Origin: Faecalibacterium prausnitzii
GTDB lineage: Bacteria > Bacillota > Clostridia > Oscillospirales > Ruminococcaceae
Assembly: GCF_019967995.1 (NCBI RefSeq)
Contig: NZ_CP065377.1
Span: 682,001 to 746,000 of the forward strand
DNA length: 64,000 nucleotides
Direction of reading: 5' to 3'
The position numbers and the translations under genes were made by a program. Positions 1-64,000 of the stretch are shown here, piece after piece (positions within the stretch are counted from its first letter, which is position 1; the number at the start of each line of letters is the position of its first letter). The notes under the pieces are model-generated. The model ran no database searches. It was not told the DNA's origin and saw nothing but the letters and a program-made list of their open reading frames with translations.

Positions 1-2007
<2,007 letters not shown>

Positions 2008-2091
2008 ACAATTCGCTTGAGACTCAAAGAGTCAACGAAAAAATGTTAGCAGTGATTATTCAGTTTTGAAGGCACGTCCTTCTAGAAACAC

Positions 2092-2120
2092 TGGACAAAC
2101 AGTAGACCGTATGGTATACT
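2092..2120 (+). promoter_or_regulatory. Candidate promoter in the 23S-5S spacer
   Basis: TGGACA (2092-2097) and TATACT (2115-2120) are separated by 17 bp, each one mismatch from the sigma-A consensus, and point at the 5S gene starting about 15 bp downstream. 5S rRNA is normally made by processing of the full rrn transcript, so an independent start here would be an addition to, not a replacement of, that route. Pattern evidence only. Confidence 0.45.
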
Positions 2121-2134
2121 GAACCAGTCATATA

Positions 2135-2250
2135 GTCGGTGACAATGACGGTGAGGTCCCACCTGTTCCCATTCCGAACACAGTAGTTAAGCTCACTCGT
2201 GCCCAAGATAGTTAGCTGGAAACGGCTTGTGAAAATAGGTAGTCGCCGAC
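2135..2250 (+). rRNA. 5S ribosomal RNA
   Basis: About 116 nt with complementary ends (GTCGGTGAC at 5', GTCGCCGAC at 3') and the conserved internal segment CCCATTCCGAACACAG. It follows 23S after a spacer of about 125 bp that contains no tRNA gene. Ends are inferred from the closing helix and may be off by a few bases. Confidence 0.93.
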
Positions 2251-2260
2251 TTGATCGAAA

Positions 2261-2290
2261 CGCTCTAAGAGAAATCTTAGGGCGTTTTTT
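2261..2290 (+). terminator. Terminator of the rRNA operon
   Basis: CGCTCTAAGA and TCTTAGGGCG form a ten-pair stem with one G-U pair and a GAAA loop, followed by six T. It directly follows 5S rRNA. Confidence 0.9.
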
Positions 2291-2342
2291 GTTGCACAAA
2301 AATGCGGTATGATCTTTAGCAGAAATGCGAATGCAGCAGGGC

Positions 2343-2396
2343 TTGACAGAAGCACTACTATGTAATACAATGTAGACAAGCTACTACGTAATACAA
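2343..2396 (+). promoter_or_regulatory. padR promoter with two direct operator-like repeats
   Basis: TTGACA (2343-2348), 17 bp, TACAAT (2366-2371). Two nearly identical 16-bp repeats, CTACTATGTAATACAA (2355-2370) and CTACTACGTAATACAA (2381-2396), lie over the -10 box and just downstream, 26 bp apart. Such a placement is what autorepression by the PadR protein encoded immediately downstream would need. Autoregulation is common in the PadR family; binding here is inferred. Confidence 0.7.
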
Positions 2397-2420
2397 AATA
2401 GCAGAAAGGAGGAGTCCCCA

Positions 2421-2753
2421 GTGGAAAACAACACACAGCTTCTCAAGGGTATTTTGGAGTTCTGCGTTCTGAAACTCATCAGCAGAGAGCCGACCTATGG
2501 CTATGAGATCGTGATGAATCTGAAACAGGTCGGTTTTTCAGACCTGAGCGAAAGCACACTGTATCCGCTGCTGCTTCGGTTGGAACAACAGGGAAAGGTC
2601 ACAGTAGAACGCAGACCTTCCCCCAAGGGGCCAAGTCGGAAATATTACGTTGTAACGGAGGAAGGGCGGCTGGCGCTTTTTGAGTTTCGGCAGGATTGGA
2701 GACAGCTCTGTCAGCTGGTGGAAAAAATTTTTAAGGAGGAGCCAGATGAATAA
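2421..2753 (+). CDS. PadR-family transcriptional regulator
   Basis: A 110-residue winged-helix repressor of the short PadR type (PadR N-terminal domain plus one C-terminal helix). The hallmark segments LKGILEFCVLKLI, TYGYEI and SESTLYPLLLRLEQQG are all present, with the basic wing around KGPSRKYYVVT. It begins with GTG at 2421, preceded by a good AAAGGAGG site. The next gene overlaps its end by 8 bp, so the two are probably translated together. PadR proteins of this size often sense amphipathic compounds or simply pair with a membrane protein; no ligand can be named here. Confidence 0.93.
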   Translation: MENNTQLLKGILEFCVLKLISREPTYGYEIVMNLKQVGFSDLSESTLYPLLLRLEQQGKVTVERRPSPKGPSRKYYVVTEEGRLALFEFRQDWRQLCQLVEKIFKEEPDE

Positions 2754-3414
2754 GTATTTTGCATTGCGAAAGGCAAACCGGATGCGTACCAGACTGCTGA
2801 CAGAAAAAAGTCAGGAGCAGCTTAAGGAAGTAATCCGCTATCTTCGTCGGGTCAGCTGGGACTCCTGCGGTATTGAACTTGTGCACAACGATCTGCTTGA
2901 TATTTCCATCCAAGCCAATGCGGAAAATCAGGAACTGTTCGATTCGATTTCGGATGCAAAAACCTTTGTGGAGGAGGTCAAGCCAAGTTTGAAAACACTG
3001 AGAGCTGCGGATTACTTCTGGTTTCTTGCACCGCTGTATTTTTTCTTTGAGTGGGGCGTGGAAGGGCTGCTGCTTTACCCGGTAATTGGCGATTGGGTTT
3101 TTGAACTTTCTGTAGGCTATCTGATGCAGCTTGTTGTTGCAGTGACGGCTTTTTGCGCACTGTTCCGCCGGATGATGGAGCAGGTAGGCTTTCCGCCGCG
3201 AGATCATTGGCTGAAATATGCTACATGGCTAGTGCTTTATATCGTGACCCTGTATGGAACGGGCTGGTTCTTTACCCAGGTCGCGGGTAAGATCGTACTG
3301 CTGCGGCTTCCGATCCTTAGCTATTCGATTTTTTGTCTGCTTCTGGGTGCAGGACTGTATGCAATACATTTTTGGAGATATGGAAAAGACCCGCGTCTGA
3401 CGGCTCGTCTATAA
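2746..3414 (+). CDS. PadR-partner membrane protein (HAAS/DUF1048-like)
   Basis: A 222-residue protein with a charged, helical cytoplasmic N-terminus (about 1-88) and four predicted membrane helices (about 90-112, 119-140, 159-176, 185-207). Start chosen at ATG 2746 because an AAGGAGGA site sits 5 bp upstream and it overlaps the padR stop. Genes for membrane proteins with an N-terminal helical HAAS- or DUF1048-type region are regularly found right after short padR genes; that context and the topology are the basis of the name. I do not recognise a definite family motif, so function is unknown. Confidence 0.8.
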   Translation: MNKYFALRKANRMRTRLLTEKSQEQLKEVIRYLRRVSWDSCGIELVHNDLLDISIQANAENQELFDSISDAKTFVEEVKPSLKTLRAADYFWFLAPLYFFFEWGVEGLLLYPVIGDWVFELSVGYLMQLVVAVTAFCALFRRMMEQVGFPPRDHWLKYATWLVLYIVTLYGTGWFFTQVAGKIVLLRLPILSYSIFCLLLGAGLYAIHFWRYGKDPRLTARL

Positions 3415-3440
3415 AGAAAAAATAAAGCAAAAAAGAAAAA

Positions 3441-3481
3441 GCGGTCCCGCGGCACTGTGCATAACAGTGTGACGGGACCGC
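3441..3481 (-). terminator. Terminator of fba (possibly bidirectional)
   Basis: GCGGTCCCG and CGGGACCGC enclose a second short stem (CACTGTG/CAGTGTG-like). On the minus strand the hairpin is followed by a T-rich run, so it best serves the aldolase gene; it may also end the padR operon on the plus strand. Confidence 0.8.
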
Positions 3482-3524
3482 ATAATTTATTGGGTGGTGT
3501 ACCGGTTACGATACGAGTGCCTGC

Positions 3525-4388
3525 TTAGCCCTTGCCGGCGCAGCCGAACAGCTCGATCTTCTCCTTGCACTTGTCGATGATGGCCTGAGCGCCGGGAGCC
3601 AGCAGCTTGCGGGGGTCGAAGCCCTTGCCCTGCTGATCCTTGCCAGCCTCGATGTACTTGCGGGTGGCCTCAGCAAAGACCAGCTGGCACTCGGTGTTGA
3701 TGTTGATCTTGGAGACGCCCAGGCTGATGGCCTTTGCGATCATCTCGTCGGGGATGCCGGTGCCGCCGTGCAGGACCAGGGGGATGTTGTTAGTGGCCTT
3801 GTGGATGCGGTCCAGAGCCTCGAAGTCCAGACCCTTCCAGTTGGCCGGGTAGACACCGTGGATGTTGCCGATGCCAGCTGCCAGGAAATCAATACCCAGA
3901 TCGGTGATCTTTGCGCACTCCGCAGGGTCTGCGATCTCGCCAGCGCCCACGACGCCGTCCTCGACGCCGCCGATGGAACCGACCTCAGCTTCGATGCTCA
4001 GGCCCTTGGAATGTGCCAGAGCGACCAGCTCCTTGGTCTTCTCCACGTTCTCCTCGATGGAGTAGTGGCTGCCGTCGAACATGATGGAAGAGAAACCGGC
4101 TTCCACGCAGGCCTTGCAGCCTTCGTAGGTGCCGTGGTCCAGATGCAGAGCAACGGGAACGGTGATCCCCATGGAATCGACCATTGCGCTGACCATCGCA
4201 GCAACGGTCTTGAAACCGGTCATGTACTTGCCGGCACCCTCGGAGACGCCCAGGATGACAGGGCTCTTCATCTCCTCGCAGGCGGTCAGCACAGCCTTGG
4301 TCCATTCCAGGTTGTTGATGTTGAACTGGGGCACACCGTAGTGGCCGTCGCGTGCCTTGATGAGCATTTCGGTTGCATTTACCAACAT
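3525..4388 (-). CDS. fba: Class II fructose-bisphosphate aldolase
   Basis: A 287-residue zinc-dependent aldolase that cleaves fructose 1,6-bisphosphate to dihydroxyacetone phosphate and glyceraldehyde 3-phosphate in glycolysis and runs in reverse in gluconeogenesis. The catalytic Asp84 with zinc ligand His85 lies in LHLDHG; further zinc ligands are His177 (IGNIHGVYP) and His207 (VLHGGTG). The phosphate-binding KININTE segment is at about 227. Length matches the short class IIA subgroup. ATG 4388 is preceded by GGAGGTAATGAATA. It is a single-gene transcription unit with its own strong promoter and terminator. Confidence 0.96.
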   Translation of the reverse strand: MLVNATEMLIKARDGHYGVPQFNINNLEWTKAVLTACEEMKSPVILGVSEGAGKYMTGFKTVAAMVSAMVDSMGITVPVALHLDHGTYEGCKACVEAGFSSIMFDGSHYSIEENVEKTKELVALAHSKGLSIEAEVGSIGGVEDGVVGAGEIADPAECAKITDLGIDFLAAGIGNIHGVYPANWKGLDFEALDRIHKATNNIPLVLHGGTGIPDEMIAKAISLGVSKININTECQLVFAEATRKYIEAGKDQQGKGFDPRKLLAPGAQAIIDKCKEKIELFGCAGKG

Positions 4389-4477
4389 TATTCATTACCT
4401 CCGCAAATTCATATTATTGGGGTGAAAAGTCGTTTGAGAATGCGACTTTGCGTATCCCTTAACGAACCTGTAAGGCT

Positions 4478-4506
4478 AGTATACCCCAAACAAACTATAA
4501 AATCAA
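4478..4506 (-). promoter_or_regulatory. fba promoter
   Basis: On the minus strand TTGATT (4506-4501), 17 bp, TATACT (4483-4478). This leaves an 85-nt leader before the fba start codon. Confidence 0.75.
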
Positions 4507-4999
4507 TCCAAATTTTCAACATGGTTTCCCGTTCGTCAAAATGATGTTGGAGATTGTGGCAAAATGCGGGAACGAGACGTTCAAAAAATAGTCATATTTC
4601 CGACTTGAATTTTACAAAAAGTACGGCGGCTTCTGTACGGAAAATTTCCTCACGGTTGAAAACCAGGTGGAAAGTGTGGAATTCCACCCGGAAAGTGGGC
4701 GCAGATGCTTGATTTTTGAACACTTTCAACGGAGTTTTCAACATGTGGAAAAGAAAAGCCTGTTTTACAAAGTGTATATGGACTCGAATGTGGAAAACTT
4801 TTGCCGAAAAAAATATACCGATAAAATGACAAGGGGGCTGCCCTCTGCCGGCCGGAACAAAATTCAGGCGGGAAAAAAGGGGAATCCTATGGCAAAGGCG
4901 GGGCGGTTATGTTATACTTTACTATGACACTCTGTCGAATTTCGTAAACAGTGAAACAAAAAGGGCCTGTCCCTTTTCGATAAATGGAAGGAGAACACA
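4507..4999. other. Gene-free intergenic region with DnaA-box-like repeats
   Basis: No convincing gene lies between the fba promoter and rlmB. The AT-richer part 4654-4797 carries repeated GTGGAAA/TTTCAAC words: two exact TTTTCCACA boxes on the minus strand (4744-4752 and 4789-4797, matching the DnaA consensus TTWTNCACA), a one-mismatch inverted partner TTTTCAACA (4735-4743), and weaker copies near 4667 and 4676. A weak promoter (TGGCAA, 17 bp, TATACT at 4913-4918) may drive rlmB. Confidence 0.5.
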
Positions 5000-5800
5000 A
5001 TGGACGAACAGAAAATGCCGCGCCGCCCCCGCCGCGCTGCGGAGGACACGCCGAAGAATGAGAGCCTGGTCTACGGCAAGAACCCCGTGACCGAGCTGCT
5101 CAAGAGCGGCTCCGGCGTGGATACGGTGCTGCTGGCCGAGGGCATGGCCCCCGCTGTGGCGGCGTACTTCACCGCCATGGCCAAGGAGGCCGGGGCCACC
5201 GTCAAGCGGGTCCACCCCAACAAGCTCCGCTTGATGACCGGCACCGAGAGCCACCAGGGTGTGGCTGCGTTTGCCAGCGAGATCGAGTATGCCACGGTGG
5301 AAGACCTGCTGGCGGCGGCCAAGGCGAAGGGGGAGCCGCCCTTCCTCGTGCTGAGCGACGGCATCGAAGACCCCCACAATCTGGGTGCGGTGATGCGCAG
5401 CGCACTGCTCTGCGGTGCCCACGGCATCGTCATCCCCAAGCGGGGCGGCGCTTCCGTGACCCCCACCGTCATCAAATCCAGCGCCGGTGCTGCGGAGCGC
5501 CTGCCCGTGGCCCGTGTGGCCAACATCGGCGAGACCATCCGCCGCCTGAAGGACCAGGGCGTTTTCGTCTACTGTGCCGATATGGACGGTGTGCCCCTGC
5601 GCAAGAATAACCTCACCGGCCCCATCGCGCTGGTGCTGGGCAGCGAGGGCAGCGGCGTCTCGCAGCTGGTGAAAAAGCTCTGCGACGGCGTGGTGCGGCT
5701 GGATATGGCCGCACAGGGCACCGGCGTGGACAGCTTCAACGTCTCGGTGGCGGCTGGCATCATTTTGTATGAGATCCAGAGCCAGCGGGCAGGCGAATAA
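5000..5800 (+). CDS. rlmB: 23S rRNA 2'-O-ribose methyltransferase, RlmB/TrmH (SpoU) family
   Basis: A 266-residue SPOUT methyltransferase; family members methylate a guanosine ribose in 23S rRNA using S-adenosylmethionine. An N-terminal L30e-like substrate-binding domain (about 22-100) begins with the typical YGKNPV. SPOUT motif 1 is GIEDPHNLGAVMRSA (121-135), motif 2 LVLGSEGSGVS (211-221) and motif 3 VDSFNVSVAAGI (243-254), which together make the trefoil knot. ATG 5000 follows a GGAAGGAG site. The next gene starts 42 bp downstream and is probably co-transcribed. RlmB and other TrmH-like proteins cannot be told apart with certainty by sequence alone. Confidence 0.9.
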   Translation: MDEQKMPRRPRRAAEDTPKNESLVYGKNPVTELLKSGSGVDTVLLAEGMAPAVAAYFTAMAKEAGATVKRVHPNKLRLMTGTESHQGVAAFASEIEYATVEDLLAAAKAKGEPPFLVLSDGIEDPHNLGAVMRSALLCGAHGIVIPKRGGASVTPTVIKSSAGAAERLPVARVANIGETIRRLKDQGVFVYCADMDGVPLRKNNLTGPIALVLGSEGSGVSQLVKKLCDGVVRLDMAAQGTGVDSFNVSVAAGIILYEIQSQRAGE

Positions 5801-5842
5801 ACGCGGACTGCTCCGCAGAGATTGAGCAGGGAGGTACAACGA

Positions 5843-8542
5843 ATGGCGAAGAATGATGCCCGTAAAAACGGCTTTGAAAAAACGAACCCGGAGGACCTCG
5901 CAGCCAAGGAAGAAAAATTCCGCACTTTTTTCAGCACCAGTGTGGCGCAGGTGCCCGATGAGATGAAGCACCGGGATGACGAAAAGCAGGAGCCTGCAAA
6001 GCAGAAGACCCAGAGCAGCATCCTGGGCCGCATCCTGGGCCGCGCCAAGGAGGAGGCAGAGCCTGCCCCCGAAAAGCCTGCCATGCCGCAGGAACTTCCG
6101 CCGACGGGTGAGATCCGGCTGGGCGGGGAGGACGAGGCCGCGGAGCCGAAGGCCGATCTGGAGCTGGCCGCAGACTTCTTTGTGGCAGAGGAGCCGGAAC
6201 CGCCGGTGCAGCCTGCCCCGGCCGCCCCGGCCAGCCGGAAGTCGGCTGCCGAAAAGCAGCCCGCCCCGCAGCCGCAGCAGCCGAAATATGAGAAGAACTA
6301 TGTGCGCGGCCCACTGACCCCGCAGGAGCAGAAGGAACATGCCGAGATGCAGGAACTCAAGGCCCTGCTCTTCCCGGCCCCGAAACCGGCCCGGCCCGAA
6401 GCGGACACGCCCGCCCCGCAGGAGGTGCTGGGCGTCGAGACCGCCGCATTGGAGGCCGAGGAAAAGGCCTGCGCGGCCCTGCCGAAGATGGTCTTCGCCG
6501 AGGACCGGACCCGCAAGCCGGAGCCGGAAGAGGCCCGACCGGAGCCGACCCAGCCGTTCCGCTTCTTTGGGGAAGGCGACGACGAAGCCACGCCTGCGGC
6601 CCCCACGCGGGAGACGCCGCCCAGCATGGACGACAGCATGAGCATCCCGTTGGTGGGCCTTGAGGAGGAGCCGGAAGCGCCGGTCTCCGCACCGGATGCC
6701 GCGCCCGCCGAAGCTGCCCAGCCTGCGGAAGCGGCTGCAAAAGCCGCACCCGGCGACGCATCCGCAGCCGAGACGCCTGCGGCCCCGGCAGAGGAAGCTG
6801 CCGCAGAGCCTGCCGAAGAATCTACCCCCGAAACCGTGGACGAGAAGCTGCATAAGATGAGCGCAGAACTCACGCTGCGCTGTGTGCTCAGCGGCATCCT
6901 GGCTGTGGTGCTGCTCCACTTCGGTCTGACGGCGGCGGGCCTGCTGGCACCCATTGCCTCGCTGGACCCGGTCGTCGCTCCGGCGGCATTCTACGCCGCC
7001 AACCTGCTGGTGCTGGCTGCGGCGCTGGCCGTGGCCTACCCCGTCCTGCGGGACGGTCTGAGCGGCCTGAAAAAAGACCGCCGCCCCAGTGCAGACACCA
7101 TGCCCGCGCTGGCCGCCTGCGGTGCGGCGCTGGAAGCTGCCATCGCCCTGCTCAACGCCAGGAGCTACCAGACGTCCAGCTGGACGCTGCTGTCCGGCAT
7201 CGCGGCGCTGGGGCTGTTCATGGCCCTGCTGGGCAGCCGGGTGCAGCTGGCCGCTGTGAAAAACGGCTACGACCTGGCCACCAAAGACCCGGCCGGGCTG
7301 CAGGGGGCGTTCCGGGTCAAGGACAAAGACCTGATTCGGATGCTTGCCCGCAGTCTGGACGAAAAGGACCCCTGGGTCCTGCTCAGCCGCCCGGTCCAGT
7401 GGGACGACGCCCTGCTGGAACAGAGCTTTGGCGAGCGCGCCAGTGAGCGCCGCGCCCGCAAGACGTCGTACATCCTGCTGGGGGCTGCGGTGCTCAGCGG
7501 TCTGGCGTTCCTGCTGTTCGGCGGCGGGCTCAACGGCATGGCTGCGGCCATGACCGCCATGCTCTGCATGGGCGCTCCGCTCTCCTCCACGCTGGTGGCC
7601 GGTCTGGCCACCCTGCGGCTGCAAAAGAGCGCCGCCGCTGCCGGTGCGGTCATTCCCGGCTGGGCCGCGATCGAAGAACTGGGCGGTGTGGATACCGTGC
7701 AGGTGGACGCCGACGAGCTTTTCACTGCGGACAGCGTGAATCTGGAGGATATCCGCATCTTCAAGGGGGGCCGCATCGACCGCGCCATCCTCTATGCGGC
7801 CAGCATCCTGAACCAGAGCTGCGAGACTCTGCGCGGCCTGTTCCGCCAGATCATTGAGGACCGCACCGACATCCTCTACCCCGTCAAGGATCTGGAGACC
7901 CACTACGGTCTCGGCTTTGCGGCCTGGTGCGATAACAACCGTGTCCTGATCGGCAACCGCACCTATATGGAAAAGGAGGGCGTTCCCGTGCCCGAAACGG
8001 AGTACGAGGAAGAGCACTCCCAGCATGGGACCTTGCAGATCTTGTATCTGGCGGTTTCGGGCAATCTCCACGCCATGTTCGTGCTGCGCTCCACAGGCGG
8101 GCGGAATGCGGCCCGCGGGCTGGAAGTGCTGCAGAAGGAGAACATCCGCCTTCTGGTCACCTGCAAAGACCCCAGCCTGACCGCCAGGCACATCACCGAC
8201 GCCTACCATCTGCCGGAGGGCATGATCACCCTGCTGGAACAGGACCAGTGCGATGCCCTGAACGCCGCCCCGGCGCAGCCGGAGAACGCCGCCCGCTGCT
8301 GTATGCTGCACGATGAGGGCTTCGTCAGCCTCATCGGCGGTCTCCGCGCCGCCGAGCAGGCCCAGAACGCCGAGACGGCTGCCACCACGGTGCAGCTGGT
8401 GTCGGTCTGGTTCTCGGTGGCCATCGGTGTGCTGCTGACCTATGCGGGCAGCATCGGCACCCTGTCTGTTGCCGCCGTGCTGATGTATCAGGCTGCGTGG
8501 AGCGCCCTCAGCCTGGCAGTCTGTGCGCTGAAGCAGCACTAA
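5843..8542 (+). CDS. Degenerate P-type ATPase-like membrane protein with long disordered N-terminus
   Basis: An 899-residue protein. Residues 1 to about 335 are rich in Pro, Ala and Glu and look disordered. After this come predicted membrane helices and a layout that follows heavy-metal P-type ATPases: CMGAPL (575-580) stands where the metal-site CPCALGLATP should be, followed by the usual AAAAGAVIPGWAAIEELGGVDTV; VDADELFT (621-628) replaces the phosphorylation motif DKTGTLT, keeping Asp622 only; RVLIGNRTYMEKEGV (700-714) matches the nucleotide-domain signature; VTCKDPS (772-778) replaces TGD; LHDEG (822-826) replaces GDGxNDA. A terminal pair of membrane helices follows. ATP-driven transport is therefore unlikely; a binding or regulatory pseudoenzyme is my inference. 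ATG 5843 has GGGAGG upstream. Confidence 0.75.
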   Translation: MAKNDARKNGFEKTNPEDLAAKEEKFRTFFSTSVAQVPDEMKHRDDEKQEPAKQKTQSSILGRILGRAKEEAEPAPEKPAMPQELPPTGEIRLGGEDEAAEPKADLELAADFFVAEEPEPPVQPAPAAPASRKSAAEKQPAPQPQQPKYEKNYVRGPLTPQEQKEHAEMQELKALLFPAPKPARPEADTPAPQEVLGVETAALEAEEKACAALPKMVFAEDRTRKPEPEEARPEPTQPFRFFGEGDDEATPAAPTRETPPSMDDSMSIPLVGLEEEPEAPVSAPDAAPAEAAQPAEAAAKAAPGDASAAETPAAPAEEAAAEPAEESTPETVDEKLHKMSAELTLRCVLSGILAVVLLHFGLTAAGLLAPIASLDPVVAPAAFYAANLLVLAAALAVAYPVLRDGLSGLKKDRRPSADTMPALAACGAALEAAIALLNARSYQTSSWTLLSGIAALGLFMALLGSRVQLAAVKNGYDLATKDPAGLQGAFRVKDKDLIRMLARSLDEKDPWVLLSRPVQWDDALLEQSFGERASERRARKTSYILLGAAVLSGLAFLLFGGGLNGMAAAMTAMLCMGAPLSSTLVAGLATLRLQKSAAAAGAVIPGWAAIEELGGVDTVQVDADELFTADSVNLEDIRIFKGGRIDRAILYAASILNQSCETLRGLFRQIIEDRTDILYPVKDLETHYGLGFAAWCDNNRVLIGNRTYMEKEGVPVPETEYEEEHSQHGTLQILYLAVSGNLHAMFVLRSTGGRNAARGLEVLQKENIRLLVTCKDPSLTARHITDAYHLPEGMITLLEQDQCDALNAAPAQPENAARCCMLHDEGFVSLIGGLRAAEQAQNAETAATTVQLVSVWFSVAIGVLLTYAGSIGTLSVAAVLMYQAAWSALSLAVCALKQH

Positions 8543-8605
8543 TTGAAAATGATTCTCAAAATAAATAGGAATTATTCTTGATTTTGAGCTCAAATTCTGT
8601 TATAA
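8543..8605 (+). promoter_or_regulatory. rbr promoter with upstream Fur/PerR-like box
   Basis: TTGATT (8577-8582), 17 bp, TATAAT (8600-8605). Twenty bp upstream lies TGAAAATGATTCTCA (8543-8557), which matches the 7-1-7 Fur/PerR box with one mismatch in each arm. Peroxide or iron control of rubrerythrin is common in Clostridia; which regulator binds here is not known. Confidence 0.65.
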
Positions 8606-8679
8606 TACTCTCAGAAGGAACGCCCCGGTTGCAGCCGGAGGCGAGCACATACACACAACAATAAAGGAGAGCATGGATT

Positions 8680-9219
8680 ATGGAACTCAAGGGCACCAAG
8701 ACCGAGAAAAACCTGTGGGAAGCATTTGCAGGCGAGAGCCAGGCCCGCAACAAGTACACCTTCTTCGCCAGCGTAGCCAAGAAGGAAGGCTACGAGCAGT
8801 TGGCCGCGATCTTTGAGGAGACGGCCGCCAACGAAAAGGAACACGCCAAGATGTGGTTCAAAGCCCTGCACGGCGGCTCCATCCCCGACACCATGACCTG
8901 CCTGGAAATGGCAGCGGGCGGCGAGCACGACGAGTGGAACGAGATGTACCCCCGCATGGCGAAAGAGGCCAAGGAAGAGGGTTTCCCCCAGTTGGCTGCT
9001 CTCTTCACCATGGTGGCACAGATCGAAAAGGAGCACGAGGAGCGCTACCGCGAGCTGGCCGAGAACCTGAAGAACAATCAGGTCTTCGCCCGCGAGGAGC
9101 AGCAGGTCTGGCAGTGCCGGAACTGCGGCTACACCTACATCGGCAAGTCCGCACCCCTGAAGTGCCCTGTCTGCGCACATCCCCAGAGCTATTTTGAGCT
9201 GAAGAAGCACAACTACTAA
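8680..9219 (+). CDS. rbr: Rubrerythrin (peroxide reductase)
   Basis: A 179-residue cytoplasmic diiron protein that reduces hydrogen peroxide in anaerobes. The N-terminal ferritin-like four-helix bundle carries the expected ligands: Glu19 (GESQARNKY), Glu52 and His55 (NEKEH), and Glu116 (EKEHEERY). The C-terminal rubredoxin domain has its four iron-binding cysteines at 146, 149, 162 and 165 (CRNC, CPVC). This is the classical domain order, not the reversed type. ATG 8680 is preceded by AAAGGAGAGC. It stands alone between a Fur/PerR-like promoter and a repeat-built terminator, fitting an oxidative-stress gene. Confidence 0.96.
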
Positions 9220-9227
9220 GAACCAGC

Positions 9228-9381
9228 CGAAGAGGCTGCGATACTCCTTCCGTCATCGCTTGCGCGATGACACCTCCCTCAAAGAGGGAGGCTTTTCCGG
9301 CCTACCGCCACGCCAAGGCCCCCTCTCCGAGGGGGCTGGCACGGCAGCGCCGTGACTGGGGGAGGTTCGCAGCCTCTTTTT
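9228..9381. repeat. Composite palindromic repeat acting as rbr terminator
   Basis: Outer arms AGAGGCTGCGA and TCGCAGCCTCT enclose two family-type repeat units: one at about 9247-9294 (CCTTCCGTC, inner palindrome, ACCTCCCTC...GAGGGAGG) and one in the opposite sense at about 9317-9365 (CCCCCTC...GGGGGCTGGC, inner palindrome, GACTGGGGGAGG). The outer stem ends in eight T, so the whole array can work as a large terminator. Related units occur at 20438, 23098, 27601 and 34113. Confidence 0.75.
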
Positions 9382-9385
9382 TTTG

Positions 9386-9414
9386 TTGCAATCCCACCGG
9401 AAATGTGTCATAAT
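9386..9414 (+). promoter_or_regulatory. Promoter of the LytTR/GHKL operon
   Basis: TTGCAA (9386-9391), 17 bp, CATAAT (9409-9414), about 30 bp before the response-regulator start codon. Confidence 0.6.
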
Positions 9415-9446
9415 CGGAAAAAAGATAACAGAGGGGAGAGAACAGG

Positions 9447-10145
9447 ATGGCATATCGGGCAGCGGTGTGCGACGACAGCGCAGCGGATGCGGACTATGTG
9501 CGAGGCATCGTGGCGCACTGGGCAGAGCAACGGGGCGTCGCGCTGGAATGCCGGGCCTTTTCCTCGGCGGAACAGTTCCTGTTCTGCTACGCAGAGGATA
9601 AAAACTTTGATTTATTACTATTGGATGTAGAAATGCCCGGCGCAGACGGTGTCACGCTGGCCAAAACGGTCCGGCAGGAGAACGAAGCCGTGCAGATCGT
9701 CTTCATCACCGGCTACTCGGATTACATCGCCGAGGGCTACGACGTGGCCGCGCTCCATTACCTGATGAAGCCGGTCCGCCCCGAAAAGCTCTGTGCCGTG
9801 CTTGACCGCGCGTGGGAGAAGCACCGCCGGAACGAGCGCTGCCTGAACCTCGAACGTTCCGGCGAGATGATCCGTCTGCCGCTGTACGAGGTGCGGTATC
9901 TGGATGTGCACCAGAACTATGTGACCGTCCACGCCAGACAGGACTATACCCTCAAGCGGACGCTGGCTGAGTTCGAGGCAGAGCTTGATGAGCAGTTCTT
10001 CCGGGTGGGGCGGGGGATGATCCTGAACCTGAAGCAGATCCGCCGCGTGACCAAAAAGGAGGTCGTTCTGGCGGACGGCACAGTGCTGCCCCTGCCGCGC
10101 GGCAGCTATGAGCCGCTGAACCGGGCCATCATCGAGAGGACATGA
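9447..10145 (+). CDS. LytTR-family response regulator (AgrA/VirR-like)
   Basis: A 232-residue regulator. The receiver domain (1 to about 120) has the acidic pair Asp9-Asp10, phospho-acceptor Asp60 (LLLLDVEMPG) and conserved Lys108 (YLMKPV). The LytTR DNA-binding domain (about 135-230) shows YEVRYLDVHQNYVTVH and FFRVGRGMILNLKQI, typical of the family. It binds DNA as a transcription activator, often of peptide or exporter genes. ATG 9447 follows GAGGGGAGAG. The kinase gene overlaps its stop codon by 4 bp. The two ABC transporter genes downstream are natural candidate targets. Confidence 0.93.
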   Translation: MAYRAAVCDDSAADADYVRGIVAHWAEQRGVALECRAFSSAEQFLFCYAEDKNFDLLLLDVEMPGADGVTLAKTVRQENEAVQIVFITGYSDYIAEGYDVAALHYLMKPVRPEKLCAVLDRAWEKHRRNERCLNLERSGEMIRLPLYEVRYLDVHQNYVTVHARQDYTLKRTLAEFEAELDEQFFRVGRGMILNLKQIRRVTKKEVVLADGTVLPLPRGSYEPLNRAIIERT

Positions 10146-10831
10146 GGCAGAGGAAGGGAAAACAGATGCTGAAACTTTTTTCAAGGCTTTTGGATCACCG
10201 CATCGAAGCCTACCAGCGGGAGCTTATCGAGACGCATTACAAAGAGGTGGATAACATGTACCGCCAGATGCGGGGCTGGCGGCACGATTACCGCGGCCAC
10301 ATCCAGACCATGAAGGTCCTGGCGGCGCAGGGGGATCTGGAAGGCATCCGGGCCTACCTTGACCAGCTGGACACCGACCTGAACACCGTGGACCTTGCGG
10401 TCAAGACGGGTAACGCCATGGCAGATGCCATCCTCAACAGCAAGATCTCCCTCGCGAAGAGCCGGAACATCCCGGTGCAGATCGACGCCCACATCCCGGT
10501 CCGGCTGAAGATGAGCGAGCTGGACCTCTGCTGCATCCTCGGCAACCTGTTCGACAACGCCATGGATGCCAGCGCCGCCCTGCCCGAAGCCGAGCGCCTC
10601 ATCCGGGTGTATCTGGATATGAAGGGCACCCAGCTCTACATCTCGTTCACCAACTTCACGGCCAGCCAGAAGCAGACAAAACTTGCCGGGCGGTTCGCCA
10701 CCACCAAGGGCGAGGGCCACGGCTTCGGTCTGGTGCGCATCGATGCCATCGTCGAAAAGCTGGACGGCTACCTCAGCCGCAACAGCGAGGATGGAGCCTT
10801 CACGACGGAAATTTTGATCCCGCAAGTATGA
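10142..10831 (+). CDS. GHKL-domain sensor kinase lacking membrane helices (AgrC-like)
   Basis: A 229-residue kinase of the HPK10/AgrC type reduced to its cytoplasmic core. The phospho-acceptor is His48 in WRHDYRGHI, the N box is NLFDNAMDA (135-143) and the glycine-rich lid is GEGHGFGL (190-197). AgrC-type kinases normally carry six or seven N-terminal membrane helices that bind a peptide; none are present, so the input must come from the cytoplasm or a partner protein. ATG 10142 overlaps the regulator stop (ATGA); ATG 10166, with a GAGGAAGGG site, is a plausible alternative. A strong terminator follows. Confidence 0.88.
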   Translation: MRQRKGKQMLKLFSRLLDHRIEAYQRELIETHYKEVDNMYRQMRGWRHDYRGHIQTMKVLAAQGDLEGIRAYLDQLDTDLNTVDLAVKTGNAMADAILNSKISLAKSRNIPVQIDAHIPVRLKMSELDLCCILGNLFDNAMDASAALPEAERLIRVYLDMKGTQLYISFTNFTASQKQTKLAGRFATTKGEGHGFGLVRIDAIVEKLDGYLSRNSEDGAFTTEILIPQV

Positions 10832-10894
10832 AATTGGAAGGTGTTCCGTTGTACCAAGGAAACCATTGCAATTCATCCCCCAAAATGAACCGTT

Positions 10895-10925
10895 CGTCCC
10901 CGATCTGTGCCGGGGACGATTTTTT
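10895..10925 (+). terminator. Terminator between the kinase and ABC genes
   Basis: CGTCCCC and GGGGACG with a ten-base loop, then ATTTTTTG. It stands only about 40 bp before the ABC start codon, so transcription of the exporter needs readthrough or a start squeezed in behind it; a weak TAGGAT lies at 10931. Confidence 0.8.
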
Positions 10926-10965
10926 GTGGTAGGATAGGCCCAGACGAACGAAAGGGGAATCCCAC

Positions 10966-12798
10966 ATGGAAACGGGAACGAACAAAACGAAGCAAAAACC
11001 AAAATACGACCTCTGGCAGATCACGGCCTATATGCTGGGCGTGGCATGGCGGGGCAGACATTGGACGGTGTTCACGGTCGGCCTCTCGCTGGCGCTGGTC
11101 ACGGCGGGCAGGACCATCGCGGAGCTGCTGTTTGCCCCGGCGGTGCTCCGGGTGCTGGAACAGGGGATGGCGCTGGGCCGTCTGCTGGCGGTCATTGGCG
11201 GTTTTTCTGTGCTGCTGGTCGCACTGACCTTCCTGCAAAGTTATCTGAGCGAACGGAATCTCTTTGGAAAAATGAACGTCCGGGTCGATATCCTGGACCT
11301 TTCGGCCCGCAAGCGGGCCGGCACCTCCTACCCGAACCTGCTGGACAAGCGCTTCCTGGATCTGAGCGCCAAGGCCGACCGGGCCGGAAGCACCAACAAT
11401 GAATCCGTCGAAGCATTCTGGGTGAGCTGGGGCGAGATCCTGACCAACCTCTTCGGCTTCGGAGCCTACCTGCTGCTGTTGTCCGGCCTGAACGCCTGGC
11501 TCTGCCTGCTGGTCTGCGCCACATCGGTCATCAGCTATCTGGCGTCCCGGCGGATCAACGAGTGGGGCTACCGCCACCGCGAGGAGGAAGCTGGGTATGT
11601 GAAGCGGCTGGCCTACGTGCAGAAGGTCGCCACCGACCGGCAGTACGGCAAGGATATCCGCATCTTCGGCCTGCGGGAGTGGGTGGAAGAACTCTGGGAG
11701 AGCACGATGCGGCTCTACCACGGCTTCCTGCTCCGGCGGGAGACGGCCTATCTTTGGGCCAATGTCATCGACCTGGCCCTGCTGCTGGTGCGCAACGGCG
11801 CAGCCTATGCCTACCTGATCTGGCTGACGCTGGAACAGGGCCTGCCGGTCTCGCAATTCCTGCTCTATTTCGGCGCGGCCACCGGCTTTGCCCAGTGGGT
11901 CAGCGGCATTCTGGAAAAGTTTGCAAAACTGCACAAGCAGTGTCTCGACATCTCTACCGTGCGGGAATTTCTCGAATATCCGGAACCGTTCCGCTTTGAG
12001 GACGGCCTCCCGCTGGAAAAGCGGCTGGATACCCCCTATGAGCTGCGGCTCGAAGGGGTCAGCTACCGGTACCCCGGCGCGGAGAAGGACACCATCCACA
12101 AACTCGACCTGACCGTCCGCCCCGGCGAGAACCTCGCCATCGTGGGCCTGAACGGTGCGGGTAAGACCACGCTGGTCAAGCTGCTCTGCGGCTTCCTCGA
12201 TCCCACCGAGGGCCGTGTCCTGCTCAATGGGCAGGACATCCGCCCGTATAACCGCCGGGATTATTACAAGCTGTTCGCGGCGGTGTTCCAGGATTTCTCG
12301 GTTTTGTCGGCCACCGTGGCCGAGAACGTGGCCCAGTGCCGCACCGGCATCGACGAGGCCCGCGTCTGGCACTGCCTGGACGAAGCGGGCCTGACCGAAA
12401 AGGTGCAGAGCCTGCCCAAACAGCTGGAAACGCAGATCGGCCGGGAGGTCTACGAAGACGGCGTCGAGCTGTCCGGCGGGCAGACCCAGCGGCTGATGCT
12501 GGCCCGTGCGCTGTACAAGGATGCGCCTGTGCTGGTGCTGGATGAACCCACCGCCGCGCTCGACCCCATCGCCGAGAACGACATCTACCAGAAATACAAC
12601 GAGATGACGGCAGGCAAGACCAGCCTGTTCATTTCGCACCGGCTGGCCTCCACCCGCTTCTGCGACCGCATCCTCTATCTGAAGGACGGCCGGGTGGCCG
12701 AGGAAGGCACCCACGAAGAGCTGCTGAAACGGGGCGGCGGCTACGCCGACCTGTTTGAGGTGCAGAGCCAGTATTACCGGGAGGAGAACGAAGCATGA
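10966..12798 (+). CDS. ABC exporter half-transporter (membrane plus ATPase), subunit 1
   Basis: A 610-residue half-transporter. A type-IV exporter membrane domain (about 1-340, with helices near 30-110, 155-190 and 255-310) is followed by an ATPase domain with Walker A GLNGAGKTT (394-402), ABC signature LSGGQTQRL, Walker B VLVLDEPTAALDP and the switch His in FISHRLAS. Active-site motifs look complete. ATG 10966 has GAAAGGGGAAT upstream. It overlaps the next gene by 4 bp, and both are of equal length and similar sequence, so they most likely form a heterodimer. Context beside a LytTR system suggests export of, or defence against, a peptide; substrate unknown. Confidence 0.9.
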   Translation: METGTNKTKQKPKYDLWQITAYMLGVAWRGRHWTVFTVGLSLALVTAGRTIAELLFAPAVLRVLEQGMALGRLLAVIGGFSVLLVALTFLQSYLSERNLFGKMNVRVDILDLSARKRAGTSYPNLLDKRFLDLSAKADRAGSTNNESVEAFWVSWGEILTNLFGFGAYLLLLSGLNAWLCLLVCATSVISYLASRRINEWGYRHREEEAGYVKRLAYVQKVATDRQYGKDIRIFGLREWVEELWESTMRLYHGFLLRRETAYLWANVIDLALLLVRNGAAYAYLIWLTLEQGLPVSQFLLYFGAATGFAQWVSGILEKFAKLHKQCLDISTVREFLEYPEPFRFEDGLPLEKRLDTPYELRLEGVSYRYPGAEKDTIHKLDLTVRPGENLAIVGLNGAGKTTLVKLLCGFLDPTEGRVLLNGQDIRPYNRRDYYKLFAAVFQDFSVLSATVAENVAQCRTGIDEARVWHCLDEAGLTEKVQSLPKQLETQIGREVYEDGVELSGGQTQRLMLARALYKDAPVLVLDEPTAALDPIAENDIYQKYNEMTAGKTSLFISHRLASTRFCDRILYLKDGRVAEEGTHEELLKRGGGYADLFEVQSQYYREENEA

Positions 12799-14657
12799 GC
12801 GCATCGAACAAAACGATCACCATCCGGCAGGGGTGCCGGTACGCCTGGCGGGAGTGGAACATCTTCTGGAAGCTGTCGCCGAAGTTTTTCTATGCTACCT
12901 TTGCCAGTGCCGCCCTCACGGCGCTGAGCCCTTATGCCACGGTCTGGCTGTCGGCCCAGCTGGTGGGCGAACTGTCCGGCGGGCGGGACCCGCACCGGCT
13001 GATGGTCTGGGTGCTCTGGACCCTGGGCACGACCGCCGTGCTGACCCTTCTGCGCGCAGCGGCGCTTCACTGGAAGGAAGCGGAAACGGACGACCTCTGG
13101 CAGCGGCAGACCCGAACGTATATGGACAAACAGATGTCCCTCGACTACGTGGATGAGGACAGCCAGCGGGTCTATGACATGTACAGCCAGATCCAGCAGG
13201 ACGCCAGGCTATCGGGTGCGGGCGGCACGATCTGCATTTTGCTGGTGGAAAAGATCGCCACGGCACTGTTCCAGATCTTGGGCGGCGTGGTGCTTTGCTG
13301 GGGGCTGTTCACCGCGGCGGTGCCGGATGGGCGGCTGGCCTTTCTGGGGCACCCGCTGTTTCTGGCGGCGTTCTGGGCCGTGATGGTCTGCACCGCCTGC
13401 CTGTCGCCCGTGTTCGCGGGGCAGGCGGCCAAATATGAGCCGCTGCTGCAGGAGTCCGGAAAGCTGGGCAACCGGATGTTCCACGTCCAGTTCACCCTGC
13501 CGGAAGAGCCGAAGAACGCCCCCGACCTGCGGATGTACGACCAGTACCAGAATGTCGTCAGCGGCTATATGGTGGGTCTGTGGGATGACTTCGCGAGGCT
13601 GCGCCGGGGCGCGATGGGAATCTTCCTGTCGGCCTCCTCGGCGGTGCCGGCGCTGCTGATGGGGCTGGTCTATCTCTTCGTCTGCCTCAAGGCCTGCGGC
13701 GGGGCGTTCGGTCTGGATGCCGTGACGCAGTACCTTGGTGCGGCCGCCAGCCTGTTCCAGGGCGTTGTCACCCTTGTGAACATGCTGGCCGAGATGGAGA
13801 TCAACGGCGTCTATATGAAAAACATCTTCGATTACCTCGACCTGCCCAACAACATGTATCAGGGCAGCCTGACCACCGAAAAGCGGAGCGACCGCCAGTA
13901 TACGGTGGAGTTCCGGGATGTCTCCTTCCGTTACCCCGGCAGTGCGCAGTACGCCCTGCGCCACCTGAACATGAAGTTCAAAGTCGGCGGGCGGCTGGCC
14001 GTGGTGGGGATGAACGGCAGCGGCAAAACGACCTTCATCAAGCTGCTCTGCCGCCTGTACGACCCCACCGAGGGGGTCATCCTGCTGAATGGCATCGACA
14101 TCCGGAAGTACCGCTACGACGAGTACATGGACATCTTCTCGGTCGTCTTTCAGGATTTCCGGCTGCTGGCCCTCCCGCTGGGCCAGAATGTCGCGGCCCG
14201 CACCGGATACGATGCCGCCCGCGTGACCGATTGCCTGCAAAAGGCGGGCTTCCGCGACCGGCTGGCGGCGATGCCGCAGGGGCTGGACACGGCGCTGTAT
14301 CAGGAGCTGGACGAGAACGGCGTGACCGTCTCCGGCGGTGAGGCGCAGAAGATCGCCATCGCGCGGGCTTTGTACAAGGATGCGCCCTTCATCATCCTGG
14401 ATGAACCCACCGCCGCGCTCGACCCCGTGGCCGAGGCGGAGATCTACGCCAAATTCAACGAGATCGCGGGGGACAAAACGGCCATCTACATCAGCCACCG
14501 GCTGTCCTCCTGCAAGTTCTGCGATGAGATCGCCGTCTTCGACCACGGCGAGGTCATCCAGCAGGGCACCCACGAGCGCCTGCTGGCCGACACCGCCGGA
14601 AAATACTATGAGCTGTGGAACGCGCAGGCCCAATATTACACGGAGGAACCGGCATAA
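12795..14657 (+). CDS. ABC exporter half-transporter (membrane plus ATPase), subunit 2
   Basis: A 620-residue partner of the preceding gene. The N-terminal membrane domain includes the linker segment YVDEDSQRVYDMYSQ; the ATPase domain has Walker A GMNGSGKTT (405-413), signature VSGGEAQKIAIARAL, Walker B FIILDEPTAALDP and switch His in YISHRLSS. ATGA overlap with the upstream gene indicates translational coupling. Both ATP sites keep their catalytic Glu after Walker B (DEPTAALDP), so neither half looks degenerate. No peptide-precursor gene or C39 peptidase domain is present, which argues against a classical bacteriocin processor. Confidence 0.9.
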   Translation: MSASNKTITIRQGCRYAWREWNIFWKLSPKFFYATFASAALTALSPYATVWLSAQLVGELSGGRDPHRLMVWVLWTLGTTAVLTLLRAAALHWKEAETDDLWQRQTRTYMDKQMSLDYVDEDSQRVYDMYSQIQQDARLSGAGGTICILLVEKIATALFQILGGVVLCWGLFTAAVPDGRLAFLGHPLFLAAFWAVMVCTACLSPVFAGQAAKYEPLLQESGKLGNRMFHVQFTLPEEPKNAPDLRMYDQYQNVVSGYMVGLWDDFARLRRGAMGIFLSASSAVPALLMGLVYLFVCLKACGGAFGLDAVTQYLGAAASLFQGVVTLVNMLAEMEINGVYMKNIFDYLDLPNNMYQGSLTTEKRSDRQYTVEFRDVSFRYPGSAQYALRHLNMKFKVGGRLAVVGMNGSGKTTFIKLLCRLYDPTEGVILLNGIDIRKYRYDEYMDIFSVVFQDFRLLALPLGQNVAARTGYDAARVTDCLQKAGFRDRLAAMPQGLDTALYQELDENGVTVSGGEAQKIAIARALYKDAPFIILDEPTAALDPVAEAEIYAKFNEIAGDKTAIYISHRLSSCKFCDEIAVFDHGEVIQQGTHERLLADTAGKYYELWNAQAQYYTEEPA

Positions 14658-14757
14658 AGACACGGTCTGGATGGGATTTTTTGCACAGTTTTTGCTGCAA
14701 AAAACTATGCGTTTCCACAAAAAGCGGCTCGAATTGTGAACTCTTAGGGCGAACGGC

Positions 14758-14786
14758 TTGAAAAGAATTTGCATCCTGTGTACAAT
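14758..14786 (+). promoter_or_regulatory. Promoter of the BIG2 protein gene
   Basis: TTGAAA (14758-14763), 17 bp, TACAAT (14781-14786), with the start codon about 90 bp downstream. It separates this gene from the ABC operon. Confidence 0.7.
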
Positions 14787-14878
14787 GAAACGAAAGTGAG
14801 AACGATCATGACGCGGAAAAAGTACCTGTGTGCGGCACTCCAATTCTTTGAAGCGAAAAAGGAGGGACGTTCGACCCT

Positions 14879-15853
14879 ATGAGACATTCTTTTCACCCGA
14901 TGGGACGGGCGCTCTGTGCCCTGCTGCTGGGGGCAACGCTGACCCTCTCGCCGCTGGCGGCGCAGGCAGCGCCCCGCGCGGAGAACCGTTCCGCAAAGCT
15001 CGCGCTGGAAGTGACCGAGATGGAGCTGGAGATCACGGCGGACGACCCGCGCCCAAAAGCCTACCTTTATACCGGCGGGCAGAGCGATTATTACTTCATC
15101 GTCTGGATGAGCAGTAACCCCAGTGTGGCCACCGTGGACGGTGACGGCAAGGTGACGGCCCGCAGTGTGGGCAAGGCCACCATCACCGCCATCTCGGACC
15201 ACGGCGACCGCGCCGCCTGCGAAGTCACCGTTACCCGCAAGGGGGAGGAGGCCGAGGCGCAGAAACCCACCCTCAGCGAGACCAGTCTGGAACTGGTGCA
15301 GCAGTACGATGCCCTGCACCCTACACAGCAGCTCACGCTGACCAACAGCGACCATTCCTTTATTTATGTGTACCAGTGGCGCAGCAGCGACCCCAACATC
15401 GCCTCGGTCGATGACAAAGGCGTCGTGACGGCCCAGAAGCCGGGCAGCGCCACCATCACGGCGTTTGCTTCCAACGGGCAGGCGCTGCGGTGCGCCGTCA
15501 CGGTCACATCCGAGGTCGGAAAGGTCACACTGAACAAGACGGACCTGCTGTTCAAAACGGTGGGCAGTCAGGAGGCCCTGTGCGCCACGGTGGCCGTGGA
15601 GAGCGGCGGCAGTGTGCCCATCACCTGGGTCACCAGCAATCCGGGCGTTGCCACGGTGGACACCAACGGTGTCGTGACGGCTGTGGCCGACGGCGAGGCA
15701 AAGATCACCGCCCTTTCGCCCAGCGGCCGATACGCGGTGTGCAGTGTGGTCGTCGGCCTGGCCGGGGACAAATACGACACCGAAGAGGACCTGGCCGACG
15801 AGCTCAAGCTCCCGGACCCGTATGTGGCCGTCCGGCTGAACCGGCTTTCCTGA
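14879..15853 (+). CDS. Secreted protein with three BIG2 (Ig-like) domains
   Basis: A 324-residue exported protein. A signal peptide (1-30, ending LAAQA before APRA) is followed by three bacterial Ig-like group 2 repeats at about 39-123, 130-215 and 219-300. Each carries the BIG2 signature of the form W.SSNPSVATVD..GKVTA...G.ATITA. There is no LPXTG motif, lipobox or C-terminal membrane helix, so how it stays at the surface, if it does, is not visible. BIG2 modules usually mediate surface or carbohydrate contacts. ATG 14879 follows GGAGGGACGTTCGACCCT, a somewhat long spacing. Confidence 0.88.
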   Translation: MRHSFHPMGRALCALLLGATLTLSPLAAQAAPRAENRSAKLALEVTEMELEITADDPRPKAYLYTGGQSDYYFIVWMSSNPSVATVDGDGKVTARSVGKATITAISDHGDRAACEVTVTRKGEEAEAQKPTLSETSLELVQQYDALHPTQQLTLTNSDHSFIYVYQWRSSDPNIASVDDKGVVTAQKPGSATITAFASNGQALRCAVTVTSEVGKVTLNKTDLLFKTVGSQEALCATVAVESGGSVPITWVTSNPGVATVDTNGVVTAVADGEAKITALSPSGRYAVCSVVVGLAGDKYDTEEDLADELKLPDPYVAVRLNRLS

Positions 15854-15860
15854 GCATAAA

Positions 15861-15896
15861 AATAAGCCGCGCCTTCGCAGGTGCGGCTTATTTTCA
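15861..15896 (+). terminator. Terminator of the BIG2 gene (also faces the minus strand)
   Basis: AATAAGCCGC and GCGGCTTATT around a short GC-rich loop, followed by TTTTC. Symmetric enough to serve the convergent small gene at 15955-16119 as well. Confidence 0.8.
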
Positions 15897-15954
15897 TGCG
15901 GTCAGATCTCGTTGCCGGAGTCAAGAGAAGATCCGAAATTTCACGAAAAATTTT

Positions 15955-16119
15955 TTACACCCCCGGCAGGAACAGCATCGTCCCGCGGGCGGCCATCATG
16001 GGCTGGAACGCGCAGCTGAACAGCCCGCCCGCCACGGCCAGCACCAGGGCGAAGAGCAGCAACAGCAGCACCAGACGGGGAGCGTGGGAAGACCTGCGGG
16101 GACCTTGCTTGCGCTGCAT
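15955..16119 (-). CDS. Small single-pass membrane protein (54 aa)
   Basis: A 54-residue protein with a basic N-terminus (QRKQGPRR) and one strong hydrophobic helix (about 17-38), then a short polar tail ending LFLPGV. Coding is supported by an excellent AAAGGAGG site 7 bp before ATG 16119 on the minus strand and by the convergent terminator just downstream. It lies back-to-back with rnz. No family recognised and no function can be proposed; a small inner-membrane or sporulation-type peptide would fit the shape. Confidence 0.6.
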   Translation of the reverse strand: MQRKQGPRRSSHAPRLVLLLLLFALVLAVAGGLFSCAFQPMMAARGTMLFLPGV

Positions 16120-16176
16120 GGCACATCCTCCTTTCCGGAACATCATCTGCCCCAGCCTATGCACCCGCTGCGCCGA

Positions 16177-16205
16177 TTGTGCACTGGGGCGAAGTGTGGT
16201 ACACT
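16177..16205 (+). promoter_or_regulatory. Promoter of rnz-cca
   Basis: TTGTGC (16177-16182), 17 bp, TACACT (16200-16205), about 28 bp before the rnz start codon. Confidence 0.6.
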
Positions 16206-16232
16206 AAAGGGGAACGATACGGAGGACTTTTT

Positions 16233-17174
16233 ATGCTGACCATTACTCTGCTGGGCACAGCGGCCACCATGCCTCTGCCCGACCGCGCCTTGACGGCGGC
16301 AGTGGCCGAATGCGGCGGGCACAGCCTGCTGTTCGACTGCGGCGAGGGCACCCAGACCGCTGCCCGCCGCGCCGGGGTCAACCTGATGAAGCTGGACGCC
16401 ATCTGCCTGACCCACTACCACGGCGACCATATCTTCGGCCTGCCCGGCCTGCTGCAAACGCTGGGCTGTCAGGGCCGCACCCGGCCGCTGACGATCTTTG
16501 GCCCGGCCGAGGGGATGGAGCCGGTCTGGGGCGCCATCCGCGCCCTGACCGGCCCCCAGCCCTATGCCATCCGGGCTGTGCCGCTGGGCACCGACCCCGT
16601 CCGGCTGGAAACGCTGGCCCCCGGCTGGCCGGTGGGGGCCGAACTGCTGCCCTTCCGGACGAAGCACCGGGTCCCCAGCCGGGGCTACCGGCTGGACCTG
16701 CCCCGCGCAGGCCGCTTTGACCCAGCCAGAGCCAGGGCGCTGGGGGTGCCGGTGCAGCAGTGGAGATTGTTGCAGCGCGGGGAGCCGGTCACTCTGGAAG
16801 ATGGGGCGACCATTGCACCCGGACAGGTGCTGGGCGCACCCCGCAGAGGGCTGCGGTTCGTGTTTTCCGGCGATACGGCCCCCTGCGCCGCGCTGGAACA
16901 GGCCGCACAGGATGCCGACCTGCTCCTCTGCGACGCCACCTACCCGGACGATGCGCAGCAGGCTCAGGCGAAACAGTATGGGCACAGCACCTTTCGGCAG
17001 GACGCTGAACTGGCGGCGCGGGCCGGGGCACGGCGGCTCTGGCTCATGCACTATTCGCCCATCATCACCGACCCGGAAGCCGCCCGCCCGGCGGCGGAAG
17101 CGGCCTTCCCGTCGGTGGAATGCGGCGTGGACGGACAACAGATCATTTTGCGATACGACGAGGAACCTTCATGA
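16233..17174 (+). CDS. rnz: Ribonuclease Z (tRNA 3'-processing endonuclease)
   Basis: A 313-residue metallo-beta-lactamase-fold nuclease that trims the 3' trailer of tRNA precursors. The zinc-binding motif is HYHGDH (His61, His63, Asp65, His66), with later ligands in FSGDTAP and the final His in LMHYSP; GHSTF fits the family's histidine loop. Length is that of the short RNase Z form. ATG 16233 is chosen because ACGGAGG lies just upstream; longer in-frame starts lack a site and would run into the promoter. Its stop overlaps cca by 4 bp, joining two steps of tRNA 3'-end maturation. Confidence 0.93.
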   Translation: MLTITLLGTAATMPLPDRALTAAVAECGGHSLLFDCGEGTQTAARRAGVNLMKLDAICLTHYHGDHIFGLPGLLQTLGCQGRTRPLTIFGPAEGMEPVWGAIRALTGPQPYAIRAVPLGTDPVRLETLAPGWPVGAELLPFRTKHRVPSRGYRLDLPRAGRFDPARARALGVPVQQWRLLQRGEPVTLEDGATIAPGQVLGAPRRGLRFVFSGDTAPCAALEQAAQDADLLLCDATYPDDAQQAQAKQYGHSTFRQDAELAARAGARRLWLMHYSPIITDPEAARPAAEAAFPSVECGVDGQQIILRYDEEPS

Positions 17175-18403
17175 CAGCTGAGACCATTTCCTTCCCGCTG
17201 GACCCCGGTGCAGCGGCCCTGCTGACGCGCCTCCATACGGCGGGCCATGCCGCTTATGCGGTGGGCGGCTGTGTGCGGGACAGTCTGCTCGGCCAGACCC
17301 CGCACGACTGGGACCTCTGCACCAGTGCGACCCCCGAACAGGTGCTGGAGTTGTTCGGGGAAGCGCACTGCATCCCGACGGGATTGCAGCACGGCACCGT
17401 GACCGTCAAACACGGCGGGGAGCTGTACGAGATCACGACCTTCCGCACCGAGGGGGCGTATTCCGACGGCCGCCACCCGGACCACGTCGCCTTTGTGCCG
17501 GACGTAAAAGAAGACCTGGCCCGGCGGGATTTCACCATCAACGCCATGGCCTATAACGCCGAAGAAGGGCTCATCGACCCGTTCGGCGGGCAGAGCGACC
17601 TTGCCGCCGGCATCGTGCGGGCGGTGGGGGAGCCGCAGCGCCGGTTCGAGGAAGACGCCCTGCGCATCCTGCGGCTCTACCGGTTCGCGGCCCGGTTCGG
17701 CTTTGCCATCGACCCAGCCACCGGGCAGGCGGCCAGAGCGCTCTGCCGCCATCTGGACTGCGTGTCCGAAGAGCGCATCGCGGAGGAGCTGAGCCGTCTG
17801 CTGGCAGCTCCGGCACCGGGAGCTTATCTGGAAGCGGAGGTACTGGCGGTTATCTTCCCGGAACTGGATGCGGCAGAGCTTCCGGAAAGCCGACGCATCC
17901 TCGACGCGCTGGAGCCGGGCATGGAACACGTCCCGGTCCGGCTGGCGGCGCTGCTGTGCCCGCTGGGCGAAGCCGGTGCAAGAGCGGCGCTCAAACGGCT
18001 CAAGTGCTCCAACGCCCTGAGCGGTACGGTGGCGACGCTGGTTCGGGAGGCAGCTGCCGGGATGCCCGGCGCTGCGCTGACGCTGACGGCCAAACGGTTT
18101 TTGAGCCGCTATGACCTTGCCACGATTACGGATCTGACGGCCCTGTGCAGTGCCCAGCATCCGGAACAAGCCGAAGCGTTCGCCGCGCTGCAACAGGAAG
18201 CCGCGCGGCTGGTGGAAACGAACGCCTGCTGCCGCATCAACCAGCTGGCCGTGAATGGCCGGGACCTGATGGACGCAGGCATCCGGCCGGGGCCGGGGCT
18301 GCGCCGGGTGCTGGACGCTCTGCTGGAACAGGTGCTCACTGGGCAGCTCCCCAATGAGAAAGCGGCACTTCTGGCCGCAGCGGCGCAGGTCGCTGCGTCT
18401 TGA
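17171..18403 (+). CDS. cca: CCA tRNA nucleotidyltransferase
   Basis: A 410-residue class II polymerase-beta-type enzyme that adds or repairs the CCA end of tRNA without a template. The nucleotide-binding GG.VRD motif is at 32-37, the metal-binding DWD pair at Asp46/Asp48, the RRDFTINAMAYN motif near 117-128 and the base-recognition helix EDALRILRLYRFAARFGF near 160. Start ATG 17171 overlaps the rnz stop (ATGA). I cannot tell from sequence whether it adds the whole CCA or only part of it. Confidence 0.93.
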   Translation: MTAETISFPLDPGAAALLTRLHTAGHAAYAVGGCVRDSLLGQTPHDWDLCTSATPEQVLELFGEAHCIPTGLQHGTVTVKHGGELYEITTFRTEGAYSDGRHPDHVAFVPDVKEDLARRDFTINAMAYNAEEGLIDPFGGQSDLAAGIVRAVGEPQRRFEEDALRILRLYRFAARFGFAIDPATGQAARALCRHLDCVSEERIAEELSRLLAAPAPGAYLEAEVLAVIFPELDAAELPESRRILDALEPGMEHVPVRLAALLCPLGEAGARAALKRLKCSNALSGTVATLVREAAAGMPGAALTLTAKRFLSRYDLATITDLTALCSAQHPEQAEAFAALQQEAARLVETNACCRINQLAVNGRDLMDAGIRPGPGLRRVLDALLEQVLTGQLPNEKAALLAAAAQVAAS

Positions 18404-18431
18404 CAAGCGAACGGACGTGCGGTAGTATAAT
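18400..18431 (+). promoter_or_regulatory. mnmA promoter overlapping the end of cca
   Basis: TTGACA (18400-18405) includes the cca stop codon. TATAAT (18426-18431) is 20 bp away, long for sigma-A; an alternative TAGTAT (18423-18428) gives 17 bp. Confidence 0.5.
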
Positions 18432-18467
18432 ACTACTGCTTTTGTATGTTATAACATGAGGAACAAA

Positions 18468-19574
18468 ATGACAGAAACACAGAATGCAAACCGCTCCGGT
18501 GCGCTCATTGCGATGAGCGGCGGCGTAGACAGCTCGGTTGCAGCCTGGCTGATGCAGCAGAAGGGCTATGCCTGCACCGGCATCACGATGCGGCTCACCC
18601 GCAACGAGACGCTGGGCCAGTCCGGCTTTCACACCTGCTGCTCGGAAAAGGACATCGAAGATGCCGCCGAGGTGGCGTATGCGATGGACATCCCCTATGA
18701 GGTGCTGGATTTCACCGCCGACTTCCGGGAAAAGATCATCGAAAAATTCATCCGGGTCTATGAGGCGGGCGGTACCCCGAACCCCTGCATCGACTGCAAC
18801 CGGTATATGAAGTTCGACCACCTTCTCTCCTGGGCGCGGGAGCATGGGATGGAGTATGTGGTCACAGGCCACTATGCCCGCGTGGAGCAGGACGAGGCCA
18901 CCGGCCGCTGGCTGCTGAAGAAGGGACTGGACGAAGGAAAAGATCAGAGCTATGTGCTTTACAACCTGACGCAGGAGCAGCTGGCCCATGTCCGCCTGCC
19001 GCTGGGGGCACTGCACAAGAGCGAGGTGCGTGAGATCGCGGAGCAGCAGCATTTCATCAACGCCCGCAAGCACGACAGCCAGGACATCTGCTTTGTGCCG
19101 GATGGCGACTACGAAAAGTTCATGGAAGATTTCACCGGCAAGCACTACCCGGCAGGCGATTTCCTCGACGAGGCGGGCCGCAAAGTGGGCACCCACAAGG
19201 GGGCCGTGCGGTATACCATCGGCCAGCGGAAGGGTCTGGGCCTTGCCATGGGCGCACCGGTCTATGTCTGCGCCAAGGATATGCAGGCCAATACGGTCAC
19301 GGTCGGCCCGGAGAAAAGCCTGTTTGACCGCATCGTCTACGCCGAGGAGGCCAACTGGATCGCCATCCCGGCGCTGACGGCCCCGCTGCGGGTCACGGCC
19401 CGCACCCGGTATCATCAGGTCGAGCAGGCCGCGACCGTCTACCCGGCGGGCGAGGATCGGTTCCGGCTGGAATTTGACGAGCCGCAGCGCGCGCCTACGC
19501 CAGGGCAGGCGGTGGTGCTGTATCAGGGCGATGTGGTCCTGGGCGGCGGCACCATCGTGCGGGTGGAAAAGTGA
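18468..19574 (+). CDS. mnmA: tRNA-specific 2-thiouridylase MnmA
   Basis: About 368 residues. It makes 2-thiouridine at the wobble base of Lys, Glu and Gln tRNAs with sulfur handed on by a cysteine desulfurase. The PP-loop SGGVDSS lies near the N-terminus, the catalytic cysteines are in NPCIDCNRYMKF and HDSQDICFVPDG, and the tRNA-binding GHYARVE and QSYVLYNLTQEQL segments are present. I prefer ATG 18468 because GAGGAA lies 5 bp upstream; an in-frame ATG at 18456 has no ribosome site. The neighbouring cca and tcdA are also tRNA-modification genes. Confidence 0.95.
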   Translation: MTETQNANRSGALIAMSGGVDSSVAAWLMQQKGYACTGITMRLTRNETLGQSGFHTCCSEKDIEDAAEVAYAMDIPYEVLDFTADFREKIIEKFIRVYEAGGTPNPCIDCNRYMKFDHLLSWAREHGMEYVVTGHYARVEQDEATGRWLLKKGLDEGKDQSYVLYNLTQEQLAHVRLPLGALHKSEVREIAEQQHFINARKHDSQDICFVPDGDYEKFMEDFTGKHYPAGDFLDEAGRKVGTHKGAVRYTIGQRKGLGLAMGAPVYVCAKDMQANTVTVGPEKSLFDRIVYAEEANWIAIPALTAPLRVTARTRYHQVEQAATVYPAGEDRFRLEFDEPQRAPTPGQAVVLYQGDVVLGGGTIVRVEK

Positions 19575-19665
19575 CCCGCTCCCCGGTGGGAGCGCATGAT
19601 GAAGCAACCGAAAACCGGCTGCGCCGGGCAGGCGCGGCAGGACCAGAGAAGTGGAGAGTATCGAT

Positions 19666-20436
19666 ATGCAAGATCAGTATTCCCGCACCCAGCTGCTGCT
19701 GGGCAAGGAAGCCATGGAAACGCTGCACCATTCCCGCGTGGCAGTGTTCGGCATCGGCGGCGTGGGCGGCTATACCGTTGAGGCACTGGCCCGCAGCGGC
19801 GTGGGTGCGCTGGACCTCATCGACGACGATAAGGTCTGCCTGACCAACCTGAACCGCCAGATCGTGGCCACCCACAAGACGGTGGGGCAGTACAAGGTGG
19901 ATGTGGCGGAACAGCGCATCCACGAGATCGACCCCAACATCAAGGTCACGACCTACAAGACCTTCTTCACCCCGGAGACGCAGGACCAGTTCGATTTCAC
20001 CCAGTACGACTATGTGGTGGATGCCATCGACACCGTCACCGGCAAGATCGCGCTGGTGGTCAAGGCAAAGGAGGCGGGCACGCCCATCATCTGTGCCATG
20101 GGCGCAGGCAACAAGATGGACCCCACCCGCTTTGAGGTGACGGATATCTACAAAACTTCCGTCTGCCCGCTGGCCAAGGTCATGCGCACCGAGTGCCGCA
20201 AGCGGAAGATCAAGCACCTGAAGGTCGTCTACTCCAAGGAGCCTGCCATGACGCCCATCGAGGATGATTCCATCAGCTGCAAGAATCACTGCATCTGCCC
20301 GCCGGGCACCCAGCGCAAGTGCACCATCCGCCGCTCCGTCCCCGGCTCCAATGCCTTTGTGCCGTCGGTCGCCGGCCTCATCATCGGCGGCGAGGTCGTC
20401 AAGGACCTCATCGGTTTCGTGCCTCTGAAGGGGTAA
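19666..20436 (+). CDS. tcdA: tRNA threonylcarbamoyladenosine dehydratase (ThiF/MoeB-like)
   Basis: A 256-residue E1-like enzyme. TcdA uses ATP to cyclise the t6A base next to the tRNA anticodon into ct6A. The nucleotide-binding VFGIGGVGGYTVEALARSG is near residues 25-45, followed by the ATP-contact segment DDDKVCLTNLNRQI and the family's VVDAIDTVTGKIALV. Two C-terminal cysteine clusters (NHCICPPGTQRKC and the earlier VCPLAKVMRTEC) are typical. ATG 19666 is preceded by GTGGAGAG; a GTG at 19651 is a longer alternative. tsaB and tsaE, needed for the t6A substrate, lie at 28-29 kb. Confidence 0.9.
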   Translation: MQDQYSRTQLLLGKEAMETLHHSRVAVFGIGGVGGYTVEALARSGVGALDLIDDDKVCLTNLNRQIVATHKTVGQYKVDVAEQRIHEIDPNIKVTTYKTFFTPETQDQFDFTQYDYVVDAIDTVTGKIALVVKAKEAGTPIICAMGAGNKMDPTRFEVTDIYKTSVCPLAKVMRTECRKRKIKHLKVVYSKEPAMTPIEDDSISCKNHCICPPGTQRKCTIRRSVPGSNAFVPSVAGLIIGGEVVKDLIGFVPLKG

Positions 20437-20437
20437 A

Positions 20438-20487
20438 CCCTCTCAGTCTCGCAAACATGCTCGACAGCTCCCCCGAAAGGGGGAGCT
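20438..20487. repeat. Intergenic palindromic repeat, serves as tcdA terminator
   Basis: CCCTCTCAGTC (20438-20448), a short variable middle, then AGCTCCCCC-GAAA-GGGGGAGCT followed by TTTTGTTTT. The last hairpin is a good terminator. Shares both end boxes with the units at 23098 (inverted) and 34113. Confidence 0.8.
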
Positions 20488-20548
20488 TTTGTTTTATAAA
20501 AAGTGCGCGAAGCAATGACGAAGAGGGGAAAATCCTTGCATAAAACAA

Positions 20549-20638
20549 ATTTGCAAATAAATTGCAAATTCCTCTTGCAATTTGCGCCGAAACCATGTAT
20601 AATCTCCCTTGCACGAAAACGCAATCAATTTGCAATTT
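20549..20638 (+). promoter_or_regulatory. Promoter of the metal exporter with TTTGCAA operator array
   Basis: TTGCAA (20575-20580), 17 bp, TATAAT (20598-20603). Four related palindromic sites surround it: ATTTGCAAAT (20549-20558), AATTGCAAATT (20560-20570), TTGCAATTTGC (20575-20585, over the -35 box) and AATTTGCAATTT (20627-20638). Sites both upstream and downstream suggest repression, possibly by looping. I do not recognise the regulator; a metal sensor is an inference from the gene. Confidence 0.65.
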
Positions 20639-20678
20639 ACAAAACTGAAGCGCCATTCTGGTGCAAGGAGAACCCCGT

Positions 20679-21566
20679 ATGGAACTGTTTTTGGATGTTT
20701 TGGGCGAGAGCCTGGTCGATACGGCCAAGATGCTGCCCTTTCTGTTTTTGGCCTATCTGTTCATTGAATACGTCGAGCACCGCCACGGCGAGAAGATCGA
20801 GGCCGTGCTGGAACGCAGCGGCCGCTGGGGGGCCATCCCGGCGTCGCTGCTGGGCTGTGTGCCGCAGTGCGGCTTTTCGGCCATTGCGTCGAACTTTTAT
20901 GCCTCCCGCGTCATCTCGCTGGGCACCCTCATCGCGGTGTTCATCGCCACCAGCGACGAGGCGGTGCCGCTGCTGATCTCGATGCCGGCGTACTGGGATA
21001 AGCTCGTGCTGCTGATGGTCATCAAGGTGCTGTACGCCATTGCGGTGGGTCTGGTGCTGGACTTTGTGCTCCGCGGCATCCTGCCCAAGTCTCTGCGGGG
21101 CGGCTACACCGGCAGCGCCGATGAGATCGACTGCCATGAGACCCACGACGATGAGGAGGGGCATGAACGCCCCATCTGGCAGGCCGCGCTCCGCCATACG
21201 CTGGAGATCTTCGTCTTCATCTTCGGGTTCAGCCTGCTCTTCGGCCTCATCGTCGAGGGCGTGGGCGAGGATGTGTTCGCGGACGTTCTGGGCCAGATGG
21301 GCTTCTTCCAGCCGGTGTTCTCGGCGCTGGTGGGCCTCATCCCCAACTGTGCGGCCAGCGTTCTGTTGACCCAGCTCTATGTTGAAGGCGCCCTCCGCTT
21401 TTCCAGCCTGGTGGCGGGCTTGTGCACCGGCGCGGGCGTGGGCCTGGCGGTGCTCTGGCGGGCGAACCCCTCCTGGAAGCAGAACCTCTTCATCACCGGC
21501 CTGACCTGGGCCTCCGGCGCTGCCGTGGGCGTGGGCATCCAGCTCGTGGTCGCGCTGGTGGGCTGA
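20679..21566 (+). CDS. ArsP_2/DUF2899-type heavy-metal (putative manganese) exporter
   Basis: A 295-residue polytopic membrane protein of the family annotated as putative 10-TM heavy-metal or manganese exporter. Two halves are related: each contains a P.CG/N-type turn (LGCVPQCGFSAIASNFY in the first, GLIPNCAASVLLTQLY in the second) inside membrane helices, as expected for an internal duplication. The central loop CHETHDDEEGHERP is rich in His, Asp and Glu and could bind metal. ATG 20679 follows CAAGGAG. It is a single-gene unit with a complex promoter and its own terminator. Substrate is unproven. Confidence 0.82.
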   Translation: MELFLDVLGESLVDTAKMLPFLFLAYLFIEYVEHRHGEKIEAVLERSGRWGAIPASLLGCVPQCGFSAIASNFYASRVISLGTLIAVFIATSDEAVPLLISMPAYWDKLVLLMVIKVLYAIAVGLVLDFVLRGILPKSLRGGYTGSADEIDCHETHDDEEGHERPIWQAALRHTLEIFVFIFGFSLLFGLIVEGVGEDVFADVLGQMGFFQPVFSALVGLIPNCAASVLLTQLYVEGALRFSSLVAGLCTGAGVGLAVLWRANPSWKQNLFITGLTWASGAAVGVGIQLVVALVG

Positions 21567-21587
21567 GCCGGATTTATTATTTGATCT

Positions 21588-21618
21588 GCCGTCCTGAAAT
21601 TGCTCAGGGCGGCTTTTT
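21588..21618 (+). terminator. Terminator of the metal exporter gene
   Basis: GCCGTCCTGA and TCAGGGCGGC (one G-U pair) with a short loop, then TTTTTG. Confidence 0.85.
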
Positions 21619-21659
21619 GTGGTATACTGGAACATATCATAAAAGCAAGGGAGAACACC

Positions 21660-22550
21660 ATGCAATATCAACTTCTGGCAAGTGATTTCGATAACACGCT
21701 GGTCCCCTTCGGGGAGCCGAAGGCCCACCCGGCGGTGGTCCGGGCCGTGAAAAAGATGCAGGCGGCGGGCGGCAGGTTCGTGCTCAGCACCGGGCGCGGG
21801 TACTGCGTCGTCAACAAAGAGCAGCTGGGCGGCATCCGCTTCGATTACGCCATCACCTGCAACGGGGCCTGTGTCGTGGACAAAAACGGCACCGTCGTGG
21901 CCGAACATCCGCTGACCAACGAGGAAATGTACGCCCTCGTGGATTTCTGCGAGGATTACAACTACCCGTTGCAGTTCAACTACCGGGATGCCTATTACGC
22001 CTACTGCGAGTACGATGCGCTGAAGAGCTTCTACGATTCCCTGCCGAAAAGCGGCCTGACCTGCCTGGATGGTGAGGACCAGGACCGCCACCTCATCGAC
22101 ATGCCCCACGCGGCCTTCGTGGTCATGCCGCCGCAGGAGCTGTCCCGCTTCCACGAAAAGTTCGGCCACCTGGGCCTGCACTTCATGCAGACGGGCGGCG
22201 TCGGCCGAGACGGCTGGTGCTGCTACGACGTCGTGCGCGGCGGCATGGATAAAGGCGTGGGGCTTTCGGACCTGTGCGAGAAGATGGGCCTGACCCTGGC
22301 CGACGCCGTGGCGGCGGGCGATTCCGCCAACGATGTGGGGATGCTGAAGGCGGCGGGCCTCGGCTGCTGCATGGCCAACGGCACCGCCGACGCAAAGGCT
22401 GCGGCCGACCGCGTCATCGGCGATGTGCGGGAGGACGGCCTGGCCGCGCTCATCGAGGAACTCTGGTTCGACGGCCCGAAGGCTGTGCCCTCCGGCCGCG
22501 ACCTTGGCTCGGCCTGGGACGCGATGGAAAAGGCAGGCGTGGCGGAATGA
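21660..22550 (+). CDS. HAD-superfamily hydrolase, Cof subfamily
   Basis: A 296-residue Cof/YidA-type phosphatase, a group that hydrolyses sugar phosphates or related small phosphates. Motif I is DFDNTLV (nucleophile Asp9, acid/base Asp11), motif II STGR, motif III Lys in MDKGVGLSDL, and motif IV GDSANDVGML. The large type IIb cap lies between motifs II and III. ATG 21660 follows AAGGGAGAAC; upstream codons lie in the preceding terminator. It overlaps the glycosylase gene by 4 bp. The natural substrate cannot be told from sequence. Confidence 0.9.
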   Translation: MQYQLLASDFDNTLVPFGEPKAHPAVVRAVKKMQAAGGRFVLSTGRGYCVVNKEQLGGIRFDYAITCNGACVVDKNGTVVAEHPLTNEEMYALVDFCEDYNYPLQFNYRDAYYAYCEYDALKSFYDSLPKSGLTCLDGEDQDRHLIDMPHAAFVVMPPQELSRFHEKFGHLGLHFMQTGGVGRDGWCCYDVVRGGMDKGVGLSDLCEKMGLTLADAVAAGDSANDVGMLKAAGLGCCMANGTADAKAAADRVIGDVREDGLAALIEELWFDGPKAVPSGRDLGSAWDAMEKAGVAE

Positions 22551-23035
22551 GCTTTGCGCCGGTCTACAGCGAGCACAGCCGCGCCCTCATCCTCGGCACC
22601 TGGCCCAGCCCGAAAAGCCGCGAGATGGCGTTCTATTACGGCCACCCGCAGAACCGCTTCTGGCCCATGCTGGCCGCGCTGACCGGGGAAGCCGTGCCCG
22701 CGCGGGAGGACATCGAGGCCAAAAAGCAGATCATCCTCCGCCATGGTCTGGCGTTGTGGGACACGCTGGAGCGCTGCACCATCACCGGGGCGTCGGATGC
22801 GTCCATCCGGGATGTGGTCCCCAACGACATCGCAGGGCTGCTGGAAAAAGCGCCCATCGAGGCGGTGTTCTGCAACGGGGCGACGGCCTATAAAATTTAT
22901 ACCAGATATCTGGAACCCATCAGCGGGATCCCGGCGGTCAAGCTGCCCAGCACCAGCCCCGCCAACGCCGCCTGCCGCCCCGACCAGCTGAAAGAGATCT
23001 GGGGGAACGCTTTGGAACGCTGGATCTTGCCTTGA
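22547..23035 (+). CDS. DNA-deoxyinosine / mismatch uracil glycosylase family protein
   Basis: A 162-residue member of the uracil-DNA glycosylase superfamily, closest in pattern to the hypoxanthine-DNA glycosylases. ILGTWPSPKSREMAFYYGHPQNRFWPML near the N-terminus is the active-site block of that group, and LPSTSPAN (about 131-138) is the minor-groove loop. Such enzymes remove deaminated bases (uracil or hypoxanthine) to start base-excision repair. ATG 22547 overlaps the preceding stop as ATGA, so the pair is translationally coupled. The exact base preference is inferred. Confidence 0.87.
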   Translation: MSFAPVYSEHSRALILGTWPSPKSREMAFYYGHPQNRFWPMLAALTGEAVPAREDIEAKKQIILRHGLALWDTLERCTITGASDASIRDVVPNDIAGLLEKAPIEAVFCNGATAYKIYTRYLEPISGIPAVKLPSTSPANAACRPDQLKEIWGNALERWILP

Positions 23036-23097
23036 GCGCGAAGCCCGACTGTGCAGGAGCCGCAGGCGACAACGCACAGACCTGCCCGGCCTGCCAA

Positions 23098-23150
23098 GGG
23101 CTCGCCCTATGGGAGAGCTGGCATCGCGGAGCGATGACTGAGAGGGCAAG
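23098..23150. repeat. Intergenic palindromic repeat (inverted orientation)
   Basis: On the minus strand: CCCTCTCAGTC, inner palindrome ATCGCTCCGCGAT, then GCCAGCTCTCCCA. Same end boxes and layout as the copies at 20438 and 34113. There is no T tract, so it is not a standard terminator here. Confidence 0.75.
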
Positions 23151-23194
23151 CCATGAAATCTTGATTTCAAAGCTGTAAATTATTCGTGAAACGC

Positions 23195-23222
23195 TTGCGT
23201 TTTTCCCAAAAGGCTTTATTAT
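23195..23222 (+). promoter_or_regulatory. Promoter of the XpaC-TelA-LemA-TPM operon
   Basis: TTGCGT (23195-23200), 16 bp, TATTAT (23217-23222). Confidence 0.5.
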
Positions 23223-23268
23223 GGAATCATACAGGGAGCCGCAGGCTCCCGGACAAGGAGTTCGAAAC

Positions 23269-23892
23269 ATGAGCAAGATCATTCGCACCTCAAAGCCCAG
23301 CGTTCTGCCGTGGTATGCGGCGGCGCTGGTGTTCGTGGTGCTCTGCGCGGTGCTGCCGGTGTATCAGCTCTGGGCGCTGCTGGTGTCGCTGGGCGGTGCC
23401 TGCGCGGCGTTCGGCGCGGCAAAAAAAATCTGCCCGCCCCGCGTGGTGGAACACGAAGTGCCCTTCCACACCGGCGTGGACGATGTGGACGCCATGCTCA
23501 CCGGGATGCAGAAGCAGCTGGATACCCTCCACGCCCTGAACGAGGCCCTGCCGGACCCGAACCTCTCGGCGGCGATGACCCGGATGGAAAAAGCGGGCCG
23601 CTCCATCGTGGAGACGGTGGAGGCCAGCCCCGCCAAGGCCAAACAGGTGCGTCGGTTCGCCAACTACTACCTGCCCGATGCCGTGAACGTGCTGCAGCAG
23701 TACGCCAGGCTGGCCCGACAAGGCGTCAAGGGCGAGAACGCCGCTTCCATCCGCGCGGAAGTGGAGCGCAATGCGGCGTCCATTGCCACGGCATTTGAAA
23801 ACCAGCTCGATGCCCTCTATGCGGCGGAGAGCATGGACCTCTCGGCAGACCTGACCGTGCTGCAGAACATGCTCAAGGGCCAGGGCTTATAA
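23269..23892 (+). CDS. XpaC-like membrane protein
   Basis: A 207-residue protein with two closely spaced N-terminal membrane helices (about 11-30 and 32-50) and a helical cytoplasmic part. The segments VDAMLTGMQKQLDTLHALNEAL and FANYYLPDAVNVLQQYARL are typical of the family first described as 5-bromo-4-chloroindolyl-phosphate hydrolysis protein XpaC, whose real function is unknown. It is almost always next to telA, as here. ATG 23269 follows AAGGAG; the next gene begins 64 bp on. Probable job: partner of TelA in coping with membrane or toxic-anion stress (inference). Confidence 0.82.
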   Translation: MSKIIRTSKPSVLPWYAAALVFVVLCAVLPVYQLWALLVSLGGACAAFGAAKKICPPRVVEHEVPFHTGVDDVDAMLTGMQKQLDTLHALNEALPDPNLSAAMTRMEKAGRSIVETVEASPAKAKQVRRFANYYLPDAVNVLQQYARLARQGVKGENAASIRAEVERNAASIATAFENQLDALYAAESMDLSADLTVLQNMLKGQGL

Positions 23893-23956
23893 CGGAAGAC
23901 CGGCGCAGGCCGCCGTGCGGCAGGCGCTGTTGGAACTGGAAAGGACGGAATCAACA

Positions 23957-25111
23957 ATGGCTGATAACAATACCCTGAATTTTGACCTCGATGCCCCCGC
24001 AGTACCCACTCTGACGCTGGACCCCGCTCCCGCTGCTGCGCCGGTGGAGGAGAAGAAGGAAGCCCCCGCCCCCGCCGCACCGGAAGTCCGGCTGACCCCG
24101 GAGGAGCAGGCGATGGTGGATTCTTTCGCAGAAAAGATCGACATCACCAACAGTCAGCAGGTGCTGCAGTACGGCTCCGCCTGCCAGAAAAAGATCGGCG
24201 ACTTCTCCGAAGCCGCCCTCTCCAAGGTCTCCACCAAAGATCTGGGCGAGGTGGGCGACATGATCACCGACCTCATCGGGGAGCTGAAGAGCTTCGACGC
24301 CAACGAAGAACAGCAGAAGGGCATTTTGGGTTTCTTCAAGAAGAAGGGCGACCAGCTGGACAACCTCAAGACCAAGTACAGCAAGGCCGAGACGAATGTG
24401 GAGAACATCCAGTCCATGCTGGAGGGCCATCAGGTCCAGCTGCTCAAGGATATCGCGATGCTGGATAAGATGTACGACCTGAATATGGCCTACTTTAAGG
24501 AGCTGAGCATGTATATCCTGGCCGGCAAAAAGAAGCTGGCCGAGGTCCGCGCCAACGAGCTGCAGCAGGCCATGGACAAGGCGAAGACCTCCGGCCTGCC
24601 CGAAGATGCCCAGGCTGCCCGCGACCTGGCCGACCAGTGCGAGCGCTTTGAAAAGAAGCTCTATGATCTGGAGCTGACCCGGAACATCAGCCTGCAGATG
24701 GGCCCGCAGATCCGTCTGCTGCAGAACAACAACACCATGATGGCCGAAAAGATCCAGTCCACCATCGTGAACACCATCCCCCTGTGGAAGAACCAGATGG
24801 TGCTGGCACTGGGTCTGGCCCACACCCAGAAGGCCATGCAGGCCGAGCGCGCCGTCACCGACATGACCAACGACCTGCTCAAGAAAAACGCCGAGGCCCT
24901 CAAAATGGGCACCATCGAGACGGCCAGGGAGTCCCAGCGCGGCGTGGTCGATATCGAGACGCTGCAGCAGACGAACAAGAGCCTCATCGAGACCCTCGAC
25001 GAGCTGAACAAGATCCAGAACGAGGGCCGCGCAAAGCGGGTGGCGGCTGAGCAGGAGCTGACCCGCATCGAGGACGAACTCAAGACCAAGATGATGGAGA
25101 TCCGGAGCTAA
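23957..25111 (+). CDS. telA: TelA-family toxic anion resistance protein
   Basis: A 384-residue, mostly alpha-helical cytoplasmic protein of the TelA/KlaA family. After a Pro/Ala-rich start (about 15-50), the conserved core includes GFFKKKGDQLDNLKTKY, LDKMYDLNMAYFKELSMYILAGKKKL and the strongly conserved IRLLQNNNTMMAEKIQSTIVNTIPLWKNQ. Family members have been linked to tellurite and to cell-envelope antimicrobials, with no known enzyme activity. ATG 23957 is preceded by GGAAAGGACGGA. Only one base separates it from the next gene. Confidence 0.92.
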   Translation: MADNNTLNFDLDAPAVPTLTLDPAPAAAPVEEKKEAPAPAAPEVRLTPEEQAMVDSFAEKIDITNSQQVLQYGSACQKKIGDFSEAALSKVSTKDLGEVGDMITDLIGELKSFDANEEQQKGILGFFKKKGDQLDNLKTKYSKAETNVENIQSMLEGHQVQLLKDIAMLDKMYDLNMAYFKELSMYILAGKKKLAEVRANELQQAMDKAKTSGLPEDAQAARDLADQCERFEKKLYDLELTRNISLQMGPQIRLLQNNNTMMAEKIQSTIVNTIPLWKNQMVLALGLAHTQKAMQAERAVTDMTNDLLKKNAEALKMGTIETARESQRGVVDIETLQQTNKSLIETLDELNKIQNEGRAKRVAAEQELTRIEDELKTKMMEIRS

Positions 25112-25112
25112 A

Positions 25113-25871
25113 ATGGCGAACGCAGATTTTTCCCAGAATCAGAATCCCAACCCCGGCGGCTTTGACGCAGGCAGCTACCGCGAGGCGGCACCGAAGACCG
25201 AAACGGCCCGCCTGACCCCGGCACAGCAGAAGCTGGCCGGGCTGGAAGCGGCCCTTCCGGCGGCGCTGCGCACCCAGGGCGCGGCCCTTGCGCTGAGCGT
25301 GGTGGTCATGCTGGCGGCATTCTTCGGCTTTGGCGGGGCCAAGCTCAAGGCCAAGGCCAACGAAGCCGCCAAGTGGTACACCGTCGGTGTTTCAGCCGAT
25401 GGCGGCTACACCCTGAGCGAAGAGCTGACCACCCGCGCCAACACGGCGGCGAACATCCTCACCACCGGTGTCAATACGCTGGGGGCCGACAATACCGAGG
25501 TGCTGGCGGCGCAGGACGCGCTGAGCGATTTCAACGCCTGCCTGGAAGCCGTGCAGAACGGCGGAAAAAAACAGTCCCTGACGGCGCTGCCCTATTATCA
25601 GGGCAGCACGATGCAGGCACTCTATCAGGCCGATGCGGCGCTGGGCGCGGCCATCGACCAGCTCTACGCAAAATTGCAGGAGCAGGCCGCCGACCCCATG
25701 AAGATGGGCGCGGTGCAGGGCCAGTACGGTCAGTTCAACAGCGCGGCTACCATCATAGGCAACCTGACCTATAACGAAAAGGTCTACGCGTATCAGAAGG
25801 ACACCGGCGGCTTCCCGGCCAGTGTGCTGAAAAGCCTGTTCGGCGTCAAGGAGGTGGAACCTTTCGCATGA
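25113..25871 (+). CDS. LemA-like membrane protein
   Basis: A 252-residue protein with a Pro/Gln-rich cytoplasmic start, one membrane helix (about 50-72) and a helical outer domain. The end of the protein, YNEKVYAYQKDTGGFPASVLKSLFGVKEVEPF, matches the C-terminal signature of LemA proteins (YN..V..Y....FP...L...FG). It starts one base after telA and overlaps the TPM gene by 4 bp. LemA proteins often sit next to TPM-domain proteins; their biochemical role is unknown. The N-terminal extension before the helix is longer than in typical LemA. Confidence 0.78.
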   Translation: MANADFSQNQNPNPGGFDAGSYREAAPKTETARLTPAQQKLAGLEAALPAALRTQGAALALSVVVMLAAFFGFGGAKLKAKANEAAKWYTVGVSADGGYTLSEELTTRANTAANILTTGVNTLGADNTEVLAAQDALSDFNACLEAVQNGGKKQSLTALPYYQGSTMQALYQADAALGAAIDQLYAKLQEQAADPMKMGAVQGQYGQFNSAATIIGNLTYNEKVYAYQKDTGGFPASVLKSLFGVKEVEPFA

Positions 25872-26890
25872 AAACGATGAAACGATTTGCTTCCCGGCTG
25901 TGTGCTGTGCTGCTGGTCCTGACGGTCGGCGTTACGGCGCTGGTGCCCGCTGCCTTTGCGGCCAAGGCCCAGCTGCCCAGCCTGCCCAGCGACCAGTGCG
26001 TCGTGGACGATGCCAATGTCCTGAGCGACAGCACCACCACGACGATCGAGAACCTCAACGCCCAGCTGACCGAACAGTGCAGCGGGGCACAGATCGGCGT
26101 ACTGACCGTGGAGTACACGGGCAGCGTCTCCACCGAGGACTACGCCGTGCAGGCCGCCAACGCCTGGGGGCTGGGCAGCTCCAGCAACAACAACGGTGTG
26201 CTCATCCTTCTGGTGATGCAGTCCCAGCAGTATGCGGACGGCGACTATTATCTGGCGACAGGCGACGGCTTCCGCAACACAACGCTGGAAAAGCAGGCCA
26301 GCGCCATTGCGCAGACCATGGAGGACAGCTTTGCGGCGGGCGACTATGACGCCGCCGTGACCACCTGTGCCCAGAATGTGGCCAGCACCATTGCCGACAT
26401 CTACGGCGTGACCCTGAGCGGCACGACCGGCAGCACCGGCACGGTGGGCAATGGCAATACGGGCAGTTACAAGGATCCCTATTACGATGCCCCGGCGGCA
26501 TCCTATCAATCGCCCTTCGTGACGCTTCTGTCCGTTCTGGTCATCCTGTTTGCCCTGAAGGTAATCTTCAGCGGCATCCGGTATGGCATGGGCGGTGGCT
26601 TCGGCCCCTTCTTCGGCTTTGGTCTGGGCTACGGTCTGGGCAGCCGGCGCCGCCGCAGACCTCCGTATGACGACTGGGGCCCCGGCGGCCCGCGCGGCCC
26701 CAGAGGCCCCCGCCCGCCCCGTCCGCCGCGCGGCGGCGGGCCGCGTCCTCCCCGTGGGGGCGGCGGCTTCGGCGGTGGTTCCTTTGGTGGCGGCATGGGC
26801 GGCGGACGTTCCGGCGGCAGTTTTGGCGGCGGGAGCTTCCACGCAGGCGGCGGCTCGTTCCATGGCGGCGGCGGTGGCCGCGGCAGATAA
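25868..26890 (+). CDS. TPM-domain (YgcG-family) membrane protein with Gly/Pro/Arg tail
   Basis: A 340-residue protein. Signal peptide 1-32 (AAFA), extracytoplasmic TPM domain about 40-180 containing VVDDANVLSD, IGVLTVEYTGS and NNNGVLILLVM, a membrane helix at about 217-236, then a low-complexity tail of Pro-Arg-Gly and Gly-Ser-Phe repeats, characteristic of YgcG-like proteins. TPM domains have been tied to phosphatase-like folds and to photosystem repair in plants; in bacteria the role is open. It is the last gene of the operon and overlaps the LemA-like gene (ATGA). Confidence 0.88.
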   Translation: MKTMKRFASRLCAVLLVLTVGVTALVPAAFAAKAQLPSLPSDQCVVDDANVLSDSTTTTIENLNAQLTEQCSGAQIGVLTVEYTGSVSTEDYAVQAANAWGLGSSSNNNGVLILLVMQSQQYADGDYYLATGDGFRNTTLEKQASAIAQTMEDSFAAGDYDAAVTTCAQNVASTIADIYGVTLSGTTGSTGTVGNGNTGSYKDPYYDAPAASYQSPFVTLLSVLVILFALKVIFSGIRYGMGGGFGPFFGFGLGYGLGSRRRRRPPYDDWGPGGPRGPRGPRPPRPPRGGGPRPPRGGGGFGGGSFGGGMGGGRSGGSFGGGSFHAGGGSFHGGGGGRGR

Positions 26891-26893
26891 GCA

Positions 26894-26931
26894 AAAAAAT
26901 GGCTGTGCAGCCGGGCTGCACAGCCATTTTT
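26894..26931. terminator. Bidirectional terminator
   Basis: ATGGCTGTGCAG and CTGCACAGCCAT with A-rich and T-rich flanks on the two sides, so it can end both the TPM operon and upp. Confidence 0.9.
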
Positions 26932-26944
26932 CGTTCGGTTGAGA

Positions 26945-27571
26945 TTACTTGGTGCCGTAGATACGGTCGCCTGCGTCACCCAGGCCGGGCACGATGTAAC
27001 CGTTCTCGTTCAGGTGGTCGTCCTTGGCACCCAGATAGATATCGACATCGGGGTGTGCCTTGTGCAGGGCCTCAATGCCTTCCGGAGCAGCGATCAGGCC
27101 GATGAACTTGATCCGCTTTGCGCCGTGCTTCTTGATCTGGCTGATGGCGTCGATGGCGCTGCCGCCGGTGGCCAGCATCGGGTCCAGGACCAGGACGTCG
27201 CGCTCGGCGATATCCTGGGGCAGCTTGCAGAAGTACTCCACGGGCTGCAGGGTGGTCTCGTCGCGGTACAGGCCGATGAAGCCGACCTTTGCGGCGGGCA
27301 GCAGGGTCAGCATACCGTCCAGCATACCCATGCCTGCGCGCAGGATGGGCACCAGAGCCAGCTTGCGGCCAGCCAGGACCTTGGTCTTTGCCATGGTGAT
27401 GGGCGTCTCGATCTCGACCTCTTCCAGAGGCAGGTCACGGGTGGCTTCGTAGCACAGCAGGGTCGCGATCTCGCCAACGAGGTCACGGAACTCCTTGGTG
27501 CCGGTCTGCTTGTTGCGAAGCAGGCTGATCTTGTGCTGCAGCAGGGGATGCTCAACGATCATAGGGGTCAT
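26945..27571 (-). CDS. upp: Uracil phosphoribosyltransferase
   Basis: A 208-residue salvage enzyme that joins uracil with PRPP to give UMP. The PRPP-binding loop is [17 protein letters not shown] (about 129-145), and the uracil-binding C-terminus [14 protein letters not shown] is complete. The N-terminal [17 protein letters not shown] block is also typical. ATG 27571 follows AAAGGAGCG. It is the last gene of a minus-strand run with rpiB, tsaB and tsaE, separated from rpiB by 85 bp that include a repeat. Confidence 0.96.
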
Positions 27572-27600
27572 AATAAACGCTCCTTTTTTATTGGATAAAA

Positions 27601-27642
27601 CCTCTCCGTCTCGCCTTCGGCTCGCCAGCGATGACGGAGAGG
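27601..27642. repeat. Intergenic palindromic repeat between upp and rpiB
   Basis: CCTCTCCGTC and GACGGAGAGG flank an inner GC-rich palindrome (CGCCTTCGG...). Same size and position type as the other units, with diverged end boxes. Confidence 0.65.
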
Positions 27643-27656
27643 TCGAACGGACAGGT

Positions 27657-28103
27657 TTACCGGTTCTCGATCGCCATCAGCTTGGCGATGCGGTTGGCGT
27701 GGCGGCCGCCCTCGAACGGGGTGTTCAGGAACAGGTCCACCAGCTGGCAGGCCAGGCCGGGGCCGACGACGCGGCCGCCCATGCACAGGGCATTGGCGTC
27801 GTTGTGGCGGCGGGTGTACTCACAGCTGAAGCTGTCGGAGCAGCAGCAGGCGCGGATGCCCTTGACCTTGTTGGCGGCCATGCTGATGCCGACACCGGTG
27901 CCGCAGAACAGCAGGGCCTTGCTGCACTGGCCGCTCACAACGGCGTCGCAGGCGGGCAGGGCCATATCGGGATAATCTACGCTGGCGGTGCTGTGGGTGC
28001 CGAAGTCGATGTACTCCAGCCCCAGCTCGTCCAGATGAGCCTTGACGGCTTCTTTCAGTTCAAATCCGCCGTGGTCAGCGGCGAGAGCAATGGGTTTTGC
28101 CAT
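27657..28103 (-). CDS. rpiB: Ribose 5-phosphate isomerase B
   Basis: A 148-residue RpiB/LacAB-family isomerase converting ribose 5-phosphate and ribulose 5-phosphate in the pentose phosphate pathway. [10 protein letters not shown] at the start holds the substrate-binding Asp-His, the catalytic Cys is in [16 protein letters not shown], and [12 protein letters not shown] is the conserved second block. ATG 28103 has GGAAAGGAC upstream; longer readings lie in tsaB. The gene begins 4 bp after tsaB ends. Confidence 0.94.
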
Positions 28104-28107
28104 GGTC

Positions 28108-28836
28108 TTAGTCCTTTCCATTATCCGTTTTGACGTTCTGGGCGGCTTCGGCGGCAAGGCGCTCGGCGCGTTCCCGCTCGGCCTGGCTCAGCCGGTGGTA
28201 ATCCGGCAGAAGGGCTTCGGGCAGGACGGCTTCGCCCCGCTCGGCCATCTGCTTTGCCACCAGCGCAACGGCTGCGGCCCGCCCGCCCCGCAGGGCAGGC
28301 GGCACACAGAGCACACCCGGAACATTGCTGTATTTATTATAGCACAGAGATGCGCCATCACCAACAAAAAACAGGGGCTTTTTGCAATTTTCTACAAATT
28401 GGGCAAGGTCAGCCACGGCGCGGGCGTCATCGTCCAGCAGCCGTGCGTGAGTGGCCAGGTCGAACGCAGCGCTGTATACCTGTGCGCGGCGGGCATCCAG
28501 TGCGCAGAGCACGGTGCCCTCGCCGGTGTGGGCTGCGGCCAGCGCTTCCAGCGTCGAGACCGGGGCGCAGAGCGTTTCGCGCGGGAAGGCAAGGCCCTTG
28601 ACCGCAGCCAGCCCAATGCGCAAGCCGGTGAAGCTGCCGGGGCCGGCATTGACGCCGAACAGGTCGATGTCCTTGCAGGTCAGGCCGCAGAGCCGGAGAC
28701 AGCCGTCGATGAGGGGCATCAGCGTCTCGCTGTGGGTCATCCCGGCATCCAGATAGCACTCATACAGCAGGCGGTCGCCCTGCATCAAGGCCACGCCGAC
28801 GGTCTTTCCGGCGGTGTCCACGGCTAAAATGTTCAT
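28108..28836 (-). CDS. tsaB: tRNA t6A biosynthesis protein TsaB (YeaZ)
   Basis: A 242-residue ASKHA-fold protein. TsaB pairs with TsaD and TsaE to attach threonylcarbamoyl to A37 of ANN-decoding tRNAs. NILAVDTAGKTVGVAL and NAGPGSFTGLRIGLAAVKGLA are the diagnostic segments. It overlaps tsaE by 4 bp, which fixes ATG 28836. TsaB has lost the metal-binding residues of TsaD and serves as its partner; tsaD itself is not in the window. The C-terminus (about 215-242) is a charged helix. Confidence 0.93.
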   Translation of the reverse strand: MNILAVDTAGKTVGVALMQGDRLLYECYLDAGMTHSETLMPLIDGCLRLCGLTCKDIDLFGVNAGPGSFTGLRIGLAAVKGLAFPRETLCAPVSTLEALAAAHTGEGTVLCALDARRAQVYSAAFDLATHARLLDDDARAVADLAQFVENCKKPLFFVGDGASLCYNKYSNVPGVLCVPPALRGGRAAAVALVAKQMAERGEAVLPEALLPDYHRLSQAERERAERLAAEAAQNVKTDNGKD

Positions 28837-29258
28837 AGTTCGACCCCCTCGATGGTGATGCGGCGGGTGGTATCGTCCAGCCGCTCGATGTGGATGCGGA
28901 TCGGGTCTTCCAGCGCCAGCAGGTCGGCGAAGTTCTCGCTCCACTCGGCGGCGACGATGGCCCCCTGATCCAGATAATCGTAGAACCCGGCCGCGCACAG
29001 GTCGTTCTCGGTGGAGATGCGGTAGAGGTCAAAATGCGCGAACGGGCGCGGGCCGCGGTAATAGTTCACGATGGCAAAGGTGGGGCTGCTGACCGGGTCG
29101 GTGCAGCCAAGGCCCTCGGCCAGGCCCTCGCAGAAAGCGGTCTTGCCTGCGCCGAGACCGCCGGTAAACGCGATGAGGGAGCCGTCCGGCAGGGCAGCGG
29201 CCAGCCGCCTGCCCAGTGCCACGGTCTCCTCCCGCGAAGTCGTGATGAATTGAGACAT
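28833..29258 (-). CDS. tsaE: tRNA t6A biosynthesis ATPase TsaE
   Basis: A 141-residue P-loop ATPase that drives cycling of the TsaBD complex. Walker A is GGLGAGKTAF (about 42-51), followed by the TsaE signature VSSPTFAIVNYY and HFDLYRI, and EWSENF as the Walker B-like block. I choose ATG 29258 (MSQF); an upstream ATG at 29285 lacks a ribosome site. First gene of the minus-strand tsaE-tsaB-rpiB-upp run. Confidence 0.93.
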   Translation of the reverse strand: MSQFITTSREETVALGRRLAAALPDGSLIAFTGGLGAGKTAFCEGLAEGLGCTDPVSSPTFAIVNYYRGPRPFAHFDLYRISTENDLCAAGFYDYLDQGAIVAAEWSENFADLLALEDPIRIHIERLDDTTRRITIEGVEL

Positions 29259-29321
29259 AAGATGCACTCCCATCTGGAGGCTCAATCCGCCCCGGCGGAC
29301 CGGAGGCGGGACTGAGGGTTT

Positions 29322-29351
29322 GAAAAAGAGGATGGCAGATTTCTGCCATCC
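29322..29351 (-). terminator. Terminator of the secreted peptidase gene
   Basis: On the minus strand GGATGGCAGA and TCTGCCATCC with a two-base loop, then TCTTTTTC. Confidence 0.85.
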
Positions 29352-29386
29352 CCCAGTATACTATAAATCGCCTCAAAGTGCAACGC

Positions 29387-30586
29387 TTACGCGGCCTGCT
29401 GCACGGGCGTCTCGTCGGCAGGCTCTTCGATGATGGGCAGGGCCGCATCGGCATCGCCCAGCAGCATGGTGTAGGCCGCCGCCGCATGGGGGCGCTTGCC
29501 GCCCTGCGCGGTGTACCAGACGAGGTCATCTGTGCCATAGGTCGCCTGCGCGTGTGCTACGGCCTGCCCGATGCTCTGCCCCAGGATGAGGTAGTTGACC
29601 GTGTCCCACAGCATACTGCGGGAGTAAACGGTGTAGACATTGTTGACATAGCCCACCACAGCGGAGGCTCCGCCTGCCAGCAGAGCGTTTGCCATCGAGA
29701 GGTCGATGCTGTCGTCCACACCCAGGAACTCGCAGGTCTCGGAGTAGACGAGGGTGTCCTTCAGCTGGCCGAAGCGGTAGGCATTCTTGAAGAAGCCCGC
29801 TGTGACGCAGTACCGGCCGTTGATCTTGATGACCCGGTGGGTCAGCAGGTCAAAGCCGTAGAAGAGATCCCGCGTCATGCTGGATTCCTCCGTCAGCAGG
29901 ATGACCGGTTCGGTGCGCAGCTTCCGGAACAGGCCGCGCGCGTAGGTGTAGTAGGCACCATGGGCGCTCAGGATGCACAGGTCGTACCGGTCCATCCGGC
30001 GCAGGTCTGCCACTGTGACCATCGTGTCAATGCGGGTGTTCAGCCCCATGGCCGTCCAGAAGCCTTTCATATAAGAGTAATAAGGATAGCGGGAGCTGTT
30101 GACCGTGTTGTCGAAGGCATAGTAGATCATGGCCGAACCAAGATTTCCGCGGGGGGCATTGGACATCTCCTGCAGATCGACCGAGGGCATCTGGGAGAGG
30201 GTCACAGCGGCGTTTTCCTCCTCCGGGTCATCCACGAGGATGCCGCCCTGCACACCGCAGCTGTAGGAGAAGCTGACCATGCCGTTCGCTTCGTCTATAT
30301 AGATCGAGCGCACCGAAACAAGGCCCTGTTCCGCCAGCTGCCGGAGCTGGGCCTGTGCGGCGGCAAAGCGCTCGGCGCGGGAGAGCGCAGCAAAATCGCC
30401 GCTGTCCGTCAGGGCCGCAACGGCGCTGTCCGCCTCCTGCATCTGGGCCGCATCCTCGCGGGTCAGGGTGTTGGAAACAGCCAGGTCGTCCGCACCGGCT
30501 GCCAGTGCGGCAGTGGGGAAGAGGGCAGCGAGCAAAAAGCTCAATGCGCAGAGCGCAGATAAAAATCGTTGAACGGGTGCTTTCAT
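29387..30586 (-). CDS. Secreted clan-CD (caspase/CHAT-fold) cysteine peptidase candidate
   Basis: A 399-residue exported protein. Signal peptide 1-29 (AALA before AGADD), a helical charged region to about 100, then an alpha/beta domain. A hydrophobic strand runs into LCILSAHGAYY, giving a His-Gly as in the catalytic His of caspase-like peptidases; about 60 residues later DTLVYSETCEFLG gives a Cys after a strand, followed by ANALLAGGASAVVGY, a pattern seen in CHAT and gingipain-like domains. I infer a cysteine peptidase fold from this order; no family match could be tested. GGAGGAC precedes ATG 30586, and the gene has its own consensus promoter. Confidence 0.6.
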   Translation of the reverse strand: MKAPVQRFLSALCALSFLLAALFPTAALAAGADDLAVSNTLTREDAAQMQEADSAVAALTDSGDFAALSRAERFAAAQAQLRQLAEQGLVSVRSIYIDEANGMVSFSYSCGVQGGILVDDPEEENAAVTLSQMPSVDLQEMSNAPRGNLGSAMIYYAFDNTVNSSRYPYYSYMKGFWTAMGLNTRIDTMVTVADLRRMDRYDLCILSAHGAYYTYARGLFRKLRTEPVILLTEESSMTRDLFYGFDLLTHRVIKINGRYCVTAGFFKNAYRFGQLKDTLVYSETCEFLGVDDSIDLSMANALLAGGASAVVGYVNNVYTVYSRSMLWDTVNYLILGQSIGQAVAHAQATYGTDDLVWYTAQGGKRPHAAAAYTMLLGDADAALPIIEEPADETPVQQAA

Positions 30587-30634
30587 GCAAAAAGTCCTCC
30601 AGAGGGCCTGCCCGTCGGCAGGGCTTCCACGTCC

Positions 30635-30663
30635 ATTGTAGAGGGTCTGTTCTGCTTTGTCAA
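30635..30663 (-). promoter_or_regulatory. Promoter of the secreted peptidase gene
   Basis: On the minus strand TTGACA (30663-30658), 17 bp, TACAAT (30640-30635): one mismatch from perfect consensus. Confidence 0.8.
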
Positions 30664-30731
30664 GGCCGGCCGGCAGGATTTTGCAAAGCTGTCACAGCCG
30701 CACGAAAAATCTGTGAAAAATACACCCCGTC

Positions 30732-30760
30732 TTGCGCAGAATCACGCATTGCTGTATAAT
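30732..30760 (+). promoter_or_regulatory. Promoter of rodA-like gene
   Basis: TTGCGC (30732-30737), 17 bp, TATAAT (30755-30760). Expected transcription start is about 30767, right at the start of a hairpin (GGGGGAGC...GCTCCCCC, 30771-30796). Confidence 0.7.
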
Positions 30761-30825
30761 ACACTAAAATGGGGGAGCAGCGGAAAAAAGCTCCCCCTGC
30801 TGGAACACGAAAGGGCGGTGCTTCT

Positions 30826-32043
30826 TTGGAGAGCATTCAACGATATTTCAAACGAACGGATAAAGTGTACCTGCTGCTGTGCATTTTCAGCAGCGTAATG
30901 GCCTGCGTGGCGCTGTCGTCCTGGGCGGCGAAGCAGGGCAATGGATTTGCCGTGGATGAGATCACGGGCCAAATCACCGGCATCGGCGACTACCGCCGCG
31001 CACTGGTGCAGGGCGTTTCGGCCCTCGTTGGCATCGCGGTGGCGCTGCTGCTGTCCAATGTCGACTACCGCAGCCTCGTCAAAGTGTGGCCGGTGCATGT
31101 GGCCCTGACCTGGGGTCTGGTGCTGCCGACGCTGTTCATCCGGAACGTGACCGTCGGCCCGCTGACCATCGGCTACAATGCAGGCGACACCGACAACTAC
31201 TCCTGGTACAAGCTGGGCGGCTTCACCCTGCAGCCCACCGAGCTGGCCAAGATCAGCTTCATCCTGACCTTTGCGATGCACCTGAACAATGTGCGGGGGC
31301 ACATCAACGAGCCGAAGGAGCTGGGCAAGCTGCTGCTGCATCTGGCCGTCCCCATCCTCATCATCCATGTGCAGGGCGACGACGGCACGGCCATCATCTA
31401 TGCCATCATCGGGTGCAGCATGATGTTTGCGGCGGGCCTGAGCTGGAAGTATATCATCGGGGCGCTGGCGGCAGCGGGCATGGCAATGGCAGCGGCCTTT
31501 GCCTTTTTCAGCGATAAGATCGGCAAGGGCTACCAGTGGTACCGCATCCTGGCTGTGCTGGACCCGGAGAACAAGACCGGCTGGGCCCCCAGCGAGGCCG
31601 TCTGGAAGAACATCATCTACCAGCAGCAGCGCGGTGAGATCGCGCTGGGCAGCGGCGGCATCTTCGGCAACGGCCTCTTTGGCGGCGGTTATTACAGTGT
31701 GCCCAACGCCCACAACGACTTCATCTTCAGCTGGATCGGCAACGTGACGGGCTTTGTGGGCTGCTGTGTGGTGCTGGGGGTGCTGTTCGCCATCGTCATC
31801 AAGACCTTCTTGACCGGTGCCCGCAGCGAAGATCTGCTGGGTACCTTCATCTGCGCCGGCATCGGCGGGGCGCTCATGGCCCAGATCGCGGTCAATGTGG
31901 GGATGAACCTGCGCGTCCTGCCCGTCATCGGCGTCACTCTGCCGTTCTATTCGGCGGGCGGCAGCTCGGTGATGATGCTGTATATCTGCGTTGGGCTGGT
32001 GCTGTCGGTCTATATCCACAATACGAAAAAATTGTTTGGTTGA
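30826..32043 (+). CDS. FtsW/RodA/SpoVE-family cell-wall polymerase
   Basis: About 405 residues with roughly ten membrane helices. SEDS proteins polymerise peptidoglycan glycan strands from lipid II together with a class B PBP. Family blocks: GGFTLQPTELAKISFILTFA (W/F-QPSE-K type), the large outer loop with QWYRILAVLDPE, the catalytic-loop region GSGGIFGNGLFGGGYYSVPNAHNDFIFSWIGN, and the C-terminal GVTLPFYSAGGSS. I prefer TTG 30826 (AAAGGGCGG upstream); ATG 30769 would be almost leaderless and inside a hairpin. No PBP partner gene is adjacent, so RodA versus FtsW versus SpoVE is open. Confidence 0.88.
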   Translation: MESIQRYFKRTDKVYLLLCIFSSVMACVALSSWAAKQGNGFAVDEITGQITGIGDYRRALVQGVSALVGIAVALLLSNVDYRSLVKVWPVHVALTWGLVLPTLFIRNVTVGPLTIGYNAGDTDNYSWYKLGGFTLQPTELAKISFILTFAMHLNNVRGHINEPKELGKLLLHLAVPILIIHVQGDDGTAIIYAIIGCSMMFAAGLSWKYIIGALAAAGMAMAAAFAFFSDKIGKGYQWYRILAVLDPENKTGWAPSEAVWKNIIYQQQRGEIALGSGGIFGNGLFGGGYYSVPNAHNDFIFSWIGNVTGFVGCCVVLGVLFAIVIKTFLTGARSEDLLGTFICAGIGGALMAQIAVNVGMNLRVLPVIGVTLPFYSAGGSSVMMLYICVGLVLSVYIHNTKKLFG

Positions 32044-32067
32044 TTAGGAAAAAGGAAAAGAGAGTTT

Positions 32068-32949
32068 ATGGAAATATCTGCGGAAATGACCCTGCGGGAA
32101 AAGGTGATGAAGTACGTCAAGCAGTACGTCCTCATCACACTGAGCATCTCCATCATGTCGGTGGGCGTGTACTTCTTCAAGTTCCCCAACAACTTCGTCT
32201 TTGGCGGCGTGACCGGTACGGCGGCTCTGGTGGCCAAACTGACCCCGATGTCGGCCTCGGCTTTCTCCTCGGCGGCGAACCTCGTGCTGCTGGTGGTGGG
32301 CCTCATCTTTCTGGGCAAAGAGTTCGCCATGACCACGGGCTATGCGACCTTTGTAATGTCGGCGGAGCTGATGGTTTTTGAAAAGCTCTGCCCCCTCAGC
32401 GGCCCGCTGTCCGACCAGCCCATGCTGGACCTGCTCTTCGCCATTGCGCTGCCGGCCATCGCCTCGGCACTGCTGTTCAATGTGGGCGCGTCGTCCGGCG
32501 GCACCGACATCATCGCCCTCATCGTGGAGAAATACACCCACATCCACAGCATCGCGGTCGCGCTGTTCATCACCGACCTGTTCATGGTCATCGCGGCCTG
32601 CTTCGTCTTCGACCTGTACACGGCGCTCTATTCCTTCGTAGGTCTGACGGTCAAGTCGCTGGTCATCGACGCTGTGCTGGAAAAGATCAAGATGTGCAAG
32701 GCCATCCTCATCGTCTGTGATGAAAAGAAACCCATCTGCGATTTCGTCATGCGCAAGCTGATGCGCGGCGCGACCTATACGCCCTGCTTCGGTGCCTACA
32801 CCGATAAGCCCCACTACATCATCTACACCACCCTCACCCGCCACGAGGCCGACCAGCTGCAGGAATTCATCCACAAAGAGCATCTGAACGCCTTCATGTC
32901 CATGCTGAGCACCACCGAGGTCTTCGGCAAGGGCTTCAACCACGCATAA
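32068..32949 (+). CDS. YitT-family membrane protein (DUF161 + DUF2179)
   Basis: A 293-residue protein with five or six membrane helices (about 20-185, DUF161 repeats with the typical FPNNFVFGGVTG and FNVGASSGGTDIIA segments) and a C-terminal cytoplasmic DUF2179 domain (about 225-290, ending with the family-like IYTTLTRHEADQLQEFIHKE). Function of YitT proteins is not established. It starts 24 bp after the rodA-like gene and shares its terminator. Confidence 0.9.
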   Translation: MEISAEMTLREKVMKYVKQYVLITLSISIMSVGVYFFKFPNNFVFGGVTGTAALVAKLTPMSASAFSSAANLVLLVVGLIFLGKEFAMTTGYATFVMSAELMVFEKLCPLSGPLSDQPMLDLLFAIALPAIASALLFNVGASSGGTDIIALIVEKYTHIHSIAVALFITDLFMVIAACFVFDLYTALYSFVGLTVKSLVIDAVLEKIKMCKAILIVCDEKKPICDFVMRKLMRGATYTPCFGAYTDKPHYIIYTTLTRHEADQLQEFIHKEHLNAFMSMLSTTEVFGKGFNHA

Positions 32950-32966
32950 GAGAAAATAATCCTCCG

Positions 32967-33004
32967 GACGCTGATGCAGTGCGCTGCACCGGCGTCTTTT
33001 TTTT
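32967..33004 (+). terminator. Terminator after the yitT-like gene
   Basis: GACGC and TGCAG pair with CTGCA and GCGTC around TGCG, followed by eight T. Confidence 0.85.
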
Positions 33005-33108
33005 GGCCGCGATCCGGTGGGCCGCTGAATCGGTATGTACCACATCGAGGATGGAAGTGTAGAGTTTCTATAAGGACCAGACAAGGGGAGGGCCATGCGC
33101 CTTCCCCT

Positions 33109-33137
33109 TGCTTGTTTTTGCCGGTTATAGTATACTG
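33109..33137 (+). promoter_or_regulatory. Promoter of the G3E GTPase gene
   Basis: TTGCTT (33109-33114), 17 bp, TATACT (33132-33137). A near-perfect hairpin (CAAGGGGAGG/CCTTCCCCTTG, 33082-33112) abuts the -35 box and could be a second terminator or an operator. Confidence 0.6.
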
Positions 33138-33169
33138 ACCCTGAAATCAAAACAGCGGAGGGGACAACG

Positions 33170-34105
33170 ATGGTACAGGTAGATCTCATCACCGGCTTTC
33201 TGGGAGCCGGAAAGACCACATTTTTGCGCCGGTACGCGGCGTATCTGGTGGCACAGGGGCACAATGTCTGCATTCTGGAAAACGACTTCGGCGCCGTGAA
33301 CGTGGACGCCATGCTGGTGCAGGACCTTCTGGGCGACCACTGCGAGATCGAGACGATCAGCGGCGGGTGTGACTGCGACACCCACCAGCGCCGGATGCGC
33401 ACCAAGCTCATCTCCATGGCGATGCGCGGCTTTGACCGGGTACTCGTGGAGCCGAGCGGCATTTTTGACGTGGACGAGTTCTTCGATGTCCTGCGGGACG
33501 ACCCGCTGGACCGGTGGTATCAGCTGGGCAATGTCATCGCCATCGTGGATGCGCTGCTGCCGGAGACCCTCTCGGCGCAGGCCGATTATATCCTGGCGTC
33601 CGAGGCGGCCAACGCAGGGAGGGTGGTGTTCAGCCGGAGCCAGCTGGCTGACGCTGCGGACATGCAGGCCGCACAGGAACATCTGCGCCGTGCATTGACC
33701 GCCTGCAAGTGCAGCCGGAGCTTCCAGCCCGGCGAGTTTCTGACCAAAGACTGGGCCGACCTGACGGATGCCGACTTCGCGGCCCTCGACCATTGCGGCT
33801 ATCGGCAGGCCAGCTGCGAAAAGCTGCATTTTGACGAGCACAGGGCCTTTGGTTCGGCCTATTTTCTGGAATTGGGCCTGCCGCGGGAGCAGCTGGAACG
33901 GAACATCCCGTCGCTGTTCACCGACCCTGCCTGTGGCCATGTGCTGCGGGTGAAGGGCTTCGTGCGGGATGCAGGCGGCTGGGTGGAGCTGAACGCCACC
34001 GCCGACGGCCTGACCGCTGCGGGCATTCCCAATGGGCAGGAGGTGCTCATCGTCATTGGCGAGGGGCTGGAGAAGGAGAAGATCGAAGAGAAGCTGAAAC
34101 GGTGA
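33170..34105 (+). CDS. G3E-family GTPase (COG0523/CobW-like metallochaperone)
   Basis: A 311-residue GTPase. Walker A is GFLGAGKTT (about 9-17), the Walker B-like block VEPSGIFD near 98, and NVIAIVDALL follows. G3E proteins deliver metals such as nickel, zinc or cobalt to enzymes. The usual metal motif CxCC appears here as GGCDCDTH (about 65-72), so two cysteines remain and the third is changed to Asp. The C-terminal CobW_C-like domain is short. ATG 33170 follows GGAGGGGAC. It is a single-gene unit, so the client metal and enzyme cannot be named. Confidence 0.85.
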   Translation: MVQVDLITGFLGAGKTTFLRRYAAYLVAQGHNVCILENDFGAVNVDAMLVQDLLGDHCEIETISGGCDCDTHQRRMRTKLISMAMRGFDRVLVEPSGIFDVDEFFDVLRDDPLDRWYQLGNVIAIVDALLPETLSAQADYILASEAANAGRVVFSRSQLADAADMQAAQEHLRRALTACKCSRSFQPGEFLTKDWADLTDADFAALDHCGYRQASCEKLHFDEHRAFGSAYFLELGLPREQLERNIPSLFTDPACGHVLRVKGFVRDAGGWVELNATADGLTAAGIPNGQEVLIVIGEGLEKEKIEEKLKR

Positions 34106-34112
34106 GGTATGG

Positions 34113-34151
34113 CCCTCTCAGGCGCTTCGCGCCAGCTCCCCCAGCGGGAGG
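34113..34151. repeat. Palindromic repeat overlapping the end of the kinase gene
   Basis: CCCTCTCAGGC-GCTTCGC-GCCAGCTCCCCC plus GGGAGG: the same end boxes as the intergenic units at 20438 and 23098. Here it covers the last codons and stop of the histidine kinase on the minus strand. Confidence 0.7.
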
Positions 34152-35371
34152 CGGATGACCGCTCTGGCTCCATGGGGGTGGTTCTGTTCGAACACGGCAG
34201 TTCCGCCGTGGGCGGCGGCGATCTGCTCCACGACATGCAGGCCGAGGATGTGGGGAACATCCTCAGAGGATTCCGGCTCTTTGAGCGCGGCCAGCACGGC
34301 GGGCGGGTAGCCGACGCCGTCGTCGGTGAAGGTCAGGCAGAGCTGACGGCTGCGGACCTCGGCACACAGGCAGACGGTCACCGGCTGCGGGTTGTGCCGG
34401 ACGCTGTTGCTGAGCAGGTTTTCCACCAGCCGCCCCAGAAGGGCGGGGTCTGCAGAGATTTGGGCCTGTTCGGCATCGAGGGTCTGGGTCAGCGAGAGGT
34501 CGCACTGGTCGGCCAGGGGGCTGTCGCAGAACTGGGCCACCAGCTGCCGCAGCAGCGGGCCGACGGTCAGCAGCTCCCGCCGGAGGGGCTGGGCTCCATA
34601 TTGGAGCTTGCTGGTCAGGTTCAGATCGTCGATGAGGGTGCGCAGCCGCTCGCTCTGGGTGCGGATGCCGCCGGCTTTCTGCCGTGCCGGGGCGGGCAGG
34701 GCTGCATCCTGCTCCAGTTGCTCGGCCCAGCCTAAGATCAGCGCCAGCGGGGTGCGCACATCGTGGCTGACGCCCGCGATCCACTGGGTGCGGGCATTGT
34801 CCCGCCGGGCAAGGGCCAGCAGTTCTCTGGCACCCCGCCAGCTGAGCAGAAAGCAGACGGCCAGCCCGGCCGCCAGCATCCCAAGCAGGCAGGGGAGGAG
34901 GAGCCCGGCAACGTCGGTCAGCATCCCCGGCGAGGTGTAGACCGTGTACTTCCACATGCTGCCCGGCTCCGTACCGGTCACGAACAGCCCGTAGTCCTCC
35001 GTCCAGCAGAAGACCGGGTAGTCGTCCAGATACCAGCGCGAGAACCGGGCCACATCGCTGGAGGTGTAGCGGCGGTCGAGCGTCCGGGGCAGTGCATAGC
35101 TCCAGATCACCCGGCCGTCGGCGTCCAGCACCATGGCCCAGGAGTAGCCGTCCATCCATTCTTCGGGGGTGTGCTGCGGGCCGAAGGCAAGGCCGTCGGC
35201 AGTCTGCACCATGGAATCGGCAATGTTGCTGTAAGAGTATTCCCGCTTGGGGCGCTGCCATTCCCGCCAGAGCACCCAGCCCAAAAAGCTGTTGCCCAGC
35301 ACGAACATCAGCAGCACGATGCCCACCGCCGCCAGCAGATACCGCCGGAGAAGGCGCGAAAAGGTTTTCAT
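34118..35371 (-). CDS. Two-component sensor histidine kinase
   Basis: A 417-residue membrane kinase: helix 1 at about 11-35, an outer sensor region of about 115 residues (38-152), helix 2 at about 154-177, then HisKA with phospho-acceptor His203 (VSHDVRTPLALILGW) and an ATPase domain with the N box NLLSNSVRHN and glycine motif DDGVGYPP. It overlaps the regulator gene by 4 bp. Divergent ABC genes of the bacitracin/lantibiotic type suggest it senses a cell-envelope antimicrobial. The final residues GELARSA are encoded by a repeat element. Confidence 0.92.
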   Translation of the reverse strand: MKTFSRLLRRYLLAAVGIVLLMFVLGNSFLGWVLWREWQRPKREYSYSNIADSMVQTADGLAFGPQHTPEEWMDGYSWAMVLDADGRVIWSYALPRTLDRRYTSSDVARFSRWYLDDYPVFCWTEDYGLFVTGTEPGSMWKYTVYTSPGMLTDVAGLLLPCLLGMLAAGLAVCFLLSWRGARELLALARRDNARTQWIAGVSHDVRTPLALILGWAEQLEQDAALPAPARQKAGGIRTQSERLRTLIDDLNLTSKLQYGAQPLRRELLTVGPLLRQLVAQFCDSPLADQCDLSLTQTLDAEQAQISADPALLGRLVENLLSNSVRHNPQPVTVCLCAEVRSRQLCLTFTDDGVGYPPAVLAALKEPESSEDVPHILGLHVVEQIAAAHGGTAVFEQNHPHGARAVIRLPLGELARSA

Positions 35372-36087
35372 GAGCGTACCTCCCCGGCCAGTTTGTAGCC
35401 GATACCCCGCACGGTGCGCAGAAACTGCGGCCTGCCGGGCAGGGGCTCCAGCTTTTCGCGCAGGTGGCGGATGTGGACGTTCAAACTGTTTTCACAGCCG
35501 TAGTAATCCGCGCCCCAGACGGCTTCGCACAGGGCGTCATAGGTCACGATGTGGCCCCGATTCTCGGCCAGCTTGCGCAGCAGAGCCAGTTCGGTGGCGG
35601 TCAGGGGCAGGGCGGAACCGTCCGGAAGCTGGACCAGCGCATCGTTGAGCTGGACGATACGGTCCCCCAGTGTCAGCTGCTGCGAAGCGCCCCGCGCCAG
35701 CTCGGTGCGGTAGACCCGCTGCAAAATGTGCTGTACCCGCAAGAGAAGCTCCTGCATGAGGAAGGGTTTGGTCAGATAATCGTCTGCGCCAAGGCCCAGC
35801 CCGAACAGCCGGTCTGCATCGGCATCCCGTGCGGAGAGGAACAGCGCCGGGACATCCGCTCTGGCCCGCAGCGCCCGGAACAGCGAAAACCCGTCGCCGT
35901 CCGGCAGGTTGATGTCCAGCACCATCAAGTGGGGCGGTGCGGCGTCGAAGGCAGCCCGCGCAGCGGCACAGGTGGCTGCGGTGCGGATGTGGTGATACCC
36001 GGCTCCGCTCAGCTGTTCGCAGAGCAGGCGGAGCAGGTCCGGGTTGTCGTCCACCAGAAGAAGTTCGGCATCATAGATGGAAGTCAT
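35368..36087 (-). CDS. OmpR/PhoB-family response regulator
   Basis: A 239-residue regulator. Receiver domain with Asp13-Asp14, phospho-acceptor Asp58 (LMVLDINLPDGDG), Thr/Ser at ALFLSARD and Lys107 (YLTKPF). The winged-helix DNA-binding domain (about 140-236) shows LTATELALLRKLAENRG and the C-terminal VRTVRGIGYKL. Paired with the overlapping kinase. Its likely target is the divergent ABC operon, whose promoter region has three TTAAG repeats at 11- and 22-bp spacing. Confidence 0.94.
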   Translation of the reverse strand: MTSIYDAELLLVDDNPDLLRLLCEQLSGAGYHHIRTAATCAAARAAFDAAPPHLMVLDINLPDGDGFSLFRALRARADVPALFLSARDADADRLFGLGLGADDYLTKPFLMQELLLRVQHILQRVYRTELARGASQQLTLGDRIVQLNDALVQLPDGSALPLTATELALLRKLAENRGHIVTYDALCEAVWGADYYGCENSLNVHIRHLREKLEPLPGRPQFLRTVRGIGYKLAGEVRS

Positions 36088-36163
36088 AGCGTTCGTGTTC
36101 CTTTGTGCATTTTTTCTTCACTATACCACAAATGGCCCGGCAGAGCAGCGCTTTGCCGAAAAT

Positions 36164-36217
36164 TTAAGGCCAAATTAAGCTCGGCTTCCGGGTGGATTAA
36201 GGCAGCGGGTGTATCCT
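36164..36217 (+). promoter_or_regulatory. TTAAG repeats upstream of the ABC operon (response-regulator site)
   Basis: TTAAG occurs at 36164, 36175 and 36197, that is 11 and 22 bp apart, all on one face of the helix. A -10-like TATCCT lies at 36212-36217 with no good -35 box, as in promoters that need an OmpR-type activator. Binding is inferred. Confidence 0.5.
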
Positions 36218-36261
36218 GAACGTGTTCCGAACAACAGGAAACACGAAAAGGAGCGGATAGC

Positions 36262-37188
36262 ATGAAATCTGTGATCGAAACGCACGACCTTTGCAAAAGC
36301 TACCATGGTCACCCGGTGGTGGACCATTTGAACCTGACCGTCCCGCAAGGGTGTGTCTACGGCTTTTTAGGCCCCAACGGTGCGGGCAAATCCACCACCA
36401 TGAAGATGCTGCTGGGGCTTGTGCACCCCACCGGCGGCAGTGTGGAGCTGCTGGGGCACACCCTGAACGAATCGAGCCGCATGGCCCTGCTGCGGCAGAC
36501 CGGCAGCCTGATCGAATCACCGTCCGGCTATCTTCACCTGACGGCGCTGGAGAATCTGGCCATCGTGGCCGACTTAAAAGCCGTGGACCGGAAGGACATC
36601 GACCGGGTGCTGGACATCGTACACCTGACCAAAGACGCTGACCGGAAGGTGGGGCAGTATTCCCTTGGCATGAAGCAGCGGCTGGGCATTGCCATGGCGC
36701 TGCTGGGCAGCCCCAAACTGCTGATTTTAGACGAGCCCACCAACGGTCTGGACCCGGCGGGCATTCAGGAGATGCGCAGCCTCATCGCCGCCATGCCGCA
36801 GACCACCGGAGCCACCGTGCTGATCTCCAGCCACCTGCTGGGCGAGATCGAGCAGATGGTGGATCAGGTGGGCATCCTGAACCACGGCAAACTGCTGTTC
36901 GAGGGTTCTTTGCAGCAGCTGCAAAAACACAGCCGGGGCGGCATTCTGCTGCGGGTGCTGGATGTGTCAAAGGCCCTTGCCGTGCTGAACGAGCAGGGGA
37001 TGCAGGCAGCAGCCCGGACGGAGGAGCCGGACGTCGTTCTGCTGCCGCCGCAGGACGATGCCGCGCTGGCGGCACTGGTCTGTGCGCTTGCCGAACGCGG
37101 GGCAGGTGTCGTGGGGCTGACGGCCCAGACAAAGAGCCTTGAGGATATCTTCCTCAGCCTGACCCAGACCAGCGGGGAGGTGGCGTGA
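36262..37188 (+). CDS. ABC transporter ATPase, bacitracin/lantibiotic-immunity (BcrA/LanF) type
   Basis: A 308-residue ATPase: Walker A GPNGAGKST (37-45), signature YSLGMKQRLGIAMAL, Walker B LLILDEPTNGLDP, switch His in ISSHLLGEIEQ. The C-terminal 80 residues form the extra domain found in BcrA-like proteins. ATG 36262 follows AAAGGAGCG. With the two permeases downstream it makes a complete three-gene transporter. This type removes lantibiotics or bacitracin from the membrane. No precursor or modification genes are nearby, so it looks like self-defence against others. Confidence 0.9.
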   Translation: MKSVIETHDLCKSYHGHPVVDHLNLTVPQGCVYGFLGPNGAGKSTTMKMLLGLVHPTGGSVELLGHTLNESSRMALLRQTGSLIESPSGYLHLTALENLAIVADLKAVDRKDIDRVLDIVHLTKDADRKVGQYSLGMKQRLGIAMALLGSPKLLILDEPTNGLDPAGIQEMRSLIAAMPQTTGATVLISSHLLGEIEQMVDQVGILNHGKLLFEGSLQQLQKHSRGGILLRVLDVSKALAVLNEQGMQAAARTEEPDVVLLPPQDDAALAALVCALAERGAGVVGLTAQTKSLEDIFLSLTQTSGEVA

Positions 37189-37189
37189 G

Positions 37190-37939
37190 ATGGCGGCTTT
37201 CCGTGCAGAACTGCAAAAAGCCCACCGTAGGCACGACCTTGCTCTCTGCCTGTTCATCCCCGGCATTGTCGTGCTATGGGTGGGCGGCCTTGCCCCGGCA
37301 GACCCGGAGGAGCTTGCCAACGGTTACAGCGCCCTGCTTTACAGCCTGCCCGTCATTGAAGCCATTCTGATGCCGGTGATGATGGCAGTTCTGGCCTCCC
37401 GGTTGTGGGATATGGAGATCAAAGGCAACACCGCCAAGCTGCTCTACACCCTGCAAAGCCGCCGCAGCCTGTTTGCAGGCAAAGCGGTCTTTGGGGTGCT
37501 GGAGGTGCTGTTGGTCACGGTGCTGGAGCTGGCCTGCGTTCCGGTGCTGGGGCGCGTTCATGGTTATACCGAAGCCTTTCCCACTGGGCAGCTGGTCTAT
37601 CTGTTCGTCTGCACGCTGGCGGTGGACGCAATGCTCTTCTTTGGGGAATTTCTGCTGATGCTGTGGGTGGGCAATCCCCTGCCGGCGCTCTGCGTGGGCA
37701 TTGTAGGGGCGCTGGTTGGGCTGTTCTCTGCTTTTATGCCGCCGCTTGCCAGTTACTTTGTACCCTTTGGGTACTACATCCCTCTGAGCGCCTACGAAGT
37801 GGCGAACTGGGACAAGGCTACCCACACCGTCACCTACGGCACCCGCCCCTTCAACTGGGGGCTGTTGGCCTTCACCCTTGCGCTGGGCGCTGTGCTGTTT
37901 GCCCTTGCGTGGCGCAAGGTACAGGACGAGGAGGTATAA
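37190..37939 (+). CDS. ABC-2 type permease, lantibiotic-immunity (MutE/EpiE-like)
   Basis: A 249-residue membrane protein with six predicted helices (for example 20-38, 55-75, 103-122, 137-165, 170-190, 223-242). Early segment AELQKAHRRHDLALCLFIPG and the YEVANWDKATHT loop before the last helix fit the lantibiotic-immunity permease group. It begins two bases after the ATPase stop and is followed by a second, related permease, so the channel is probably a heterodimer. Confidence 0.82.
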   Translation: MAAFRAELQKAHRRHDLALCLFIPGIVVLWVGGLAPADPEELANGYSALLYSLPVIEAILMPVMMAVLASRLWDMEIKGNTAKLLYTLQSRRSLFAGKAVFGVLEVLLVTVLELACVPVLGRVHGYTEAFPTGQLVYLFVCTLAVDAMLFFGEFLLMLWVGNPLPALCVGIVGALVGLFSAFMPPLASYFVPFGYYIPLSAYEVANWDKATHTVTYGTRPFNWGLLAFTLALGAVLFALAWRKVQDEEV

Positions 37940-37943
37940 AACC

Positions 37944-38678
37944 ATGCTGAAACGCTGTATTCTTGCGGAGAACCGCAAGCTCCACGCATCCCCCATCTGG
38001 GCCATGTTCTTTGTGCTGCCCATTCTTTCCGCCACCTATGGCACGTTCAATTATCTGCAAAATCTTGAGATCCTCACCGACGGCTGGTACAGCCTTTGGA
38101 CCCAGCACACCCTGTTTTATTCCATGCTCTTCTTCCCTGCCATGGTAGCCACCTATGCTGCCTACTTGTGGCGGCTGGAACATCTGGGGCACAACTGGAA
38201 CCTGATCATGGCAAGCCCCGTACCGCCGCTGGACCTGTTTGCCGCAAAGTTTGCGGTGGTGACAAAGCTTGCGTTTCTGACCCACGGCTTTGTGTTCGCG
38301 CTGTTCGTGTTCTGCGGCAAGGTATTTGCCCATCTGCCCGGCTGGCCGCCGGTTCGGCTGCCGCTCTTTCTGCTGCGGGGGTTGCTGGGTGCGTTGGCTG
38401 TTATTGCTGCGCAACTGGTGCTGGCCATGGTCATCCGCAGCTTTGCCGTGCCCATTTTTCTGGGGTTGCTGGGCGGCATTACCGGCATCTTTATCAGCTC
38501 CAAGGGTCATGGGCTGTTGTGGCCCTATTCCCTGATGCAACTCGGTATGAACTCCAACAAAAGTGCGGATGCTCTGGCTGGCAGCTACGGGCTGTTTGCA
38601 GCCAGCTGTCTGGGGTGGCTGGTGGTGTTCTTTCTGCTGGCGCATCTTCTGCTGCGCAGATGCGATGTCCGGGCCTGA
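37944..38678 (+). CDS. ABC-2 type permease, lantibiotic-immunity (MutG/EpiG-like)
   Basis: A 244-residue permease with six predicted helices. LAENRKLHASPIWAMFFVLPILSATYGTFNYLQN at the start and WRLEHLGHNWNLIMASPVPPLDLFAAKF are typical of this family, where a short cytoplasmic loop contacts the ATPase. ATG 37944 (GAGGTATAAAACC upstream) is four bases after the previous stop. Third gene of the operon; no terminator is evident before the next gene's promoter. Confidence 0.83.
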   Translation: MLKRCILAENRKLHASPIWAMFFVLPILSATYGTFNYLQNLEILTDGWYSLWTQHTLFYSMLFFPAMVATYAAYLWRLEHLGHNWNLIMASPVPPLDLFAAKFAVVTKLAFLTHGFVFALFVFCGKVFAHLPGWPPVRLPLFLLRGLLGALAVIAAQLVLAMVIRSFAVPIFLGLLGGITGIFISSKGHGLLWPYSLMQLGMNSNKSADALAGSYGLFAASCLGWLVVFFLLAHLLLRRCDVRA

Positions 38679-38710
38679 GCGGTCTGCGGCGGAATGTTCA
38701 CAAAATCTGC

Positions 38711-38742
38711 TTGAAAAGAACGGTGAAATCGGGTAGGATAAT
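38711..38742 (+). promoter_or_regulatory. Promoter of the GT51 gene
   Basis: TTGAAA (38711-38716), 17 bp, TAGGAT (38734-38739); GATAAT at 38737 is an overlapping alternative. Confidence 0.5.
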
Positions 38743-38772
38743 ACCATTCAGAAGGTGAAAGGAGCGAACGTG

Positions 38773-39519
38773 ATGCGGACGCTGAAGGATCTCCTCAAAC
38801 GGCTGCTGTGCTGGGCGCTGCTGCTGGCACTGCTGGTGCTGGCTGCGGCGGGGGCTGTGCTGGGGGTACAGGGATGGAAACTCTACCGTGCCACCCAGCC
38901 CGGACTCCCGGCGGCGCAGCTGTACGAGACCCTCTCGGCCCGCCCCGGATTCACCACCTGCGATGCCATCCCCCAGACCTACATCGACGCCGTCATCGCC
39001 GTGGAGGACAGCCGGTTCGAGCTGCACCACGGCGTGGACCCGGTGGCCATCGTCCGGGCGCTGTGGACAGACCTGCGGACCCGCTCGCTGGCCGAAGGCG
39101 GCAGCACCCTGACCCAGCAGCTGGCAAAGAACATCTACTTCACGCAGGAGAAGCACTTTGCCCGCAAGGCGGCGGAACTTTTCGCGGCGCTGGACATCGA
39201 AAAGCACTGCTCCAAGCAGCAGATTTTTGAGATGTACGTGAATACGATCTATTTCGGCAGCGGATGCTACGGCATCGCCGAGGCGGCGGAAGGCTACTTT
39301 GGCAAGACGCCTGCGGAGCTGACCTCCGCCGAATGCGTCCTGCTGGCGGGCCTGCCCAATGCGCCGTCCGCCTACTCGCCCCATTCCAGCCCGGAGCTGG
39401 CGCTCAAGCGCTCGCAGGTGGTGCTGGACCGGATGGTCTCCTGCAAAAAGCTCACAAAGACCCAGGCCAGAGAGCTGCAGGATGAGATCGCCGCGCTGCC
39501 GGTGCTGGCAAGAACCTGA
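38773..39519 (+). CDS. Monofunctional peptidoglycan glycosyltransferase (GT51)
   Basis: A 248-residue membrane-anchored transglycosylase that links lipid II into glycan strands. One N-terminal helix (about 12-35), then the GT51 domain: AVEDSRFELHHGVD holds the catalytic Glu, GGSTLTQQLAKN is motif 2, and KKEI-type EIFEMYVNTIYFG and YFGKTPAELTSAECVLLAGLPNAPSAYSP are motifs 3-5. No transpeptidase domain follows, so it is the monofunctional form. ATG 38773 has AAAGGAG 8 bp upstream; GTG 38770 is also possible. Confidence 0.9.
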   Translation: MRTLKDLLKRLLCWALLLALLVLAAAGAVLGVQGWKLYRATQPGLPAAQLYETLSARPGFTTCDAIPQTYIDAVIAVEDSRFELHHGVDPVAIVRALWTDLRTRSLAEGGSTLTQQLAKNIYFTQEKHFARKAAELFAALDIEKHCSKQQIFEMYVNTIYFGSGCYGIAEAAEGYFGKTPAELTSAECVLLAGLPNAPSAYSPHSSPELALKRSQVVLDRMVSCKKLTKTQARELQDEIAALPVLART

Positions 39520-39528
39520 CAAACTACA

Positions 39529-39566
39529 AAAACTCCCCTCAGCCATCCACGGCCGAGGGGAGTTTT
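39529..39566. terminator. Bidirectional terminator
   Basis: AACTCCCCTC and GAGGGGAGTT with A-rich and T-rich flanks; ends the GT51 gene and, on the minus strand, the FtsX-like permease gene. Confidence 0.9.
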
Positions 39567-39582
39567 TTGCGGAGATGCTTTC

Positions 39583-42500
39583 TTATTCCGGTGCCTTCAT
39601 GCTTTCGACCATGCTGATGTTCCGGACATGGCGGCGCATGAGGCGGCAGACGACGACGGTGAAGAAGAGGGTGAGGGCTACGCTGAACAGGTAGCTGCGG
39701 GGTGCGATGGAGCGGATGAACATCATCTGGTCCATCTCCACGGTGCGGACGATGAACTGATGCAGCGGCACGCCCAGCGCAAGGCCCGCCAGCGACCCGA
39801 TGAGGGCCAGCAGGTCGATCTCGCGGAAGATGTAGCGGTAGACCTCGTTGTCGAAGAAGCCCAGCACCTTGATGGTGGCCAGCTCCTTTTTGCGCTCGCC
39901 AAGGTTCACGCTGATGAGGTTGTAGAGCACCACGGCGGCCAGCGCAGCGGCACAGACGATGATCAGGATGACCACATAGTTCAGGCAGCCGATGAGGTTG
40001 TCGAACATTTCGGTCGTGTCCTCCATGAAGGAGACCCCGCTGACGTAATTGCAGGCCAGCAGGTCGGTGCGCAGGGTGTTGCGGTCGTCCGAGGTGGGGC
40101 AGTCGGTCTGGCCGTAAACGGTGTTCCACTCCGGCAGGGTGCCGCCCGTCAGCGTCCGGAGCTGCGCCTGCGAGAGGTACAGCCGGGTGAAGACGTAGTT
40201 CTCGGTGATGCCGGTCAGGGTCAACGTTTTGCGGCTGCCATCGCTGGTCTCCACCTCAAAGGTGTCGCCCACCGCAAGGCCCAGGCTCTCGGCGGTCTTC
40301 TCGGTCAGGATGGCACTGTTATCGTCAAAGGGGATGGCCTTGTGCCCCTGCCGGGTGCGAAAGGTGAAATATGCGGTCATCTGGCTCTCGTCTTCTGCCG
40401 TCACGATGCTTACGGTCTGCTTGTCGCCGCTGGCATTGTAGAGGGTCACGCTCTTGTTGTAGAAACGGCCCCAGCTGGTCACATCGGCGCTGGAATCCAG
40501 CACATCGCCCAGACCGTGTTCCACGGAAAAGGCTCTGGTGTCGCTGTACGAGATGGTCAGGTCGCTGTGGTTCAGCTCGGTGGTCTGGCGGTTGAGCATG
40601 GGCAGGATGGAATCCTGGATGCCAAAGCCGATGAGCAGCAGGGCCGTGCAGCCCGCCACGCCCAGCACGGTCATGAAGAAGCGCTTCTTATACCGGAACA
40701 GGTTGCGAGCCGTGGTCTTCTGGGAAAAGCTCATGTGCTTCCACAGCGGGGTGATGTATTCGAGGAAGATGCGCTTGCCGGCCACCGGTGCGCGGGGCAG
40801 GAGCAGGGCGGCGGTCTTCTCGCGCAGGCTGGCGCGGCAGGCCTCCCAGGTGGTGATGCCGATGACGGCCGCACTGAGCAGGACGCTTCCCACGGCCATG
40901 CCGGGGTAGAATTGCAGGGTGAAGGTGGGCAGGCGGAACACCATGGTCTGATAGGCCTGCCAGATGATGGTGGGGAAGACGACGAAGCCCACCGCCATGC
41001 CCAGGATGCTGCCCAGGATGCTGGAGGCCAGGCCGTAGAACAGGTACTTGCCCGCAATGGCTGTGTTGGAGTAGCCCAGCGCTTTCAGGGTGCCCATCTG
41101 CAGGCGGTTCTCGTCCACCATGCGGGTCATGGTGGTGGAGGCCACCAGTGCCGCCACCAGGAAGAAGAACACGGGGAAGACCCGTGCGATGGCGTCCATC
41201 CGGTCGGCATACTGCTCAAAGGTGACGAAGCTCATGGTGCTGTTTCGGTCGAGGACGTACCACTCGCCGTTCTGGATGTCAGAGATCTGCTCTTCGGCAT
41301 CGTCGATCTGCTTCTGGCCGTCCGCGAGCTTCTGCTCCGCCTCGGCTTTCTGCGTTGCGTATTCAGTGCGGGAGGCGTCCAGCTGCTCTTTGCCGGTATC
41401 GTATTCGGCCCAGCCGTCATCCAGCCGGGTGCGGGCATCGGCGAGCTGCTGTTCGGCGGCAGCAAAGGCGGAATAGGCAGAGGCGGTGCCGGTGGAAAGC
41501 CCCAGCTGGCCCTGCATCAGTTCCAGTTTCATCTTCCGCAGAGCGGCTTTGGCCTCGGTGACGAGTTCCGTATTGGAAAGGCTGGGCGAGGAGAGGAGCC
41601 CCTGGGCATACATCTGCCGCTTGCCCTCGTCCAGCTGCTGCTGGTAGCCGTTGAGCTGGGCATAGATGCTGTCGTAGGCGGCCTGTGCCTTGGCGAGGGC
41701 ATCCCGCAGCTCCGTGTATTCTTCGTCGGCGGGTTCGGCCTCGTCGAGCGCTTTCTGCGCGTTGTGGAGCGCGGCTTCGGCATAGGTCAGCAGCGGGTCG
41801 GCCACCTGCTTCAGGTTGACCAGAAGCTCGATCTGCTGGAGCTGATCTTCAAATTCCAGGATCTGCTCCTCGCCGTCCAGCACTTTGTCCGCACCGCTCT
41901 GCATGGTGTCGGGCAGGGCGGCTTTCTGCTGGGCCAGCTGCGCTTTGCCGGAGGTGTACTCTGCTTCGCCCTGCTCCAGCTGCGCTTTGGCGGCGGTGAG
42001 CTGGGCTTGGGCCTCGTCGAGCTTCTGTTCGGCCTGTGCAAACTGGCGTTCGGCCTCTGCTTTCTGCTCGTCGTAGGTCTGCTTGGCATCGGTCAGTTTG
42101 GCAGTGGCGTCGTCGATGAGGGCTTCCCGGCGGGTGGTGCACTGTGCGCCGCTGATGGAGGTCAGCCGGTCGGCGACGGCATCCACGGCCGTCTGGTATT
42201 CATCGGAATAGTTGTCATACTGGTCGGCATTCTTGACCTTGATATAACAAACGGTGTAATAATCGGCAGTCAGCTGACCGTCCGAGACGTAGACGATGGC
42301 GTCCAGAACGCCGTCGCCGGCGGTGGAAGTCTCCTGGTCGGAGGAAAAATGCAACGGGTCTTGCACCTGCCCCACCACGGTATAAGAGGTGCGGGCGAGG
42401 CCGTCGGTGCCGTCCGGCAGGGTCAGCGTGGTGCCGATGGGGATCTCTTCCCCGTGGCCCATGACATGCACGACGCATTCGTCGGCAGCTTCGGGCATCC

Positions 42501-42906
42501 GGCCTGCCAGCAACAGCGGGCGGTTCAGATTCTCGGCCGTGTCGGCACCGGGGTCTGCCGGGAGCTGCTGGATGCGCAGGACAGCGGGCTGGTCGGTGCT
42601 GGACCAGCGGCCCTCGGTGTCCAGATACTTCACCGGCTGGACCGCTGTGACGCCCTCGGTCGCGGCAATGGCGTCGATGTCGTCCTCGGAAAGGCCGAGG
42701 GTGGAGAGGACGCGCAGGTCGAATACGTTCTGCTGTACGTAATATTTCTGCCCGGCGATCCGCATACTGGGTGCAAAGCTGGCAAGGCCCGTCAGGATCA
42801 TCACGCCCAGTGCCACGATGCCGAACAGGGACAAAAACCGGCTCAGGTTGCCCCTGAGATCCCGGAGGATGTTTTTTCGATAACTTTTCTGCACAAGAAT
42901 CACCAC
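39583..42906 (-). CDS. Large FtsX/MacB-type ABC permease with coiled-coil insert
   Basis: A 1107-residue permease. One membrane helix near 25-45, an outer domain, then a long Ala/Gln/Glu-rich coiled coil (about 270-590 with one gap) before the first FtsX core (helices near 610-760) and a second FtsX domain ending with three helices (about 970-1090). Duplicated FtsX domains with an extracellular coiled coil are known in large Firmicute exporters and stress permeases. It starts with GTG overlapping the ATPase stop by 4 to 7 bp. Substrate unknown; peptide or antibiotic export or mechanical signalling are options. Confidence 0.88.
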   Translation of the reverse strand: MVILVQKSYRKNILRDLRGNLSRFLSLFGIVALGVMILTGLASFAPSMRIAGQKYYVQQNVFDLRVLSTLGLSEDDIDAIAATEGVTAVQPVKYLDTEGRWSSTDQPAVLRIQQLPADPGADTAENLNRPLLLAGRMPEAADECVVHVMGHGEEIPIGTTLTLPDGTDGLARTSYTVVGQVQDPLHFSSDQETSTAGDGVLDAIVYVSDGQLTADYYTVCYIKVKNADQYDNYSDEYQTAVDAVADRLTSISGAQCTTRREALIDDATAKLTDAKQTYDEQKAEAERQFAQAEQKLDEAQAQLTAAKAQLEQGEAEYTSGKAQLAQQKAALPDTMQSGADKVLDGEEQILEFEDQLQQIELLVNLKQVADPLLTYAEAALHNAQKALDEAEPADEEYTELRDALAKAQAAYDSIYAQLNGYQQQLDEGKRQMYAQGLLSSPSLSNTELVTEAKAALRKMKLELMQGQLGLSTGTASAYSAFAAAEQQLADARTRLDDGWAEYDTGKEQLDASRTEYATQKAEAEQKLADGQKQIDDAEEQISDIQNGEWYVLDRNSTMSFVTFEQYADRMDAIARVFPVFFFLVAALVASTTMTRMVDENRLQMGTLKALGYSNTAIAGKYLFYGLASSILGSILGMAVGFVVFPTIIWQAYQTMVFRLPTFTLQFYPGMAVGSVLLSAAVIGITTWEACRASLREKTAALLLPRAPVAGKRIFLEYITPLWKHMSFSQKTTARNLFRYKKRFFMTVLGVAGCTALLLIGFGIQDSILPMLNRQTTELNHSDLTISYSDTRAFSVEHGLGDVLDSSADVTSWGRFYNKSVTLYNASGDKQTVSIVTAEDESQMTAYFTFRTRQGHKAIPFDDNSAILTEKTAESLGLAVGDTFEVETSDGSRKTLTLTGITENYVFTRLYLSQAQLRTLTGGTLPEWNTVYGQTDCPTSDDRNTLRTDLLACNYVSGVSFMEDTTEMFDNLIGCLNYVVILIIVCAAALAAVVLYNLISVNLGERKKELATIKVLGFFDNEVYRYIFREIDLLALIGSLAGLALGVPLHQFIVRTVEMDQMMFIRSIAPRSYLFSVALTLFFTVVVCRLMRRHVRNISMVESMKAPE

Positions 42907-43604
42907 TCGATCTGTTCCACGGGCACAGGGTGCTCGTTGATCTGGTTGGACAGGATCTGCCCGCTCTTCACCTGGATGATGCGGTCGGCCATGGCCGTCA
43001 GGGCTGTGTTGTGGGTGATGACGATGACGGTGCGGCCCGTTTCGCGGCAGGTGCGCTGCAGCAGGGCCAGCACCTGTTTGCCGGTCTTGTAGTCCAGCGC
43101 ACCGGTCGGCTCATCGCAGAGCAGGAGCTTCGGATTTTTGGCGAGGGCGCGCGCAATGGAGACGCGCTGCTGTTCGCCGCCCGAAAGCTGGGCCGGGAAG
43201 TTGTTCAGCCGCTCGCCGAGGCCGACGCTTTCCAGCGTGGCTTTGGGGTCCAGCGGGTCGCGGCAGATCTCGCTGGCCAGTTCTACGTTTTCCAGCGCCG
43301 TCAGGTTCTGCACGAGGTTATAGAACTGGAAGACGAATCCGACGTCATACCGCCGGTATTGGGTCAGCTCTTTCTCGGAGAACCGACTTACATCCTGCCC
43401 GTCGAGCCAGACGTGGCCCTCGTCGCAGGTGTCCATGCCGCCGAGGATGTTCAGCAGGGTGGTCTTGCCTGCACCGGACGGCCCGACGATGATGCAGAAC
43501 TCGCCCTTGTCCACGTAAAAATTCAGGCGGTCCGCTGCGGCGATGCGGACACTGCCTGTCTGGTAGTATTTGGAAACATTTTCAAATTCCACGAAGTGTT
43601 CCAT
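42900..43604 (-). CDS. ABC ATPase, MacB/LolD type
   Basis: A 234-residue ATPase with Walker [17 protein letters not shown] (about 39-54), the X-loop/Q-loop [20 protein letters not shown] typical of MacB/LolD, signature [15 protein letters not shown], Walker [13 protein letters not shown] and switch His in VIVITHN. ATG 43604 follows AAGGAGAAGC. Forms a mechanotransmission-type transporter with the overlapping large permease. Confidence 0.94.
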
Positions 43605-43704
43605 AATGCTTCTCCTTGCCTTGGGAAATCAAGTTTATTCCAATATAACTATACCATAATTTCCACAGGTTGGCGGGAAAAATCGCCGCAAATTTTCAAA
43701 AACT

Positions 43705-44283
43705 TCATAAATTTGTAGTATCCCAGAGGAGGTCAGCCAGCGCTTCGATGCGGCACTGCGCAAAGTAGGCCTCTTCCAGAGGAATCCACCGACGGACAAA
43801 GTTTTCGTAGCGTTCGCCTTCCCGCGCCTGCAAACGGCGGGCCTGTTCTTCTTTGGAACAGGTGACGAACACTTTGAGGTCATAAAAGTCTGCAAGAATC
43901 GGGTGGTGGCTGTAGCTGCCCTCCAGTATATAGAGCGGTGCGGGCGGTACGCACTGTTCCGGCAGATAGGCACCCTCCCGGCAGGAGTACGCCCGGCTGC
44001 GCACCGCGGCCCCGGCCTGTGCCGGAACGAGCACTTCCTCCCGCAGGCGGGCCAGGTCCATATTGGCGCAAGGCGTTTCGGCCCAGTCCGGGATGCGCTG
44101 TGCCGGGGGAAGATAGTAGTCGTCGGTATGGAAGACGGCGCTGCCCGGAAACTGTTCTGCCAGCTGTGCCGCCAGCGTCGTTTTGCCGCTGCCGCAGCGG
44201 CCGTCCAGCGCGATGAGCACGGGCCGCTCCGGGTGGGCCTCCAGCAGGGAGGCGATGGTCTGGGTGAGAGAAGTCATATTCAT
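43705..44283 (-). CDS. Uridine kinase-like P-loop kinase
   Basis: A 192-residue nucleoside/sugar kinase-like ATPase. Walker A is DGRCGSGKTT (about 26-35), the substrate loop HTDDYYLPPAQR, and the lid includes RLQAREGERYENFVRRWIPLEE. The pattern is that of small uridine-kinase-like proteins often annotated only as AAA or (d)CMP-kinase-like. ATG 44283 forms an ATGA overlap with the upstream GNAT gene. Substrate not determinable. Confidence 0.82.
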   Translation of the reverse strand: MNMTSLTQTIASLLEAHPERPVLIALDGRCGSGKTTLAAQLAEQFPGSAVFHTDDYYLPPAQRIPDWAETPCANMDLARLREEVLVPAQAGAAVRSRAYSCREGAYLPEQCVPPAPLYILEGSYSHHPILADFYDLKVFVTCSKEEQARRLQAREGERYENFVRRWIPLEEAYFAQCRIEALADLLWDTTNL

Positions 44284-44801
44284 AGGTCTTTTCTGAAGGT
44301 CAGATTTTTGTATTCTGTTTTCGTTCCGCTGCGGCGGAAGGTTCCATTTTCGGAAGGAGCAAAGCCCAGTGAGCACATTACACCGCAGGAACTGGCATTG
44401 TCAGCGGCGACATCGGCAAGAAATGTCTTGACGCCGTTCTGGATGCCAAAATCGACCAGTGCACCGACCATTTCCTTGGCGTAGCCCTTTCGCCAGCAAG
44501 TAGGATGGATGCAGTACCCGATATCCCAGCAGCGTCCGTTTTCCTTAATGACGGCGCAGCAGGTGCCGATGGCTTGGCCGGTGACTTTATCCTCTGCGAT
44601 GACATAGTAGCAGTCAGCGCTGTCATTCAGATGCCGCAGAAGTTCCATATACTCATTGAGATTGTCGATGGTGTCCAGTGCTGGATCGGTCAGGTATTTT
44701 CCGGTAATAGGGTCGCCCCAGATACAGAGTGCAAAACCGGCATCTTTGGCCTCCTGCGGGCGCAGGCGCAGCCGGGCGGTTTCAAAAGGAATAAAATACA
44801 T
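44280..44801 (-). CDS. GNAT-family N-acetyltransferase (RimJ/RimL-like)
   Basis: A 173-residue acetyltransferase. The N-terminal FETARLRLRPQEAKDA, the strand WDIGYCIHPTCWRKGYAKEMV that holds the acetyl-CoA pyrophosphate loop, and FLADVAADNASSCGVMCSLGF near the end are typical of the RimJ/RimL (Acetyltransf_3) group, which acetylates protein N-termini or small amines. AGGAG precedes ATG 44801. It lies just behind the candidate antisense promoter of the neighbouring small locus. Confidence 0.9.
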   Translation of the reverse strand: MYFIPFETARLRLRPQEAKDAGFALCIWGDPITGKYLTDPALDTIDNLNEYMELLRHLNDSADCYYVIAEDKVTGQAIGTCCAVIKENGRCWDIGYCIHPTCWRKGYAKEMVGALVDFGIQNGVKTFLADVAADNASSCGVMCSLGFAPSENGTFRRSGTKTEYKNLTFRKDL

Positions 44802-44826
44802 AAAGAACTCCTGAAAAGTTGCGTTC

Positions 44827-44855
44827 TTGACAAATCGTAAGAAATTGACTATACT
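44827..44855 (+). promoter_or_regulatory. Plus-strand promoter facing the 48-codon peptide gene
   Basis: TTGACA (44827-44832), 17 bp, TATACT (44850-44855). It points away from the GNAT gene and towards the 3' end of the peptide gene; no plus-strand reading frame follows before the terminator. Confidence 0.75.
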
Positions 44856-44913
44856 ACAAATAGAAAAGGCGCTGTCTGCAAAGTGGTCAGCTCCTTTACC
44901 GGCAAGTGTTAAA
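44853..44913 (+). repeat. Inverted homologous 5' sequence, left copy
   Basis: From ACTACAAATAG through GCGCTGTCTGCA, TGGTC and CCGG to GTGTTAAA. The same words in the same order occur on the minus strand at 45238-45179. The two copies therefore form the 5' ends of the two converging transcripts. Confidence 0.75.
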
Positions 44914-44964
44914 AAGTAACGACCGCTCTAGTTGGGGAACTGTGAGGCGGTCGTTACTTTTTAT
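44862..44964 (+). ncRNA. Candidate antisense RNA (type I antitoxin-like)
   Basis: About 100 nt predicted between the near-consensus promoter at 44827-44855 and the T tract after the hairpin at 44911-44962. It has no start codon. Its 3' part is exactly antisense to the last codons and 3' end of the 48-codon peptide mRNA (overlap about 44908-44964). Its first 50 nt resemble the first 60 nt of that mRNA in the same sense. The convergent layout with a shared terminator resembles the Fst/par and txpA/RatA type I toxin-antitoxin loci; expression is unproven. Confidence 0.55.
44911..44962. terminator. Shared bidirectional terminator of the convergent small locus
   Basis: AAAAAGTAACGACCGC (44911-44926) and GCGGTCGTTACTTTTT (44947-44962) form a perfect 16-bp stem whose A and T ends give a T tract on both strands. 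The peptide stop codon lies inside the right arm. Confidence 0.9.
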
Positions 44965-45100
44965 TGCGTTTGGAATAGTGCTTGGCCTTGGGCTTGTCCC
45001 GAAAGACATCCTTTGAGATCATCCAGGTTACCTGCGTAACGCCGATGACAACGTCTGCAATCAAATGCAGTATGTTCACAACAGTATTCAAAACATCCAT
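44954..45100 (-). CDS. 48-residue hydrophobic peptide, candidate type I toxin
   Basis: A 48-residue peptide with a hydrophobic helix (about 3-29, VLNTVVNILHLIADVVIGV and onward) and a very basic tail (RDKPKAKHYSKRNKK). This shape, one membrane helix plus charged C-terminus, is shared by Fst, TxpA and BsrG-like toxins, though I see no direct sequence match. GGAGGAG lies 6 bp before ATG 45100. The mRNA starts near 45242 with a 140-nt leader that contains a 5' hairpin and a second GGAGGAGG buried in a CCGGAG/CTCCGG stem. A convergent antisense promoter lies downstream. Toxicity is inferred. Confidence 0.6.
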   Translation of the reverse strand: MDVLNTVVNILHLIADVVIGVTQVTWMISKDVFRDKPKAKHYSKRNKK

Positions 45101-45178
45101 GTTGGACTCCTCCGTTCAGGTTGGGTGTGGTTGACATGCAAACATCCCGGAGAAGATAAAAAGCAGACCTCCTCCGGA

Positions 45179-45238
45179 TTTGACACCGGAAAGAAGCCCG
45201 ACCACCTGCAATGCAGACAGCGCACCACTATTTCTAGT
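45179..45238 (-). repeat. Inverted homologous 5' sequence, right copy
   Basis: On the minus strand ACTAGAAATAG, GCGCTGTCTGCA, TGGTC, CTTTCCGG and GTGTCAAA in that order, matching the left copy at 44853-44913 at most positions with short indels. Its first bases form the palindrome CCACTA-TTTC-TAGTGG (45225-45240). Confidence 0.75.
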
Positions 45239-45248
45239 GGATGGTATC

Positions 45249-45277
45249 ATTATAACACGGATTTCGACGCTTTTCAA
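45249..45277 (-). promoter_or_regulatory. Promoter of the 48-codon peptide gene
   Basis: On the minus strand TTGAAA (45277-45272), 17 bp, TATAAT (45254-45249). Confidence 0.8.
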
Positions 45278-45338
45278 CGAGCGCGGCGCTCCGGCGGCGC
45301 GGCACAAAAAGAGGAAACGAAAAACTTTTCAAAAACCC

Positions 45339-45453
45339 TTGACACCTCTCCGAAGCTATGGTAAGATAATGCCACGTTAGAAATAACTAACCACAAGGCG
45401 GTCCGCAACAGGAACCGCGTTCTTTTTGAACTTGAGGTTAGATGAATCTAACC
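45339..45453 (+). promoter_or_regulatory. DUF3793 promoter with two GTTAG-N6-CTAAC operators
   Basis: TTGACA (45339-45344), 17 bp, TAAGAT (45362-45367). Two inverted repeats with equal 6-bp spacers follow: GTTAG-AAATAA-CTAAC (45376-45391, at the expected transcription start) and GGTTAG-ATGAAT-CTAACC (45436-45453). GTTAG/CTAAC half-sites are those of DtxR/IdeR-type iron regulators, although their classical spacing is shorter. A DtxR-family gene lies at 49657-50058. Confidence 0.65.
45398..45427 (+). terminator. Terminator-like hairpin inside the DUF3793 leader
   Basis: GCGGTCC and GGAACCGC (one bulged A) around GCAACA, then GTTCTTTTT. It stands between the promoter and the gene, after the first operator and before the second, so it could attenuate transcription or release a short leader RNA of about 55 nt. 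Confidence 0.6.
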
Positions 45454-45525
45454 ATGAAGCTCTGCATAGTCTGGATGCACAGCGGGAATGCTTTTCTTAA
45501 ACCAAGCAACGGAGGAAAACCGGCC

Positions 45526-46104
45526 ATGGAGCGTAATTTTGAGACCGTGATGATCGAACAGTGCTCGCCGGTGCTGGCAGGCCTGAAAGCCGCCGGGCTC
45601 TTCCGCTATGAGACGCAGGACTGCAAAGACCTTGCCGAGCGGGTGCGCGGCTGGAACGCACGGCTGGGTGAGAAGGGTCTCCGGGTCCGGGTTCTCAAGG
45701 GCTGTGCCCGCACCCACCGGTATCTGGTCTATGTCTACCGGGAGAACCGCCTGCGCGAAGTGCTTTCGGATGAGAATGTCCGCACATTTCTGGTGCAGGA
45801 AGGCTACCATCTGCCCGAAGGGGCGGACGACTGCGAACCGCTACTGCGGCAGCTGTCGCGGCGGTTGTGCTGCGAGGCAGAGTTTCCGCATGAGATCGGC
45901 GTATTTCTGGGCTACCCGCTCACCGATGTGGTGGGCTTCATCGAGAATCAGGGCCGCAACTTTACCTGCTGCGGCTGCTGGAAGGCCTATGGCGACCGCG
46001 ATGCCGCCGAGCGCCTGTTTGCCCAGCTGAACAAGTGCACCAGAGTATACCTGCGCCTGTTCCACAGCGGCACCCCGATCTTCCGCCTTGCCGTGGCGGC
46101 CTGA
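45526..46104 (+). CDS. DUF3793 family protein
   Basis: A 192-residue soluble protein. The segments MIEQCSPVLAGLKAAGLF, EIGVFLGYPLTDVVGFIENQGRNFTCCGCWKAYGD and AERLFAQLNKCTRVY are the recognisable DUF3793 blocks; the Cys-rich TCCGCW is its most striking part. In Clostridia this family is commonly found next to feoAB and flavodoxin genes and is thought to belong to iron limitation responses; its chemistry is unknown. ATG 45526 follows ACGGAGGAAAACCGGCC. The operators at its promoter match the feo promoter, so it probably shares a regulator with the genes downstream. Confidence 0.85.
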   Translation: MERNFETVMIEQCSPVLAGLKAAGLFRYETQDCKDLAERVRGWNARLGEKGLRVRVLKGCARTHRYLVYVYRENRLREVLSDENVRTFLVQEGYHLPEGADDCEPLLRQLSRRLCCEAEFPHEIGVFLGYPLTDVVGFIENQGRNFTCCGCWKAYGDRDAAERLFAQLNKCTRVYLRLFHSGTPIFRLAVAA

Positions 46105-46424
46105 AACTGACATTTCCTACCAATACTCTCTTTTTATCCTGGCGCCTGCCGGAGACACCACGCCCCGGCGGGAAAGATCCTCCTTTTGACACGCGGCCGC
46201 CCGTTGCAGTCTGACCCCTGCACCGGGCGGCTGTGTCATATCCGGACAAGTGCGTCGGATGGACGGTGGTACGTTGATTGCGGAGAGAAAACCTGACGCT
46301 CCGAAGAAACACAAACGGCTGGAATGTTCGCGATCGTTCTTGTTCAAAATAGCAAAAATTGAACAAAACAGGAAGAAACAATCTGTTTGTTCCTACGAAC
46401 TAACTTCAAATTATGAAAAAAATA
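46105..46424. other. Gene-free region with large GC-rich hairpins
   Basis: No gene is supported between DUF3793 and the feo promoter. It holds a stem CCTGCCGG/CCGGCGGG (about 46146-46172) and a long stem TGACAC..GCCGCCCG..GCAG/CTGC..CGGGCGGC..GTGTCA (46187-46238), neither followed by T. Further on TGTTCAA (46341-46347) and TTGAACA (46359-46365) form a perfect 7-bp inverted repeat with an 11-bp spacer, a possible operator. Confidence 0.6.
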
Positions 46425-46483
46425 TTGACAAGAAAGGTTAGTAAGCGTAAACTATCCATGCTGATAGTCGCGACTGACTAACC
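46425..46483 (+). promoter_or_regulatory. feo promoter with nested inverted repeats
   Basis: TTGACA (46425-46430), 17 bp, TAAACT (46448-46453). Outer arms GGTTAGT (46436-46442) and ACTAACC (46477-46483) enclose an inner ACTATC-N6-GATAGT (46451-46468) and AGTCGCGACT (46466-46475). The outer half-sites equal those at the DUF3793 promoter, supporting shared iron-dependent control by a DtxR-type protein. Confidence 0.7.
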
Positions 46484-46569
46484 GGCGTCGAAACTTCCCC
46501 CGACCGGAGGAACCTCACAGAACGCTGTGCGGGATGTGAAACATTGTGACATAAGGGAGTGGACGAAAG

Positions 46570-46785
46570 ATGATGCCTTTGACGATGGCCAAGGCGGGCG
46601 AGACCGTCACCATTCAAAAGATCACCGGCAAGGACGAGGTGCGTCTGCATCTGGCAGAACTCGGCTTTGTGGTGGGCAGCGATGTGACTGTGGTCAACGA
46701 GATCGCGGGCAACCTGATCGTGCAGGTCAAGGAAAGCCGCCTGGCGCTCGACAAGACGATGGCCAACCGCATTCTGATCGGCTAA
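46570..46785 (+). CDS. feoA: FeoA family protein, first copy
   Basis: A 71-residue SH3-like protein. FeoA helps the ferrous iron transporter FeoB, probably by touching its G domain. LTMAKAGETVTIQKITG, LAELGFVVGSDVTVVNEIAGN and the closing LALDKTMANRILIG follow the family pattern. An AAGGGAGTGGACGAA stretch precedes ATG 46570. Two feoA genes before feoB is common in Clostridia. Confidence 0.93.
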   Translation: MMPLTMAKAGETVTIQKITGKDEVRLHLAELGFVVGSDVTVVNEIAGNLIVQVKESRLALDKTMANRILIG

Positions 46786-46862
46786 ACAGCGGCAGCGCTG
46801 TTTGGGACCTGCTCCGACACTGGAATGGTCTCTGAAGAAAAGACAAGTAGAGGAGGATTTAC

Positions 46863-47084
46863 ATGAAGACTTTGAAAGACGTCAAGGTCGGCGAAACGGC
46901 CACCGTGGCACGCCTGCACGGCGAAGGCCCGGTCAAGCGCCGCATCATGGACATGGGCATCACCAAGGGGGTCGAGATCTATGTCCGCAAGGTGGCACCT
47001 CTGGGTGACCCCATGGAACTGACCGTGCGCAACTACGAACTGAGCGTGCGCAAGGCCGACGCTGAAATGATCGAAGTGGTTTGA
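46863..47084 (+). CDS. feoA: FeoA family protein, second copy
   Basis: A 73-residue FeoA with TLKDVKVGETATVARLHGEG, RRIMDMGITKGVEIYVRKVAPLGDPMEL and YELSVRKADAEMIEV. It is closer to the canonical FeoA (GDP-ME-like segment present) than the first copy. ATG 46863 follows AGAGGAGGATTTAC. FeoB begins 25 bp later. Confidence 0.94.
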   Translation: MKTLKDVKVGETATVARLHGEGPVKRRIMDMGITKGVEIYVRKVAPLGDPMELTVRNYELSVRKADAEMIEVV

Positions 47085-47109
47085 TCCGAACAGAGAGGAA
47101 AGGAACACA

Positions 47110-49311
47110 ATGAGCATTAAGATCGCATTGGCCGGCAATCCGAACTGTGGCAAAACGACCCTGTTCAACAATCTGACCGGCTCCAACCAGTACGTCGGCA
47201 ACTGGCCCGGTGTCACTGTCGAGAAGAAGGAAGGCAAGCTGAAGGGCGAGAAAGACGTCATCATTCAGGACCTGCCCGGTATCTATTCGCTGTCTCCCTA
47301 CACCCTGGAAGAGGTCGTCTCCCGTACCTATCTGGTCAAGGAGAAGCCCGACGTCATCCTGAACATCATTGATGGCACCAACATCGAGCGCAACCTCTAC
47401 CTGACCACCCAGCTGATCGAGCTGGGGATCCCGGTGGTCATGGCGGTCAATATGATCGACCTGGTCCGCAAGAACGGTGACAAGATCGACCTGAAGAAGC
47501 TGAGCAAAGAGCTGGGCTGCCAGGCCGTCGAGATCAGCGCGCTGAAGGGCGAGGGCACCGAAGCGGCCGCCAAGGCTGCCATCGCCGCTGCCAAGGCGGG
47601 CAAGGCCTCCGAGGAGTTGCCTCATGTCTTCACCGGCAGCGTGGAGCACGCCATCGCACACATCGAGGAGTCCATTCAGGGCAAGGTCGATGACCACTTC
47701 CTGCGCTGGTACGCCGTCAAGCTGTTTGAGCGCGACGACAAGGTCCAGGACGAGCTGAAGCTCGACAAGAGCCTGCTGGCTCACATTGATGACCACATCA
47801 AGGATTGCGAGAATGAGATGGACGATGACGCCGAGAGCATCATCACCAACCAGCGCTATGCCTATATCAACACCGTGGTCGAAAAGGCTGTCAAGAAGAA
47901 GGCCCGCGTGGAGCACCTGACCGTTTCCGATAAGATCGACCAGATCGTGACCAACCGTGTTCTGGCGCTGCCCATCTTCGCACTGGTCATGTTCCTGATG
48001 TACTCCCTGTCCATGGGCACCTCCATCGCGGATGGCGGCTGGTCCATTGGCACCTTTGCGACCGACTGGACCAACGATGTTCTGTTCGGTGAGATCGTGC
48101 CGGATGCGCTGGGCGGCTTTTTGGAGGGCATCGGCGTGGCAGGCTGGCTGTACGGCCTGATCATGGACGGCATCGTCGCCGGTGTCGGCGCAGTTCTGGG
48201 CTTCGTTCCCCAGATGCTTGTGCTGTTCTTCCTGCTGTCCATCCTGGAGGACGTCGGCTATATGTCCCGCGTCGCCTTCATTATGGACCGTATCTTCCGC
48301 AAGTTCGGCCTGTCCGGTAAGAGCTTCATCCCCGTGCTGGTTGGCACCGGCTGCGGCGTGCCCGGTGTTATGGCTTCCCGTACCATCGAGAACGAGCGTG
48401 ACCGCCGCATGACCATCATGACCACCTGCTTCATCCCCTGCGGCGCTAAGATGCCCATCATCGGCCTCATCGCAGGTGCTCTGTTCGGCGGCTCCTCTGT
48501 GGTCGCAGTCTCCGCATACTTCATCGGCATGGCAGCCATCATCTGCTCCGGCGTGATCCTGAAGAAGACCAAGCTCTTCGCAGGTGATCCCGCTCCCTTC
48601 GTGATGGAGCTGCCCGCATACCATGTGCCTGCATGGAGCAACGTGTTCCGTGCAACCTGGGAGCGCGGCTGGTCCTTCATCAAGCGTGCTGGTTCCGTCA
48701 TTCTGATTGCAACCGTCGCCATCTGGTTCCTGCAGGGCTTCGGCTTCGAGAACGGTGCCTTTGGCATGGTCGAGGATCAGGACAACTCCGTGCTGGCTGC
48801 TATCGCTACCAAGATCGCCTGGATCTTTGCACCTCTGGGCTTCGGCAACTGGCGTGCAACCGTCGCTTCCGTCTCCGGCCTGATCGCAAAGGAGAACGTC
48901 GTCGGCACCTTCGGTGTTCTGTATCACTTCGGCGGCGAGCTGTCTGAGAACGGCGATGAGATCTGGGCTGCGGTTGCACAGGATTACACCGCTCTGTCGG
49001 CTTACGCCTTCATGATCTTCAACCTGCTGTGCGCTCCCTGCTTCGCTGCAATGGGTGCCATCAAGCGTGAGATGAACAACGGCAGGTGGACCGCCATCGC
49101 CATCGGCTACATGTGCGCTCTGGCTTACTGCGCTGCGCTGGTCGTGTATCAGCTGGGCGGCATCATTTCCGGTGAGGTCGGTTTCAACTTCTTCACCATC
49201 GTTGCAGTCGTCATCCTGGTGGCCTTCATCTATCTGCTGGTCCGCCCCAACAAGTACACGGGCATCAATGAGGTCAGCATCGACACCAAGAAGCTCACGG
49301 CAAACAAGTAA
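47110..49311 (+). CDS. feoB: Ferrous iron transporter FeoB
   Basis: A 733-residue membrane protein that imports Fe2+. The cytoplasmic G domain has G1 GNPNCGKTT (about 8-16), G3 DLPGIYSL, G4 NMID and G5 SALKGEG, followed by a helical spacer (about 170-270) and a core of about ten helices with two gate repeats (VLVGTGCGVPGVMASRTIENERDRRMTIMTTCFIPCGAKMPII and VSGLIAKENVVGTFGVLY). Length is that of a full FeoB. ATG 47110 follows GAGAGGAAAGG. Confidence 0.97.
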   Translation: MSIKIALAGNPNCGKTTLFNNLTGSNQYVGNWPGVTVEKKEGKLKGEKDVIIQDLPGIYSLSPYTLEEVVSRTYLVKEKPDVILNIIDGTNIERNLYLTTQLIELGIPVVMAVNMIDLVRKNGDKIDLKKLSKELGCQAVEISALKGEGTEAAAKAAIAAAKAGKASEELPHVFTGSVEHAIAHIEESIQGKVDDHFLRWYAVKLFERDDKVQDELKLDKSLLAHIDDHIKDCENEMDDDAESIITNQRYAYINTVVEKAVKKKARVEHLTVSDKIDQIVTNRVLALPIFALVMFLMYSLSMGTSIADGGWSIGTFATDWTNDVLFGEIVPDALGGFLEGIGVAGWLYGLIMDGIVAGVGAVLGFVPQMLVLFFLLSILEDVGYMSRVAFIMDRIFRKFGLSGKSFIPVLVGTGCGVPGVMASRTIENERDRRMTIMTTCFIPCGAKMPIIGLIAGALFGGSSVVAVSAYFIGMAAIICSGVILKKTKLFAGDPAPFVMELPAYHVPAWSNVFRATWERGWSFIKRAGSVILIATVAIWFLQGFGFENGAFGMVEDQDNSVLAAIATKIAWIFAPLGFGNWRATVASVSGLIAKENVVGTFGVLYHFGGELSENGDEIWAAVAQDYTALSAYAFMIFNLLCAPCFAAMGAIKREMNNGRWTAIAIGYMCALAYCAALVVYQLGGIISGEVGFNFFTIVAVVILVAFIYLLVRPNKYTGINEVSIDTKKLTANK

Positions 49312-49342
49312 ATTGGTTCTGTTTTGAGAGGAGTGCATTGTT

Positions 49343-49504
49343 ATGATGGAATTTCTGGCAGCAAACTTCAATCTGCCGACCATTATCGTGGCGGCGATCG
49401 TGTTTGGCTGTGTGGGCTGGATCACCTGGCACTCCCACAAGCACGGCGGCGGCTGCGGCGGGTGCTCCGGTGATTGCGGGCACTGCAACGGCGGCTGTCA
49501 CTGA
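49343..49504 (+). CDS. FeoB-associated Cys-rich membrane protein
   Basis: A 53-residue peptide: one membrane helix (about 10-30, LPTIIVAAIVFGCVGWITW) and a Cys/Gly/His tail with the pattern GGGCGGCSGDCGHCNGGCH (six Cys). This is the small family regularly found right after feoB in Firmicutes; it may hold or hand on iron, but its role is unproven. GAGAGGAG lies upstream of ATG 49343 (ATG 49346 is also possible). It ends the feo operon before a strong terminator. Confidence 0.92.
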   Translation: MMEFLAANFNLPTIIVAAIVFGCVGWITWHSHKHGGGCGGCSGDCGHCNGGCH

Positions 49505-49514
49505 GGAAACCGCA

Positions 49515-49554
49515 GGGCGCGGGTCGAAAAGCAAATCGGCCCGCGCCCTTTTTT
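49515..49554 (+). terminator. feo operon terminator
   Basis: GGGCGCGGG and CCCGCGCCC with a 16-base loop, then TTTTTT. Confidence 0.93.
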
Positions 49555-49592
49555 AGAAAAATAAAAGTTAGCTTTGGATAACATTTCCAGGC

Positions 49593-49626
49593 CTCTCCGG
49601 CAATGCGCTGCCGTGCCGGAGAGGTT
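49593..49626. repeat. Palindrome upstream of the dtxR-like gene
   Basis: CCTCTCCGGCA and TGCCGGAGAGG around ATGCGCTGCCG; no T tract. Resembles the repeat family (same CCTCTCCG box as at 27601) and lies 30 bp before the regulator start codon. Confidence 0.6.
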
Positions 49627-49656
49627 GAATATTCCGATGAAAAGAGTGTGATAAGC

Positions 49657-50058
49657 ATGGAACTGACACCGGCGCATCTGCGGTATCTGCTGGCGATCTA
49701 TGAGGTGTCGCAGACCCATCTGGACATCTGCTCCCGCAGCATTGCGGAAAAGCTGAACGTGACCAAGCCCTCGGTGGTGCGGATCATGAACCTGCTGATG
49801 GACCATGGCATGATCGTCAAGGAGCACTACGGCAAGATCTACCTGACCGACCGCGGCATCTTTGTGGCCAGAGCAGTGAAGGAACAGCTGGAAACGGTGC
49901 TGGCAAACTTCCCGCCCGTGAAGATCGACCTGACCGAGGAGGAGCGCTGCACGGCCGCGCTGGCCCTGACCTCGGCACTGCCGGAGCGGGCCTTTACCGG
50001 CGCATACGACCGCATGTTCGGCCCGGACGCCAGCGAAGACACGGAGGCGGTATCGTGA
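49657..50058 (+). CDS. DtxR-family metal-dependent transcriptional regulator
   Basis: A 133-residue regulator. The N-terminal winged helix (about 3-65) includes LAIYEVSQTH, RSIAEKLNVTKPSVVRIMNLLMDHGMIVKEHYGKIYLTDRG, the DtxR/MntR recognition pattern; the C-terminus is a short helical part and there is no SH3-like domain, as in MntR. Clear metal ligands cannot be assigned. ATG 49657 has only a weak site (AAAGAG); GTG 49648 is an alternative. GTGA overlap with the ABC gene links it to export. It probably controls feo and DUF3793 through GTTAG/CTAAC sites. Confidence 0.85.
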   Translation: MELTPAHLRYLLAIYEVSQTHLDICSRSIAEKLNVTKPSVVRIMNLLMDHGMIVKEHYGKIYLTDRGIFVARAVKEQLETVLANFPPVKIDLTEEERCTAALALTSALPERAFTGAYDRMFGPDASEDTEAVS

Positions 50059-51785
50059 TCAACAAAAAGCTGATCGCCTTTGACCGGGGTGCCATGCGCT
50101 TTGTGGGCGCGAACGTGGCGTTCCAGTGGCTGGGGATGCTCTGCAACATCATCTTTGTGCGGGTCATTGCCCAGCTGGTGGGAGCCGTCTTTGCGGGCGG
50201 GCTGACCCACGAGATGCTGCGGCAGGACTTTGTGCTCTGCCTGTTCACCATCCCGCTGCGGTATGTCTTCACCCTGCTGGCATCCAGCATGAGCGACTGC
50301 GCCTCCAAGGATGTCAAGCGCACCCTGCGCAGCAAAATTTACGAAAAACTCACACGCCTGGGCGCGGGTTACAGCGAGACCGTCGCCACCAGTGAGGCCG
50401 TCATGCTGGCCAGTGAGGGCGTGGAGCAGATCGACACCTACTTTGCAAAGTATCTGCCTCAGTTGTTCTACAGCCTGCTGGCCCCGGTCACCCTCTTCGT
50501 GCTGCTGGTGGGCGTCCATGCGCGGTCGGCCATCATCCTGCTGTGCTGTGTGCCGCTGATCCCCATGTCCATCGTGGCGGTGCAGAAATTCGCCAAAAAG
50601 CTGCTGGACAAATACTGGGGCGAATACACCACCCTCGGCGACAGCTTTCTGGAAAACATCCAGGGCCTGACCACCCTGAAGATCTACCAGGCCGACGGCT
50701 GGAAGCATGAGGAGATGAACCGGCAGGCCGAGCGCTTCCGGAAGATCACGATGAAAGTGCTGACCATGCAGCTGAACTCCGTCACCCTCATGGACCTGAT
50801 GGCCTATGGCGGCGCGGGGCTGGGCATCATCAGCGCGGTGACGGCGTTTGCCAAAGGGCAGATCACCCTGACAGCGGCGCTGACCATTCTTCTGCTGGCG
50901 GCAGATTTCTTCCTGCCGCTCCGCTTGCTGGGCAGCTACTTCCACATCGCGATGAACGGAGCAGCCTCGGCGGAGAAGATCTTCCGTCTGCTGGCGGCGG
51001 ACGAGCCTGCCGACGGCACACAGGAGGCAGGGGAGGATACCACCCTGAAGCTGGACCATGTGACCTTTGGCTACGAGAACGACCGCACCATCCTCCACGA
51101 TGTCTCGCTGTGCATCCCGCAGGGCAGCTTCGTCTCGCTGGTGGGCGAGTCCGGCTGCGGCAAAAGCACCATTGCGGCCATTCTATCCGGTGCCCGCACC
51201 GGGTATACGGGCAGCGTGACGCTGGGCGGTGTGCCGGTGCAGATGCTCCGGGAAGAGAGCCGCCTGCGCACCTTGACGGTCGTGCCGCACAATGCGGCCA
51301 TCTTCAGGGGAACGGTCGGTTCCAACCTGCGGATGGCAGCGCCCGCTGCCGATGACGCTGCACTTTGGGCCGCGCTGGAAGAGGTGAACCTTGCCGCGTT
51401 CTGCCGCAGTCAGCAGGGGCTGGACACCCCGCTGCATGAGGGCGGCTCAAACCTGTCCGGTGGTCAGCGCCAGCGTCTGGCCATGGCCCGTGCGCTGCTG
51501 CACGACTCGCCCATCTACCTCTTCGACGAAGCCACCTCCAACGTGGACGCCGAGAGTGAAAACGACATCATGGCGGCCATCCGCAAGCTGGCGGGGAAGA
51601 AAACGGTCATCCTCATCTCCCACCGTCTGGCCAATGTGGTGGACAGCGACTGCATCTACGTCATGGACGGCGGCCGCATCGCCGAGCAGGGAAAACACGA
51701 GGCCCTGCTGGCCGAAGGCGGTGTCTACAGCCGCCTGTACAACGCCCAGAAACAGCTGGAAGACCTTGGGGAGGTGAGCGCATGA
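50055..51785 (+). CDS. ABC half-exporter, CydD-like
   Basis: A 576-residue half-transporter: membrane domain (1 to about 310) and ATPase with Walker A GESGCGKST (about 364-372), signature LSGGQRQRLAMARAL, Walker B IYLFDEATSNVD and switch ISHRL. The membrane part, with NIQGLTTLKIYQADGWKHEEMNRQAERFRKITMKVL and FFLPLRLLGSYFHIAMNG, looks like CydD-type thiol exporters. GTG 50055 overlaps the regulator stop. Together with a DtxR regulator this may be a metal- or heme-related exporter, or an importer of the exporter fold as in IrtAB; substrate open. Confidence 0.85.
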   Translation: MINKKLIAFDRGAMRFVGANVAFQWLGMLCNIIFVRVIAQLVGAVFAGGLTHEMLRQDFVLCLFTIPLRYVFTLLASSMSDCASKDVKRTLRSKIYEKLTRLGAGYSETVATSEAVMLASEGVEQIDTYFAKYLPQLFYSLLAPVTLFVLLVGVHARSAIILLCCVPLIPMSIVAVQKFAKKLLDKYWGEYTTLGDSFLENIQGLTTLKIYQADGWKHEEMNRQAERFRKITMKVLTMQLNSVTLMDLMAYGGAGLGIISAVTAFAKGQITLTAALTILLLAADFFLPLRLLGSYFHIAMNGAASAEKIFRLLAADEPADGTQEAGEDTTLKLDHVTFGYENDRTILHDVSLCIPQGSFVSLVGESGCGKSTIAAILSGARTGYTGSVTLGGVPVQMLREESRLRTLTVVPHNAAIFRGTVGSNLRMAAPAADDAALWAALEEVNLAAFCRSQQGLDTPLHEGGSNLSGGQRQRLAMARALLHDSPIYLFDEATSNVDAESENDIMAAIRKLAGKKTVILISHRLANVVDSDCIYVMDGGRIAEQGKHEALLAEGGVYSRLYNAQKQLEDLGEVSA

Positions 51786-53452
51786 ACGCACCGAAAAAAC
51801 GCAGTCCGTTTGCGATCGTCCGGCGGCTCATCGTGCTGGTCCGGCCGATGCTGCCTGTGATGCTGGCTGCCATCGCGATGGGTGTGGCGGGGTACTTCTG
51901 CGCCACCTTCATCACCATCTTCGGTGGCTTCGGCCTGCTGGCCGCCGCCGGGCTGGAAAGCCCCATCCCCTCGGTGGGCACCGTCTTTGCCTGCATCTTA
52001 GTGTTTGCGCTGCTGCGCGGTGTGCTGCGGTATGCCGAGCAGGCATCCAACCATTATATCGCCTTCAAGCTGCTGGCCCTCATCCGCGATCGGGTCTTTG
52101 GAGCGCTCCGCCGCCTGAGCCCCGCCAAGCTGGAGGGCCGCGACCGCGGCGACCTCATCAGCCTGATCACCGCCGACATCGAACAGCTGGAAGTCTTCTA
52201 TGCCCACACCATCTCGCCGGTCTGCATCGCGGTGGTCTGCGTTGTCGGCATGACCTGCTTCACGGCCCGGTATCATCTGCTGCCGGCGCTGGTGCTGCTG
52301 GCGGGCTACCTGCTGGTGGGTGCGGCCCTGCCTGTGTGGTCGGCCAGACGCGGTGACAAAGCCGCCCGCGCCTACCGCCAGACCTTCGCCGACACCAACA
52401 GCTATATGCTGGAAAACCTGCGCGGCCTGCGGGATACGCTGCAATATCAGGACACCGCCAACCGCGCCGAGGGCATTGCGGCCCACAGCGAGGCGCTGGG
52501 GGAGAAGCAGAAGGCGCTGAAGTACCGCGAGGGCGTGACGGTGGGTGCAACCAACACCCTTATCCTGCTGACCGTTCTGGCCGTGCTGGGGGTCAGCCTC
52601 CAGCTGTACCAGAACGGTGCGCTGGATGCCGGTGGGGTGCTGGTCTGCACGCTGGCTGCACTGAGCTCTTTCGGCCCGGTGGTGGCGCTGGCCAACCTCG
52701 GCGCAAGCCTGACCCAGGTGTTTGCCAGCGCCGACCGTGTGCTGGACCTGCTGGACGAAGAACCGGTCACGGCAGACGTGACCGATGGGGCCGACACGGC
52801 CTTTGCCGGTGCCGAGGCCCGGAAGGTCCGCTTCGCTTACGCGGACGAGGAGGTCCTGCACGACCTGAGCCTGACCATCCCCGAACGGAAGATCGTGGGC
52901 ATCACGGGCCGCTCCGGCAGCGGAAAATCCACCTTCCTGCGGCTGTTGCTCCGCTTCTGGGATGTTTCCGGCGGCAGCATCCGCTTTGGTGCGGAGGACA
53001 TCCGCCGCGTGAATACCGCTGCACTGCGGGCACAGGAGAGCCTTGTGACGCAGGAGACGGAACTGTTCGACGACACCATCGAAAACAATATCAAAATTGC
53101 CCGGCGCGATGCCACCCGTGCCGAGGTGGAAGCGGCCTGCAAGAAGGCGGCGCTGGACGGCTTCATCCGGAAGCTGCCCAAGGGCTACGATACCCCGGTG
53201 GGCGAGCTGGGCGGTGCCCTCTCCGGCGGCGAGCGCCAGCGCATCGGCGTGGCCCGCGCCTTCCTCCACGATGCACCCTTCCTCCTGCTGGACGAGCCGA
53301 CCTCCAACCTCGACAGTCTGAATGAGGGCATCATCCTCAAGGCGGTGCGGGACGAGTGCAGGGAAAAGACCGTTCTGCTGGTCTCCCACCGCAAGTCCAC
53401 CATGGCCGTGGCCGATGTCAGCTTCTCGGTCGAGAGCGGCCGGCTGAGCTGA
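51782..53452 (+). CDS. ABC half-exporter, CydC-like
   Basis: A 556-residue partner: membrane domain with HYIAFKLLALIRDRVFGALRRLSPAKLEGRDRGDLISLITADIEQLEVFYAHTISP, typical of CydC, and ATPase with Walker A GRSGSGKST (about 376-384), signature LSGGERQRIGVARAF, Walker B LLLDEPTSNLD and switch VSHRKST, where the usual HRL is HRK. ATGA overlap with the first subunit. cydAB are not nearby, so a cytochrome bd role is not supported by context. Confidence 0.87.
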   Translation: MNAPKKRSPFAIVRRLIVLVRPMLPVMLAAIAMGVAGYFCATFITIFGGFGLLAAAGLESPIPSVGTVFACILVFALLRGVLRYAEQASNHYIAFKLLALIRDRVFGALRRLSPAKLEGRDRGDLISLITADIEQLEVFYAHTISPVCIAVVCVVGMTCFTARYHLLPALVLLAGYLLVGAALPVWSARRGDKAARAYRQTFADTNSYMLENLRGLRDTLQYQDTANRAEGIAAHSEALGEKQKALKYREGVTVGATNTLILLTVLAVLGVSLQLYQNGALDAGGVLVCTLAALSSFGPVVALANLGASLTQVFASADRVLDLLDEEPVTADVTDGADTAFAGAEARKVRFAYADEEVLHDLSLTIPERKIVGITGRSGSGKSTFLRLLLRFWDVSGGSIRFGAEDIRRVNTAALRAQESLVTQETELFDDTIENNIKIARRDATRAEVEAACKKAALDGFIRKLPKGYDTPVGELGGALSGGERQRIGVARAFLHDAPFLLLDEPTSNLDSLNEGIILKAVRDECREKTVLLVSHRKSTMAVADVSFSVESGRLS

Positions 53453-53463
53453 AGAATAGCATG

Positions 53464-53499
53464 AAAAAACGCCCCGAACCGTGTGTTCGGGGCGTTTTT
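53464..53499. terminator. Bidirectional terminator
   Basis: CGCCCCGAAC and GTTCGGGGCG with A6 before and T5 after; ends the ABC operon and the convergent SGNH hydrolase gene. Confidence 0.92.
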
Positions 53500-53509
53500 A
53501 TGTTCGGGA

Positions 53510-54601
53510 TCAGCCGTTCTGGATGGCCTTCATGATCTTCTTGGCAATGTACTTGTGGCCGGAGACGGTGGGGTGGCCGTCCAGCTCCGTCTGAGCGTAG
53601 GGCACCGCCACGTAGTCGATGTCATAGACCTCGGCGAGCTGCTTCTGGAACTTGTTGAGCTTATTGAAATAATTGCTCCAGCTGGGCAGCAGGGGAACGG
53701 GGTTGGTGGCACCGATGAGCAGGATCTGTGCGTCCGGGTTCAGGGCGCGGACGGTCTCGACAACGGAGCGGATGTTCGCGGTGCTGACGGGGTAGGCGTC
53801 GGAGCAGATCTTGTTCATGCCGGAGGTGACGAGGTTCCACACCGCGTCCGTCTCGCTCTTGGTGAGCTTGAGCTTCTTCATGCTGGCCTGGAAGGCGGCC
53901 CTGGTCTCCGGGTCCTTGCTGCGCAGGTTGCCGCTCAGCACGATGGAGGCGAGGTCTTCGCTCTTCCAGTTGGTGGCGTTGCCGATGGCAACGACCGTGG
54001 GCACGAAGGCATCATTGGAGCCCATCTGGATGGAGATGATATCGGCCTCCTTGAGGTACCCCAGAATCTCCGGATAATCGTACTGGCAGCCGGAGAGCGT
54101 GTTCATCTCGCTCATCTTGCCGGTCTTGACCAGCTCGACGAGGTCGGCGCTCATCAGGCCGGGCAGGCCGAGGTTGATGGCGTGGTCGCGGTCCAGACCG
54201 AGGGTCTGGGCGACCTGGCCCACATAGCAGGTATCCGGGTAGCCCTTGAAGTTGTAGGAGACGTCCACACCCATCAGGTTGTGGGAGTACTGCACGCTGG
54301 TCAGGCCGACACCGGCGCAGATGCTGTCGCCCAGTGCGACATACAGGGGCTGCTTTTCCTCTTCAGGCTCCGCCGTCTCGTCGGCAGCTTCGCCCTCGGC
54401 GGGGGTCTCCTCTTCGGTGGTCTCAGGCTTCTGTTCTGCGGCGGGCTTGCGGAAGAGGGAGTTCTCCTCTTCTTCCACAGCCTCCGCGGCAGCGGGTTCG
54501 GGTTCAGACCCGGTCAGCGGCTCTTCTGCAAAGGCAGAGATGCTGAACCCGGCAAAGAGCATAGCCGCCGAAAGGGCAAGGCTGATGAGTTTTTTCTTCA
54601 T
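53510..54601 (-). CDS. Secreted SGNH/GDSL-family hydrolase
   Basis: A 363-residue exported esterase-type enzyme. Signal peptide 1-25 (ISAFA), an acidic Glu/Ala/Pro-rich linker (about 26-85), then the SGNH domain: block I YVALGDSICAG with the nucleophile Ser, block II Gly in LNLGLPGL, block III QMGSNDAF with the oxyanion Asn, and block V HPTVSGHKYIA with the catalytic His. It could be a lipase, a polysaccharide deacetylase-like esterase or an arylesterase; substrate unknown. ATG 54601; the next gene upstream ends 23 bp away. Confidence 0.9.
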   Translation of the reverse strand: MKKKLISLALSAAMLFAGFSISAFAEEPLTGSEPEPAAAEAVEEEENSLFRKPAAEQKPETTEEETPAEGEAADETAEPEEEKQPLYVALGDSICAGVGLTSVQYSHNLMGVDVSYNFKGYPDTCYVGQVAQTLGLDRDHAINLGLPGLMSADLVELVKTGKMSEMNTLSGCQYDYPEILGYLKEADIISIQMGSNDAFVPTVVAIGNATNWKSEDLASIVLSGNLRSKDPETRAAFQASMKKLKLTKSETDAVWNLVTSGMNKICSDAYPVSTANIRSVVETVRALNPDAQILLIGATNPVPLLPSWSNYFNKLNKFQKQLAEVYDIDYVAVPYAQTELDGHPTVSGHKYIAKKIMKAIQNG

Positions 54602-54623
54602 GGGGACAGGGACTTCCTTTCTA

Positions 54624-56360
54624 TCAGTAATCGCGGGAGGTGATCTCCGTTTCGAGCTTGCGGTAATCGAACTTGCCCACAGGGGTCATGGGCATGGCGT
54701 CGAGGAACTTGTAGCCCACGGGCTGGACGTATTCGGGCAGCTCCTCAGCGCATATCTGGCGCAGCTCCTTGATGATCTGGCGCTTTTTGGTGGAAGCAGC
54801 GGCCTCCGGCTTCAGCACCACAAAGACGAAGGGCAGGCGGCCCTGCACATGGTCCTTGTCGGTGCAGCCCACCACGGAACACTGGTGGACGGCGGGGTGC
54901 TGGCTGATGACGTTTTCGATCATCGAGGGGAAGACCTTGAAGCCGTCGTGGCGGATGATGAGGCGTTTGATGCGGCCATCGAGGTAAACGAAGCCGTCCG
55001 CATCCATGTAGCCCACGTCGCCGGTGTGGGCCCACACCGTGCCGTCTTCGTGGGTGCGCAGGATGTTCGCGGTCTCTTCGGGCTTGCCGTAGTAGCCCTT
55101 CATCATGGAGGGGCTGCAGATGCACAGTTCGCCCCGCTCGCCGATGGGCAGTTCCTTGGTGGTGCCTGGCTCAAACACCGACACAAGGGTGTTCACCATG
55201 GGGATGCCCACGCTGCCGGGCTTGGTGATGGTGCCGGCGGCGATGGTGGCAGCGGAGGAGACCTCCGTCATGCCGTAGCCCTTGGCAAGGGGGTACTCCA
55301 CGTTGTGGGCAGCAAGGAAGTCGTTCACCGTCTTTTCTGCGCCGATGGAGATGGAGTCGCCGCCGGCGGCGTAGTTGCGGATGAAGGACAGATCCTTGTT
55401 TTTCAGCTTGGGGTCAGCGGCCATCTGCTGGTAGTGAGAAGGCACACCGAACATGTGTTCGGGCTTGTGCTTCAACAGAAGGCTGCCGAGCTTGGTGGGG
55501 TCCAGATTCGGGATGATGACGACCTTCAGCCCCAGGGCCAGCGGCATGTGGACGCCGCAGGCGTAGCCATAGGCGATGAAGGGGGGCATGACGTTTAGGA
55601 GCGTCTGCCCCTTCCGGAACAGGGCATGCCATGCGGCAAACTGCTGCGCGATGGCGTTGAAGTTCCGGTCCGTCAGCATGACGCCCTTGGGGGAGCCGGT
55701 GGTGCCGCCGGTGTGGACCACCACACAGGCATGGTCGGGGTCATAGGGCTCGCCGGATGTGCTGGCGTCCTGCCCGTTTGCGATGAACTGCTTCCACATC
55801 AGGGTATTGGAGTCGTACTTGTTGCGGTCGGGATTGGAGACCTTGTAGCCGATGGCCAGCGGCAGGGGCAGCGAGTCGGCCGGGGAAAGCACAATGACCC
55901 GCTCCACATGGGTGCGCCGGGCGGCCTGACGGCAGCGGTCATACACCACGTTCAGGCAGATCAGCAGATGAGAATCCACTTCCTCAATGTACTCATGGAT
56001 GCCGTCGGCGCTGTACCGGGGGTCCACCAGATTCAGGGTCGCACCGATGCGATCGGCGGCGTAGAACGCATAGATGACCTCAGGGGTCATCACGCTGACC
56101 ACGGTGATGATATCACCCTTTCGGACGCCTGCCGCCCGGAAGGCAGCAGCGGTCTTCTTGGTGTTCACGATGAGGTCTGCATAGGTGAACTTCCGGCCAT
56201 AATATTCAAGGGCCGTTTCCGACAGGCGGTTCTTGTTCTGCTGCCGGACAAAGTCGAAAGCAGAACATTCCGGCATCGGCTGGTCGATGTAATTGGGGTC
56301 GTAATATTTGAGCCACGGGCGAGCCTGTGACGCATAGAGAACCTTGCTGGTCGTTGTCAT
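54624..56360 (-). CDS. AMP-forming acyl-CoA synthetase/ligase family protein
   Basis: A 578-residue adenylate-forming enzyme: it activates a carboxylic acid as acyl-AMP and passes it to CoA or another acceptor. Core motifs: A3 VVHTGGTTGSPKGVML (about 218-233), A5 GYGMTEVSSA, A7 HTGDVGYMDADGFVYLDGRIKRLI, and the C-terminal catalytic Lys in TPVGKFDYRKLE. All are intact. Best guess is a medium- or long-chain fatty acid ligase; no substrate residues can be read. Convergent to nothing and upstream of the SGNH gene, perhaps co-transcribed. Confidence 0.9.
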   Translation of the reverse strand: MTTTSKVLYASQARPWLKYYDPNYIDQPMPECSAFDFVRQQNKNRLSETALEYYGRKFTYADLIVNTKKTAAAFRAAGVRKGDIITVVSVMTPEVIYAFYAADRIGATLNLVDPRYSADGIHEYIEEVDSHLLICLNVVYDRCRQAARRTHVERVIVLSPADSLPLPLAIGYKVSNPDRNKYDSNTLMWKQFIANGQDASTSGEPYDPDHACVVVHTGGTTGSPKGVMLTDRNFNAIAQQFAAWHALFRKGQTLLNVMPPFIAYGYACGVHMPLALGLKVVIIPNLDPTKLGSLLLKHKPEHMFGVPSHYQQMAADPKLKNKDLSFIRNYAAGGDSISIGAEKTVNDFLAAHNVEYPLAKGYGMTEVSSAATIAAGTITKPGSVGIPMVNTLVSVFEPGTTKELPIGERGELCICSPSMMKGYYGKPEETANILRTHEDGTVWAHTGDVGYMDADGFVYLDGRIKRLIIRHDGFKVFPSMIENVISQHPAVHQCSVVGCTDKDHVQGRLPFVFVVLKPEAAASTKKRQIIKELRQICAEELPEYVQPVGYKFLDAMPMTPVGKFDYRKLETEITSRDY

Positions 56361-56482
56361 AAAACCTATCCTTTTGTTAAAAATTGTACAATGCGTTCCC
56401 TGCTATTGTAGTAAAGACACCGGCAAAAGTCAAGAAACAAAGGGTGAACAATGCCCCGACAGCCTAAAAGATTTGAGAGAGT

Positions 56483-57415
56483 TTACAATTCGCGGATCCA
56501 CTGTGCGGCTTCGGTCGCATTGCAGAGCACGAAGTGATTGGGCCGCAGTTCCTGCCACTGCGGGGGCTCGGCGGTGTAATCGTGCATGGCGGGGTCGTAG
56601 ACCAGCAGCTTTTTCTTCCGCTCCAGCCGGGGGTTCGGCATGGGGATGGCCGAAAGCAGGCTGCGGGTATAGGGATGGATGGCGTGATTCACCAGCTCTT
56701 CGGCGTCGGCCAGCTCCACGATGTCGCCCTTGTGGATGACGGCGATGCGGTCCGAGATGTACCGCATGACGGACAGGTCGTGCGCGATGAACAGGTAGGT
56801 GATGCCACGCTCCTTTTGCAGATGGCGCAGCAAGTTGAGCACCTGGGCGCGGATGGACATATCCAGTGCAGAGATGGGCTCATCGGCGATGATGAACTCC
56901 GGCTCCACGATGAGGGCGCGGGCGATGCCGATGCGCTGGCGCTGGCCGCCGGAGAACTCGTGCGGGAAGCGGGAGGCAAATTCGGGCAGCAGGCCGACAT
57001 CCAGCAGCGCCTGGCGGACTTTTTCTTCCCGCTGGGCAGCAGTCAGGTCGGGCCGGACGTTCATCAGGCCCTCGCCGACGATGTAGCTCACCTTGGCGCG
57101 CTCGTTCAGGGAGGACTGCGGGTCCTGGAAGATCATCTGGATCTCCTTGATGACCTGCTGGTCCAGCGCGTGGGAGATTCTGCCGTTGATCTTCTGGCCC
57201 TTGTACAGGATCTCGCCGCCGGAAGTGGGCAGGATGCGCATGATGGCACGGCCGATGGTGGTCTTGCCGGAACCAGACTCGCCCACCAGGCCGAACGTCT
57301 CGCCCTTGTAGATCTTGAAATTGGCGCGGTTCACGGCGCGGTAGGCTTTTTTGCCGGAACCATAGGTCACTTCGAGGTCTTTGATCTCCAGAAGCGTTTC
57401 ACGTTCCTCTGCCAT
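56483..57415 (-). CDS. oppF: Oligopeptide/dipeptide ABC transporter ATPase, OppF-like
   Basis: A 310-residue ATPase: Walker [10 protein letters not shown] (about 40-48), signature [15 protein letters not shown], Walker [13 protein letters not shown] and the C-terminal oligo_HPY-type extension ([16 protein letters not shown]). Supplies energy for peptide import with OppD and the permeases OppB and OppC. Last gene of the minus-strand oppB-C-D-F operon; one base separates it from oppD. Confidence 0.93.
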
Positions 57416-57416
57416 T

Positions 57417-58469
57417 TTACATCCCCTCCTCTTTCAGCAGGCGGACCGCCAGCGGCGGCTCCACCTTGGGTGCCCGCGGGTCCAGCAGCCAGGTCTTGGC
57501 CTTGTGGGTGGGGCTGATCTCAAAATACGGCGGGCGCTTGACGAAGTCGATCTTGAGCGCCTGCGGGTTGCGGGGCGCAAAGGCGTCGCCGTGGATCTCG
57601 GTGAACAGGTTCGGCGGGGTGCCCTGGATATTGAACAGGTCCTCGCCCTTGATGCCCATCTGGGGCATACTGGACAGCAGTGCCCAGGTGTAGGGGTGGC
57701 GGGGGTCGTAATAGATCTCGTCCGAGGTGCCGATCTCGATGATGTCGCCTGCATACATGACGGCCACCCGGTCGGCGATGTTGGCCACGACACCGAGGTC
57801 GTGGGTGATGAGAACGATGGTCAGGTTGTACTTGACCTGCATCTCCTTGAGCAGCTGCAAGATCTGCGCCTGGATGGTCACGTCCAGCGCGGTGGTCGGT
57901 TCATCGCAGATCAGGATCTGCGGGTTGCAGGCCACCGCAATGGCGATGACGACGCGCTGGCGCATACCGCCGGAGAACTCGTGCGGGTACTGGCCGAAGC
58001 GGACCTCCGGGTCGGCGATGCCGACATCCCGCAGGTATTCCAGCGTCTTCTCTCTGGCGGCCTTGCCGCGCAGGCCCTGATGCAGCTCCACGGCTTCCAT
58101 GATCTGGTCGCCGATGGTCTTCAGCGGGTTCAGGCTGGTCATGGGGTCCTGCATGATCATGGCGATCTCGTGGCCGCGCACCCGGAGCCAGTCCTTTTCC
58201 TTTTTCAGGTCGGACAGGCGGATGGGCGTTCCGTCGTCGGCACCGAAGTAGTCGATGGTGCCGCTGGAAATAGAGCCGTTGGCGTCCAGCAGGCCCATGA
58301 AGCTCTTGGTGAACACGCTCTTGCCCGAACCGGACTCGCCCACGATGGCGAGAACCTCGCCGTGGTAGATGTCCAGGTCGATGCCGCGGATGGCGTGGAG
58401 CGCTTTTCCACGCAGGTTGAATTGGATGTTCAAATCCTTGACTGAAAGGATCAGCTGATTCTTTTCCAT
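57417..58469 (-). CDS. oppD: Oligopeptide/dipeptide ABC transporter ATPase, OppD-like
   Basis: A 350-residue ATPase with Walker A GESGSGKS (about 39-46), [20 protein letters not shown], signature [15 protein letters not shown], Walker [14 protein letters not shown] and the C-terminal [13 protein letters not shown] segment with its usual Cys-poor tail. ATG 58469 (AAGGAGGGAC upstream) is chosen over longer readings that run into oppC. Confidence 0.93.
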
Positions 58470-58482
58470 CTTCTGTCCCTCC

Positions 58483-59514
58483 TTACTGCATGTGGTTCTT
58501 CGGGTCGGCGGCGTCCGAGAAGGCGTTGCCGATGAGGTAGAACGCGATGGTGACAAAGCTCAGGATGATGGTGGGGTAGAGCAGCTGATACCGCAGGCCC
58601 GCCTGCATCATGACCTTGCGGCCGTCGTTGATGAGGTTGCCCAGCGAGGGCGTCTCCACCGACAGGCCCAGACCGATGTAGGTGATGAACACCTCGCTGC
58701 CAATGGCGGCGGGGATGGTCAGCGCCATGCGCAGCATGATGACCGACACCAGATAGGGCAGCAGGTTGCGCAGCACGATGCGGGAGGTGGGGGTGCCGAT
58801 GCAGCGGGAGGCAATGTTGTAGTCGCGGTCGCGGATGATCAGGATCTGGTTGCGGATGAAGCGCGCCATGGCGATCCAGCCCGTGAGCGACATGCCCAGG
58901 ATCAGCGTCTGGATGCTGGGGGAAGCCACGTAGGAGATCAGGATCAGGATGATGGTGGAGGGGATGTTGTCGCAGATGTTGTACAGCTCGGTGAAGAAGA
59001 AGTCGAGCTGGCGAACATAGCCCCACAGCACACCCACGGTGATGCCCACCACGGCCTCGATCATGGCCACGAAGAAGGCGATGGTCAGGCTGGTGCGGGC
59101 ACCGGCCCAGATGCGGGCCCACAGGTCCTGGCCGATGGCGTTGGAACCCCAGATGAAGCCCTGCTGGCCGGGGGCGATGTTGCGGTACTGGATTCCGGTG
59201 GCGGGGTCCACCTCACAGAGGTTGGGGTCCACCTGGCCGGGCAGATGGGGCTGCACGAAGGCAAAGGCCACCACGGCCACCAGCGCGATGAGGAGCGCCA
59301 CGGCCATCTTGTTCTTGAAGAAGGCGCGGAACGTGCTGCCCCAGTAGCTGTAGTTGGAGTAGGCCGTTGCCTCGGCCTGCTCTTCGCTGAAGCCGGCAGG
59401 GGTGAACAGCTCATCTTCCGGCAGGCTGGCCCAGACAGCGGGGCCGTCCTTTTGCAGCTTGTTCAGGTCGTTTTCCAGCACAGCTGCCTTCTGGTCTTTC
59501 ATGTGGAACAGCAT
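58483..59514 (-). CDS. oppC: Oligopeptide/dipeptide ABC transporter permease, OppC-like
   Basis: A 343-residue permease. A long cytoplasmic start (about 1-80), first helix near 87-108, an outer loop with GFIWGSNAIGQDLWARIWAGARTSL, then five helices; the EAA-type loop is RNLLPYLVSVIMLRMALTIPAAIGSEVFITYIGLGLS. Start overlaps the oppB stop by one base (TAATG). Confidence 0.92.
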   Translation of the reverse strand: MLFHMKDQKAAVLENDLNKLQKDGPAVWASLPEDELFTPAGFSEEQAEATAYSNYSYWGSTFRAFFKNKMAVALLIALVAVVAFAFVQPHLPGQVDPNLCEVDPATGIQYRNIAPGQQGFIWGSNAIGQDLWARIWAGARTSLTIAFFVAMIEAVVGITVGVLWGYVRQLDFFFTELYNICDNIPSTIILILISYVASPSIQTLILGMSLTGWIAMARFIRNQILIIRDRDYNIASRCIGTPTSRIVLRNLLPYLVSVIMLRMALTIPAAIGSEVFITYIGLGLSVETPSLGNLINDGRKVMMQAGLRYQLLYPTIILSFVTIAFYLIGNAFSDAADPKNHMQ

Positions 59515-60455
59515 TATCGGCCACCTTCTTTCTTGCCAAAGCTGATGCGGGGATCGATGAGCACCATGAGCAGATCGCCCAGGATGAGGCCGATGATTCC
59601 CACGCAGGCGTAGAGCAGCACGATGCCCTGCACCATGGTGTTGTCGTGCCGCTGCACACAGGTCACCAGCAGGCCGCCCATGCCGGGGATGCTGTACAGG
59701 CTCTCGATGTAGATGGAGCCGACGACGGTGTTCAGGAAGGCCGACGGGATGTACTGCACCAGCGGGACCATGGCGTTGCGGAAGATGTGGTGCAGTGCGA
59801 TGTTGCTTTCGCTCACGCCCTTGGCCAGTGCCAGGCGGACGTAGTCCTTGTTGCTCTCATCCACCATGTAGCGGCGCAGCCACATGCCGTAGAAGGCCAC
59901 GTTGCCCAGGCTCATGGAGCAGATGGGCAGCACCCAGTATTTCCAGTTGGAGGCATCGAACAGCAGGCCGACGCCCAGCGCGGTGGTGCCGTACATCTGG
60001 ATGTACAGATAATACACGGCGGCAGGCACGGCCTGGATGAGCACGATGATGGCTGTGCCGATCTTATCCGGCCAGCGGTTCTTGAACCGGCCCATGAACA
60101 GGCCCATCGGGATGCCGACGACCAGACTCAGCAGCATGGAGAAAACACCCATCTGCACCGAGATGGGCAGCTTTTTGGCCAAGATGCTGGTCACAGACGC
60201 ATTGACCTTATAAATATGGCTGACGCCGAGGTCGCCGTGCAGTGCATTCCACCAGAACCGCCCGATCTGCACCGGCAGCGGGTCCAGCAGGCCCATGGAC
60301 TGGAGGCCCGCCTGGATCTGAGCCTCGGTCATTTTTTCATAGTTTGCAAAGTAGCCTTCCACGGGCATCAGCCGCAGCAGGCAGAAAACGAGCGTCACGA
60401 TGACGAACAGGGTCAGAATCGAGCGCCCGATGCGTTTTGCCAGATATTTCAGCAT
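59514..60455 (-). CDS. oppB: Oligopeptide/dipeptide ABC transporter permease, OppB-like
   Basis: A 313-residue permease with six helices, starting MLKYLAKRIGRSILTLFVIVTLVFCLLRLMP in the usual way. The EAA loop is SESNIALHHIFRNAMVPLVQYIPSAFLNTVVGSIYIESLYSIPGMGGL. ATG 60455 follows AAAGAGGGG. First gene of the operon. No oppA (solute-binding protein) lies upstream or downstream in the window, so it must be elsewhere. Confidence 0.93.
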   Translation of the reverse strand: MLKYLAKRIGRSILTLFVIVTLVFCLLRLMPVEGYFANYEKMTEAQIQAGLQSMGLLDPLPVQIGRFWWNALHGDLGVSHIYKVNASVTSILAKKLPISVQMGVFSMLLSLVVGIPMGLFMGRFKNRWPDKIGTAIIVLIQAVPAAVYYLYIQMYGTTALGVGLLFDASNWKYWVLPICSMSLGNVAFYGMWLRRYMVDESNKDYVRLALAKGVSESNIALHHIFRNAMVPLVQYIPSAFLNTVVGSIYIESLYSIPGMGGLLVTCVQRHDNTMVQGIVLLYACVGIIGLILGDLLMVLIDPRISFGKKEGGR

Positions 60456-60613
60456 ATCTGTGCGCACCCCTCTTTCGTTTTTAGCGTTCCGTCTGCGTGG
60501 CAGACACACAGCGGATAGAAATAGAATACATCAAAAAACCACTTTTGGAAAGTGATTTGGAGGGATTTTGAAAAAACTTTTTGCACAGAGTGCCCATTTG
60601 ACCCGTTTCGCGG

Positions 60614-60652
60614 AAGAAAATAAAACACCGCGCCCCAAAACAGAGCGCGGTG
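60614..60652 (-). terminator. Terminator of the DUF4358 lipoprotein gene
   Basis: On the minus strand CACCGCGCT and GGCGCGGTG with a nine-base loop, then TTTTATTTTC. Confidence 0.85.
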
Positions 60653-60673
60653 AAAGCGGGAAGTCGGAGGAGC

Positions 60674-61240
60674 TTATGCGGCCAGCGCCGTTTTGATGGC
60701 GTTCATCACGGCTTCGGGGTTCTCGCAGCAGACGAGAATCACCTCGCCGGTGGGAGCAGTGGAGATATGAGATGACGCGGCAATCTGGTACTGGTCTTCC
60801 AGATAATGCTCCATGCTCTGCATCTGGCTCTGGACGTAGGCATCCAGGGCTTCGGATACGGCCTGTTGTTTGCCCTCGGCGGGCTTGACGATGGCGATGC
60901 CGTAGCTCTGCACCATCATGCCGGAAACAGAGGCGGCAAAGTCGGTGTACATGTCCTCTTCGAGGTTCAGCAGGGGGAGCAGCATGTTGCGGATCTCTTC
61001 GTCCAGCTGGGAGGCGTCATAGCTGTCGCTGTAGCCGTACTGGGCGGTGAACTTGCCGTCTTCGCCGGGGGAGAAGATCATATAATATTCGTTGTCTTCG
61101 TCCGGGCGGGCGTCGTGGAGGATCTTCGTATAGTCTTTGGGGGCAGCGTCGGCCTTGTCGGACTTGCTGCAGCCCACCAGAGCGAACAGAGCGGCCACAG
61201 CCAGCAGGGCGGCGAGGAGGCGTTTGGTCATGGACTTCAT
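60674..61240 (-). CDS. DUF4358-type lipoprotein
   Basis: A 188-residue exported lipoprotein. The signal peptide ends in the lipobox LVGC, giving lipidated Cys24, followed by a Lys/Asp/Ala-rich linker. The domain includes SYGIAIVKPAEGKQQAVSEALDAYVQSQ and ends EVILVCCENPEAVMNAIKTAL, matching the DUF4358 pattern seen in many gut Firmicutes. Function unknown. GAAAGGAATCC precedes ATG 61240. A self-complementary stretch (CCGCCGGGGC/GCCCCGGCGG, 61361-61396) lies upstream, towards the lrp gene. Confidence 0.82.
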   Translation of the reverse strand: MKSMTKRLLAALLAVAALFALVGCSKSDKADAAPKDYTKILHDARPDEDNEYYMIFSPGEDGKFTAQYGYSDSYDASQLDEEIRNMLLPLLNLEEDMYTDFAASVSGMMVQSYGIAIVKPAEGKQQAVSEALDAYVQSQMQSMEHYLEDQYQIAASSHISTAPTGEVILVCCENPEAVMNAIKTALAA

Positions 61241-61423
61241 AGGCTGGATTCCTTTCGTTGCAAAACAGTGTGCGGGGAGTCCCCGCGCGTATCATTAGGA
61301 TGCCCGCCCCGCGCCGGTCTATGCGGGCGGCGGAAGGGCCTTGTACTGGATATACGAACCGCCGGGGCAAAAAATTGCATTCGGCCCCGGCGGCGGATGA
61401 AATATTTTATGGGATGGGTGGTC

Positions 61424-61864
61424 TTACAGCATCATTGCTTCCAGGTCGCCGTGGTTGACGGGGGTGGAAAGGATGATCTGGGTACTGGTAGTGCCCAGCT
61501 TCTGGAACTGTAAAATGAGGTGCTCCAGCTGGGGCATGCTGCCGCAGCTGACTTTGATGAGGAAGGTGTAGGCACCGGTGACGTGGTAGCATTGCAGCAC
61601 TTCCTTGCTGTTCTGCATCAGTTCCACCAGCTCGTCCCGGTGGCTGGGCGTCACGGACAGGCTGATGAGGGCGTCCACGTAGACCCGGTCGGCCGGGCGG
61701 TTGAGCACTACGGTATAGCCGCTGATGATGCCGTCGGTCTCCAGTTTGTGGATACGGCTGGAAACGGCGGGGCTGGTCAATGCGACCTGTTCGGCGATCT
61801 CCTTGACCGGCATCCGGGCATTTTTGGCGAGCAGGGAGAGGATCTTGCGGTCTAAATCATCCAT
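61424..61864 (-). CDS. Lrp/AsnC-family transcriptional regulator
   Basis: A 146-residue regulator: N-terminal helix-turn-helix (about 4-60) with LDRKILSLLAKNARMPVKEIAEQVALTSPAVSSRIHKLETDGIISGYTV, and a RAM ligand-binding domain (about 68-142) with VLQCYHVTGAYTFLIKVSC. Such proteins sense amino acids. GGAGACC lies before ATG 61864. No adjacent amino acid gene indicates its targets, so it may be global or autoregulatory. Confidence 0.92.
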   Translation of the reverse strand: MDDLDRKILSLLAKNARMPVKEIAEQVALTSPAVSSRIHKLETDGIISGYTVVLNRPADRVYVDALISLSVTPSHRDELVELMQNSKEVLQCYHVTGAYTFLIKVSCGSMPQLEHLILQFQKLGTTSTQIILSTPVNHGDLEAMML

Positions 61865-62045
61865 GGGGAAGGTCTCCTTTTTTGAAATATGTTGGAATCC
61901 ATAAAAATTTTTGAAAGTAAAGTTTTAATGTTGTAAAAATAGCACAAACATCGAAAAAGCGCAGAAAAAATCTGACTGCGTTAATTATATAAAGTTTTGA
62001 CCAAAATGTAAAGTGCAAAATTAAAGCAAACGGCAAAAAATTTGT

Positions 62046-62073
62046 TTGACAAGAAAAGAAAAATGGGTATAAT
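62046..62073 (+). promoter_or_regulatory. Promoter of the orphan small RNA
   Basis: TTGACA (62046-62051), 16 bp, TATAAT (62068-62073): both boxes are perfect consensus, the only such pair in the window. Confidence 0.8.
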
Positions 62074-62079
62074 ACATAT

Positions 62080-62196
62080 CGCAGGGGGAAAACGGCAAGA
62101 ATACTGTGCTCCTGCCACTGAAGATGTGATTCCCAACTTTATATACTTTCCCACCCCTCTATACACAAAAACCCGCTGCCAGGCGGGTTTTTGTGT
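62080..62196 (+). ncRNA. Orphan structured small RNA candidate
   Basis: About 117 nt between the perfect promoter and the hairpin at 62163-62196. No reading frame with a ribosome site is present. Possible pairing: AGGGG plus GAAA near 62083 with TTTC and CCCCT near 62149-62160, enclosing GGCA (62094) with TGCC (62114). It does not look like 6S RNA, SRP RNA, tmRNA or a riboswitch that I know, and the gene downstream is convergent, so it is not a leader. Confidence 0.55.
62163..62196. terminator. Bidirectional terminator
   Basis: ACACAAAAACCCGC and GCGGGTTTTTGTGT form a perfect 14-bp stem with a six-base loop; serves the small RNA on the plus strand and probably the LysR gene on the minus strand. 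Confidence 0.9.
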
Positions 62197-62246
62197 TTCT
62201 GGGGCTTTTTTGCGTTCCGGGAACAAAAGAGTGCGGGTGCAGTTTT

Positions 62247-63146
62247 TCAATGCGTCTCTTCCGGGCTGGTCAGCAGCTTCTGGAACTTGCGCGCGGCGGT
62301 GTTCAGCGGGCGGTGGTGGTCGTAGACCAGGCAGATGGAGCGCTGGGGGATGATCTCCCGCAGATGGAGCTGGACGATCTCGCCCCGCGCCAGCGGCTCG
62401 GCCGCCATGGATTCCGGCACAAAGGCAAGGCCCAGCTCGCTTTTGACCAGCGTGAGCATCTGGTCGGTGGTGGCGGCCTCGGTGTCGGGCCGGAGCACCG
62501 CGTCGTGGTCGAGGAAGAACTGCCGGTAGAAGCTGCGGGTCATGCTCTCGTCGCTCAGGGAGATGAGCGGGTAATTTTCCAGTTCCTTTAAGGAGAGGTT
62601 CTGGCTGGCCAGGGCCGTGAAGGTCCTGCCGCCCACCAGCACTTCGTAAAACGGTTTCAGCTCCACCCGCTTCAGCCCCGGTTCCACCTCGGCCGGGGTG
62701 GAGACGATGGCAAAATCCACTTCGCCGTTTTTCACGGCCTGCACCGCCTGCGGGGTGGAGTGGTTCGAGATGCGCAGCCGGATGCCGGGGTATTCGGTGT
62801 GGAAGTCCCGCAGCTTTTCGGAGAGGTAGATGTTCAGGGCCGTCTCGGTGGCGCTGATGCTGATGGCACCGTGCTCCAGCGTGGCGCTGGCGCTCAGCTC
62901 CTCCTCGGCATCCTGGATCTGCACCGCCGCCGATGCAATGCGGGAATAGAGCATCTCGCCCTCCGGCGTCAGGGTCACGCCCCGGTTGGAGCGGATGAAC
63001 AGCACACAGTTCAGCTGGCTTTCCAGCCGGTTCATCGAGTGGGTGATGTTGGGCTGGTTGTTGCCCAGCACCCGTGCCGCCTTGGTGAAATTCTGGTATT
63101 TTGCAACATAATAGAAGATCTTGTAGTATTCCCAGTCCACGTACAT
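62247..63146 (-). CDS. LysR-family transcriptional regulator
   Basis: A 299-residue regulator: N-terminal winged helix (about 5-65) with FYYVAKYQNFTKAARVLGNNQPNITHSMNRLESQLNCVLFIRSNRGVTLTPEG, and a substrate-binding domain of the periplasmic-protein type from about 90. It starts at ATG 63146 behind GGAGGAGGGCAAC and is divergent from purA. LysR proteins usually control a divergent neighbour, but a link to purine synthesis would be unusual; effector unknown. Confidence 0.93.
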   Translation of the reverse strand: MYVDWEYYKIFYYVAKYQNFTKAARVLGNNQPNITHSMNRLESQLNCVLFIRSNRGVTLTPEGEMLYSRIASAAVQIQDAEEELSASATLEHGAISISATETALNIYLSEKLRDFHTEYPGIRLRISNHSTPQAVQAVKNGEVDFAIVSTPAEVEPGLKRVELKPFYEVLVGGRTFTALASQNLSLKELENYPLISLSDESMTRSFYRQFFLDHDAVLRPDTEAATTDQMLTLVKSELGLAFVPESMAAEPLARGEIVQLHLREIIPQRSICLVYDHHRPLNTAARKFQKLLTSPEETH

Positions 63147-63201
63147 GAGATGTTGCCCTCCTCCATGTAAAAATCATATTGCAGCCATGTGCAGGATACG
63201 T

Positions 63202-63230
63202 TTTACATATTCTTTCCCTGCTCGTATAAT
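63202..63230 (+). promoter_or_regulatory. purA promoter
   Basis: TTTACA (63202-63207), 17 bp, TATAAT (63225-63230), leaving an untranslated leader of about 95 nt. The region up to the LysR start is shared by both genes. Confidence 0.75.
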
Positions 63231-63332
63231 AGCACTGCAATCGAAAATTGCAAGAGGAAATCTGAAAATTGTATGGTCAGCCCATCAGGGCGCAGACCAT
63301 TGGGAAGAACGAAAAGAAGGTTATAACAAATC

Positions 63333-64000
63333 ATGCTGACCGCTGTTACTGGAATCAATTGGGGCGATGAGGGCAAAGGCCGCGTCATCGACCTGCTGGC
63401 TGAAAACGCCGATGTCGTTGCCCGCTATCAGGGCGGCAACAATGCCGGGCACACCGTCGTTACTGAAAAGGGCAAGTTCATCCTGAACCTTCTGCCCTCC
63501 GGCATCCTGCACCCGGATGTCACCTGCGTGCTGGGCACCGGTATGGTCATCGACCTCGACCACCTCTCGAATGAGATGCAGGCCATCGAGGCCCGCGGCG
63601 TGGAGATCGGCCCCAAAAACCTGAAGCTCTCCGACAAGGCCACCATCTCGATGCCCTGGCACAAGGTGCAGGATGGTCTGGAAGAAGACCGCCTGGCCAA
63701 AAAGGGGAGCGCCTTCGGCTCCACCCGGCGCGGCATCGCCTACGCCTACAGCGACAAATACCGCAAAAAGACCCTGCGTCTGGGCGACCTGCTCCATCTG
63801 GACGAAGAGCGCACCCAAAACCGCCTGCACATGATCCTGGATTCCAAGAACATGGAGCTGGCAGGCTGCTATCATCAGGAAAAGATGTCCTATGACGCGC
63901 TGCTGGACTGGTGCAGGACCCAGGCCGAGCGATTCGCACCGTTCATCTGCGACGTGGGCGCCTTTTTGCAGCAGGCCCACGACAGCGGCAAGCGCATCGT
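63333..64000 (+). CDS. purA: Adenylosuccinate synthetase, 3' end beyond the window
   Basis: The first 222 residues of an enzyme that joins IMP and aspartate with GTP on the way to AMP. The GTP-binding loop GINWGDEGKGRVIDLL is at 6-21 with catalytic Asp10-type and Lys13-type residues present (Gln of the usual GTQWGDEGKGK is Asn here); RYQGGNNAGHTVV and the IMP-binding GSAFGSTRRGIAYAYSDKY follow. The usual length is about 425 residues, so nearly half is missing at the window edge. ATG 63333 has a weak AGAAGG site. Confidence 0.95.
   Translation, partial: MLTAVTGINWGDEGKGRVIDLLAENADVVARYQGGNNAGHTVVTEKGKFILNLLPSGILHPDVTCVLGTGMVIDLDHLSNEMQAIEARGVEIGPKNLKLSDKATISMPWHKVQDGLEEDRLAKKGSAFGSTRRGIAYAYSDKYRKKTLRLGDLLHLDEERTQNRLHMILDSKNMELAGCYHQEKMSYDALLDWCRTQAERFAPFICDVGAFLQQAHDSGKRI

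Follow-up and report, generated by a model that had tools for sequence, protein, structure and literature searches.

A putative type I-like toxin-antitoxin unit of Faecalibacterium prausnitzii and its covarying family of candidate antitoxin RNAs

Introduction

Most type I toxin-antitoxin systems of Gram-positive bacteria overlap at their 3' ends, according to the accessible part of PMC8167048, where the TxpA/RatA duplex is described as being cut by RNase III and SprG1/SprF1 is called a homologue of that pair. The par/Fst system combines convergent promoters, a bidirectional terminator, a U-turn, the direct repeats DRa and DRb, and a sequestered Shine-Dalgarno (SD) sequence; a conserved tryptophan between the helix and the tail is a signature of the Fst/Ldr peptides, and the U-turn is absent from the toxin terminator loop of some Fst homologues (PMC7472228, sections available). 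The CD-RCd systems of C. difficile consist of overlapping convergent genes for hydrophobic peptides of 34-59 aa with a charged tail and are mostly located in prophages (PMC6563280 and PMC7699646, accessible parts). The first three of the C. difficile systems to be described are convergent and encode toxins of 50-53 aa (PMC6563280, accessible part).

Here we describe a compact locus in a 64-kb stretch of Faecalibacterium prausnitzii DNA (the window, meaning the whole of the stretch analyzed), which by its sequence possesses the general features of type I systems: a candidate RNA antitoxin that lies opposite to and overlaps the toxin gene, and a small hydrophobic peptide with a charged tail and an SD sequence. 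The parts of the locus, their conservation, the covariation of the RNA and a hairpin shared by both transcripts were observed directly, and on this basis the locus is very probably a chromosomal type I-like toxin-antitoxin unit. While the principle of convergent RNAs with a common terminator is known, the new elements are a widespread RNA family that has no Rfam match where tested, and a twin 5' hairpin in place of direct repeats. The initial annotation had called the locus undescribed, which holds for Rfam 15, where no family reached the gathering score over the antitoxin RNA in the window or in 40 further loci, and for the matches in the open-licence PMC literature, often for their top-ranked part only; among these matches, of which the top-ranked part was covered in several cases, none reported a type I system in Faecalibacterium in its title or the start of its abstract. 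If our reading is true, a dominant gut commensal would be seen to carry, together with bacteria related to it, a widespread and unannotated class of self-toxin units, and the RNA model finds the units without relying on tiny, fast-changing peptides.

Organization of the unit and comparison with described systems

The unit consists of the following parts, with positions numbered from the first letter of the window; R1 and R2 are the covariance models introduced in the next section.

44827..44855, plus strand: antitoxin promoter, TTGACA-17-TATACT (11/12 match)
44862..44963, plus strand: predicted antitoxin RNA of ~100 nt, with the start placed from the promoter (evidence: R1/R2, fold, covariation)
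44865..44897, plus strand: 5' hairpin of the antitoxin RNA (fold; helices 1-3 in the covariation analysis)
44869..44880, plus strand: antitoxin copy of the 12-nt core of the shared 5' element (matched exactly by an inverted repeat at 45212-45223)
44910..44963, both strands: bidirectional terminator (fold and repeat search), with UUGG, a YUNR U-turn motif, in the antitoxin loop
44954..45100, minus strand: putative toxin peptide of 48 aa (ORF; start codon at 45098-45100)
45101..45242, minus strand: toxin leader of ~140 nt, with the start placed from the promoter
45107..45113, minus strand: Shine-Dalgarno sequence GGAGGAG (sequence)
45148..45155, minus strand: leader segment CUUCUCCG, predicted partner of the SD sequence (minimum-energy fold of the whole mRNA)
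45212..45223, minus strand: toxin-mRNA copy of the 12-nt core, in the same RNA sense (inverted repeat and leader alignment)
45249..45277, minus strand: toxin promoter, TTGAAA-17-TATAAT, with TG before the -10 element (11/12 match)

The two facing near-consensus promoters that had been noticed initially both match the consensus at 11 of 12 positions, and the hydrophobic and basic peptide of 48 residues behind GGAGGAG was likewise recovered as a minus-strand ORF. In the 3 kb around the unit there are six promoter-like sites of at least 9/12, compared with 1.6 +/- 1.2 in shuffles. The bidirectional stem is perfect and holds the stop codon of the peptide, as had been proposed, although its arms are 17 nt long (44910-44926 and 44947-44963, with a 20-nt loop) and not 16 bp as given before. 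The claim that the plus transcript has no start codon is true of ATG, which is absent from the RNA at 44862-44963, but not of GTG, codons of which are present and one of which opens a reading frame that extends beyond the terminator. The plus RNA folds far better than its shuffles (z-score -5.22), and the fold z-score of the minus RNA is -3.74.

The unit resembles par/Fst (pAD1 RNA I / RNA II), as far as that system is described in the available sections of PMC7472228, in its convergent promoters and single bidirectional terminator, in a U-turn motif in a terminator loop, in an SD sequence that is predicted to be sequestered in the leader, and in a small hydrophobic peptide with a charged tail and an invariant tryptophan (Trp26) between helix and tail. 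It differs in the absence of the DNA direct repeats DRa/DRb, instead of which an inverted repeat gives both RNAs the same 5' hairpin, and in the family-wide enrichment of the U-turn in the antitoxin loop, not in the toxin loop. The window peptide differs from the Fst peptides as well, as it has no PXXXG motif (there is no proline in the helix) and no Pfam match, and tryptophan is present in only 17 of the 46 peptides that face the antitoxin RNA.

With TxpA/RatA and SprG/SprF (PepG1) the unit shares the convergent arrangement with a 3' overlap (PMC8167048, accessible part). Among the peptides that face matches of the same RNA model, some score above the cut-off of the Hol_Tox family, whereas the likeness to PepG1 stays below its cut-off. 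Differences from these systems are that the window peptide itself matches neither Hol_Tox nor PepG1, that the predicted RNA is only ~100 nt long, and that Rfam 15 has no match. The likeness to CD-RCd, which we compared by description only and from the accessible parts of the sources, lies in the overlapping convergent toxin and antitoxin genes and in the small hydrophobic peptide with a charged tail; R2 has no match in 50 kb of phage phiCD27, which is not itself a confirmed CD-RCd carrier.

The family of candidate antitoxin RNAs

We built the covariance model R1 from 11 plus-strand RNAs of the genus, leaving the promoters out of the alignment, and retrained it as model R2. The genome counts obtained with both models are lower bounds, because scoring was confined to a portion of the first-look candidates (130 per genome in the R1 genus search; 13-16, under stricter filters, in the wider searches). 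R1 finds matches in at least 22 of the 31 Faecalibacterium genomes and, across the family, in at least 61 of 247; the matches in the genus sum to 142, including some opposite-strand matches over one terminator, and six of them are in the window's own genome. On the other hand, as the E-values were calculated per genome, a handful of the 247 genomes would be expected to match by chance at E 0.01. R2 matches at least 86 of 245 genomes of the order, 78 of 291 of the class and 25 of 299 of the phylum, and because of this distribution the family looks centred on Clostridia. In the window and 50 kb from a C. difficile phage, 114 kb in total, R2 matches the window locus only, where its weaker match is the opposite strand of the same terminator.

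A set of 96 R1 matches, some of them near-identical, was examined individually: 58 were fetched automatically from the genus and the family, and 38 were chosen as strong, tandem or own-genome matches; the loci of this set contain additional matches beyond the 96. An upstream promoter of at least 10/12 is present within 60 bases in 88 of the 96, compared with 56 of 2910 random windows from the same loci, and an exact TTGACA is present upstream in 80; the other eight matches have no promoter of 10/12. Since the model was built without the promoters, they provide an independent check of its matches. A small hydrophobic ORF that has an SD sequence and ends at the terminator faces 72 of the 96 matches. 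By these first criteria an ORF is absent from the remaining 24, yet 18 of these still have a promoter of at least 10/12, and an ORF or a remnant was found under looser rules in several of them (e.g. L069, L076, L096, L025 and L043). Toxin promoters are weak in many of the relatives, with a match of at most 9/12 in 40 of 63 units (identical units, units with element scores below 26 and those with too short leaders were dropped from this count).

At L044/L094, L027, L037, L038 and L049 there are antitoxin RNAs with promoters of at least 11/12 and no recognizable partner peptide; they are possibly orphans whose targets are units at other places in the genome. Units arranged in tandem or in clusters were observed at L083 (G244:C6), L084 (G252:C35), L085 (G186:C22) and L086 (G253:C7), where the copies are mostly ~310-380 bases apart and encode near-identical or similar peptides.

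By analyzing 94 distinct sequences, we found that 94.1% of cells are paired and that two-sided changes occur in 17 of the 20 pairs, compared with 27-58% of cells paired in slid controls; the alignment was fitted to the model and favours structure, and the contrast with the slid controls is nonetheless large. Helices 1-3 of the 5' hairpin are paired in 86-97% of cells, with two-sided changes in seven of nine pairs, and this hairpin, which lies outside the terminator, supplies 7 of the 17 two-sided pairs. By these substitutions, the predicted antitoxin RNAs form a separate, covarying family. The YUNR motif is found in the antitoxin terminator loop of 89 of the 94 distinct sequences (shuffles: mean 63.1, maximum 74). 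In the toxin terminator loop it occurs in 62 of 94, which is not above shuffles (mean 56.2, maximum 68).

The order and class searches with R2 contributed 25 newly fetched loci, two of which had already been examined. One of the 23 that were left, L143, belongs to the same family. A promoter of at least 10/12 is present in 19 of the 23 and an ORF in 18, that of L148 being not credible; the shared 5' element beats every shuffle in 13 of the 18 loci with an ORF. Three loci from the phylum search were also inspected. A 12/12 promoter is present in two of them, and L153 alone encodes a convincing peptide.

The shared 5' hairpin

A repeat search of 44820-45290 (seed 7, minimum 10) returned two inverted repeats only, namely the terminator and the exact 12-nt pair 44869-44880/45212-45223, which is located near both predicted RNA 5' ends; direct repeats of at least 10 nt (seed 7) are absent from the same interval. 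Because an inverted repeat near both RNA starts places the same letters on both transcripts, the toxin leader and the antitoxin RNA begin alike, in the same sense.

The first 45 nt of the antitoxin aligned to the toxin leader beat all 50 shuffles in 58 of 69 distinct pairs. In a comparison of own with cross leaders, using fixed 180-nt leaders and no score filter, the alignment score is 33.8 for the own leader and 19.6 for the others (n=41, p 0.0002), and the own leader is ranked first in 20 of 41 cases. For 19 Faecalibacterium units the corresponding scores are 40.5 and 23.3, with the own leader first in 12, and after stricter redundancy removal it is ranked first by all eight remaining Faecalibacterium antitoxins. 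The likeness to the own leader thus exceeds that to others, so within each unit the two copies evolve jointly; selection, gene conversion or both could be responsible, and the data favour none of these.

Predicted RNA pairing and proposed mechanism

Pairing in trans was analyzed in 64 of the 72 units, after identical units and those with element scores below 26 had been dropped. Outside the terminator, the first 48 nt of the antitoxin do not pair with the toxin mRNA more strongly than shuffles do (mean z -0.41, n=64); the best predicted trans site of the antitoxin 5' part covers the SD sequence in 37 of 64 units. Compared with shuffled arms, the antitoxin's pyrimidine arm is a better fit to the SD region (mean z -1.79, with 26 of 36 below -1). 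Own pairs of this arm and the SD region outperform cross pairs overall (p 0.003), an advantage that loses significance when Faecalibacterium (p 0.13) and the other units (p 0.08) are taken separately. We therefore rejected a simple masking of the SD by the antitoxin 5' part, since the whole part is not above shuffles and the result for the SD arm alone is mixed.

Predicted cis pairing of the SD sequence has a mean probability of 0.83 over the 64 units. In the window mRNA its partner is CUUCUCCG (45148-45155) in the minimum-energy fold of the whole mRNA; in a shorter fold of the window the mean probability of SD pairing is 0.53, and the commonest partner is located elsewhere than 45148-45155. 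The best-supported pairing scheme in these predictions is a contact between the terminator loops together with an SD sequence that is partly hidden in cis.

In the mechanism that we propose, the minus strand would be transcribed into a ~330-nt mRNA for the membrane peptide of 48 aa, the long leader of which would fold and thereby hide the ribosome site at least in part, and the plus strand would yield, from its consensus promoter, the ~100-nt RNA. The 3' ends of the toxin and antitoxin RNAs would be complementary because both would end at one bidirectional terminator. First contact would probably be made between the terminator loops, with the U-turn motif in the antitoxin loop, and would then spread into a duplex that either blocks the toxin mRNA or sends it to RNase III. 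Transcription, toxicity, pairing and degradation are steps that we infer from sequence. The same 5' hairpin on both RNAs may allow docking by an exchange of stem arms, or may give both a shared 5' stability or a common binding partner.

The second of these possibilities implies that the twin hairpin is unrelated to pairing and acts as a 5' stabilizer or as a common RNase or protein site, with either selection or gene conversion across the inverted repeats keeping its copies alike. Such a role, which we consider to have a little under an even chance, is compatible with the toxin-antitoxin unit as a whole. It agrees with the shuffle-like level of trans pairing outside the terminator and with the small gain upon cofolding of the two 5' elements (mean -3.1 kcal/mol, below -3 in 17 of 34). 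The identity of the two copies is 0.91 at paired and 0.87 at unpaired positions (34 units), and this similarity gives no strong vote for arm exchange. A stabilizing 5' helix on the par toxin mRNA is described in the available part of PMC7472228. Docking, however, also predicts the within-unit likeness of the copies, and gene conversion alone does not explain the compensatory changes in the hairpin.

A broader view would combine these elements into a Clostridia-wide family of RNA antitoxins that carry a same-sense copy of the 5' hairpin of their target, recognize it by exchanging arms between the twin hairpins, keep the copies co-evolving within each unit, and provide one RNA chassis for many different small membrane toxins. 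We put this composite forward as a speculation that is rather unlikely to be right in full. The puzzle that it addresses is why the antitoxin RNA copies the 5' hairpin of its target instead of complementing it.

The peptide and its relatives

A homology search with the 48-residue peptide, which the initial annotation had recommended, did reveal relatives. The peptide matches 48 database proteins, possibly including the window's own, and no names or Pfam domains appear among these matches as listed. At E 0.05, matches are located at 11 places in 7 of the 31 genus genomes, including the window's own. At the level of the family, one weak match to the peptide (L010) was obtained. An alignment of 32 peptide sequences has seven invariant residues: Met1, Leu4, Asn5, Val7, Leu11, Leu13 and Trp26. 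At all ten other peptide loci in the genus, TTGACA is kept exactly, together with TATAAT or TATACT, and a stem resembling a terminator is present; the antisense promoter, the loss of which from relatives that keep the peptide gene had been named as evidence against the pair, is therefore retained at each of them. Losses were observed on the other side. In alignments read by eye, the toxin promoter and leader of L005 are unrecognizable and its start is altered, and the first part of the peptide is missing from L008, while the antitoxin promoter and RNA are kept at both loci. This asymmetry, with the toxin side lost and the antitoxin side kept, is expected of a toxin-antitoxin unit.

A scan of the genome contigs with the single peptide gave no match, and a scan with the peptide alignment gave one locus (L012), taken as the same place as L005; the alignment had no match in the viral contigs. 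The only match in the phage collection is at positions 3858-3998 of MT839435.1 (L154), an unannotated 4.3-kb faecal metagenomic 'bacteriophage' scaffold, which encodes a peptide 66% identical to that of the window.

The window peptide has no match to toxin families, including the TxpA, Hol_Tox (PF16935) and PepG1 models, and none in Pfam, PADLOC or PHROGs; its only match in NCBIfam is unrelated and far below the cut-off. For comparison, 46 partner peptides were hand-picked from units that face the same RNA, avoiding near-duplicates. Hol_Tox is matched with an E-value of at most 0.1 by seven of the 46, the best value being 2.7e-9. When ten partner peptides were rescanned with scores, five of them, all among these seven, matched this family and three of the five passed the curated cut-off (37.1, 24.9 and 24.2 versus 23.3 bits). 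Likeness to PepG1 was found in three of the 46, with a best score of 29.1 against a curated cut-off of 70 bits that none passes, and is a hint only because it lies below this cut-off; two peptides show likeness to the competence inhibitor ComI (best 25.9 versus 55 bits). With the opposing promoter kept, the RNA covarying and a small number of partner peptides passing the Hol_Tox cut-off, the type I-like interpretation given initially gains support at the level of sequence comparison.

The C-terminal ends of the peptides are basic, with at least two K or R among the last four residues in 45 of the 46 peptides facing the antitoxin RNA. Within 44954-44963, the last codons of the window peptide, AAA AAG, fall in the A tract that corresponds to the U tract of the antitoxin terminator, and identical bases thus specify the final lysines and this U tract.

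Variation at the genomic site

The window genome is a single contig of 2.94 Mb, in which the unit is flanked by genes for a GNAT acetyltransferase and for a DUF3793 protein. The DUF3793 gene is present in 27 of the 31 genus genomes. Using the antitoxin model to scan these DUF3793 loci, taken with 1.5 kb on each side and some of them shortened by contig ends, we identified a unit in 2 of 27, the window itself and L100 from genome G003. The unit of L100 lies between the GNAT gene and the gene that follows it and encodes a different peptide of 45 aa; no unit was found in the GNAT-DUF3793 gap of this locus. The presence of the unit at the site therefore varies between genomes.

These observations bear on whether the peptide is a toxin. 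The plus RNA could instead be a regulatory antisense RNA for a non-toxic small membrane peptide, for example a membrane-protein regulator, with no toxin-antitoxin pair involved. Such a role, which we regard as improbable, is in line with the absence of any toxin-family match of the window peptide. However, the units occur in multiple copies and in tandem, some have lost the peptide side but kept the RNA, their presence at the same site differs among relatives, and a few partner peptides score above the Hol_Tox cut-off; all of this fits a toxin-antitoxin unit better.

That the unit is more than a chance assembly follows mainly from its conservation among relatives. A simple terminator scan gives five sites versus 4.1 expected by chance, and the bidirectional terminator is not among them because the scan accepts loops of 3-8 only. 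A strong bidirectional terminator between converging transcripts, with chance promoters and no functional RNA, would suit this shuffle-like frequency of simple hairpins, but it is very improbable given that the promoters upstream of model matches are far above background, that the covarying 5' hairpin lies outside the terminator, and that R2 matches only this locus in the window and the 50-kb control phage.

The site that the toxin-antitoxin unit occupies in the window is used by another insert in a different Faecalibacterium genome. There (L102, 2357-2797, minus strand), between the DUF3793 and GNAT genes, the insert at the same chromosomal site carries a HicB-like antitoxin (PF15919, 37.8 versus 27 bits).

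Next to the unit, at 45339-45460 of the window and also in L099-L104, a promoter-like site is followed by the conserved motifs TTAGAxATxACTAAC and GGTTAG...CTAAC, as aligned by eye. These motifs are upstream of the DUF3793 gene, which itself precedes a feoA-like gene, and the segment looks like a regulated leader of the DUF3793/feoA-like gene cluster.
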